Assembly (NCBI GenBank): GCA_030426745.1
Contig: JAUHYB010000005.1
Coordinates: 1 to 36,417 of the forward strand
Direction: 5' to 3'
Source: a bacterium
GTDB lineage: Bacteria > Planctomycetota > UBA1135 > GCA-002686595
DNA length: 36,417 bases
Part shown: positions 1 to 36,417 of the stretch, in pieces
How the letters are laid out: each line of letters begins with the position of its first letter
Position numbering within the stretch: position 1 is the first letter of the stretch
Translations under genes and position numbers: made by a program
Notes under the pieces: model-generated
The model's database searches: none
Told to the model about the DNA's origin: nothing
The model's input: the letters and a program-made list of their open reading frames with translations, nothing else

Positions 1-31
1 GTCGTGTCGTCGAATGCGCCGCCCGGACCGA

Positions 32-883
32 CTACGCCGGCAGGCGGTACAACCCCCCCGGCGCGCGGACGACGCGGCCCTCCAGCTCGTGCGCGACCAG
101 CTCGACCAGCACGTCGGACAGCTCGCGCCCCAGGCGCTCCGCCAGCTCGTCCGCGGACAGCGTCTCGCCGACGAGCGCCTCGAGCAGCGGGCCTTCCGGT
201 CGCGGCGGCGCCGGCCGCGCGCGCGAAGCGTCGCCCAGCAGCTCGCCGACCAGCTCCTCGGGGCTCTCGATCAACGCGGCGCCCTCGCGCAACAAGCGGT
301 GCGTCCCGCGCGACATCGGGTGGTCGACGCGGCCGGGCAGCGCGTACACGGCGCGACCCTGGTCGGCCGCCCAGCGCGCGGTGATCAGCGAACCCGACGC
401 GGCCGCCGCCTCGATCACGACGACGGCTTCCGACAGCCCGGAGATCACGCGGTTGCGCAGCGGGAAGTGGTGCGGCCGCGGCCCTTGGCCCGGCGGGAAC
501 TCGGACAGCAACAGGCCGCGCTCGGCGATCTCGCCCGCCAGCGGCACGTCCGGCCACGGCACGTCCACGCCCGAACCGAGCACCGCGATCGTGTCGCCGC
601 CCGCCGCCATCGCCGCGCGGTGCGCCGCCTGGTCCACGCCGCGCGCCATGCCGCTGACGACGACGATGCCCGCGGCGGCCAGCGCGCGTCCGAAGCGCTC
701 GGCCTGGGCCTCGCCGTAGGGTGTCGGCGACCGCGTGCCGACGATCGCGACGCGGCGCAGCGCGCCCAGCAGCTCGGCGCGTCCGCGCAGCCACAGGTGT
801 TCGGGGGGTCCGTCGATGGTCTCGAGCGCCGGCGGCCACGACGGGCCGCCGGTCGAGATGCGCAGGGGGGCGGTGGTGCTCAC
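32..883 (-). CDS. dprA: DNA-processing protein DprA (short form)
   Basis: Probable DprA/Smf, the cytoplasmic protein that binds incoming single-stranded DNA during transformation and loads RecA. The 283-residue product opens with the family phrase for the start of the Rossmann-like domain (PPALETIDGPPEHLWLRG), then AIVGTRSPTPYG, VVSGMARGVDQAAH, AVLGSGVDVPWP, SEFPPG, FPLRNRVISGLS and ASGSLITARWA, the usual DprA order. The last 60 or so residues look like the DprA winged-helix domain. The N-terminal SAM-like helical domain found in many DprA proteins is absent. I chose GTG at 883 because the frame upstream of it is arginine-rich and overlaps the DUF309 gene; there is no ATG and only a weak ribosome site. 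The stop (TAG) is at 32-34. It lies 56 bp downstream of the DUF309 gene and is probably co-transcribed with it. Family certain, start less so. Confidence 0.9.
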   Translation of the reverse strand: MSTTAPLRISTGGPSWPPALETIDGPPEHLWLRGRAELLGALRRVAIVGTRSPTPYGEAQAERFGRALAAAGIVVVSGMARGVDQAAHRAAMAAGGDTIAVLGSGVDVPWPDVPLAGEIAERGLLLSEFPPGQGPRPHHFPLRNRVISGLSEAVVVIEAAAASGSLITARWAADQGRAVYALPGRVDHPMSRGTHRLLREGAALIESPEELVGELLGDASRARPAPPRPEGPLLEALVGETLSADELAERLGRELSDVLVELVAHELEGRVVRAPGGLYRLPA

Positions 884-939
884 GCGAGGGGAGACCGCCG
901 CCGGCGCCGCCGGTTCGCGACGAAGCGCGCGAAATCCGA

Positions 940-1347
940 TCAGGCCATCGGGACGCGCGGCCCGCCGCCGGCGGGGAAGGGCACGACCTCGTCCGGCCCG
1001 GCGCGCAAGAGGGGATCGAGCGCCCCGCGCATCGCCTCCAGGAACCCCGCGACGTCGACGCCGCGGTGTGTCGGCAGGTAGGGCGCCAGGTACCGCCGGT
1101 GCCCGCGGTACAGCTTGCGCGCGCCGTCCGGGTCGCCGTCGCGCCAGTGGTGCAGGCAGATCGCGGCCTGGATCAGGCCCTTGAAGAAGTCGGCGTCCGC
1201 GCCCTCGTTCTTCAGCCAGAGCACTTCCCAGGCTTCGTGCGCGTCGTGGTACTCGCCCGCGTCGAACAGGCGCGCGGCCTCGACGAGGCGCTCGTGCGCG
1301 CCGGCGTCGTCGAAGTCGAGGTCGGGGTCGTCTTCGTCCAGTCCCAT
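940..1347 (-). CDS. DUF309 family protein
   Basis: Small 135-residue cytoplasmic protein of the DUF309 family. The family core is visible: EYHDAHEAWEVLW, then FFKGLIQAAICLHHW, then GARKLYRGHRRYLAPY. It is predicted all-helical, and its function is not established. The start ATG (complement of 1345-1347) is the last base triplet of the left arm of the inverted repeat. An upstream in-frame ATG at 1374 lies inside the repeat and would place the promoter's -10 box within the gene, so the downstream ATG is preferred. With a -10-like TATCGT about 10 nt before the ATG, the transcript is probably leaderless. It is divergent from the DCC gene at 1467 and is followed by dprA on the same strand. Confidence 0.82.
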   Translation of the reverse strand: MGLDEDDPDLDFDDAGAHERLVEAARLFDAGEYHDAHEAWEVLWLKNEGADADFFKGLIQAAICLHHWRDGDPDGARKLYRGHRRYLAPYLPTHRGVDVAGFLEAMRGALDPLLRAGPDEVVPFPAGGGPRVPMA

Positions 1348-1469
1348 GCGGGGGGCGACGATACCGTGCCGCACAACAGGTTGTCACCGGGAGAGACGGT
1401 CCGGACCGGTCAGCGTCCTTGGCCCGGTGACAACATGTCGTGCGGCACGGTATCGTCGCCCCCCGCATG
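1345..1469. promoter_or_regulatory. Symmetric divergent promoter in a 47-bp inverted repeat
   Basis: Left arm 1345-1391 and right arm 1423-1469 are reverse complements at 45 of 47 positions. Each arm ends exactly at the ATG of the gene reading outward (DUF309 on minus, DCC protein on plus), and pairing stops at the next base. Each arm carries GTGACA, 18 bp, TATCGT, then 10 nt to the ATG (on plus: GTGACA 1427-1432, TATCGT 1451-1456), which fits a sigma70-type leaderless promoter. Both mismatches fall between the two boxes. The 31-bp centre holds a perfect 12-bp palindrome, CGGTCCGGACCG (1397-1408), a possible operator. Promoter function is inferred; the repeat is directly visible. Confidence 0.7.
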
Positions 1470-2573
1470 CGCGCCGCCCCTCCGACCCCGACGAACGGCT
1501 GGACCGGCGGGCAATACAGCCTCTACCGCGTCGCCCTGGCCGCGGTCCTGATCGCGCTCGTCTGGATCCCGATGCCGACGACCACGCTCAGCGGCTGGTT
1601 GCCGTGGAGCGGGCAGCTCACGATGAGCGACGCGCTGCGCGTCCCGTTGACGGCGATCGCATGCTGCATCGCGGCGGGCTTCTTCGACCGCTGGTTCGCG
1701 GCCGTGGCGCTGGTCGCGGCCTTCTGCCTGGGGCGCGGGTACGCGTGGTGGCTGGTGCAGCCGCTCTTGCTGGCGCACGCGCTGACGCCGCCGGCGCCGT
1801 TCGGGTCGATCATCGCGTTGCAGCGGCCGGACCCCGGCGGCGGTTGGCGGCGCTCGCGCGAGAACCTCGCCGTCGCGTCGCTGGCGGTCTACTCGAGCCT
1901 CGCCGCCGTCGCCGTCTCGGTCTCGACGTCCGGATCGGGCCGGGGCGAGAGCGCCGCCGCGTGGGCCCTCGTCTGGGGGTTGGCCGCCTGTGGTTCGCTC
2001 GTCGCGTCTCGCAACGTGGTGTTCCAGCGCGCCACCTGGTTCGGTTGGGTCGCGTACTGCGCCTACGCGATGATCGCGAGCTCGGGTCCGCACGCGTGGT
2101 GGCTGGCGTTGATCCCGGTGACGCTCGCGACCTTCGATCCCGCGATCGTCCGCCCGCGCCGCCGGGGCGACGGACAGGAAGTCGTCTACTACGACGGCGA
2201 CTGCGGGCTCTGCCACCGCACCGTGCGCTTCCTCCTCGCCGAGGACGCCGCCGCGCACTTCCGCTTCGCGGCGCTGCAGGGCGACCACTTCGCGCAGCAC
2301 GTGAGCGAGGCGGAGCGCGCGGCGCTCGGCGACAGCGTCGTCGTCCGCACCGGCGACGGGCGCCTGCTGCAGCGCTCCAGCGCGATCGTCCACCTCCTGC
2401 TCGCGCTCGGCGGGCTGTGGCGCGTGATCGGCAGCGCGGCCTGGATCTTCCCGCGGCCTTTACGCGACGTCGCGTACGACGGCGTCGCGCGCGTGCGCAA
2501 GCGCCTGTTCGCGGCGCCCGAGGGCCTGTGCCCGATGATCCCGCCGGACCTCGGCGCGCGCTTCCTGCCGTAG
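1467..2573 (+). CDS. Membrane protein with C-terminal DCC thiol-oxidoreductase domain
   Basis: 368-residue protein with two parts. Residues 1 to about 235 form a membrane domain with several hydrophobic helices, and its opening GGQYSLYR resembles the start of HTTM/DCC-type membrane proteins. From about residue 238 there is a DCC (DUF393) domain with VVYYDGDCGLCHRTVRFL. The two cysteines of DGDCGLC are the expected redox pair of this thioredoxin-like family. Substrate unknown. The ATG at 1467 ends the right arm of the inverted repeat; an in-frame ATG at 1440 lies inside the promoter arm and is rejected. Probably leaderless and co-regulated with the divergent DUF309 gene. Confidence 0.85.
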   Translation: MRAAPPTPTNGWTGGQYSLYRVALAAVLIALVWIPMPTTTLSGWLPWSGQLTMSDALRVPLTAIACCIAAGFFDRWFAAVALVAAFCLGRGYAWWLVQPLLLAHALTPPAPFGSIIALQRPDPGGGWRRSRENLAVASLAVYSSLAAVAVSVSTSGSGRGESAAAWALVWGLAACGSLVASRNVVFQRATWFGWVAYCAYAMIASSGPHAWWLALIPVTLATFDPAIVRPRRRGDGQEVVYYDGDCGLCHRTVRFLLAEDAAAHFRFAALQGDHFAQHVSEAERAALGDSVVVRTGDGRLLQRSSAIVHLLLALGGLWRVIGSAAWIFPRPLRDVAYDGVARVRKRLFAAPEGLCPMIPPDLGARFLP

Positions 2574-2660
2574 CGCGTCCGCGAGCCGCTGGTAGTCTGG
2601 GGGCGCCCGCGCGATCCCCCGCGCGGGCGTTCCCCACCTTCGGCACAAGAGGAGAGAGAG

Positions 2661-3539
2661 ATGTACGGACGGAAGGTCCTCGCGGCGCTCGCGCTCGCGG
2701 CTTCGATGTTCGGTTCCACGGCGGCGGCCCAGACGACGGACATGTCCGGCGAGTGGCGCGTGTGGAGCCTCGCCACGACGGCGACCGCCGGCTGCACCCA
2801 GTTCATCGGCCAGGAAGTGATCTACCACGTCAGCCTGTCGCAGGACGGCGCCGGCAACCTGACGGGCCTCGTGGCGTTCGCCGACACCGGCGCGCCGCTC
2901 GCGCCCGTGACCGGCACGGTCGTGGGCCAGAACGTGTCGATCACGGGCTCGGCGACGCTGGGCGCGAACACGACGACCTTCACCTACTCCTTCATGGCGC
3001 CGGCCGGCGCGGAGATGATCTTCGGCGGCTCGAACTGGACGGTCTCGAACGGCGTGGGCACCTGCGGCGGCACGGACGACGCGGTGGCGCGGCGCTGGGG
3101 CGTGATGTTCTGCGAAGGCACCGCCGGGCAGTGCCCCTGCAACAACACCTCGGCCTTCGGCGGTTGCGCGAACTCGACCGGCCAGGGCGCGGTGTTGACC
3201 GAGTCGGGCCTGGCGTCGTTCTCGACGGACACCCTGCAGCTGTCCGTGACCGGCGCGCGCCCGTCGCAGCCGGGCATGTTCGTGCAGGGCTCGTTCGCGA
3301 TCAGCGTGCCGTTCAAGGACGGTCGCCTGTGCATGGGGAACCCGACCGAGCGGCTCGAGGTCGCGTTCACGGACCCGGCGGGCAACGCGTCGTCGTCCGT
3401 CAGCGTGTCCGTCGAGGGCAACGTGCCGCTCGGCGTCCCGATCCGGCACTACCAGTACTGGTACCGCGACCCGCAGCTCAGCCCCTGCGGCGCGGGCAGC
3501 AACTTCAGCAACGCGCTGACGATCGCCTGGCTGCCGTAG
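2661..3539 (+). CDS. Secreted protein with lipocalin-like N-domain and CPC/YWYRDP C-terminal domain
   Basis: 292 residues. The signal peptide ends near AAAQ (residues 21-24). Residues of about 27-150 open with MSGEWRVWSL and alternate in a beta-rich pattern typical of small barrel (lipocalin-like) domains; this is only a shape resemblance. From about residue 155 comes the C-terminal domain shared with the PPC proteins at 20-34 kb: CPCNNTSA, GQGAVLTESG, QPGMFVQGS, PFKDGRLCMGNPTERLEV and YQYWYRDP..SPCGAGSNFSNAL, with spaced cysteines that could form disulfides. A strong ribosome site (GAGGAGAGAGAG) precedes the ATG. A -10-like TAGTCT lies at 2593-2598, with no clear -35. Function unknown. It is a tandem paralogue of the next gene. 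Confidence 0.85.
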   Translation: MYGRKVLAALALAASMFGSTAAAQTTDMSGEWRVWSLATTATAGCTQFIGQEVIYHVSLSQDGAGNLTGLVAFADTGAPLAPVTGTVVGQNVSITGSATLGANTTTFTYSFMAPAGAEMIFGGSNWTVSNGVGTCGGTDDAVARRWGVMFCEGTAGQCPCNNTSAFGGCANSTGQGAVLTESGLASFSTDTLQLSVTGARPSQPGMFVQGSFAISVPFKDGRLCMGNPTERLEVAFTDPAGNASSSVSVSVEGNVPLGVPIRHYQYWYRDPQLSPCGAGSNFSNALTIAWLP

Positions 3540-3579
3540 CGCCGGCGGCGCCGACGAGCGCCGCGCCGATCGGAGTCAC

Positions 3580-3612
3580 GAGCGCCGCGCGGGGGTCCCC
3601 CGCGCGGCGCTC
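3580..3612 (+). terminator. Rho-independent-type hairpin
   Basis: Perfect 15-bp GC stem (3580-3594 with 3598-3612) with a 3-nt loop, 40 bp after the stop of the preceding gene. It is followed by TTCCGT (3613-3618), the tail that recurs after other hairpins in this window, not by a run of T. Confidence 0.65.
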
Positions 3613-3738
3613 TTCCGTCCCCGGAGGGGGACGCGCGCGAGTCGTCGGCGGATTCCTGTCCGCAACGGGACGCGGACGTCATTGAGGGGCGTGCGCCGGC
3701 AGGGGCCGGCGCCGAGACCCCACTCGAAGGTGCCCGCC

Positions 3739-4626
3739 ATGCTCCGCCACGCGCTCCAGACCCTCGTCCCGACGCTGCTCGGCGTCCTCGCCCTCTCCTC
3801 GAACCCCGCGGCCGCCCAGAACGTCTCCGGCGACTGGTACGTCTACGCCGAGACGACGCACGCGGGCGTCCTGTGCGTGCCGCAGGTCGGCGACCAGTGG
3901 TGGTACGACCTGTCGCTGACGCAGGTCGGCAACCTCGTCGGCGGCGCGGCCTGGCGCGCCGACACCGGCGTGTTCTTCGGCAACGTGAACGGCACGATCG
4001 CCGGCAGCAACCTGAGCCTGACGATCGTCGACAACCAGGTCGGCTCGTCCACGACGCACCAGTTCTCGCTGGCGCTCGCGGCGGGCGGGGAGACCTTCAG
4101 CGGCGTCGACGACTGGTTCTGGACGAACGGCACGCTGACCTGCACCGGCCGCGACGACGTGATCGGCGCGCGCGCGGAGCGGCGCTTCTGCACCGCCGAC
4201 ACGCCCAGCGCGTGCCCGTGCGGCAACCACCAGCCCGCGGGCTCGGTGGGGGGGTGCATCAACTCCACGGGCGACGGCGCCGTGCTGCACGAGTCGGGCT
4301 TCCCGTCGATCTCGATCGGCACCTACTCGCTGTCGGTGACGAACGGGCGCCCGTTCCAGCCGGGCATCTTCCTGCAGGGCGCGACGCAGGTCAGCATCCC
4401 GTTCCTGGACGGGCGGTTGTGCATGGGCAACCCGACGGTCCGGCTCGAGGTCGTGTTCCTGGACGCCTTCGGCGCGGGCGCGATGACGACGCCGCTGCCG
4501 GGCGGTCCGATCGCGCCCTTCTCCACGCGCCACTACCAGTTCTGGTACCGCGATCCGGGGCCGGGCAGCCCCTGCGGGCACGGCGCGAACTTCAGCGACG
4601 CGTTGACGGTGCTCTGGTTGCCGTGA
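3739..4626 (+). CDS. Secreted paralogue with lipocalin-like N-domain and CPC/FWYRDP C-terminal domain
   Basis: 295 residues and clearly paralogous to the gene at 2661. A signal peptide ends at AAAQ (about residue 26), then comes VSGDWYVYAE (compare MSGEWRVWSL) and a beta-rich domain to about residue 150. The C-terminal domain follows: CPCGNHQPAGSVGGCINSTG, QPGIFLQG, PFLDGRLCMGNPTVRLEVVF and YQFWYRDP..SPCGHGANFSDAL. I chose ATG 3739 over the frame's first possible start because it sits 8 nt after GAAGG and begins the signal peptide. The N-terminal domains have diverged more than the C-terminal ones, consistent with a variable head on a constant tail. Function unknown; surface or extracellular location inferred. 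Confidence 0.84.
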   Translation: MLRHALQTLVPTLLGVLALSSNPAAAQNVSGDWYVYAETTHAGVLCVPQVGDQWWYDLSLTQVGNLVGGAAWRADTGVFFGNVNGTIAGSNLSLTIVDNQVGSSTTHQFSLALAAGGETFSGVDDWFWTNGTLTCTGRDDVIGARAERRFCTADTPSACPCGNHQPAGSVGGCINSTGDGAVLHESGFPSISIGTYSLSVTNGRPFQPGIFLQGATQVSIPFLDGRLCMGNPTVRLEVVFLDAFGAGAMTTPLPGGPIAPFSTRHYQFWYRDPGPGSPCGHGANFSDALTVLWLP

Positions 4627-4743
4627 GCGGCGCGCCGCGGCGACGCCTTCGGGGGAGGGGGCCGCCGCGCGCGGGACGCGAGCGCTCGCTTCGATCGACG
4701 ACACGACGACACGACGGAGCGGCGCGGTGACCGGAGGCAACGA

Positions 4744-4775
4744 GCGAGGGCGGCCCCGAACGGGACCGCCCTCGC
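4744..4775. terminator. Convergent terminator hairpin between 3739 gene and clpC
   Basis: Inverted repeat of 15 bp with one mismatch (4744-4758 with 4761-4775) between two convergent genes. It could end transcription from both sides. No T tract on either strand. Confidence 0.55.
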
Positions 4776-4810
4776 GATACGTGGTGCCGCTCGCGCGGCG
4801 GAGGCGTCGA

Positions 4811-7330
<2,520 letters not shown>

Positions 7331-7375
7331 GGTCTCCTCGGGGGTGGTCTGGTCAGGGTGCCGAAGCGGCTGGCA

Positions 7376-7389
7376 CTCGTACGTACGAG
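7376..7389. promoter_or_regulatory. 14-bp palindrome in the clpC leader
   Basis: CTCGTACGTACGAG is a perfect palindrome about 46 bp upstream of the clpC start and downstream of the predicted promoter. It could be a repressor site or a short RNA hairpin. A second small palindrome, GAGCTAGCTC, lies at 7416-7425. Regulatory role is inference only. Confidence 0.35.
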
Positions 7390-7497
7390 GGGGGAGCGCC
7401 GATTCGGAGGGTCCGGAGCTAGCTCTAGCTCTCCCTCTTCGGCCTTCAAGGTCGCGAGGTTGAGCCCGGAGCGGCTCCGCGGGTGCCGAGTGGACCG

Positions 7498-7526
7498 ATT
7501 ATGCCGGATGCGACTCGCGGGATCAC
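7498..7526 (-). promoter_or_regulatory. Candidate clpC promoter
   Basis: On the minus strand GTGATC (complement of 7521-7526), 17 bp, CATAAT (complement of 7498-7503). The -10 differs from consensus at one base. It would give clpC a start independent of mcsA and a leader of about 160 nt. I see no gene in 7331-7613. Confidence 0.45.
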
Positions 7527-7613
7527 CGGCCCAGGGTGAGATCGCGGCGCGGCCCGAGCGCGGGAACGTCCGCTGGGACAGGGGCTTACCGGCGCCGGGT
7601 CCCGGCCGCCCGC

Positions 7614-8123
7614 TCAGCTGCGGTCGGCTTCCAGGTGCTGGATGCGATCCCGCAGCCGGGCGGCGTTCTCGTACGCCTCCTCGCGGATCGCGACCTCCAG
7701 CTCCTGGCGCAGCTCGGCGAGGTTCCGCATGCGGTCCCACTCCTCCTCGCTGACGCCGGGCAGGCGGCCGACGTGCTTCGTCGAGCCGTGGACGCGCTCC
7801 AGCAGGTCGGAGATCTGGTCGCCGAAGGCCTCGTAACAGCCCGGACAGCCGAGGCGGCCGCGCCGGCGGAAGTCCTCCAGCGTCAGCCCGCACTGGGAGC
7901 AGCCGACCTGCTCGCGCCGCCGCGAGTTCTGCTTGGCGGAGATCTGCAGCAGCTTCCAGATGTCGGCCATCGACTTCTTCTTGGCCGCGCCGCTGAACAA
8001 GAGGTTCATCCCGTCCGCGCAGAGCTCGCAGTAGTGGTGCTCGACGACGGCGCCCGGAGGCTCTTCCGCGACGTCCGTGACGTGGACCGTCGCCTCGTTC
8101 TTGTGGCAGTGCTCGCAGTTCAT
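7614..8123 (-). CDS. mcsA: McsA-like zinc-finger/UVR protein
   Basis: 169 residues. Four CxxC pairs are visible (CEHC at 3-6, CELC near 32, CSQC near 75, CPGC near 93), the zinc-binding arrangement of McsA. A C-terminal UVR motif follows (LRQELEVAIREEAYENAARLRDRI). In Firmicutes, McsA activates the protein-arginine kinase McsB and works with ClpC. Here it precedes clpC but mcsB is not between them, so it may act directly on ClpC, whose middle domain carries the same motif, or mcsB may be elsewhere. The ATG at 8123 follows a weak ribosome site and a recognisable promoter. Confidence 0.88.
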   Translation of the reverse strand: MNCEHCHKNEATVHVTDVAEEPPGAVVEHHYCELCADGMNLLFSGAAKKKSMADIWKLLQISAKQNSRRREQVGCSQCGLTLEDFRRRGRLGCPGCYEAFGDQISDLLERVHGSTKHVGRLPGVSEEEWDRMRNLAELRQELEVAIREEAYENAARLRDRIQHLEADRS

Positions 8124-8169
8124 CGCTGGATCGCAGGTGAGCCGCGGCGCGCGGCCTCGGCTCTCCCTC

Positions 8170-8198
8170 CCTATAAACTCCTCGTCCGTCAGCGTCGA
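8170..8198 (-). promoter_or_regulatory. Candidate mcsA promoter
   Basis: On the minus strand TCGACG (complement of 8193-8198), 17 bp, TATAGG (complement of 8170-8175). Each box matches consensus at four of six bases. It lies about 47 bp before the mcsA ATG in an otherwise empty 129-bp gap. Confidence 0.4.
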
Positions 8199-8252
8199 GG
8201 GGGGCGGCGGCGTCGATTCGCGGAACGCGGCGTCGCGGGGGCCGGCGGCGCC

Positions 8253-9107
8253 TCAGTCGGGGTCCTGGAACACGCCGCGGGCGGCGTCCAGCCGCTCGGG
8301 CCCGACTTTCTGCCGCAGCAGGACCTGGGCCAGCTCGTCCTTGGGGTCGGCGAGCACGGACAGCGCGACGTCCAGGCTGCCCGCGCCGTCGGGGAGCGCG
8401 CGCAAGAAGGCGGTGAAGGCCGGGTCGTCCGGCACCTCGCGCGCCGGCGGCGGCGTGTCGTCGATCGTGCGGCCGTCCAGCACCATGCGGGCGCGGTGTC
8501 CGGTCAGGCCGGTCGCCTCGCCCAGCGCGCGGTCGGCCGCCAGCGCGGAGAGCAGGAGGCGCGCCGGGGAGATGGACGGCTCCTCCGCGCGGTGACTCTC
8601 GCGGGCCGCGGCGACGAGCATGCGGCGCGCGTCGTTCGAGAAGGCGTGGAACAGGTGTCCCTCGGCGCGGATCGTCGAGTCCGCGCCCGTCGCGTCGTCG
8701 CCCGCGTCCTCGCGCAGGCCGGCGGAGGCGAGCGCCGCGCGCGCGTCGTCGGTCAGCTCCGGCACGCAGCCGTGCAGCACGTCGCGCGGCGTGACCTCGC
8801 GCGCGCCGCGCTCGATCGCCCGCGCGCGCGCGCCGCGGATCGCGGCGACGGCGCGCGTCGAGAAGGGCGTCGCCTCGCCCGATCCGACGACCAGGATGCC
8901 GGGCGACAGCGCCAGGCTCTCGACCGCCATCCCTTCCGGGTCGGCGAAGGCGTCGAGCACCGCGCGCGACAGCGCGGAGTCCTCGTCCGCGAACAGGCGC
9001 TCCATCAGGTGCTCGCGCGCGAGCTCGTCGGCGTGGATCGCGAGCGCGCGCTCCCGCGCGCCGTCGACGGCGCGGCGCAGGTAGGGGGACAGTCGGTCGG
9101 TCGCCAT
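8253..9107 (-). CDS. Stand-alone double Clp N-domain protein without ATPase
   Basis: 284 residues. The start (LSPYLRRAVDGARERAL, then ELAREHLMERLF) follows the pattern of a Clp N-terminal repeat. From about residue 150 a second region (LFHAFSNDARRMLVAAARESHR, then ISPARLLLSALAAD) shows it again more clearly. There is no Walker A or B motif and no AAA+ module. Clp N-domains bind adaptors and substrates, so this protein could act as an adaptor, decoy or competitor for the nearby ClpC (inference). Each domain is divergent, and the call rests on pattern and context. A TACGCT box 8 nt before the ATG suggests a leaderless transcript. It lies between murD and mcsA on the same strand. Confidence 0.7.
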   Translation of the reverse strand: MATDRLSPYLRRAVDGARERALAIHADELAREHLMERLFADEDSALSRAVLDAFADPEGMAVESLALSPGILVVGSGEATPFSTRAVAAIRGARARAIERGAREVTPRDVLHGCVPELTDDARAALASAGLREDAGDDATGADSTIRAEGHLFHAFSNDARRMLVAAARESHRAEEPSISPARLLLSALAADRALGEATGLTGHRARMVLDGRTIDDTPPPAREVPDDPAFTAFLRALPDGAGSLDVALSVLADPKDELAQVLLRQKVGPERLDAARGVFQDPD

Positions 9108-9115
9108 GTCGGACG

Positions 9116-9121
9116 AGCGTA
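9116..9121 (-). promoter_or_regulatory. -10-like box, leaderless type
   Basis: TACGCT on the minus strand, 8 nt before the ATG of the Clp N-domain protein; no convincing -35. It matches the TANNNT boxes before other starts in the window. Confidence 0.35.
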
Positions 9122-9147
9122 GCGCTTCCGCCGGCGGAGCGGGCGCG

Positions 9148-10599
9148 CTAACGCGGCAGCGCGGCGTGGAAGTCGTCGGCGCGCGCCTGGAAGTTCGGGT
9201 ACGCGTCGAAGCTGGAGCAGGCGGGCGAGAACAGGACGGTCCCGCCCTCCGGCGTCAGCTCGAACGCGGCGCGCACGGCGCTCGGCACGTCCGGCGCGGC
9301 GTGCGCGTCGGCGCCGGCCGCGCGCAGGTCGTCGGTCCAGCGCGTCGCGGCCTCGCCGAAGACGACGACGCGGTCGCGGCGCCCGGCCAGCGCGTCGAAC
9401 AGCTCCGAGGTGTCGAGCGCTTTGACGTGCCCGCCCAGCAGCACCGTCGCGGGCGGCGGCGTCGCGCGCAGCGCGGACAGCGTGGTCTCGGGCGTCGTGG
9501 ACACCGCGTTGTCGACGACCTCGCGGCCGGCGAAGGTCCCGAGGCGCGCCATGCGGTGGGGCAGGCCCGTCGTGCGCCGCGCCGCGTCCGCGAGCGCGGC
9601 GGCCGGCGCGCCCATCACGCGCGCCGCGCCGAGCGCCGCCAGCAGGTTCGCGCGCTGGAAGTCCGGCAGGTCGTCGCGCGCGTCGGCCGGCGCGAGCACC
9701 TCGTCGCCGAGCCGGTAGCCGCGCGCGTCCAGCGCGAGGTCGGCGCCCTCGTCGGCGCCGGAGGTCGTGAACCGCAGCACCTCCACATCGTCCCGCCGCC
9801 GCCCCGCGCCTGCGAGCAGATTCGGGCCTGCGAGCAGGTTCGGGCCCGCGAGCCGATTCGCGCCTGCGAGCGGATCCAGGCCCGCAAGCCAATCCGCGTC
9901 CGCGGGCGCGATCGCCGTCGCGCCGGGCGCGAGCAGCTCCATGAGGCGCAGCTTCGCCGCGACGTAGCCCGCGCGCGAACCGTGGCGCTCCAGGTGGTCG
10001 CTGGTGATGTTCGTGAAGACCGCGCAGCGCACCGGCGAGTCGTCGCGGGCGCGCGTCCACGCGTCGGGCAGCGCTTCGAGCTGGTAGCTCGACACCTCGA
10101 GCACGACGAGCTCGTCGGCGCCGATCGCGTCGACCTCGGCCAGCAGCGCGCGCCCGATGTTGCCGCCCAGGCGCGCGCGCCGCCCGTCCGCCGCCGCGAG
10201 GTCGGCGAGGTAGCGGCAGGTCGAGCTCTTGCCGTGCGTCCCCGTGACCGCGACGACCGGCGCGCGCACCGCGTCGAGGAACAGCGCGACCTCGCTGGTG
10301 ATCCGCGCGCCGGCCGCGCGCGCGACGCGGATCGGCGCGGCGCCCGGCGGCACGGCGGGGTTCACGACGACGACGTCCGCCTCCGCGAAGTCGCGCTCGT
10401 CGTGGCGACCCAGCACGAAGCGGACGTCGAGGTCGTCGAGCGCGCGCACCGAGCGCTCCAGCGCCTCCGCCGTCCGCAGGTCGGTCACCGTGACGCGCGC
10501 GCCGCGCTCGGCCAGGTAGCGCGCCGACGCGACGCCGCCGCCGAAGGCGCCCAGGCCCATCACGACCGCGCGGCGCCCCGCCCACGCGCCGTCGGTCAC
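9148..10599 (-). CDS. murD: UDP-N-acetylmuramoylalanine-D-glutamate ligase
   Basis: 483 residues. Cytoplasmic Mur ligase that adds D-glutamate to UDP-MurNAc-L-Ala in peptidoglycan synthesis. Visible motifs are the N-terminal Rossmann GLGAFGGGVASARYL, VVNPAVPPGAAPI, the ATP loop VAVTGTHGKSST, LGGNIGRALL, VLEVSSYQLE, the metal-site motif NITSDHLERHGS and, in the C-terminal domain, VVDNAVSTTPETTLSAL and LLGGHVKALD. The GTG start overlaps the stop of the upstream lipoprotein gene (GTGA), indicating coupling. Slightly longer than usual because of a low-complexity LAG-rich insertion at about residues 235-264, encoded by an 18-bp tandem repeat. Confidence 0.95.
   Translation of the reverse strand: MTDGAWAGRRAVVMGLGAFGGGVASARYLAERGARVTVTDLRTAEALERSVRALDDLDVRFVLGRHDERDFAEADVVVVNPAVPPGAAPIRVARAAGARITSEVALFLDAVRAPVVAVTGTHGKSSTCRYLADLAAADGRRARLGGNIGRALLAEVDAIGADELVVLEVSSYQLEALPDAWTRARDDSPVRCAVFTNITSDHLERHGSRAGYVAAKLRLMELLAPGATAIAPADADWLAGLDPLAGANRLAGPNLLAGPNLLAGAGRRRDDVEVLRFTTSGADEGADLALDARGYRLGDEVLAPADARDDLPDFQRANLLAALGAARVMGAPAAALADAARRTTGLPHRMARLGTFAGREVVDNAVSTTPETTLSALRATPPPATVLLGGHVKALDTSELFDALAGRRDRVVVFGEAATRWTDDLRAAGADAHAAPDVPSAVRAAFELTPEGGTVLFSPACSSFDAYPNFQARADDFHAALPR
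9808..9897 (-). repeat. Five 18-bp tandem repeats inside murD
   Basis: Five consecutive 18-bp units (9808, 9826, 9844, 9862, 9880) with a core like GCCTGCGAGCAGATTCGG on the plus strand. Units 1 and 2 differ by one base; later ones drift. They encode in frame a repeated LAG-P/A-N-R/L hexapeptide in MurD. Confidence 0.88.
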
Positions 10600-11075
10600 T
10601 CCCGCGGCTCCAGCGGCAGCAACGTGCCGGCGCCCTCGGTCGCGGACTCGCGCGTGCCGCTGGGGCCGAGCGGGCCGGCGCGGCGCAGGCGCTCCGCGCG
10701 GCGCAGCAGCGCTTGCAGGTCGGGCTCGGCGACCTCGCCGCTCTCGCGCGCCAACACGAAGGTGAAGTCGTGGTAGTCCTTGTACGGCACCGGGTTCAGC
10801 AGCTCGCTGAACACGTCGATCGGGAAGAACGCGTACCACGGCGACTCCAGCTCGAAGACCGTCGACTCGCGGCGGAAGCCGTCCTTCTCCAGCGTCAGGC
10901 GCCGGGTCCCGTAGTAGCGGAACGGGATCTCGAGCGGCGTGGTGCCGACCTCGACGTCGTCGAAGTAGACCTGCGCGCCGCTGGGGCGCGAGACGACGCG
11001 GATGCGACGGTCCGCCTGGCAACCCGCCGTCAGGGCGAGCGAGAGGATGAGGGCCGTGCGGAGGAGGGGCGTCAT
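10596..11075 (-). CDS. PEGA-domain lipoprotein
   Basis: 159 residues. It opens with a lipoprotein signal peptide (MTPLLRTALILSLALTAGC; the LTAGC lipobox is slightly off consensus, with T at -3). A PEGA domain follows: RIRVVSRPSGAQVYFDDVEV, GTTPLEIPFRYYGTRRLTLEKDGF. PEGA domains are beta-sandwich modules of exported proteins. The remainder has no recognised domain. The ATG at 11075 begins the signal peptide; the longer frame upstream runs through the tRNA and is rejected. Its stop overlaps the murD start. Predicted envelope-anchored, function unknown. Confidence 0.85.
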   Translation of the reverse strand: MTPLLRTALILSLALTAGCQADRRIRVVSRPSGAQVYFDDVEVGTTPLEIPFRYYGTRRLTLEKDGFRRESTVFELESPWYAFFPIDVFSELLNPVPYKDYHDFTFVLARESGEVAEPDLQALLRRAERLRRAGPLGPSGTRESATEGAGTLLPLEPRE

Positions 11076-11157
11076 GCGCGCGTGGGCGCGGCGCGGACGG
11101 GTCGCGGGCGGCCGGTCCCGGCGGGGAGGCCGCGCGCCGTCCCGCGGGCCGCGGGAA

Positions 11158-11247
<90 letters not shown>

Positions 11248-11262
11248 GCTGAGCGGGCGGGG

Positions 11263-11291
11263 ATGGTACTCGCGACCGGGGGCGCGCACAA
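11263..11291 (-). promoter_or_regulatory. Candidate tRNA-Ser promoter
   Basis: On the minus strand TTGTGC (complement of 11286-11291), 17 bp, TACCAT (complement of 11263-11268), placing the start about 9 nt before the tRNA 5' end. Confidence 0.5.
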
Positions 11292-11364
11292 GCCGCGAGG
11301 GCGCCTCTCCGGGGCCCGGCGGGGCGGGGGCGGCGGGGCTCCCGGGGGCGTGAAGGGGGCTCTT

Positions 11365-11394
11365 GTTCGCGCCTACTCGCCTTCTTGATACGCT
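11365..11394 (+). promoter_or_regulatory. Candidate promoter of the YejM-like gene
   Basis: GTTCGC (11365-11370), 18 bp, TACGCT (11389-11394). The boxes resemble the TTTCSN/TANNNT pairs further downstream. Leader of about 30 nt. Confidence 0.4.
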
Positions 11395-11432
11395 CTTCCC
11401 TCGGCGGACCGCCTCGACGGCCCGTCGCCTCG

Positions 11433-13358
11433 ATGGAGAGACGAGACGACGACCCCACCCCGCAGGACCTCGCGGCACGCCGCCGCGCGGCCTTCCACCT
11501 GTGGATCGCCGACCTGGTCGTCGCCGTGCTGATCGGCACGGTGAACCTGAGCCGGCTGCCCGAGGACGCCACCGTCCGGACCGTCGTCTTCGTCTGCCTG
11601 GCGCTCGTCTCGAGCACCGCGATCCTGGCGCTGTTGCCGGCGGCCATCGCCTGGGCGACCGTCCGCTGGTCGCGGCGCGCGCGCTTCGGCGGCGCGGTGC
11701 AGGCGCTGGTCGGCGCGGCCTTCCTGTGCCTCCTCTACGCGGACACCGTCGTGTTCCGCATCCTCGGCTACCACTTCAACAGCGCCGTGTTGAACGTGAT
11801 GTTCACCGAGGGCTCCGAGGACGCCGTGCACCTGGGCGCGCTGCTGTGGGTCAAGGTCGCCGTCGTCTACGCGGCGGTCGTCGGCGTGCACTACGCCGTG
11901 TGGAGTCGCACGTACCGCCGCTCGCTCGAGCGCCGCGTCGTGGCGCCGCCGTCCGCCTGGGCGCGCCCCGCCGTGCTGGCGACCGGCGTGCTGGTCGGCG
12001 TGCTGTTCATCGAGAAGTCGATCTACGCCGCGGCGGACCTGGAGCTGGACCACGAGGTGAACTCCGCCTCGCAGCTGCTGCCGATGTACCCGCGGCTGCG
12101 CGTCTCGCAGATCCTGCCCCAGGGCATCAGCAACGGCTTCTCGACCGAGGCCCCGGTCGCGATCGACGAGCCCGGCGAACCGCTGGCCTACCCGCGCACC
12201 GTGCCGACGCTGGACCCGGACGGGCCGCGACCGAACGTGCTGGTGCTGGTGCTCGACTCGTGGCGCAAGGACTGCTTCACGCCCGAGACGACGCCGCGCC
12301 TGTGGGAGCACGCCGCGGGCTCGCGGGTGTTCGAGGACCACCTCTCCGGCGGCAACGGGACGCGCTTCGGCGTCTTCTCGATGCTCTACGGCTTGCACGG
12401 CTCGTACTGGTTCTCCTTCCTGGCCGAGCGCCGCTCGCCGGTCCTGCTCGACGTGCTGGGCGAGGCGGGGTACGACCGCCGCGTGTACTCGAGCGCGTCG
12501 ATGCGCTTCCCCGAGTTCCGCGACACGGCGTGGGTCGAGATGCTGGACGGCGTGCACGACGACCACCCGGGCGCCGACGCGCTGCAGCGCGACGTGCAGG
12601 TCGCGGACGCCGTCACCGACTGGTTCGAGGGCCGCGAAGCGGACGACGCGCCCTTCTTCGCGTTCGTGCTGCTCGACGCCGCGCACCAGCCGTACCACTC
12701 GCACGGCGGGCCGTTCCAGCCGGCGGCGGAGCGCCTCGACTACATCGAGCTGCGCAACTCCGACGACCCCGCGCTGGTCGAGCGCGTGTTCAACAAGTAC
12801 CGCAACTCGCTGATCGCGTGCGACGAGCAGGCGGGGCGCATCCTCGACGCGCTCGAAGCGGCGGGGCTGGCGGACGACACGATCGTGCTCGTCACCAGCG
12901 ACCACGGCGAGGAGTTCCAGGAGAACGGCTTCTGGGGTCACACCTCGAACTTCACGCTGGAGCAGGTCGCGGTGCCGCTGTACGTGAAGGGGCCGGGCGT
13001 CACGCCGGGCCGTGAGTCGCGTCCGACCTCGCACCTCGACCTGCCGGCGACGATCCTCGAGCGGCTCGGCGCGGACCCCGCGGTCCGCGGCGACTGGACC
13101 CTGGGCGAGGACCTCTTCACGCCGCTCGCGCAGCGCGACCGCTCCGTGTCCGGTTGGGCGCACCTCGGCCTGCACACCGGGTCGGGCATCTTCCGGGTGC
13201 GCATGGGCGGCACCCACGCGTTCGACGTCGAGCTCTTCGAGGCCGACTGGACGCTGGCGGACGAGCAGGGCCCGGCCTGCGAGCGCGAGCGCGACGCCCT
13301 GGACCGCCTGGCGCGCGAGAGCCGCCGCTTCCTGGCGCGCGGCGCCGGCGGCGAGTAG
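11433..13358 (+). CDS. YejM/PbgA-like inner-membrane protein with sulfatase-fold domain
   Basis: 641 residues. Five predicted membrane helices fill the N-terminal 230 residues or so, the topology of YejM/PbgA. A sulfatase-fold periplasmic domain follows from NVLVLVLDSWRKDCF. The stretch HLSGGNGTRFGVFSMLYGL, with GSYW after it, closely follows the corresponding region of YejM proteins (from memory). A DHG metal-ligand motif (VTSDHGEEFQENGFWGH) is present, whereas as I recall E. coli YejM lacks it, so this copy may keep hydrolase or transferase activity. In enterobacteria YejM senses LPS in the inner membrane and controls LpxC turnover through LapB/FtsH. Alternatives are a phosphoethanolamine or phosphoglycerol transferase. 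ATG 11433 is chosen over the upstream TTG at 11385. Confidence 0.8.
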   Translation: MERRDDDPTPQDLAARRRAAFHLWIADLVVAVLIGTVNLSRLPEDATVRTVVFVCLALVSSTAILALLPAAIAWATVRWSRRARFGGAVQALVGAAFLCLLYADTVVFRILGYHFNSAVLNVMFTEGSEDAVHLGALLWVKVAVVYAAVVGVHYAVWSRTYRRSLERRVVAPPSAWARPAVLATGVLVGVLFIEKSIYAAADLELDHEVNSASQLLPMYPRLRVSQILPQGISNGFSTEAPVAIDEPGEPLAYPRTVPTLDPDGPRPNVLVLVLDSWRKDCFTPETTPRLWEHAAGSRVFEDHLSGGNGTRFGVFSMLYGLHGSYWFSFLAERRSPVLLDVLGEAGYDRRVYSSASMRFPEFRDTAWVEMLDGVHDDHPGADALQRDVQVADAVTDWFEGREADDAPFFAFVLLDAAHQPYHSHGGPFQPAAERLDYIELRNSDDPALVERVFNKYRNSLIACDEQAGRILDALEAAGLADDTIVLVTSDHGEEFQENGFWGHTSNFTLEQVAVPLYVKGPGVTPGRESRPTSHLDLPATILERLGADPAVRGDWTLGEDLFTPLAQRDRSVSGWAHLGLHTGSGIFRVRMGGTHAFDVELFEADWTLADEQGPACERERDALDRLARESRRFLARGAGGE

Positions 13359-13373
13359 GCCCGAGCGGGCCCC

Positions 13374-13401
13374 GGCCCTTCGCCCGGAGACCGAAGGGGC
13401 C
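13374..13401 (+). terminator. Hairpin after the YejM-like gene
   Basis: 9-bp stem (13374-13382 with 13392-13401, one bulged G) 15 bp after the stop. Followed by C-rich sequence, without a T tract. Confidence 0.4.
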
Positions 13402-13410
13402 CCCCTCCGC

Positions 13411-13481
13411 GGAAAAAGGGAAATCCTTTCAGGGCGCGGGACCACAGGTCCGATCCCCCCTCCCGATGCCGTGTGCGGGAG
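13411..13481 (+). other. Leader with several small stems before the pilin operon
   Basis: Three local stems precede the first pilin gene: AAAGG/CCTTT (13415-13429), GGACC-ACA-GGTCC (13439-13451) and CTCCCG/CGGGAG (13460-13481). It might be a structured 5' leader. I could not match it to a c-di-GMP (GEMM) or other riboswitch consensus, so no class is assigned. Confidence 0.25.
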
Positions 13482-13500
13482 AACGATTCGAGGTGAGGGG

Positions 13501-14016
13501 ATGAGGACCTTGTGGAACGCGAGGCGCCGCGGCGCCGTGGGCGCGAAGCGCGGCCTGACGCTGGTCGAGCTGATGGTGTCGATCACGATCCTGATGATCG
13601 CGGTCGCCGGTTCCATCGCGGCGCAGCTGAACGCCGACCGGCTGGTGCGGACCAGCCGCGAGACGTCGGCGGCCAGCGCGGACCTGCAGGCGTGCATGGA
13701 GCGCTTGCGCCTGTGGGCGTACAGCGACATCGAGCTGGTGCTCGAGCACGCGAACGCCGCCGACGTGCTGGGCGATCCGAACTTCGTGCCGCTGGCGCCG
13801 GTGACGACGGCGGACCAGGCCGTGACGGCCTTCGTCGACCTCCTGAACGACTTCGACGGCGTGCACCTGCAGGGCCAGCGGATCGACGCGGCCTTCCCGA
13901 ACTTCGCGCTGGGCGGCGACGTGCCGGACCCGCTCGAGGTGCGGCTGACCTGCACGTGGCAGGACCACGGCGGCCGCCAGCGACAGCTCACCCTCTCCAG
14001 CCTGAAGACGAAATGA
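13501..14016 (+). CDS. Type IV prepilin-like protein (PilV/GspI type)
   Basis: 171 residues with a class III prepilin signal. After KRG comes LTLVELMVSITILMIAVAGS, so cleavage after G and methylation of L are expected, and E5 is present. Length and position first in a minor-pilin gene set fit PilV or a GspI-type pseudopilin. The body is not recognisable by motif. The ATG is preceded by GAGGTGAGGGG. It overlaps the next gene by ATGA, so they are translationally coupled. Would require PilD/GspO peptidase from elsewhere. First gene of an operon running to 18509. Confidence 0.88.
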   Translation: MRTLWNARRRGAVGAKRGLTLVELMVSITILMIAVAGSIAAQLNADRLVRTSRETSAASADLQACMERLRLWAYSDIELVLEHANAADVLGDPNFVPLAPVTTADQAVTAFVDLLNDFDGVHLQGQRIDAAFPNFALGGDVPDPLEVRLTCTWQDHGGRQRQLTLSSLKTK

Positions 14017-14717
14017 AGCGCAGCATCCTCCAACGTGTGAAGCGGCGCGCGCGCGCCGGCTTCAGCATGGTCGAGATGGCGATCTCCGTGACGGTGCTCG
14101 CCATCATCTCGGGCGCGCTCGCGCAGTCCGTCGAGGGCGTCCGCAACCTCACCGTGACGAGCAACCGTCGCTCGACGCTGCAGGTCATGGGCAACCGCGC
14201 CCTGATCGAGATCGCGGAGGACCTGCGCGACTCGGGCAACGTCACGATCGCCGGCCTCGAGTACCCGTACGTCTTCCAGCCGGGCAACGCGGACGTCGCG
14301 TTCGCCGGCCACGACCACGCCGGCGCGAACCGCAACGGCGAGGCGGGCGACGATGACTTCGGCCCCGCGCGCGAGATCGTCTTCCGCGTCTTCGACTGGG
14401 CGCCGGACCCGGTCACCGGCGAGATGGAACCGAACGTCGGCAACGACGGCGTCCTCATCTGGGCCGGCGAGGAGATCAGTTACCGCCTGACGACTCGGGC
14501 GGACGGCGTGAACTACCTGGAGCGGCGCCTGGACGGGGGCAACCCCGAGGTCGTCGCCCACCACGTCGAGCGCGTCGTCTTCGACGACGACGAGTCGAGC
14601 GGCTTCGAGATCCCGCTGGGATCGATCCGCGTGCGCATCTGGATGCGCGACCGCGACGGTACGGGTCAGGTGCAACGCTACTTCACCGAGACCATCGTCG
14701 CGCTGACGAACGGTTGA
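14013..14717 (+). CDS. Type IV prepilin-like protein (PilW/GspJ type)
   Basis: 234 residues. The prepilin motif AG/FSMVEMAISVTVLAIISGA has E5, followed by a long helix and then a beta-rich domain with LLIRV-type end (IRVRIWMRDRDG). Size and order after the PilV-like gene fit PilW or GspJ, which sit in the tip complex of type IV pili or type II secretion pseudopili. The acidic stretch NRNGEAGDDDFGPAREIVFRV is common in this class. The start overlaps the previous stop (ATGA). The next gene starts 32 bp after its stop. Confidence 0.86.
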   Translation: MKRSILQRVKRRARAGFSMVEMAISVTVLAIISGALAQSVEGVRNLTVTSNRRSTLQVMGNRALIEIAEDLRDSGNVTIAGLEYPYVFQPGNADVAFAGHDHAGANRNGEAGDDDFGPAREIVFRVFDWAPDPVTGEMEPNVGNDGVLIWAGEEISYRLTTRADGVNYLERRLDGGNPEVVAHHVERVVFDDDESSGFEIPLGSIRVRIWMRDRDGTGQVQRYFTETIVALTNG

Positions 14718-14749
14718 TCGAGCGGGAAGGACCAGGGGGGACCTCCACG

Positions 14750-16558
14750 ATGCAGACTCTGAACGAACGACGCACTCCCGGCCGCAAGCGCGGCGCGGCG
14801 CTGATCTCGGCGCTGTTCGCCGCGGCGATGACCGCGACCCTGGTCGCCGTCCTCTTCCTGACCGCGTCCGCCGGCAACACCGTCGCGGACGTCGAACGGC
14901 ACAAGGCCGAAGCGAAGTACATCGCGTCGGGCGCCGTCGAGGCGGCGAAGAAGGAGATCCAGACGGCGATCGCCAACTGGGATCCGGTCCCGGAGGTCGG
15001 CGAGATCGAGATCGGCGGCCAGGACATCCAGTACAGCATCGCCGAGTCCGGCGTGGACATGATCCAGACGGACAGCGCGGGCATCCAGACGATCGTCACC
15101 GGCTACGAGGTCGAGGCGCGCGCGCGCTCCGGCGCGGCGCAACAGGTCGCGCACCGCCTGGTGATGGCGGAGGCGACGCCGATCTTCCAGTTCGCCGTGT
15201 TCTACACGGACGACCTCGAGATCAACCCGGGCCCCAGCATGACGCTGGGCGGCCGCGTGCACTCGAACGCGGACATGTACCTCGGTTGCGGCAACACGCT
15301 GACGGTCGACACGAACTACCTGCGCTCCGTCGGCGGCATGTTCCGCCACCGAAAGGACAACGCGAGCAAGTCGGAGGGCACGGTCAAGGTGCGCAAGTGG
15401 GTCGAGAACCCCTACGACGGCAGCGAGCCCGACGAGTACGTGCGCATGCTCAGCCGCGGCCAGCTCGACGCCGAGGGCGTCGCGAACACCTCCGGCTACG
15501 ACTCGAACTTCACCGAGGGCGTCGACCTGAACGGCGACGGCGACTTCTGGGACGCCGACGAGTGGTTGCCCTGGGGCCCCGGCGCGCTGGAGAACTGGGC
15601 GCAACCCGAGATGTACCCGAACGGCACGGGCCACACCGTGATGAACGGCGCCCACGGCGTCGGCGAGGCGGTCGTGCCCAGCATCGGCTCGATCGCGATG
15701 TACGAGGAGCAGGGCGGCGGTTCGCACTACTTCAACACCAGCTCGCAGACCTACGAGCCGATCAGCGGCGCGATCGAGGGCACGCACTCGCCGGGCTTCT
15801 TCCACGACAACGCCGACCTGTCGATCATCACCTACGCGGACGGCTCGTGGGACGCCTTCGACAGCGACGGCGTGTCGGTGCGCGCCAGCCTGGCCGGCGT
15901 GGTCACGCAGACGGACCTGTACGACGCGCGACAGGCGGCGGGCAGCGGCGGTAACACCCCGGTCACGCAGATCGACATCGACCTGCTGAACAGCTCCGGC
16001 GCGTTCCCGTCGAACGGCCTGCTCTACGCGGCGCACTACGGCATGGGTGAGGGCACCGACGCGCGCGGGGTGCAGCTGGTCAACGGTTCCGAGCTCAACG
16101 CGGCGCTGACGGTCGTCAGCGAGGGGTCGGTCTACGTCCAGGGCGACTACAACACCGTGAACAAGAAGGGCGCCGCCGTGATCGGCGACGCGGTGAACCT
16201 GCTGTCGAACGCCTGGGACGGGTCCAAGACGGCGGGCAACCTGCCGTCGGCCTCGGACACGACCTACAACCTGGCGATCGTGACGGGCAACCACGAGACG
16301 ATCGGCTCGAAGTACAACGGCGGGCTCGAGAACCTGCCGCGCTTCCACGAGAAGTGGTCGAGCAAGGACTGCAACATCAACGGTTCGTTCATCTGCACCT
16401 GGCAGAGCGAGTACGCGACGGGCAAGTGGAAGTACGGCAGCGACCGCTACCAGGCGCCCAAGCGAAACTGGCACTACGACCCGATGTTCAACCGGGTGGC
16501 GAACCTGCCGCCGTTCACGCCGATGGCGGTGACGGCGCGCGACGTCGTCAGCTGGTAG
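14750..16558 (+). CDS. PilX/GspK-like minor pilin, large exported domain (copy 1)
   Basis: 602 residues. The N-terminus KRGAALISALFAAAMTATLV is a prepilin-like basic G plus hydrophobic helix without E5, as in PilX and GspK. The large body contains MTLGGRVHSNADMYLGCG, an acidic calcium-loop-like segment DLNGDGDFWDADEW (about residues 259-272), GLLYAAHYGMGEGTDARG, and GGLENLPRFHEKW near the C-terminus, which resembles a phrase I recall from PilX-like proteins. I chose ATG 14750, which follows an AGGGGGG run, over a TTG overlapping the previous stop. About three quarters identical by eye to the next gene, with the same length. Probable tip or adhesin-bearing pilin; exact role unknown. Confidence 0.8.
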   Translation: MQTLNERRTPGRKRGAALISALFAAAMTATLVAVLFLTASAGNTVADVERHKAEAKYIASGAVEAAKKEIQTAIANWDPVPEVGEIEIGGQDIQYSIAESGVDMIQTDSAGIQTIVTGYEVEARARSGAAQQVAHRLVMAEATPIFQFAVFYTDDLEINPGPSMTLGGRVHSNADMYLGCGNTLTVDTNYLRSVGGMFRHRKDNASKSEGTVKVRKWVENPYDGSEPDEYVRMLSRGQLDAEGVANTSGYDSNFTEGVDLNGDGDFWDADEWLPWGPGALENWAQPEMYPNGTGHTVMNGAHGVGEAVVPSIGSIAMYEEQGGGSHYFNTSSQTYEPISGAIEGTHSPGFFHDNADLSIITYADGSWDAFDSDGVSVRASLAGVVTQTDLYDARQAAGSGGNTPVTQIDIDLLNSSGAFPSNGLLYAAHYGMGEGTDARGVQLVNGSELNAALTVVSEGSVYVQGDYNTVNKKGAAVIGDAVNLLSNAWDGSKTAGNLPSASDTTYNLAIVTGNHETIGSKYNGGLENLPRFHEKWSSKDCNINGSFICTWQSEYATGKWKYGSDRYQAPKRNWHYDPMFNRVANLPPFTPMAVTARDVVSW

Positions 16559-16569
16559 GGGAGTGATGG

Positions 16570-16590
16570 GGCCCGCGCACGCCGCGGGCC
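16570..16590 (+). terminator. Intergenic hairpin between the two PilX-like genes
   Basis: 8-bp perfect stem GGCCCGCG/CGCGGGCC with a 5-nt loop, just after the stop of copy 1. No T tract; may attenuate or mark an RNA processing site rather than terminate. Confidence 0.3.
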
Positions 16591-16700
16591 TCGAGCGGCG
16601 CCGACGGGCGGGCGCGGGATGGGTCCCGCGAACCGTGCCGACGGCGCGACCAACGGGGGGAGTCGTGGTCCGCGAGGACCACACGAAAGGGAGTTCGGAG

Positions 16701-18509
16701 ATGAAGCTGGGTCTAGCACCTCGGCTCGCCGCGGAGCGGAAGCGTGGGGTCGCGTTGATCTCCTCGCTGTTCGCCGCGGCGATGGCGGCGACCATGGTCG
16801 CGGTCCTGTTCCTGACGGCGAAGGCCGGCAACCGCCTGGCGGACGTCGGCCGACACAAGACGGAGGCGCAGTACTCCGCCCGCGGCGCGATGGAGGCTGC
16901 GCGGAAGGAGATCCAGACGGCGATCGCCAACTGGGATCCCGTTCCGGCCGGCGGCGTCGTGACCATCGACGGTCAACAGGTGAACTTCACCATCACGCCG
17001 TCGGGCCTCGACATCATCCAGGCGGACTCCGCCGGCATCCAGACCATCATGACCGGCTACGAGGTCGAGGCCAGCGCGCGCAGCGCGTTCACGCGCCAGA
17101 CGGCGCGCGAGCTGGTCCTGGCGGAGGCCACGCCGATCTTCCAGTTCGCGGTGTTCTACAGCGACGACCTGGAGATCAACCCGGGCCCGGACATGACGCT
17201 CGGCGGCCGCGTGCACTCCAACGCCAACATGCACCTCGGGTGCGGCGGGACGCTGACGGTCGACACGAACTACCTGCGCGCGGTCGGCGGCATCTTCCGC
17301 AACCGCAAGGACAACCCGAGCCAGTCCTCGGGCCGCGTCGACATCCGCAAGTGGGTCGAGAACCCGTACGACGCGAGCGAACCCGCGGAGTACGTCCGCA
17401 TGCTCAGCCAGGGCCAGCTCGCCGGCCAGGGCGTCGCGAACACCTCCGGCTACGACTCGAACTTCACGAGCGGCGTCGACCTGAACGGCGACGGCGACTT
17501 CTGGGACGCCGACGAGTGGCTGCCCTGGGGGCCCGGCGCGCTCGAGAACTGGTCGCAGCCCGACCTGTACATCGGCGGCAACGGCAACACGGTGCAGAGC
17601 GCGGCCCACGGCGTCGGCGAGGCGGTCGTGTCGTCCGTCGGCTCGATGGCGATGTACGAGGAGGACGCCGGCGGCTCGCACGTGTTCGACGCGGCGTCCG
17701 GCAGCTACGTCCCGGCCGGAGCCGGCGGCGGCACGCACTCGCCCGGCTACTTCCACGCGAACGCGGGCTTGTCGATCATCACCTACGACGACGGCACCTG
17801 GGCCGCCTTCGACGGCGACGGCAACGACGTCAGCGGCAGCATCGCGGGCGCGGTCACGCAGACCACGATCTACGACGCGCGCCAGGCGGACGGCAGCGGC
17901 GGCTACACGCCGGTGACGGAGGTCGACATCGAGCTGCTCGCGTCGTCCGGCTACTTCCCGGACAACGGCCTGCTCTACGCCGGGCACTACGGCATGGGCG
18001 AAGGGACCGACGCGAAGGGCGTGAAGCTCGTCAACGGCTCCGAGTTGCCGGATCCGTTGACCGTCGTCACCGAGGGGTCGCTGTACGTGCAAGGCGACTA
18101 CAACAGCGTCGACAAGAAGGGCGCCGCGCTGATCGGCGACGCCGTGAACCTGCTGTCGAACGCGTGGGACGACTCCAAGTCGCCGGGCCACCTGCCCGAC
18201 GCGTCGGAGACGACGTACAACGCCGCGATCATCACCGGCAACCGCGGGACCAACGGTTCGCAGTACAGCGGCGGCCTCGAGAACCTGCCGCGCTTCCACG
18301 AGGACTGGGGCGGCGTGAACTGCAACATCCGCGGGTCGTTCGTCTGCACCTTCGAGAGCAGCTACGCGACCGGGCGCTGGGGCGGCGGCGGGGATCGTTA
18401 CAGCGCGCCGCGCCGCAACTGGGGGTACGACCCGATGTTCAACCAGATCGCCAACCTGCCGCCCTTCACGCCGATGGCGGTCAGCGCGCGCAGCGTCGTG
18501 AGCTGGTGA
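16701..18509 (+). CDS. PilX/GspK-like minor pilin, large exported domain (copy 2)
   Basis: 602 residues, exactly as long as copy 1 and collinear with it. It has KRGVALISSLFAAAMAATMV at the N-terminus, ETDDLEINPGP-type and LGGRVHSNANMHLGCGG segments, the same calcium-loop-like DLNGDGDFWDADEW, GLLYAGHYGMGEGTDAKG, GGLENLPRFHEDW and the same ending FTPMAVSARSVVSW. Differences cluster in surface-type stretches. ATG 16701 follows AAAGGGAGTTCGGAG. A tandem duplication with complete preservation of both copies suggests two subunits that work together or alternate. It ends in a strong hairpin. Confidence 0.8.
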   Translation: MKLGLAPRLAAERKRGVALISSLFAAAMAATMVAVLFLTAKAGNRLADVGRHKTEAQYSARGAMEAARKEIQTAIANWDPVPAGGVVTIDGQQVNFTITPSGLDIIQADSAGIQTIMTGYEVEASARSAFTRQTARELVLAEATPIFQFAVFYSDDLEINPGPDMTLGGRVHSNANMHLGCGGTLTVDTNYLRAVGGIFRNRKDNPSQSSGRVDIRKWVENPYDASEPAEYVRMLSQGQLAGQGVANTSGYDSNFTSGVDLNGDGDFWDADEWLPWGPGALENWSQPDLYIGGNGNTVQSAAHGVGEAVVSSVGSMAMYEEDAGGSHVFDAASGSYVPAGAGGGTHSPGYFHANAGLSIITYDDGTWAAFDGDGNDVSGSIAGAVTQTTIYDARQADGSGGYTPVTEVDIELLASSGYFPDNGLLYAGHYGMGEGTDAKGVKLVNGSELPDPLTVVTEGSLYVQGDYNSVDKKGAALIGDAVNLLSNAWDDSKSPGHLPDASETTYNAAIITGNRGTNGSQYSGGLENLPRFHEDWGGVNCNIRGSFVCTFESSYATGRWGGGGDRYSAPRRNWGYDPMFNQIANLPPFTPMAVSARSVVSW

Positions 18510-18545
18510 CCCCTCCCGCACGGGGGCGTCGCTCGCGTCGCACCG

Positions 18546-18579
18546 CCGGCCGCCGCGATCGTTCGATCGCGGCGGCCGG
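18546..18579 (+). terminator. Strong hairpin ending the pilin operon
   Basis: Perfect 16-bp inverted repeat (18546-18561 with 18564-18579) with a 2-nt centre, 36 bp after the stop. Followed by TTCGCGTTCGTCC, close to the TTCCGT-type tails elsewhere. Confidence 0.65.
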
Positions 18580-18655
18580 TTCGCGTTCGTCCTCCGGCGC
18601 GGCGTCGGCGCGGCGTTTCGCCAGGGTGGGGCGACCGCGCGCGCGACGCGTGCGG

Positions 18656-18661
18656 TAGGCT
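18656..18661 (+). promoter_or_regulatory. -10-like box, leaderless type
   Basis: TAGGCT, 9 nt before the ATG of the Nudix-MBL gene; no clear -35. There is no Shine-Dalgarno sequence between the box and the ATG. Confidence 0.4.
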
Positions 18662-18670
18662 CCCGCCGCC

Positions 18671-20155
18671 ATGAGCCGCTTGCGCCGATCCTCCGCCCTG
18701 ATGCTGACCCGCGGCGACGGGGAGGACCTGGAGGTCTACCTCGTCCACCGCGCGCCGCAGCTGCGCTTCTTCGGCGGCTACTGGGCGTTCCCCGGCGGCG
18801 TCGTGGACGACACCGACGGCCGCGAGGGCGACGAGTCGGACGGCCCCGCGCTGCGCCGCGCGGCGGTGCGCGAGCTGTTCGAGGAGACGGGCGTCTGGCT
18901 GGGGGACGGCGGGGCGTTCGACGACGCCGAGCGCGAGCGCACGCGCGCCGCGCTCCTGCGCGAGGCCGGCGAGTTCGGCGCATGGCTCGACCGGCGCGAC
19001 GCCGTGGACCGCGCCGCCGAGGGCCTGCGCCGCGTCTGCGAGCTGACCACGCCGCCCTTCGCGCCGGTGCGCCACCGCACGCCGTTCTTCCACGCCGCGC
19101 TGCCGGCGGGCGAGGACCCGCGCGTCATCGACGGCGAGCTGGTCGACGGGCGCTTCTGGAAGCCGCGCGAGGTGATCGAGGCGTGGACGCGCGGCGAGCT
19201 GCTCGTCGTGCCGCCCGTGCTGTACCTGCTGCGGCGCGCGCTCGGCGGGCTGGGCGAGTTCTTCGCGCGCGCCGAGCGGGACGCCGCGGCGCTCGCGGCC
19301 GGGCGCCTGCACGAGGTCACGTTCAGCCCCGGCGTGTTCCTGGCGGCGCTCTCGACGGAGACGCTGCCGCCCGCGACGACGACGAACACGATCCTGGTCG
19401 GCGACCGCGTGGTCTACGTCGTCGACCCGGCGACGCCGCAGCCGGAGGAGCAGGCGCGGCTGTTCGAGACGCTCGACGCCTGGCGCGCCGAGGGGCGCGA
19501 GCCGGCGTCGATCCTGTTGACGCACCACCACTCCGACCACGTCGGCGGCGTGCACGCGCTCGCGCGCCGCTACGGCCTGCGCGTCGGCGCGCACGCCGAG
19601 ACGCTGTCGCGCGTCGACACGTCGGGGTTGGACGTCTTCGAGGTCGCGGACGGCGATCGCTTCGACCTGGGCGCGTCGCCCGACGGCCGCGCGGGCTGGA
19701 CGTTGACGGCGTTGCACACGCCGGGCCACGCGCCGGGGCACCTCGTGTTCCAGGAGGACCGCTACGGCGCGGCGGTCGTGGGGGACATGGTGTCGACGCT
19801 GTCGACGATCGTGATCGACCCGCCGGAGGGGCACATGGCGACCTACCTCGCCAGCCTCGAGCGCCTGCGCGCGCGCGGCGTCGGCATGCTGTACCCCGCG
19901 CACGGTCCGGCGGCCGCCGACGGGACCGCGGTGCTGTCGCGGTTGATCCGTCACCGCGCCGCGCGCGAGGAGCGCCTGGTGGACGCGCTGGGGGCCGCGC
20001 CGACGGACGAGCGCGCGCTGCTCGAGCGCGTCTACGACGACGTGCGGGACGAGCGCCTGCTGCCGGTGGCGGCGCGCTCGCTGGCCGCGGGCCTCGAGAA
20101 GCTGGCCGAGGACGGCCGCGCCGAGGCCGTCGACGGCGGCTGGATCGCGCTCTAG
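18671..20155 (+). CDS. Nudix hydrolase-metallo-beta-lactamase fusion
   Basis: 494 residues, two enzymes in one chain. Residues 1 to about 240 are Nudix-like: FFGGYWAFPGGVVDD and AVRELFEETGVW carry the REXXEE core of the Nudix box, but the spacing from the leading GG is stretched by an acidic insert. From about residue 230 a metallo-beta-lactamase fold follows, with ILLTHHHSDHVGGVHALA (HxHxDH), LHTPGHAPGHLVF, AVVGDMVST and LYPAHGP supplying the usual metal ligands. A C-terminal helical tail resembles the LACTB2-type winged helix. The natural substrate is unknown (nucleotide, CoA-type or RNA are all possible). It is preceded by a leaderless-type box. Confidence 0.88.
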   Translation: MSRLRRSSALMLTRGDGEDLEVYLVHRAPQLRFFGGYWAFPGGVVDDTDGREGDESDGPALRRAAVRELFEETGVWLGDGGAFDDAERERTRAALLREAGEFGAWLDRRDAVDRAAEGLRRVCELTTPPFAPVRHRTPFFHAALPAGEDPRVIDGELVDGRFWKPREVIEAWTRGELLVVPPVLYLLRRALGGLGEFFARAERDAAALAAGRLHEVTFSPGVFLAALSTETLPPATTTNTILVGDRVVYVVDPATPQPEEQARLFETLDAWRAEGREPASILLTHHHSDHVGGVHALARRYGLRVGAHAETLSRVDTSGLDVFEVADGDRFDLGASPDGRAGWTLTALHTPGHAPGHLVFQEDRYGAAVVGDMVSTLSTIVIDPPEGHMATYLASLERLRARGVGMLYPAHGPAAADGTAVLSRLIRHRAAREERLVDALGAAPTDERALLERVYDDVRDERLLPVAARSLAAGLEKLAEDGRAEAVDGGWIAL

Positions 20156-20361
20156 GACCGCTCCAGGGGGCCTCCGGGGGCCTCGCTGAACGCGGCCCTT
20201 ACGCGGCCTTCATCGTCGTGACACGATGGAGCCGCGCGGGGGCCCCGGCCTCCGCGAGCGCCGCCCGCGCCGTTCCGTCCGAACGCGCGCGTCCCTCGGG
20301 CGGCTGACAACGCGGACCCGCGGCGCCTCGCGCGCCGCGCAGCCCCCAAGGACTTCGAAGA

Positions 20362-22050
20362 ATGAGCCTCTCTCGATTCCTCTCCCTCTCCCTCACCCTC
20401 GCCGCGAGCCTCGGCCTGACCGTCGGTGACGCGCGCGCCCAGACCTGCCCCGGCGACGACACCTTCGAGGACAACGACGACTGCGCCTCCGCCGTCACGT
20501 TGACCGCGGGCACGCACGCCGGCCTGGCGCTGAAGGGTCAGGCCAACGCCGGCGGCCTCGACAACGACTACTTCGTGATCTCCGTCCCGAACGGCCAGCA
20601 GCTGACCGTGGACGCGTTGTTCTCGCACGCCGGCGGCGACATCGACCTGCTGCTGTACGAGGGTCTCGGGTGCGCCACGCTGACCTCGATCGGCGGGACC
20701 GCGACGGACGACGAGACGGTCGTCGCGACGAACACCTCCGGCGCGACGCAGGACTACAGCCTGTGGGTCGACGCGTACGGAACGACGTTCGACTGCAACG
20801 ACTACACGCTGGTCGTGACGATCTCGTCCGACCCCTGCGCGGTCCCGATGACGGACCCGTACGAGGACAACGACGACTGTCCCTCGGCGCAGGTGCTGCC
20901 CGGCGGCGGCGCGGTCGGTCTGAACACCCAGAACGGCGACGAGGACTTCTACATCATCACCGCGGCGCCCTCGTCGTTGACGTTGATCGACGTCAACTTC
21001 CTGCACGCTGCCGGCGACATCGACGCCGTGCTGTACGCCGACCTCGGCTGCGTGACGCAGGCGGCGATCTCGCAGACCGTCAGCGACAACGAGAGCGTCA
21101 GCTACCAGAACACGACGGCCGGGCCGATCGACCTGGTGCTGAACGTCTACGGCTACGGCCCGGGCTTCGGCTGCAACGACTACGACATCGTCGTCTCCAC
21201 GGCCGTCGATCCCTGTCTGTCGCTGCCCGAGGACGGGAACGAGGAGGACGACGACTGCGCCGTCGCGAACGTGGTGGGCGAAGGGCTGGTCGCGGGCCAG
21301 GCGACCTTCATCGGCGACCCCGACTGGTTCGAGGTGTCGCTGACGGACGGCGAGACCGTGACCTTCGACGCGCTGTTCGTCCACGCGAACGGTGACCTGG
21401 ACATCGAGCTCCTCGACGCTTGCAACGGCAACCAGATCGGCCTGTCGCAGTCGGTGGACGACAACGAGCAGATCATCTGGACGAACACGACGGGCGCGAC
21501 CACGACGGTCTACCTCGAGGTGTACGTGTGGCAGGGCTCGACCTACGCCTGCAACGGCTACGACCTGGACGTGACCCTGACGGGCGGCGTCGCCGGCTCG
21601 CCGATGTGCGCGGGAGACGGCTCGGCCGGCGCGTGTCCCTGCGGCAACGAGTCGGCGCCGGGCGCCGGCGAGGGCTGCAGCCACAGCGGCGGCGTGGGCG
21701 CGGTTCTCGAGACCGACGGCACGAACTCGGTGGGGGCGGACGACCTGACCTTCACCGTGACCCAGGCGATCGCCAACCAGCCCAGCATGCTGGTGCAGGG
21801 CGCGGCGCTCGTCGCGGTGCCCTTCAAGGACGGCCTCCTCTGCACCGGCAACCCGACCGAGCGGATCGAGATCGTGTTCCTCGACGGCAGCGGCGCGGGC
21901 ACCTCGTCGGCTTCGATCGTCACCGAGGGCGCGGTCTCGCCCGGCGACACGCGCTACTACCAGCAGTGGTACCGCAACCCCGGCGGCGTCAGCCCGTGCG
22001 GGTCGGGATCGAACTTCTCCTCGGGCATCGTGGTCGTGTTCGAACCCTGA
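20362..22050 (+). CDS. Secreted PPC-repeat protein 1 (three modules + C-terminal domain)
   Basis: 562 residues and the first of seven tandem paralogues. The signal peptide ends at ARAQ (about residue 28). Three beta modules follow, starting near residues 30, 156 and 282. Each has the PPC opening (TFEDNDDCASA, PYEDNDDCPSA, GNEEDDDCAVA), a DYF/DFY/DWF strand, GDIDLLLY-type acidic strand, DDE/DNE loop and NDY or NGY closure. PPC (pre-peptidase C-terminal) domains are beta-sandwiches of exported proteins. The C-terminal domain runs from about 409: CPCGNESAPGAGEGC, QPSMLVQG, PFKDGLLCTGNPTERIE and YYQQWYRNPGG..PCG. The ribosome site AAGGA lies 9 nt before the ATG. It is the most divergent complete copy together with number 6. 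Probably surface-displayed; ligand unknown. Confidence 0.86.
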   Translation: MSLSRFLSLSLTLAASLGLTVGDARAQTCPGDDTFEDNDDCASAVTLTAGTHAGLALKGQANAGGLDNDYFVISVPNGQQLTVDALFSHAGGDIDLLLYEGLGCATLTSIGGTATDDETVVATNTSGATQDYSLWVDAYGTTFDCNDYTLVVTISSDPCAVPMTDPYEDNDDCPSAQVLPGGGAVGLNTQNGDEDFYIITAAPSSLTLIDVNFLHAAGDIDAVLYADLGCVTQAAISQTVSDNESVSYQNTTAGPIDLVLNVYGYGPGFGCNDYDIVVSTAVDPCLSLPEDGNEEDDDCAVANVVGEGLVAGQATFIGDPDWFEVSLTDGETVTFDALFVHANGDLDIELLDACNGNQIGLSQSVDDNEQIIWTNTTGATTTVYLEVYVWQGSTYACNGYDLDVTLTGGVAGSPMCAGDGSAGACPCGNESAPGAGEGCSHSGGVGAVLETDGTNSVGADDLTFTVTQAIANQPSMLVQGAALVAVPFKDGLLCTGNPTERIEIVFLDGSGAGTSSASIVTEGAVSPGDTRYYQQWYRNPGGVSPCGSGSNFSSGIVVVFEP

Positions 22051-22098
22051 TCGACGACTCCTGAAGCGCCGTTCCTTTTAACGGCGTGGTCGATGGGC

Positions 22099-22129
22099 AG
22101 CGGCGCGTGGACGAGGTCCACGCGCCGCT
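22099..22129 (+). terminator. Terminator hairpin after PPC protein 1
   Basis: Perfect 14-bp stem (22099-22112 with 22116-22129) with loop GAG, followed by CCTTCGTTCGG. A smaller hairpin with a CCTTTT loop precedes it at 22067-22086. Confidence 0.65.
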
Positions 22130-22238
22130 CCTTCGTTCGGTTCCGCACTCTCCGCGCCGAGCGCGCTTACACCGGATTCACACTCTCGATACTTCGTGAA
22201 GCGGTCGCAACTCCGCGAACGCTGCCCGTGATCGGCCG

Positions 22239-22267
22239 TTTCGCGATCCTGAATCCTCGCGTACACT
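22239..22267 (+). promoter_or_regulatory. Candidate promoter of PPC protein 2
   Basis: TTTCGC (22239-22244), 17 bp, TACACT (22262-22267). The same layout occurs before PPC proteins 3, 4 and 5. The leader of about 105 nt contains an 8-bp hairpin (22275-22302) and an ATCAGGAGAA ribosome site before the ATG. Nothing else is seen in the 327-bp gap besides this and the terminator. Confidence 0.55.
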
Positions 22268-22377
22268 TCGACAACGAGGAGGGGCGCGTGCGCTCCTCCT
22301 CGCGTCGCGGATCGGGCTCCCCCCCCGGAGGCCACGCGGTCCGCGGAACCATCACCAATCAGGAGAACTCCAGAATC

Positions 22378-24480
22378 ATGCAACGCAACAACCTCCGCTT
22401 CGCGCTCGGCGCGCTGCTGTTCGCCGGCGTGACAGCCGTCGACGCCGCTGCGCAGTGCCCGGCCGCCGACGCCTTCGAGCCGAACGACGACTGCCTCTCG
22501 GCCACCCCGGTGACCCCCGGCAGCTACGCGAACCTCACGCTCGAGGGCCCGCTGAACGGCGAGAACCAGGACTTCTACTCGATCAGCGTCCCGGCCGGCG
22601 AGATTATCACGGTCGACCTGACCTTCGCGACGGCGACGGGTGACATCGACCTGTACCTGTACGACACGACCACGCCGAACTGCGGCGGGACGGCGACCGG
22701 CGACTACCTGATCCGCGGCTTCACCGGCAGCGACAACGAGCAGGTCAGCTGGACGAACTCGACCGGCGCCGCCGAGACCTACACGATCATGGTCGACGCG
22801 TGGGACTCGGACAGCGACTTCGGCTGCAACGACTACTCGATGGACATCACCGTCGCGCCGGACCCCTGCACGACCGCCGTCGATGACGGCCTCGAGGAGA
22901 ACGACACCTGCGGCGCCGCCGTCGCGCTGGCCGGCGGTTCGACGACCTCCCTGTTCACGTCGACCACCGACGAGGACTACTACACGATCAACGTCCCCGC
23001 GGCGCAGATCCTGACCGTCGACGTCTCGTACGCCTCGGGCGTCAACGCCGACATCGACCTCGAGCTGTTCGACGACCTCGCTTGCACGAACCAGGTCGAC
23101 TTCAGCTTCAGCACCGGCGGTACCGGCCAGGTCACCTGGACGAACACGACCGGCGCCACGGCGACCCTGGTGATGCGCGCCGCTCCCGACGCCGCTACGG
23201 GCTCCTGCAACAACTACGACCTGAACGTGGCGCTGGCGTTCGACCCCTGCCAGACGGGCACGGACGACGCCCTCGAGGACAACGACTCCTGCGCGACCGC
23301 GGCGGGTCTGGGCGCCGGCGCGCACGCGGGCCTCTTCACCTCGACGGCGGACGAGGACTACTACCTCGTCACGGTCCCGGCCGGTGAGATCCTGACGGTC
23401 GACGTCACCTACATCTCGGGCGTCAACGCCGACGTCGACCTCGAGCTGTTCGACGACCTCGCCTGCACGAACCAGGTCGACTTCAGCTTCAGCTTCGGCG
23501 GCACCGGCACGGTCGAGTGGGTGAACGCCACCGGCGCCGCCGCGACCGTCGTCCTGCGCGTGGCGCCCGACGCGGCGACCGGCGACTGCAACGACTACGA
23601 CCTCAACATCGCGTCCGCTCCCGATCCGTGCCTCGACCCGCTCGCGGACGACGGCTTCGAGGACAACGACGACTGCGCTTCGGCGGTCTCGATGGCTGAC
23701 GGCACCTACACGGGCCTGTTCACCGTCGACAACGACGAGGACTACTACGAGGTCACGCTGGCCGACGGCGACACGCTGAACGTCGACATCCTGTTCACGG
23801 ACGCCAACGGCGACCTGGACCTCGTGCTGTACGAGAGCCTGGCGGACTGCAACCTCGACGTTGACGCGGCTTCGAGCACCGGCGTCGTCGACAACGAGTC
23901 GGTCAGCTACACCAACACCACGGGTTCGACCCTGACGATGATCATCCGCGTCTACCACTGGACGGGTGACTCGGCGTCGGACTGCAACACCTACGACATG
24001 ATCATCGACGGCTCGGGCGGCTCGGCGGCGACGCCGTTCTGCGCGGGTGACGGCTCGGCGGGCGCGTGCCCCTGCGCCAACGAGTCGGCGGTCGGCGCCG
24101 GCGAGGGCTGCAACAGCTCGCTCGGCTTCGGCGCGATCCTGACGGCGGCCGGCTCGGCCAGCGTCGCCAACGACGACATGGTGTTCACGCTCAGCCAAGC
24201 GCGTCCGAACCAGCCCAGCCTGCTGGTCCAGGGTTCGGTCGCCGTGGCGCTGCCGTTCAAGGACGGCCTGCTGTGCATGGGCAACCCGACCGAGCGCCTC
24301 GAAGTCGTCTTCCTGGACGGCACGGGCACCGGCTCGACCACGGTCTCGATCGTCACCGAGGGCAACGTCTCGGTCGGTCAGACCCGCTACTACCAGCAGT
24401 GGTTCCGCGATCCGGGCGGCGTCTCGCCGTGCGGCTCGGGCTCGAACTTCTCGGGCGGCCTGATCGTCAACTGGATGTAG
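22378..24480 (+). CDS. Secreted PPC-repeat protein 2 (four modules + C-terminal domain)
   Basis: 700 residues. The signal peptide ends at AAAQ (residue 26). Modules start near residues 27, 161, 288 and 415; the C-terminal domain starts near 545 after the linker GSGGSAATPFC. Module 1 is the longer type with YLYDTTTPNCGGTATGDYL and IRGFTGSDNE. Modules 2 and 3 are internal duplicates sharing DLELFDDLACTNQVDFSFS at near-identical DNA. Module 4 is a third type (LVLYESLADCNLDVDAAS). The tail has CPCANESAVGAGEGCNSS and YYQQWFRDPGG. A 215-bp block of the tail is identical to that of protein 3. The chain is very acidic, which fits calcium-stabilised surface repeats (inference). Confidence 0.88.
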   Translation: MQRNNLRFALGALLFAGVTAVDAAAQCPAADAFEPNDDCLSATPVTPGSYANLTLEGPLNGENQDFYSISVPAGEIITVDLTFATATGDIDLYLYDTTTPNCGGTATGDYLIRGFTGSDNEQVSWTNSTGAAETYTIMVDAWDSDSDFGCNDYSMDITVAPDPCTTAVDDGLEENDTCGAAVALAGGSTTSLFTSTTDEDYYTINVPAAQILTVDVSYASGVNADIDLELFDDLACTNQVDFSFSTGGTGQVTWTNTTGATATLVMRAAPDAATGSCNNYDLNVALAFDPCQTGTDDALEDNDSCATAAGLGAGAHAGLFTSTADEDYYLVTVPAGEILTVDVTYISGVNADVDLELFDDLACTNQVDFSFSFGGTGTVEWVNATGAAATVVLRVAPDAATGDCNDYDLNIASAPDPCLDPLADDGFEDNDDCASAVSMADGTYTGLFTVDNDEDYYEVTLADGDTLNVDILFTDANGDLDLVLYESLADCNLDVDAASSTGVVDNESVSYTNTTGSTLTMIIRVYHWTGDSASDCNTYDMIIDGSGGSAATPFCAGDGSAGACPCANESAVGAGEGCNSSLGFGAILTAAGSASVANDDMVFTLSQARPNQPSLLVQGSVAVALPFKDGLLCMGNPTERLEVVFLDGTGTGSTTVSIVTEGNVSVGQTRYYQQWFRDPGGVSPCGSGSNFSGGLIVNWM

Positions 24481-24487
24481 TCCGGTG

Positions 24488-24557
24488 CGCCGCCCGCTCG
24501 CGGGCGGCGTGACGAACGAAGGAGAGGGGCGGCTCGCGCGCGCGAGTCGCCCCTCTC
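24488..24557 (+). terminator. Double hairpin terminator after PPC protein 2
   Basis: First hairpin 24488-24509 (9-bp stem CGCCGCCCG/CGGGCGGCG). Second hairpin 24522-24557 (18-bp stem with one G-T pair) followed by TCGTTACG. The same two-hairpin arrangement follows PPC proteins 4 and 5. The fetA -10 box begins 5 bp after the second stem. Confidence 0.65.
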
Positions 24558-24561
24558 TCGT

Positions 24562-24567
24562 TACGAT
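24562..24567 (+). promoter_or_regulatory. -10-like box before fetA, leaderless type
   Basis: TACGAT with 6 nt to the fetA ATG. Its -35 region would fall within the upstream terminator stem, so promoter strength is uncertain. Confidence 0.35.
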
Positions 24568-24573
24568 CCGGCG

Positions 24574-25185
24574 ATGGAGCTGGAAGCGCGGGGGCTGACC
24601 GTGAGCGCGAACGGCGCGCCCCTCGTCGAAGGCCTCGACCTCGACGTGGCGCGCGGCGAGGTCCTGGTCGTGCGCGGCCCCTCGGGCGGCGGCAAGACGC
24701 GCTTGCTGCGTCGGCTGGCGGGGCTCGATCCCGGGACCGGGGGCGAGGTGCTGCTGGGCGGCCGCCCGGAGGGCCGGTGGGACCCGCAGTCGTGGCGCGC
24801 CGAGGTCTGCCTCGCGCTGCAGGGCGCGCCCGTGCTCTCGGGGACGCCCCGCGACTGGTGGGACGCGGTCCGCGCGCTCGCGACGCAACGCGGCCGCGAC
24901 GGCGAGGACGCCGAGGCGCTCGCGTCGTCATGGGGCGTCGAAGAGGGGATCTTCGATCGCCCGTGGTCCGAGCTGTCCGTCGGCCAGCGCCAGCGGTGTC
25001 AGCTGGCGGTCGTGCTGTCGCGGCGGCCGCGGGTGCTGCTGCTCGACGAACCGACCAGCGCGCTCGACCCCGACGCGGCGCGCGCCTTCGAGCGCAGCAT
25101 GAGCGGGCGCACCGCCGTGTGGGTCACGCACTCCGCGGAGCAGGCGGCGCGCGTCGCGGACAGGGTCCTGGAGCTGGGCGCGTGA
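24574..25185 (+). CDS. fetA: ABC transporter ATP-binding protein, FetA (YbbL) type
   Basis: 203 residues and compact, as for this subfamily. Walker A GPSGGGKTR (about residues 37-45), Q-loop CLALQGAPVLSGTPRDW, signature LSVGQRQRCQLA (the second position of LSGGQ is changed but acceptable), Walker B RVLLLDEPTSALD and H-loop VWVTHS. It pairs with the permease that follows; in E. coli FetAB exports iron and relieves oxidative stress. The stop overlaps the fetB GTG start. The substrate is inferred from the partner's family only. It is inserted in the PPC-protein array. Confidence 0.87.
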   Translation: MELEARGLTVSANGAPLVEGLDLDVARGEVLVVRGPSGGGKTRLLRRLAGLDPGTGGEVLLGGRPEGRWDPQSWRAEVCLALQGAPVLSGTPRDWWDAVRALATQRGRDGEDAEALASSWGVEEGIFDRPWSELSVGQRQRCQLAVVLSRRPRVLLLDEPTSALDPDAARAFERSMSGRTAVWVTHSAEQAARVADRVLELGA

Positions 25186-25988
25186 GCGGCGCCGTCGATC
25201 TCGCGTGGTGGCAGCTCGCCGTCGCGGGCGGGCTGGTGTTCGTCGCGGGCGGGTTGTCGGTGGCGCTCGGGCTGGGCATCGGTCGTCGCCTCGCGATCGC
25301 TTCGACGCGGACCGTGGTGCAACTCGGGATCCTCGGCGCGATCCTGGCGCCGCTCTTCGAGGCGGAGCTCGCGTGGCTCGTCGGGCTCGCCGCGCTGGTG
25401 ATGATCGGCCTCGCGTCCGTCGAAGCCGTGCGCCGTACGGGGCGTCGCTACCGCGGTGTGCGTCGCGACGCCTTCTTCTCGCTCGCCGTCGCCGGCGGCA
25501 GCACGGCCCTGCTCGCGACGACCGTCATCGTGCGCGTCGAGCCGTGGTGGGATCCGCGGTACGTGATCCCGATCCTCGGCATGATCCTGGGGAACGGACT
25601 GACCGGGATCAGCCTGGGCCTCGAGATGTGCCTCGAGGAGCTGGACGACGGGCGCGAGCGCGTCGAGGCGCTGCTCGCGATGGGGGCGACGCCGCGCGAG
25701 GCCGCGCGACCGGTCGCGCGGAAGGCGCTGCGGGGCGGCCTCGTCCCGATCCTCAACTCGATGAGCGTCGTCGGCTTGGTGACGGTGCCGGGGATGATGA
25801 CCGGCCAGATCCTGGGCGGCACGGACCCGATGCTGGCGGCCCGATACCAGATCATGATCCTGTTCCTGATCGCCGGGGCCACCGCTCTCGGCACGGCGGG
25901 CGTCGTGCTGCTCGCGCTGCGCGCGCTCTTCGATCCCCGCGGCCGCCTCCGCCTCGAGCGTCTCGCGCGTCGACGCGCGGCCGGTTGA
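25182..25988 (+). CDS. fetB: ABC transporter permease, FetB (UPF0014) type
   Basis: 268 residues with about six or seven hydrophobic helices. Family hallmarks are STRTVVQLGILGAIL, MILGNGLTGISLGLE, LLAMGATPREAARPV, and SVVGLVTVPGMMTGQILGG..P..AARYQIMILFLI. Inner-membrane half of the predicted iron exporter with FetA. The GTG start overlaps the fetA stop (GTGA). The last residues (RRRAAG) and the TGA stop are supplied by the first unit of the palindromic repeat array, so array changes could alter the C-terminus. Confidence 0.87.
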   Translation: MSGAVDLAWWQLAVAGGLVFVAGGLSVALGLGIGRRLAIASTRTVVQLGILGAILAPLFEAELAWLVGLAALVMIGLASVEAVRRTGRRYRGVRRDAFFSLAVAGGSTALLATTVIVRVEPWWDPRYVIPILGMILGNGLTGISLGLEMCLEELDDGRERVEALLAMGATPREAARPVARKALRGGLVPILNSMSVVGLVTVPGMMTGQILGGTDPMLAARYQIMILFLIAGATALGTAGVVLLALRALFDPRGRLRLERLARRRAAG

Positions 25989-26181
25989 TCCGCGCGTCGA
26001 CGCGCGGCCGGTTGATCCGCGCGTCGACGCGCAGCCGGGTGATCCGCGCGTCGACGCGCGCAGCCGGGTGATCCGCGCGTCGACGCGCGCAGCCGGGTGA
26101 TCCGCGCGTCGACGCGCGCAGCCGGGGGATCCGCGCGCCGACGCGCGGCCCGGGGATCCGCGGGCCGACGCGCGGCCGGGG
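25973..26181. repeat. Array of about eight palindrome-bearing 27-29 bp repeats
   Basis: Direct repeats begin at 25987, 26014, 26041, 26070, 26099, 26128 and 26155, with a partial unit at about 25973-25986. Units start GATCCGCGCGTCGACGCGCG and end in GCCGG plus 2-3 bases. Six of the units carry CGCGCGTCGACGCGC(G), a palindrome of up to 16 bp; the last two are degraded. There are no unique spacers. Lengths change from 27 to 29 bp by insertion of CA or similar. It overlaps the end of fetB. It may form a strong RNA or cruciform structure, or bind protein. Confidence 0.88.
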
Positions 26182-26281
26182 AACCCGGGCGGGGTGGGGG
26201 GCGGCTCCGCCCTCACGGCCCCCGCCGCCCGGATCCCGGTCCCCGGTCCGGGCGAAGCTCGGGGTGAGGGGATCGTGTCGG

Positions 26282-26310
26282 TTTCGTAAACGCCGCGTCG
26301 TCCCTAGGCT
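26282..26310 (+). promoter_or_regulatory. Candidate promoter of PPC protein 3
   Basis: TTTCGT (26282-26287), 17 bp, TAGGCT (26305-26310). Leader of about 65 nt with CATCAGGAGAA as ribosome site. Confidence 0.55.
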
Positions 26311-26382
26311 GGGGCAGGCCCCTCCCGGGGCGTCGGCGCGACCTCGCGCCGGCTCGCAATCCTCATCAGGAGAAACCGAACC

Positions 26383-28488
26383 ATGCAACTTTCTTGGACC
26401 CGACTCGGCCTGGGCGGACTGGCCGCCGCCCTGCTGACGACCGGCGCCGCGTGGGCGCAGTGCCCCGGCACCGACACCTTCGAGGACAACGACGACTGCG
26501 CCACGGCGGCGGTCATCACACCCGGCTCGTACACGAACCTGACCGCCAACGGCATCTTCAACGTCGGCGGCGAGGACGCGGACTTCTACGAGATCACCGT
26601 GGCCGCGGGAGACATCCTGTACGTCGACTGCCTGCACGCCGTCGCCGGCGGTGACATCGACACCTACCTGTACGACGCGACGAACCCGACCTGCGGGGAC
26701 CAGTCGACGTACCTCGTGCGGGGCTACACCAGCACCGACGACGAGACCTGGAGCTGGGCCAACACCACGGGCGCGGCCGCGACGTACATCATCGAGATCG
26801 ATCCGTGGAACAGCGACACGGACTTCGACTGCAACGACTACACGCTGAACATCGCGACCGCGCCGGATCCCTGCGCGTCGCCGACCGACGACGGCCTCGA
26901 GGAGAACGACTCCTGCGGCGCCGCCGTCGCGCTGGCCGCCGGCGCGCACACGGGGCTGTTCGTGTCGGACGTCGACGAGGACTACTACACGATCAACGTC
27001 GCCGCCGCGGAGATCCTCACCGTGGACGTCAGCTACCTGTCCGGCGTGTCCGCCGACGTCGACGTGGAGCTGTTCGACGACCTCGCCTGCGCGAACTCGG
27101 TCGACTTCAGCTTCAGCTTCGGCGGCACGGGCAACGTGACCTGGACGAACACGACCGGCGCCGCGGCGACGGTCGTGCTGCGCGCCGCCGTGGATGCGGC
27201 GACGGGCACCTGCAACGACTACGACCTGAACGTGTCGACGGCCCCGGATCCCTGCCAGGCGGGTACCGACGACGGGCTCGAGGACAACGACTCCTGCGGG
27301 GCGGCTGTCGCGCTCGCGGCGGGCTCGCACACGGGCCTGTTCACCTCTTCGGCGGACGAGGACTACTACCTCGTCACCGTCCCGACGGGCGACATCCTGA
27401 CCGTCGACGTGACCTACGTCTCCGGCGTGAACGCCGACATCGACCTCGAGCTGTTCGATGACCTCGCCTGTGCGAACCAGGTCGACTTCAGCTTCAGCTT
27501 CGGCGGCACGGGCACGGTCGAGTGGTCGAACTCCACCGGCGCGGCGGCCACGGTCGTCCTGCGCGTTGCTCCGGACACCGCGACCGGTGACTGCAACGAC
27601 TACGACCTGAACGTGTCGACGGCGCCGGATCCCTGCCTCGATCCGCTCGCGGACGACGGCCTGGAGGACAACGACGACTGCTTCAACGCGGTCCCGATGG
27701 TGGATGGATCGACCACGGGTCTGTTCGTCAGCAAGGCCGACGAGGACTTCTACGAGGTCCAGGTCGCGGACGGCGACATGCTCACCGTCGACATCTTCTT
27801 CACGGACGCCACGGCGGACGTGGACATCTACCTGTACGACGATCAGATCGCGTGCGGCGACTTGTCGAGCTACCTCGTGCGCGGCTTCACCGCTTCGGAC
27901 GACGAGTCGATCAGCTGGACGAACACCAGCGGTACGGTCGCGACCTATTACATCCAGGTCGTCGTCTTCGACTCGACCTTCAACGGTGACTGCAACGACT
28001 ACGACATGACGATCACCGGCTCGGGCGGCTCGGCGGCGACGCCGTTCTGCGCGGGTGACGGCTCGGCGGGCGCGTGCCCGTGCGCCAACGAGTCCGCGGT
28101 CGGCGCCGGTGAGGGCTGCAACAGCTCGCTCGGCTTCGGCGCGGTGCTGACGGCCGCGGGGTCGAACAGCGTCGCCAACGACGACATGGTGTTCACGCTC
28201 AGCCAAGCGCGTCCGAACCAGCCCAGCCTGCTGGTCCAGGGTTCGGTCGCCGTGGCGCTGCCGTTCAAGGACGGCCTGCTGTGCATGGGCAACCCGACCG
28301 AGCGCCTCGAAGTCGTCTTCCTGGACGGCACGGGCACCGGCTCGACCACGGTCTCGATCGTCACCGAGGGCAACGTCTCGGCCGGCCAGACCCGCTACTA
28401 CCAGCAGTGGTTCCGCGATCCGGGCGGCGTCTCGCCGTGCGGCTCGGGCTCGAACTTCTCGGGCGGCCTGATCGTGGTCTGGATCTGA
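26383..28488 (+). CDS. Secreted PPC-repeat protein 3 (four modules + C-terminal domain)
   Basis: 701 residues with the same module plan as protein 2 (module starts near 27, 161, 288, 415; tail from about 545). The signal peptide ends at AWAQ. Module 1 opens CPGTDTFEDNDDC, and its loop has YLVRGYTSTDDE. Modules 2 and 3 are near duplicates of each other and of protein 2's (DLELFDDLACANQVDFSFS). Module 4 differs from protein 2's fourth: it is the LVRGFT type, as if a module was exchanged. The tail's central 215 bp match protein 2 exactly, while the stop region and 3' flank differ. Ribosome site AGGAGAA 11 nt before the ATG. Confidence 0.88.
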   Translation: MQLSWTRLGLGGLAAALLTTGAAWAQCPGTDTFEDNDDCATAAVITPGSYTNLTANGIFNVGGEDADFYEITVAAGDILYVDCLHAVAGGDIDTYLYDATNPTCGDQSTYLVRGYTSTDDETWSWANTTGAAATYIIEIDPWNSDTDFDCNDYTLNIATAPDPCASPTDDGLEENDSCGAAVALAAGAHTGLFVSDVDEDYYTINVAAAEILTVDVSYLSGVSADVDVELFDDLACANSVDFSFSFGGTGNVTWTNTTGAAATVVLRAAVDAATGTCNDYDLNVSTAPDPCQAGTDDGLEDNDSCGAAVALAAGSHTGLFTSSADEDYYLVTVPTGDILTVDVTYVSGVNADIDLELFDDLACANQVDFSFSFGGTGTVEWSNSTGAAATVVLRVAPDTATGDCNDYDLNVSTAPDPCLDPLADDGLEDNDDCFNAVPMVDGSTTGLFVSKADEDFYEVQVADGDMLTVDIFFTDATADVDIYLYDDQIACGDLSSYLVRGFTASDDESISWTNTSGTVATYYIQVVVFDSTFNGDCNDYDMTITGSGGSAATPFCAGDGSAGACPCANESAVGAGEGCNSSLGFGAVLTAAGSNSVANDDMVFTLSQARPNQPSLLVQGSVAVALPFKDGLLCMGNPTERLEVVFLDGTGTGSTTVSIVTEGNVSAGQTRYYQQWFRDPGGVSPCGSGSNFSGGLIVVWI

Positions 28489-28523
28489 CCTCGCACGTCG
28501 TTCACCCCTGGTGATGGTGAACA

Positions 28524-28553
28524 GGGAGGGCGGCCCCCGTGGGCCGTCCTCCC
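28524..28553 (+). terminator. Terminator hairpin after PPC protein 3
   Basis: 13-bp stem with one G-T pair (28524-28536 with 28541-28553), loop CCGT. Followed by GCTGCGTTCC. Confidence 0.6.
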
Positions 28554-28634
28554 GCTGCGTTCCAGAACGGGTCGTTCGGTACCGGAAGGGGTGAGCTCGC
28601 GCATCCCGGGGGTAAGGCGACGGAACCGTCCGCG

Positions 28635-28663
28635 TTTCCGTTCCGTCAAGATGCGCGTAGGCT
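28635..28663 (+). promoter_or_regulatory. Candidate promoter of PPC protein 4
   Basis: TTTCCG (28635-28640), 17 bp, TAGGCT (28658-28663). Leader of about 105 nt with CATCAGGAGAA before the ATG. Confidence 0.55.
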
Positions 28664-28773
28664 TCTCGTGGGAGAGCGCCCCATTCGGTCCTCCCTGCCC
28701 CTTCGGAGCCCGTTCCGGCGGCCGTCCGGCCACCCTCGGCCCTCAGCGGACCGCCATCAGGAGAACAATTCCC

Positions 28774-30102
28774 ATGCAACTGACAAGAATCGCCCTCGGC
28801 GCCCTCGGCCTGGCCGTCCTCTGCGCCCCCTCGGCCTCGGCCCAGTGCCCGGCCGCCGACGCCTTCGAGCCGAACGACGACTGCCTCACGGCCACCCCGG
28901 TGACCCCCGGCAGCTACCCCGGCCTCACGATCGACGGCCCCGCCATCGGTGAGAACCAGGACTTCTTCACGATCAGCGTCAACAACGGCGACATCCTGAC
29001 GGTCGATCTGACCTTCCTGAACGCCAACGGCGACGTCGACCTGTACCTCTACGACACGACGACCCCGGCCTGCGGCGGCACGGCGGCCGGCGACTACCTG
29101 ATCCGCGGCTTCACCGCCTCGGACAACGAGTCGGTCTCCTGGGCCAACAGCACGGGCGCGGCCGAGACGTACACGATCATGGTCGACTTCTACGACCTCA
29201 GCACCACGTCGCCCTGCAACGACTACGACCTGACGGTCTCCGTCGCGCCGGATCCCTGCGCGGGCTCGGACGACGGCCTCGAGGACAACGACGACTGCGC
29301 GAGCGCGGTCGCCATGGTCGACGGCACGACCGCCGGTCTGTTCGTCAGCAAGACGGACGACGACTACTACGAGGTGCAGGTGGCCGACGGCGACACGCTG
29401 ACGGTGGACATCCTGTTCTCGGACGCCCTGGGCGATCTGGACCTGGAGCTGTACCTGGACAACGCGGACTGCGTCGCCGACATCAACGTCGCGGGCAGCT
29501 TCTCGACCACGGACAACGAGAGCGTCAGCTACACGAACACCTCGGGCGGCGTCCTGACGATGTACGTGCACGTCTACCACTGGGCGAGCGACACGACCTC
29601 GGATTGCAACAACTACGACCTGGTCATCACCGGTTCCGGCGGTTCGGCGGCGACGCCGTTCTGCCCGGGTGACGGCTCGGCCGGCGCGTGCCCCTGCGGC
29701 AACGAGTCGGCGGTCGGCGCCGGCGAGGGCTGCAACAGCTCGCTCGGCTTCGGCGCGATCCTGACGGCCGCGGGTTCGGCCAGCGTCGCCAACGACGACA
29801 TGGTCTTCACGCTGAGCCAGGCGCGTCCGAACCAGCCCAGCCTGCTGGTCCAGGGCACGACGTCGATCGCGGTGCCGTTCAAGGACGGCCTGCTCTGCAT
29901 GGGCAACCCGACCGAGCGCCTCGAGGTGGTCTTCCTGGACGCGACCGGCACCGGTTCGACGACGGTCTCGATCGTCACCGAGGGCGCCGTCTCGCCCGGC
30001 GACACGCGCTACTACCAGCAGTGGTTCCGCGACCCCGGCGGCGTGAGCCCCTGCGGCTCGGGCTCGAACTTCTCCGGCGGCCTGATCGTCGTCTGGATGT
30101 AG
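28774..30102 (+). CDS. Secreted PPC-repeat protein 4 (two modules + C-terminal domain)
   Basis: 442 residues and the smallest copy. The signal peptide ends at ASAQ (residue 24). Module 1 is from about 25 (CPAADAFEPNDDC, YLYDTTTPACGGTAAGDYL, IRGFTASDNE) and module 2 from about 159 (AGSDDGLEDNDDCASAVAM, LELYLDNADCVADINVAGSF). The tail starts at about 287 after the linker GSGGSAATPFC, ending YYQQWFRDPGG..PCGSGSNFSGGLIVVWM. Compared with protein 5 it lacks only the middle module, so the two differ by one clean module gain or loss. The upstream in-frame extension has no signal peptide and is rejected in favour of ATG 28774 after AGGAGAA. Confidence 0.88.
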   Translation: MQLTRIALGALGLAVLCAPSASAQCPAADAFEPNDDCLTATPVTPGSYPGLTIDGPAIGENQDFFTISVNNGDILTVDLTFLNANGDVDLYLYDTTTPACGGTAAGDYLIRGFTASDNESVSWANSTGAAETYTIMVDFYDLSTTSPCNDYDLTVSVAPDPCAGSDDGLEDNDDCASAVAMVDGTTAGLFVSKTDDDYYEVQVADGDTLTVDILFSDALGDLDLELYLDNADCVADINVAGSFSTTDNESVSYTNTSGGVLTMYVHVYHWASDTTSDCNNYDLVITGSGGSAATPFCPGDGSAGACPCGNESAVGAGEGCNSSLGFGAILTAAGSASVANDDMVFTLSQARPNQPSLLVQGTTSIAVPFKDGLLCMGNPTERLEVVFLDATGTGSTTVSIVTEGAVSPGDTRYYQQWFRDPGGVSPCGSGSNFSGGLIVVWM

Positions 30103-30109
30103 TCCGGAT

Positions 30110-30175
30110 CGCCGCCCGCAGACGGGCGGCGTGAGACAGCGAAGAGGGGCGGCTCGCTCGGCGGGCCGCCCCTCT
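30110..30175 (+). terminator. Double hairpin terminator after PPC protein 4
   Basis: Hairpin A 30110-30131 (9-bp stem, loop CAGA) and hairpin B 30143-30175 (11-bp stem AGAGGGGCGGC, 11-nt loop), followed by CTCCGTTCG. Hairpin B and the spacer between are identical to those after protein 5. Confidence 0.65.
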
Positions 30176-30532
30176 CTCCGTTCGCATCGGCTGGCCGCGG
30201 CGAGGTGTGGGGGAGGCGGGTCCGACCGGCTCCGGCCGCCGACCTCCTTCGGAAGCGCGGATGCCCGGATGCCCGGATGCCGGGATGCCGGGATGCCGGG
30301 GGGGCGGGGGGGCGGCCGGAGCCATCGGGGTCGCGCTCTCCGCCTCCTCGCCGGCGGCTCGATGGGGGGTCCGCGGGACTCCGGCGGCCGGGGGTGCGGG
30401 GCCTCGACCCCGGCGCCGATCCGCGCCCCTGGCCCGGACGCCGCCGCTCGACCCCGCTGCGCGCCCCCCTCTCCGCCTCAGGACACCCCGGCGCCGTCTC
30501 CGCGGCCCCATTCATCCCGTGTTCACGGGACG
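30176..30532. other. Non-coding GC-rich gap
   Basis: Part of the 574-bp gap between PPC proteins 4 and 5. I see no credible gene: open frames here are arginine/proline-rich and lack a ribosome site. It contains the short 8-bp tandem repeat listed separately and ends at the promoter of protein 5. Confidence 0.5.
30259..30298. repeat. Five 8-bp tandem repeats
   Basis: Five consecutive units, two GGATGCCC then three GGATGCCG, with no interruption, followed by a run of G. A simple-sequence tract likely prone to slippage. Confidence 0.85.
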
Positions 30533-30561
30533 TTTCGGGAATCCGTCTGCTCGGGTATGAT
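30533..30561 (+). promoter_or_regulatory. Candidate promoter of PPC protein 5
   Basis: TTTCGG (30533-30538), 17 bp, TATGAT (30556-30561), the best -10 of the series. Leader of about 110 nt; ribosome site TTCAGGAGAC. Confidence 0.6.
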
Positions 30562-30676
30562 TCGTGTACGGCGGCGGTCCTCACGGCCCCGTCGTGGCCC
30601 GGCCCCTGCCTCCCGCAGCGCGGGACGGCTCCCCTGGAGGCCGGTGACCCCCACACTTCAGGAGACTTCCGAACCT

Positions 30677-32389
30677 ATGAAAACCACACTCCTCCGCTTC
30701 GCCCTGGGCGCGGTCGCGGTCGTCGGCGTCACCGCCGGTGCCGCCTCGGCGCAGTGCCCGGCCGCCGACGCCTTCGAGCCGAACGACGACTGCCTCACCG
30801 CCACCGCGGTGACCCCGGGCAGCTACACGAACCTCACGCTGAACGGCCCGATGGTCCTGGAGAACCAGGACTTCTATTCGATCAGCGTCCCCAACGGCGA
30901 GATCATCACCGTCGACCTCACCTTCGCGACGGCGACGGGCGACATCGACGTCTACCTGTACGACTCGACGACGCCGAACTGCGGCGGAACGGCGACGGGT
31001 GACTACCTGATCCGCGGCTTCACCGGCAGCGACAACGAGTCGATCAGCTGGACGAACTCCACCGGCGCGGCCGAGACCTACACGATCATGGTCGACGCGT
31101 GGGACTCGGACAGCGACTTCGACTGCAACGACTACTCGATGGACATCACCGTCGCGCCCGATCCGTGCACGACGGCGGTCGACGACGGCCTCGAAGAGAA
31201 CGACGCTTGCGGCGCCGCCGTGGCCCTCGCCACGGGCGCGACCGCCAGCCTGTTCGTCTCCGACGTGGACGAGGACTACTACTCGATCAGCGTCCCGGCC
31301 GGCAACATCCTGAGCGTCGACGTGTCGTACTCGACGGCCAACGCCGACGTCGACCTCGAGCTGTTCGACGACCTCGCTTGCGCGAACCAGGTCGACTTCA
31401 GCTTCAGCGCCGGCGGCGCCGGCAACGCGACCTGGAACAACACGACGGGCGCCGCGGTCACCGCGATCCTGCGTGTCGCTCCGGACGTCGCCACCGGCAC
31501 CTGCAACAACTACGACCTGAACGTCGCCATCACCCCGGACCCCTGCGCGGGCTCGGACGACGGCCTCGAGGACAACGACGACTGCGCGAGCGCGGTCGCC
31601 ATGAACGACGGCACGACCGCCGGTCTGTTCGTCAGCAAGACCGACCACGACTACTACCAGTTCGTGGTCGCGGACGGCGACACCCTGACGGTCGACATCC
31701 TGTTCACGGACGCCCTGGGTGACCTGGACATGGAGCTGTACATGGACAACGCCGATTGCGTCGCCGACGTCAACGTCGCGGGCAGCTTCAGCGTCGACGA
31801 CAACGAGAGCGTCAGCTACACGAACACCTCGGGTGGCCAGCTCACGATGTACGCCCACATCTACCACTGGCAGTTCGACTCGAGCGCGGACTGCAACGTG
31901 TACGACCTCGTCGTCACGGGTTCCGGCGGTTCGGCGGCGACGCCGTTCTGCCCGGGTGACGGCTCGGCCGGCGCCTGCCCCTGCGGCAACGAGTCGGCGC
32001 TCGGCGCCGGTGAGGGCTGCAACAGCTCGCTCGGCTTCGGCGCGGTCCTGACCGCCACGGGTTCGGCCAGCGTCGCCAACGACGACATGGTCTTCACGCT
32101 CAGCCAGGCGCGTCCGAACCAGCCCAGCCTGCTGGTCCAGGGTTCGGTCGCCATCGCGGTGCCGTTCAAGGACGGCCTGCTCTGCATGGGCAACCCGACC
32201 GAGCGCCTCGAAGTCGTCTTCCTGGACGGCACGGGCTCGGGTTCGACCACGGTCTCGATCGTCACCGAGGGCAACGTCTCGGCCGGTCAGACCCGCTACT
32301 ACCAGCAGTGGTTCCGTGACCCCGGCGGCGTCTCGCCGTGCGGATCGGGCTCGAACTTCTCGGGCGGCCTGACGGTCGTCTGGATGTAG
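30677..32389 (+). CDS. Secreted PPC-repeat protein 5 (three modules + C-terminal domain)
   Basis: 570 residues. The signal peptide ends at ASAQ (residue 26). Module 1 from 27 is nearly identical to that of proteins 2 and 4 (CPAADAFEPNDDC, YLYDSTTPNCGGTATGDYL, IRGFTGSDNE). Module 2 from about 161 is the DLELFDDLACANQVDFSFS type. Module 3 from about 287 matches protein 4's last module (AGSDDGLEDNDDCASAVAM). The tail from about 414 has CPCGNESALGAGEGC and ends YYQQWFRDPGG. It looks like a mosaic of proteins 2 and 4. ATG 30677 is chosen for the signal peptide and AGGAGA site. Confidence 0.88.
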   Translation: MKTTLLRFALGAVAVVGVTAGAASAQCPAADAFEPNDDCLTATAVTPGSYTNLTLNGPMVLENQDFYSISVPNGEIITVDLTFATATGDIDVYLYDSTTPNCGGTATGDYLIRGFTGSDNESISWTNSTGAAETYTIMVDAWDSDSDFDCNDYSMDITVAPDPCTTAVDDGLEENDACGAAVALATGATASLFVSDVDEDYYSISVPAGNILSVDVSYSTANADVDLELFDDLACANQVDFSFSAGGAGNATWNNTTGAAVTAILRVAPDVATGTCNNYDLNVAITPDPCAGSDDGLEDNDDCASAVAMNDGTTAGLFVSKTDHDYYQFVVADGDTLTVDILFTDALGDLDMELYMDNADCVADVNVAGSFSVDDNESVSYTNTSGGQLTMYAHIYHWQFDSSADCNVYDLVVTGSGGSAATPFCPGDGSAGACPCGNESALGAGEGCNSSLGFGAVLTATGSASVANDDMVFTLSQARPNQPSLLVQGSVAIAVPFKDGLLCMGNPTERLEVVFLDGTGSGSTTVSIVTEGNVSAGQTRYYQQWFRDPGGVSPCGSGSNFSGGLTVVWM

Positions 32390-32396
32390 TCCGGAT

Positions 32397-32462
32397 CGCC
32401 GCTCGCTCGCGGGCGGCGTGAGACAGCGAAGAGGGGCGGCTCGCTCGGCGGGCCGCCCCTCT
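32397..32462 (+). terminator. Double hairpin terminator after PPC protein 5
   Basis: Hairpin A 32397-32418 (9-bp stem with one mismatch) and hairpin B 32430-32462 (11-bp stem, 11-nt loop), then TTCCGT. Nearly identical to the element after protein 4. Confidence 0.65.
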
Positions 32463-32651
32463 TCCGTCGTTCGTACCGGTGTCGCCCGCACGGCCGTCTC
32501 AGGCGCGGTCACCCGGATCGGGGTGCCGCGCTCCGCTTGACGCACGAGGCGGCGCGCGGCGAAGCTCTGAGGCGTCCCCAACGCGACCGCCGGCGCCCCC
32601 GCGCTTCCCCCTCACCGCGGTCGTGCTCACAACTTGCATGGAGTGAACAAC

Positions 32652-34400
32652 ATGAAGTGGTCCCCTCGTCGCGTCCTGCTCGCTCTCGCCGCGGTCCTCG
32701 GAACGGGAGGGGGTCTGGTCCATGCACAGTGTCCCGCCGCCGACGTTCACGAGGAGGACGACGACTGCGCGAGCGCGCTCGTGCTCACGCCGGGGACCTA
32801 CACGGACCTGACGCTGTACGGCAACGGGCACTCCGGCGGCGAGGACGCCGACTTCTTCCGGGTGAGCGTCCCGTCCGGCGAGATCCTGACCGTCGACTGC
32901 CTGCACGACGTCTCCTCGGGGGACATCGACGTCTACTTCTTCGACGCGGCCTCGCCGGCGTGCGGCGGGCACTCGTCCGGGAACTACCTGGTCCGCGGGT
33001 TCACGGGAAGCGACGACGAGAACGTCTCCTGGAACAACACGACCGGCGCGACGCTCGACCTGATCGTCGAGATCGACGCCTGGGACAGCGACAGCGACTT
33101 CGACTGCAACGACTACGAGCTCGTGATCACGGTCGCGCCCGACCCCTGCGTCACGGTCGTCGACGACTCCTTCGAGGACAACGACGACTGCGCGTCGGCC
33201 GCGGTGCTGGCGCCCGGCGTGCACCAGGGCCTGTTCGTCAGCGCGGACGAGGACTACTACCGCATCCCGCTCGCCGCGACGGAGCAGCTCGCGCTCGGCA
33301 TCCAGTACAACGACTCCATCGCCGGCTTGCGGATGGAGCTCTACGACGACGCGGCGTGCTCGAACCTCATCGAATCCGGCGGCTGGAACGGGTCCGACAC
33401 GCTGACGGCGACGAACACCACCGGGGCGGCGCTGGACGTCTACGCGCGGGTCTACGTGCAGAGCGGGGACTGCAACAACTACGACCTGGACCTCTTCGTC
33501 CAGCCCGACCCTTGCCAGCAGACCGGGGCGGACGACGCGCTGGAGGACAACGACGACTGCGCCGCGGCGACGCCGGTGGACCCGCAAGGGGACGCGTACA
33601 CGGCGCTGTTCGTCTCCACCGCCGACCCGGACCTGTTCGCGATCACGCTGAACCCCGAGGCGACGCTGACGGTCAGTTGCGTGCACCAGAGCGCGCTCGC
33701 GGACCTCGACATCTACCTGTACGACGAGACGGCGGTGACCCTGGGGCTGTGCGGTGATCCGAACACCGGGGCGATCGAGGACTCGACGGGCAGCGGCGAC
33801 CTGGAGACGGTCTCGTACACGCACATGGGGGCCGCGCCGGCGACCTTCTACCTGCTCGTCGACGTCTGGTCGGGCGGCAGCGGCGCGGACTGCGGCACCT
33901 ACGACCTGGAGTTCGAGGTCGAAGGCGGCGAGTCCGCCGTGCCGTTCTGCTTCGGCGACGGTTCGGGCTTCGGCGGCGCCACGATCTGCCCGTGCTCGAA
34001 CCACCCGACGCCCGGCGTCGAGGAGGGCTGCAAGAACAGCATGGGCCACGGCGCGCTGCTGAGCGCGACAGGATCGAACGTCGTCGCGAACGACGACCTC
34101 GTCATCACGATGGCGCAGGGTCCGCCGAACGAGCCCAGCGTGCTCGTGCAGGGCGGCTCGCTGATCTCGGTGCCGTTCAAGGACGGCATCCTGTGCGTGT
34201 CCGCGCCGGTGCAGATGCTGGAGTTCGTGACGCTGGACGCGAGCGGCGCCGGGTCGGTCACCGTGCCGGTGGGGGGCGCCGGCGGGGCGCTGCCGGGCGA
34301 CACCCTCTACTACCAGCAGTGGTACCGCGATCCGGGCGGCGTCAGCCCCTGCGGCCAGGGCTCGAACTTCAGCCACGGCCTCGAGGTGCGCTGGTTCTAG
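32652..34400 (+). CDS. Secreted PPC-repeat protein 6 (three modules + C-terminal domain)
   Basis: 582 residues. The signal peptide ends at VHAQ (residue 26). Modules start near 27 (CPAADVHEEDDDC, with NYLVRGFTGSDDE), 163 (VDDSFEDNDDC) and 285 (ADDALEDNDDC). The tail from about 425 is more divergent than in 2-5 (CPCSNHPTPGVEEGC, PFKDGILCVSAPVQMLEF) but ends with YYQQWYRDPGG..PCGQGSNFSHGL. It shares no long identical DNA with the others and so seems to be an older copy outside the recent exchange. ATG 32652 with GGAGTG 8 nt upstream is preferred over the TTG at 32634. No clear promoter of the TTTCSN type is found upstream. Confidence 0.86.
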   Translation: MKWSPRRVLLALAAVLGTGGGLVHAQCPAADVHEEDDDCASALVLTPGTYTDLTLYGNGHSGGEDADFFRVSVPSGEILTVDCLHDVSSGDIDVYFFDAASPACGGHSSGNYLVRGFTGSDDENVSWNNTTGATLDLIVEIDAWDSDSDFDCNDYELVITVAPDPCVTVVDDSFEDNDDCASAAVLAPGVHQGLFVSADEDYYRIPLAATEQLALGIQYNDSIAGLRMELYDDAACSNLIESGGWNGSDTLTATNTTGAALDVYARVYVQSGDCNNYDLDLFVQPDPCQQTGADDALEDNDDCAAATPVDPQGDAYTALFVSTADPDLFAITLNPEATLTVSCVHQSALADLDIYLYDETAVTLGLCGDPNTGAIEDSTGSGDLETVSYTHMGAAPATFYLLVDVWSGGSGADCGTYDLEFEVEGGESAVPFCFGDGSGFGGATICPCSNHPTPGVEEGCKNSMGHGALLSATGSNVVANDDLVITMAQGPPNEPSVLVQGGSLISVPFKDGILCVSAPVQMLEFVTLDASGAGSVTVPVGGAGGALPGDTLYYQQWYRDPGGVSPCGQGSNFSHGLEVRWF

Positions 34401-34439
34401 GCGCCCGCGGCGCGCCCGGGGCGGCGCACGGCGAGATTC

Positions 34440-34469
34440 GGAGGCCCGGTCGCCCGCGATCGGGCCTCC
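34440..34469 (+). terminator. Terminator hairpin after PPC protein 6
   Basis: 9-bp stem GGAGGCCCG/CGGGCCTCC (34440-34448 with 34461-34469) followed directly by TTCCGT (34470-34475). Confidence 0.6.
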
Positions 34470-34475
34470 TTCCGT

Positions 34476-34762
34476 GGGTGGATGGGGGTCTGAAAGCCCC
34501 TCGATGGGGTCCTTTTACCTCTCGTCTGGCTCGCTTCGAGACGTTCGGGCAGGGTGCGGATTCCTTCTCTGGAGCGTCCCTGTCGGGTTTTCTCCCCATG
34601 AATTCGGGGTTGAAGTACCATTCAGACTGGATCGGAACGCCCCGGGACGGATCCCCGGCCGCACCACGCGTGAGGCCCGTTTCCGCGCTCGCCTCCCGAC
34701 CGGGAAGGGCGGCCGATCCGGAGTGAAGATCTTCATCCACGCGATCAGGAGAAACTGACAAC
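34476..34762. other. Gap and leader before PPC protein 7
   Basis: Relatively AT-richer stretch without a gene. A -10-like TACCAT lies at 34616-34621, without a good -35 at 17 bp; if used, the leader is about 135 nt. A near-palindrome around GAATTC lies just upstream (34595-34610). The gap ends with GATCAGGAGAAACTGACAAC before the ATG, the ribosome site shared by the array. Confidence 0.4.
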
Positions 34763-36417
34763 ATGCGATTCCTCACCACAAAGCCCGCGCTGGGCGTCTT
34801 GGCTGCGCTGGCCTTCAGCAGCCTCGCCACCGCTCAGGTGTGCCCCGCCGACGACGTCTACGAGCCGAACGACGACTGCGTGTCGGCGACGCCGCTCTCC
34901 GTCGGCGCGACTCCCGACCTGGCCATGGAGCCCGGCACGAACTCGTCGAACGTGCCGGACTACTACTCGTACACGATGGCCGACGGCGAGAGCATCGTCA
35001 TCGACGTGCTGTTCATCGACGCGGTCGGCGACCTCGACCTGCGCCTCTACAGCGACGCGGCCTGCTCCACGCAGGTCGACTCCTCGGGCACGACCAGCGA
35101 CAACGAGCAGGTCGAGTACACGAACACCAGCGGCGGCGCCCTCACGGTGACGCTGTACGTGTTCCCCTGGGACGCGCCCACCTGCGTGGACTACTCGATC
35201 GACCTGACGAGCACGCCGCCTCCCGGCTGCCCGAACCCGGACGGCTTCGAGCCGAACGACGACTGCGCCAGCGCGGCCGCCGTCACGGACGGTAGCTACC
35301 CGACGCTGACCCGCACCGGCCCGGCTTCGGGTCTCGGCGACAGCCCGGACTTCTACGTCGTCACGGTTCCGGCCCTGACGAACATCCAGGTCGACCTGAC
35401 CTTCCTGAACTCCGGCGGTGACATCGACCTGTACCTGTGGGACGCGGCCGCCGCGACCTGCGCGATTCCGATGTCGGGTTCGTCGTACCTCGTCCGCGGG
35501 TTCACCAGCTCGGACAACGAGACGGTGAACTGGGACAACGCCTCGGGCGCGGCGGTCGACTACATCATCGGTGTCGACGCCTTCGGCTCGAGCTTCGACT
35601 GCAACGAGTACGACATGGACATCACGTTCACGCCGCTGCTCGTCCCCGTCTGCCCGGCCGCTGATGCCGCCGAGCCGAACGACGACTGCGCGAGCGCCTC
35701 GGCCCTCGCCACCGGCCTCACCGAGGACCTGACCCTGTTCGGTCAGGCCAACGGCGCCGGCGTCAACGAGGACTTCTACACCTACACCCTCGTCAACAAC
35801 GAGTCGCTGACCATCGACTGCCTGTTCTCGAACGCCGGCGGTGACATGGACCTGCGCCTCTACGACGACGCTGCCTGCTCGAACCAGATCGACAGCAGCA
35901 CCTCGACGACCGACAACGAGCAAGTCTCCGTGGTCAACACCTCCGGCTCGCCGATCACGGTGACCCTGAAGGTCGAGCCCTGGGGCACCGGTTTCGACTG
36001 CAACGACTACCAGCTGGACGTCACTTCGGTGGTCGACCCCTGCCTGAGCGTCGTCGAGGACAGCTTCGCGCCGAACCACGACTGCGCCAGCGCGGCGTCG
36101 ATCGGCGCCGGCACCTACCCGGGTCTCGCGACCTTCAAGACGGTCGCCGAGGACTTCTTCTCGATCGACGTCCCGGACGGTTGGACGCTGAACGTCGACG
36201 TGCTCTTCGCCACGGCGGACGGTGACATCGACTGCTACCTGTACGAGGCCTCGACGCTCGGCACGACCTGCGGCGACAAGTCCGACTGGATCGCCCGCGG
36301 CTTCACCGGCTCGGACAACGAGAACGTCTCCTGGGTCAACACCTCGGGCGGCGTCGCCACGTACTACCTGCAAGTGAACCTGTGGGACAGCGCCGGCAAC
36401 GAGGACTGCAACACCTA
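34763..36417 (+). CDS. Secreted PPC-repeat protein 7 (partial, four modules visible)
   Basis: The open frame from ATG 34763 runs off the window end; 551 codons are visible with no stop. The signal peptide ends at ATAQ (residue 25). Modules start near 27 (CPADDVYEPNDDC), 154 (CPNPDGFEPNDDC), 295 (CPAADAAEPNDDC) and 425 (VEDSFAPNHDC). Modules 2 and 4 are the long-loop type (YLVRGFTSSDNE; IARGFTGSDNE); modules 1 and 3 are the short type (LRLYSDAACSTQVDSS; LRLYDDAACSNQIDSS), giving an alternating short-long-short-long order. The conserved C-terminal domain would be expected beyond the window. Ribosome site AGGAGAA. Confidence 0.87.
   Translation, partial: MRFLTTKPALGVLAALAFSSLATAQVCPADDVYEPNDDCVSATPLSVGATPDLAMEPGTNSSNVPDYYSYTMADGESIVIDVLFIDAVGDLDLRLYSDAACSTQVDSSGTTSDNEQVEYTNTSGGALTVTLYVFPWDAPTCVDYSIDLTSTPPPGCPNPDGFEPNDDCASAAAVTDGSYPTLTRTGPASGLGDSPDFYVVTVPALTNIQVDLTFLNSGGDIDLYLWDAAAATCAIPMSGSSYLVRGFTSSDNETVNWDNASGAAVDYIIGVDAFGSSFDCNEYDMDITFTPLLVPVCPAADAAEPNDDCASASALATGLTEDLTLFGQANGAGVNEDFYTYTLVNNESLTIDCLFSNAGGDMDLRLYDDAACSNQIDSSTSTTDNEQVSVVNTSGSPITVTLKVEPWGTGFDCNDYQLDVTSVVDPCLSVVEDSFAPNHDCASAASIGAGTYPGLATFKTVAEDFFSIDVPDGWTLNVDVLFATADGDIDCYLYEASTLGTTCGDKSDWIARGFTGSDNENVSWVNTSGGVATYYLQVNLWDSAGNEDCNT

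Follow-up and report, generated by a model that had tools for sequence, protein, structure and literature searches.

What is a near-perfect inverted repeat doing between two divergent genes, with its arms finishing at both start codons? In the window (the whole 36,417-nt stretch of planctomycete DNA analysed here), the starts of a gene for a DUF309 protein (940-1347, minus strand, ATG at 1347; Pfam PF03745, E 6e-20; start position matching that in relatives) and of a gene for a DCC1-like thiol-disulfide oxidoreductase (1467-2573, plus strand; PF04134, E 1.3e-19) lie 119 nt apart, and a hairpin element occupies the whole gap. Both genes are real as judged from their Pfam matches, and dprA lies downstream of the DUF309 gene (32-883, minus strand; TIGR00732, 223 bits) in a synteny kept in relatives.

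The inverted repeat consists of two 47-nt arms that match at 45 positions, the left one at 1345-1391 (its outward, minus strand facing DUF309) and the right one at 1423-1469 (its outward, plus strand facing the DCC gene). The mismatches, at 1375 and 1379, fall within the spacer of both promoter-like sites, and pairing ends at C1344/C1470, immediately beyond the two ATGs. Each strand reads GTGACA, 18 nt, TATCGT, CGCCCCCCGC (10 nt) and ATG: for DUF309, a weak -35-like hexamer within the conserved arm (1382-1387, minus strand) and a -10-like hexamer 10 nt before the ATG (1358-1363, minus strand); for DCC, the same two hexamers at 1427-1432 and 1451-1456 (plus strand), the latter again 10 nt before the ATG. 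The 31-nt centre between the arms (1392-1422) holds a 12-bp palindrome, CGGTCCGGACCG (1397-1408), and is partly common to copies on contig C108 (CCGGACCG). The initial annotation had described this stretch as a mirror-image divergent leaderless promoter, and all of its numbers hold. The single-stranded fold of the inverted repeat reaches -69.5 kcal/mol (shuffles: -29.8 +/- 3.0; z = -13), and no other near-perfect inverted repeat with closely spaced arms in the window is as long as the hairpin at 1345-1469. No terminator-like site was found, and an Rfam scan of the window returned a tRNA alone, the hairpin matching no known RNA family. Elsewhere in the window, a 27-bp unit with a perfect palindrome (CGCGCGTCGACGCGCGGCCGGGTGATC) is repeated about 7.8 times between two large reading frames (25964-26180), and repeats of 381 bp occur within 22950-23834 and 26828-27675, two stretches that apparently belong to paralogous genes.

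A dispersed repeat family and an associated transposase

The host genome is a metagenome-assembled genome (MAG; 81% complete, 704 contigs), and the search for further copies of the arm that the initial annotation had proposed was productive. A stretch of about 29 nt of the arm, GATACCGWGCCGCACACCTCGTTGTCGCC, recurs at about 20 places, in most cases paired in inverted orientation over 59-141 bp, and a sequence-only model of 29 positions recovered, at E<=0.035, 20 arms spread over six contigs (C108, C121, C125, C253, C265 and C691). In the window, the terminal repeats of this mobile-element family (model R1, GATACCGTGCCGCACAACAGGTTGTCACC) are at 1360-1388 (left; E 2.3e-4, own genome) and, inverted, at 1426-1454 (right; E 3.7e-4). 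A second hairpin of the same genome (C108:2344-2452) shares 75% identity across the element, C265 and C125 carry the 15-nt arm core in inverted pairs, and the aligned copies give the arm as GATACCGWGCCGCACANCTCGTTGTCGCC. The repeat is found away from promoters too. On C108, one copy makes up the 3' end of the reading frame for an FMN oxidoreductase and is closely followed by a gene of the glyoxalase family. About six sites of the family cluster within 20 kb of C265, with weaker pairs at 1173/1250 and 19862/19969, and a composite element of three arms at C108 2852-2998 suggests nested or tandem insertion.

A search of 60 relatives with the DNA of the whole element gave no match, and copies in relatives were reached with the short-arm model, which detected arms in 30 of the 61 family genomes at E<=0.05, clear inverted pairs included. 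In one of these relatives (G036) the arm matches number 27; several are grouped into arrays of direct and inverted copies, with the same tip in a different arrangement.

On contig C253, two arms (6914-6962 and 8025-8073) flank the gene for a 337-aa Y1 transposase, which is single copy in this genome. The protein carries an IS200-like Y1 domain (PF01797, E 6.7e-8) and scores 66.6 bits against the NCBIfam model REP_Tyr_transpos, under the model cut-off of 80; the HUH motif and a catalytic-type Tyr119 (the Tyr of VRYID) are invariant in four transposase homologues. A phmmer search of the transposase against the PDB gave no match, and a structure model and fold search were then used: the best PDB match of the modelled homologue from Pla163 (modest confidence, pLDDT 62, three sequences) was 4er8, a REP-associated tyrosine transposase with its REP hairpin (E 2.3e-5). 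The C-terminal region has a weak match to HTH_23 (E 1.2) and is helical in the modest-confidence model.

Homologues in other Planctomycetota, among them Planctomycetes bacterium Pla163 (CP036290.1), a relative from the same family, are 48-57% identical and are bounded by inverted repeats, 24-62 nt in length, that share the tip. Within the family, 30 of the 61 genomes encode a homologue, and flanking inverted repeats (score at least 12) were present at 21 of the 30 homologues examined, most with the tip TACSGWGYC. Across genomes, arm matches correlate loosely with the presence of the transposase (p 0.08; 0.018 for genomes with at least four arms). The transposase 3' end is 96% identical in another MAG, where unrelated DNA starts right after the tip, which fixes the boundary of the element at ...GTAT. 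At 6840-6918 of C253, a tRNA-Pro gene runs with its 3' end straight into the left repeat, a possible preferred landing site.

We consider it highly probable that the window element belongs to this family and is linked to the transposase, and its origin as a mobile repeat is strongly supported. The window element would then be a pair of terminal inverted repeats (TIRs) from a tyrosine-transposase element, placed back to back with a short centre between them, the enzyme encoded on C253 having presumably copied it to this place in trans via single-stranded hairpin DNA.

Palindromic flanks beyond the tips

The family repeat stops at 1360 and 1454, and a further 15 nt on each side lie outside it, making 15 perfect pairs. 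The left half, CATGCGGGGGGCGAC (1345-1359), is mirrored perfectly by the right half, GTCGCCCCCCGCATG (1455-1469), which finishes in the DCC start codon, and the two together form a 30-bp palindrome. Taken together, 26 elements have palindromic flanks beyond their tips (summed mirror match 56 vs 14.6 +/- 4.6 when shuffled; 0 of 5000 shuffles), also when the window element is left out (48 vs 13.4); the host genome alone, without the window, gives no significant excess (p 0.11), the signal coming mainly from relatives. The 15-nt outer symmetry of the window element is an extreme case of these family-wide palindromic flanks. Direct target duplications were sought at the boundaries of the 26 elements, and none was found.

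Whether the palindrome preceded the element is a close call. The outer symmetry may be younger than the insertion, a product of template switching across the hairpin in which one flank was copied, together with its start codon, onto the other, and we give this a little under an even chance. The 15 pairs are perfect and show no decay, a pre-existing palindrome of 30 bp between divergent ATGs would leave their promoters no room, and quasipalindrome correction is an established mutational route. Against this, short palindromic flanks are a family-wide feature, and some REP dimers have been reported to insert into palindromes (PMC3733652). In either case the element sits within a palindromic flank whose half-sites finish at both start codons.

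Promoter geometry at the element tips

The TANNNT -10 box at each tip of the window element lies 10 nt before the start codon, in the range of about 6-10 nt expected of a leaderless promoter, and boxes placed in this way have been described in leaderless genes of high-GC bacteria (PMC3160421). The leaderless reading of the initial annotation fits this genome: in gene-start statistics from about 0.49 Mb of contigs with a simple GC-by-codon-position gene filter, TANNNT occurs 6-10 nt before 37 of 260 first ATGs, against about 0.4 per position elsewhere, and 5-11 nt upstream of 50 tested starts, a control window giving 9. Among leaderless -10 hexamers TATCGT ranks first, although some of its counts are the elements themselves. 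Leaderless sites across the genome show little -35 signal, so the reading of GTGACA as a -35 element is weak.

The geometry TATNNT-6..10-ATG is present at 6 of 24 element ends, compared with 13 of 324 other TAT sites (p 8e-4), and at 4 of 22 ends without the window (p 0.017). The six ends come from five copies (both window ends, the right end of the C108 hairpin, C265:2562, C265:10638 and C691:5292), and five of these ends precede genes that have Pfam matches; by inspection, element ends in relatives rarely show the geometry. At the locus itself the starts are 119 nt apart and the gap is filled by the element, so that any promoter must lie within it. On this evidence the tips probably act as promoters for one or both genes: the outer tip of the arm (GGTATCGT) would supply a -10 box 10 nt ahead of the ATG, and the element probably drives both neighbours as leaderless transcripts.

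A mobile hairpin could also have tips that serve no promoter, with the adjacency to ATGs reflecting an insertion preference near starts, or promoters lying elsewhere. The lack of the geometry at many ends of the host genome and at most ends in relatives favours this, as does the weak -35 match, but the six ends with -10/start geometry, the rank of TATCGT among leaderless hexamers (with the bias in its counts noted above) and the filled gap weigh on the other side, and we regard unused tips as possible but unlikely. A far more elaborate arrangement, in which transposase and repeats form a promoter and regulator system, the hairpins spreading leaderless promoters in their tips and the C-terminal domain binding the tips to co-regulate the genes, seems improbable.

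The initial annotation had offered two explanations of the symmetry, an inverted copy of a whole promoter and selection that holds the expression of DUF309/dprA and DCC strictly equal. Part of the first stands, in that the two promoter-like sites are identical because they are inverted copies of one sequence; that sequence is a dispersed, transposase-associated repeat. Selection for equal expression becomes unnecessary, as the letters of the -35, spacer and -10 belong to the conserved terminal arm, which also occurs away from promoters. Relatives largely supply what the initial annotation had named as refuting it, a genome with the genes intact and the symmetry missing. About 28 related genomes have DUF309, most with dprA adjoining on the same contig, and its upstream neighbour is usually a co-directional gene; neither symmetry or hairpin nor a DCC neighbour was found there. 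Their DCC homologues sit in other contexts, usually behind another gene, and the DUF309/DCC junction of the window was found in no relative searched. The order of events suggested by these comparisons is that the element arrangement would have replaced the contexts that DUF309-dprA and DCC have in relatives; an empty site with the same two neighbours was not found among the genomes searched, so that insertion at this locus is presumed.

A divergent promoter built to be symmetric, or the promoter of one gene duplicated in inverted orientation, with the symmetry maintained so that both sides are equally expressed, is very improbable given that the arm is a dispersed repeat tied to a transposase gene and that both the gene pair and the symmetry are missing in relatives, even though the two sites and their 10-nt leader spacing are exactly equal and leaderless -10 boxes are common in the genome. 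An inverted chimera from assembly or amplification, conceivable in a fragmented MAG with artefact-prone hairpins, can be set aside almost entirely, given arms that differ at two sites, an asymmetric centre and independent copies on other contigs and in other genomes, one of them a complete isolate chromosome.

Comparison with known elements

The closest counterpart is the TIRtron/TIRYT class (Di Nocera et al. 2013, PMC3733652), in which a tyrosine transposase of the RAYT-like group is likewise flanked by long inverted repeats, and the TIRs are also dispersed elsewhere as singles and inverted dimers. The host genome has the corresponding parts, namely a transposase with HUH motif and catalytic Tyr, long TIRs that are not self-palindromic, and dispersed singles and dimers. 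The tip here is TACSGWGYC, whereas the reported motif is GGGGWSAS, which was not found in the TIR; that motif is present in part of the known TIRs, is not universal (PMC3733652) and is not a requirement for TIRYTs. A further difference is that the dimer here has a start codon on each side and a -10 box at each tip; promoter roles of TIR dimers were left open in that study (PMC3733652).

With REPIN/RAYT systems (Bertels and Rainey 2011, PMC3116915) the element shares two inverted repeats that form one long hairpin, a non-autonomous nature and a link to a single-copy, RAYT-like transposase gene. It differs in that a single arm is not palindromic (four single arms folded no better than shuffles, z 0.45, 0.17, 0.47 and -1.24), in that the foot tetranucleotide GTAG/GTGG is absent at the conserved tips, and in having few copies rather than hundreds. 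We therefore rejected strict REP/REPIN membership, as single arms do not fold and the GTAG tag is lacking. TnpA-Y1 proteins of subclass 2.1 (Quentin et al. 2018, PMC6006769) resemble the transposase in their Y1 core with an extra C-terminal region and in being associated with TIRs, not REPs, although the C-terminal HTH is only hinted at here. Like MITEs and mobile promoters, the element is a short non-coding inverted repeat able to bring a promoter to a gene; unlike them it comes without a direct target duplication, and both of its ends face start codons at leaderless spacing. A classical MITE of a DDE transposon was rejected on the former ground, there being no direct repeats at the boundary.

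As far as its sequence goes, the element fits the TIRtron/TIRYT class and not the REPINs in the strict sense. Taken as a whole, the feature is very likely a non-autonomous TIR dimer of a TIRtron, and this mobile hairpin has probably been put to use as a divergent leaderless promoter. The promoter hypothesis is directly testable at the six candidate ends in five copies, and the palindromic flanks of 26 elements offer a clue to the insertion sites of a poorly studied transposase group. A promoter role has been speculated as a reason for bacteria to retain hairpin repeats linked to transposases (PMC8049555). Leaderless expression in this organism seems to need little beyond a well-spaced -10 box, and a repeat tip that carries one could become a promoter anywhere.
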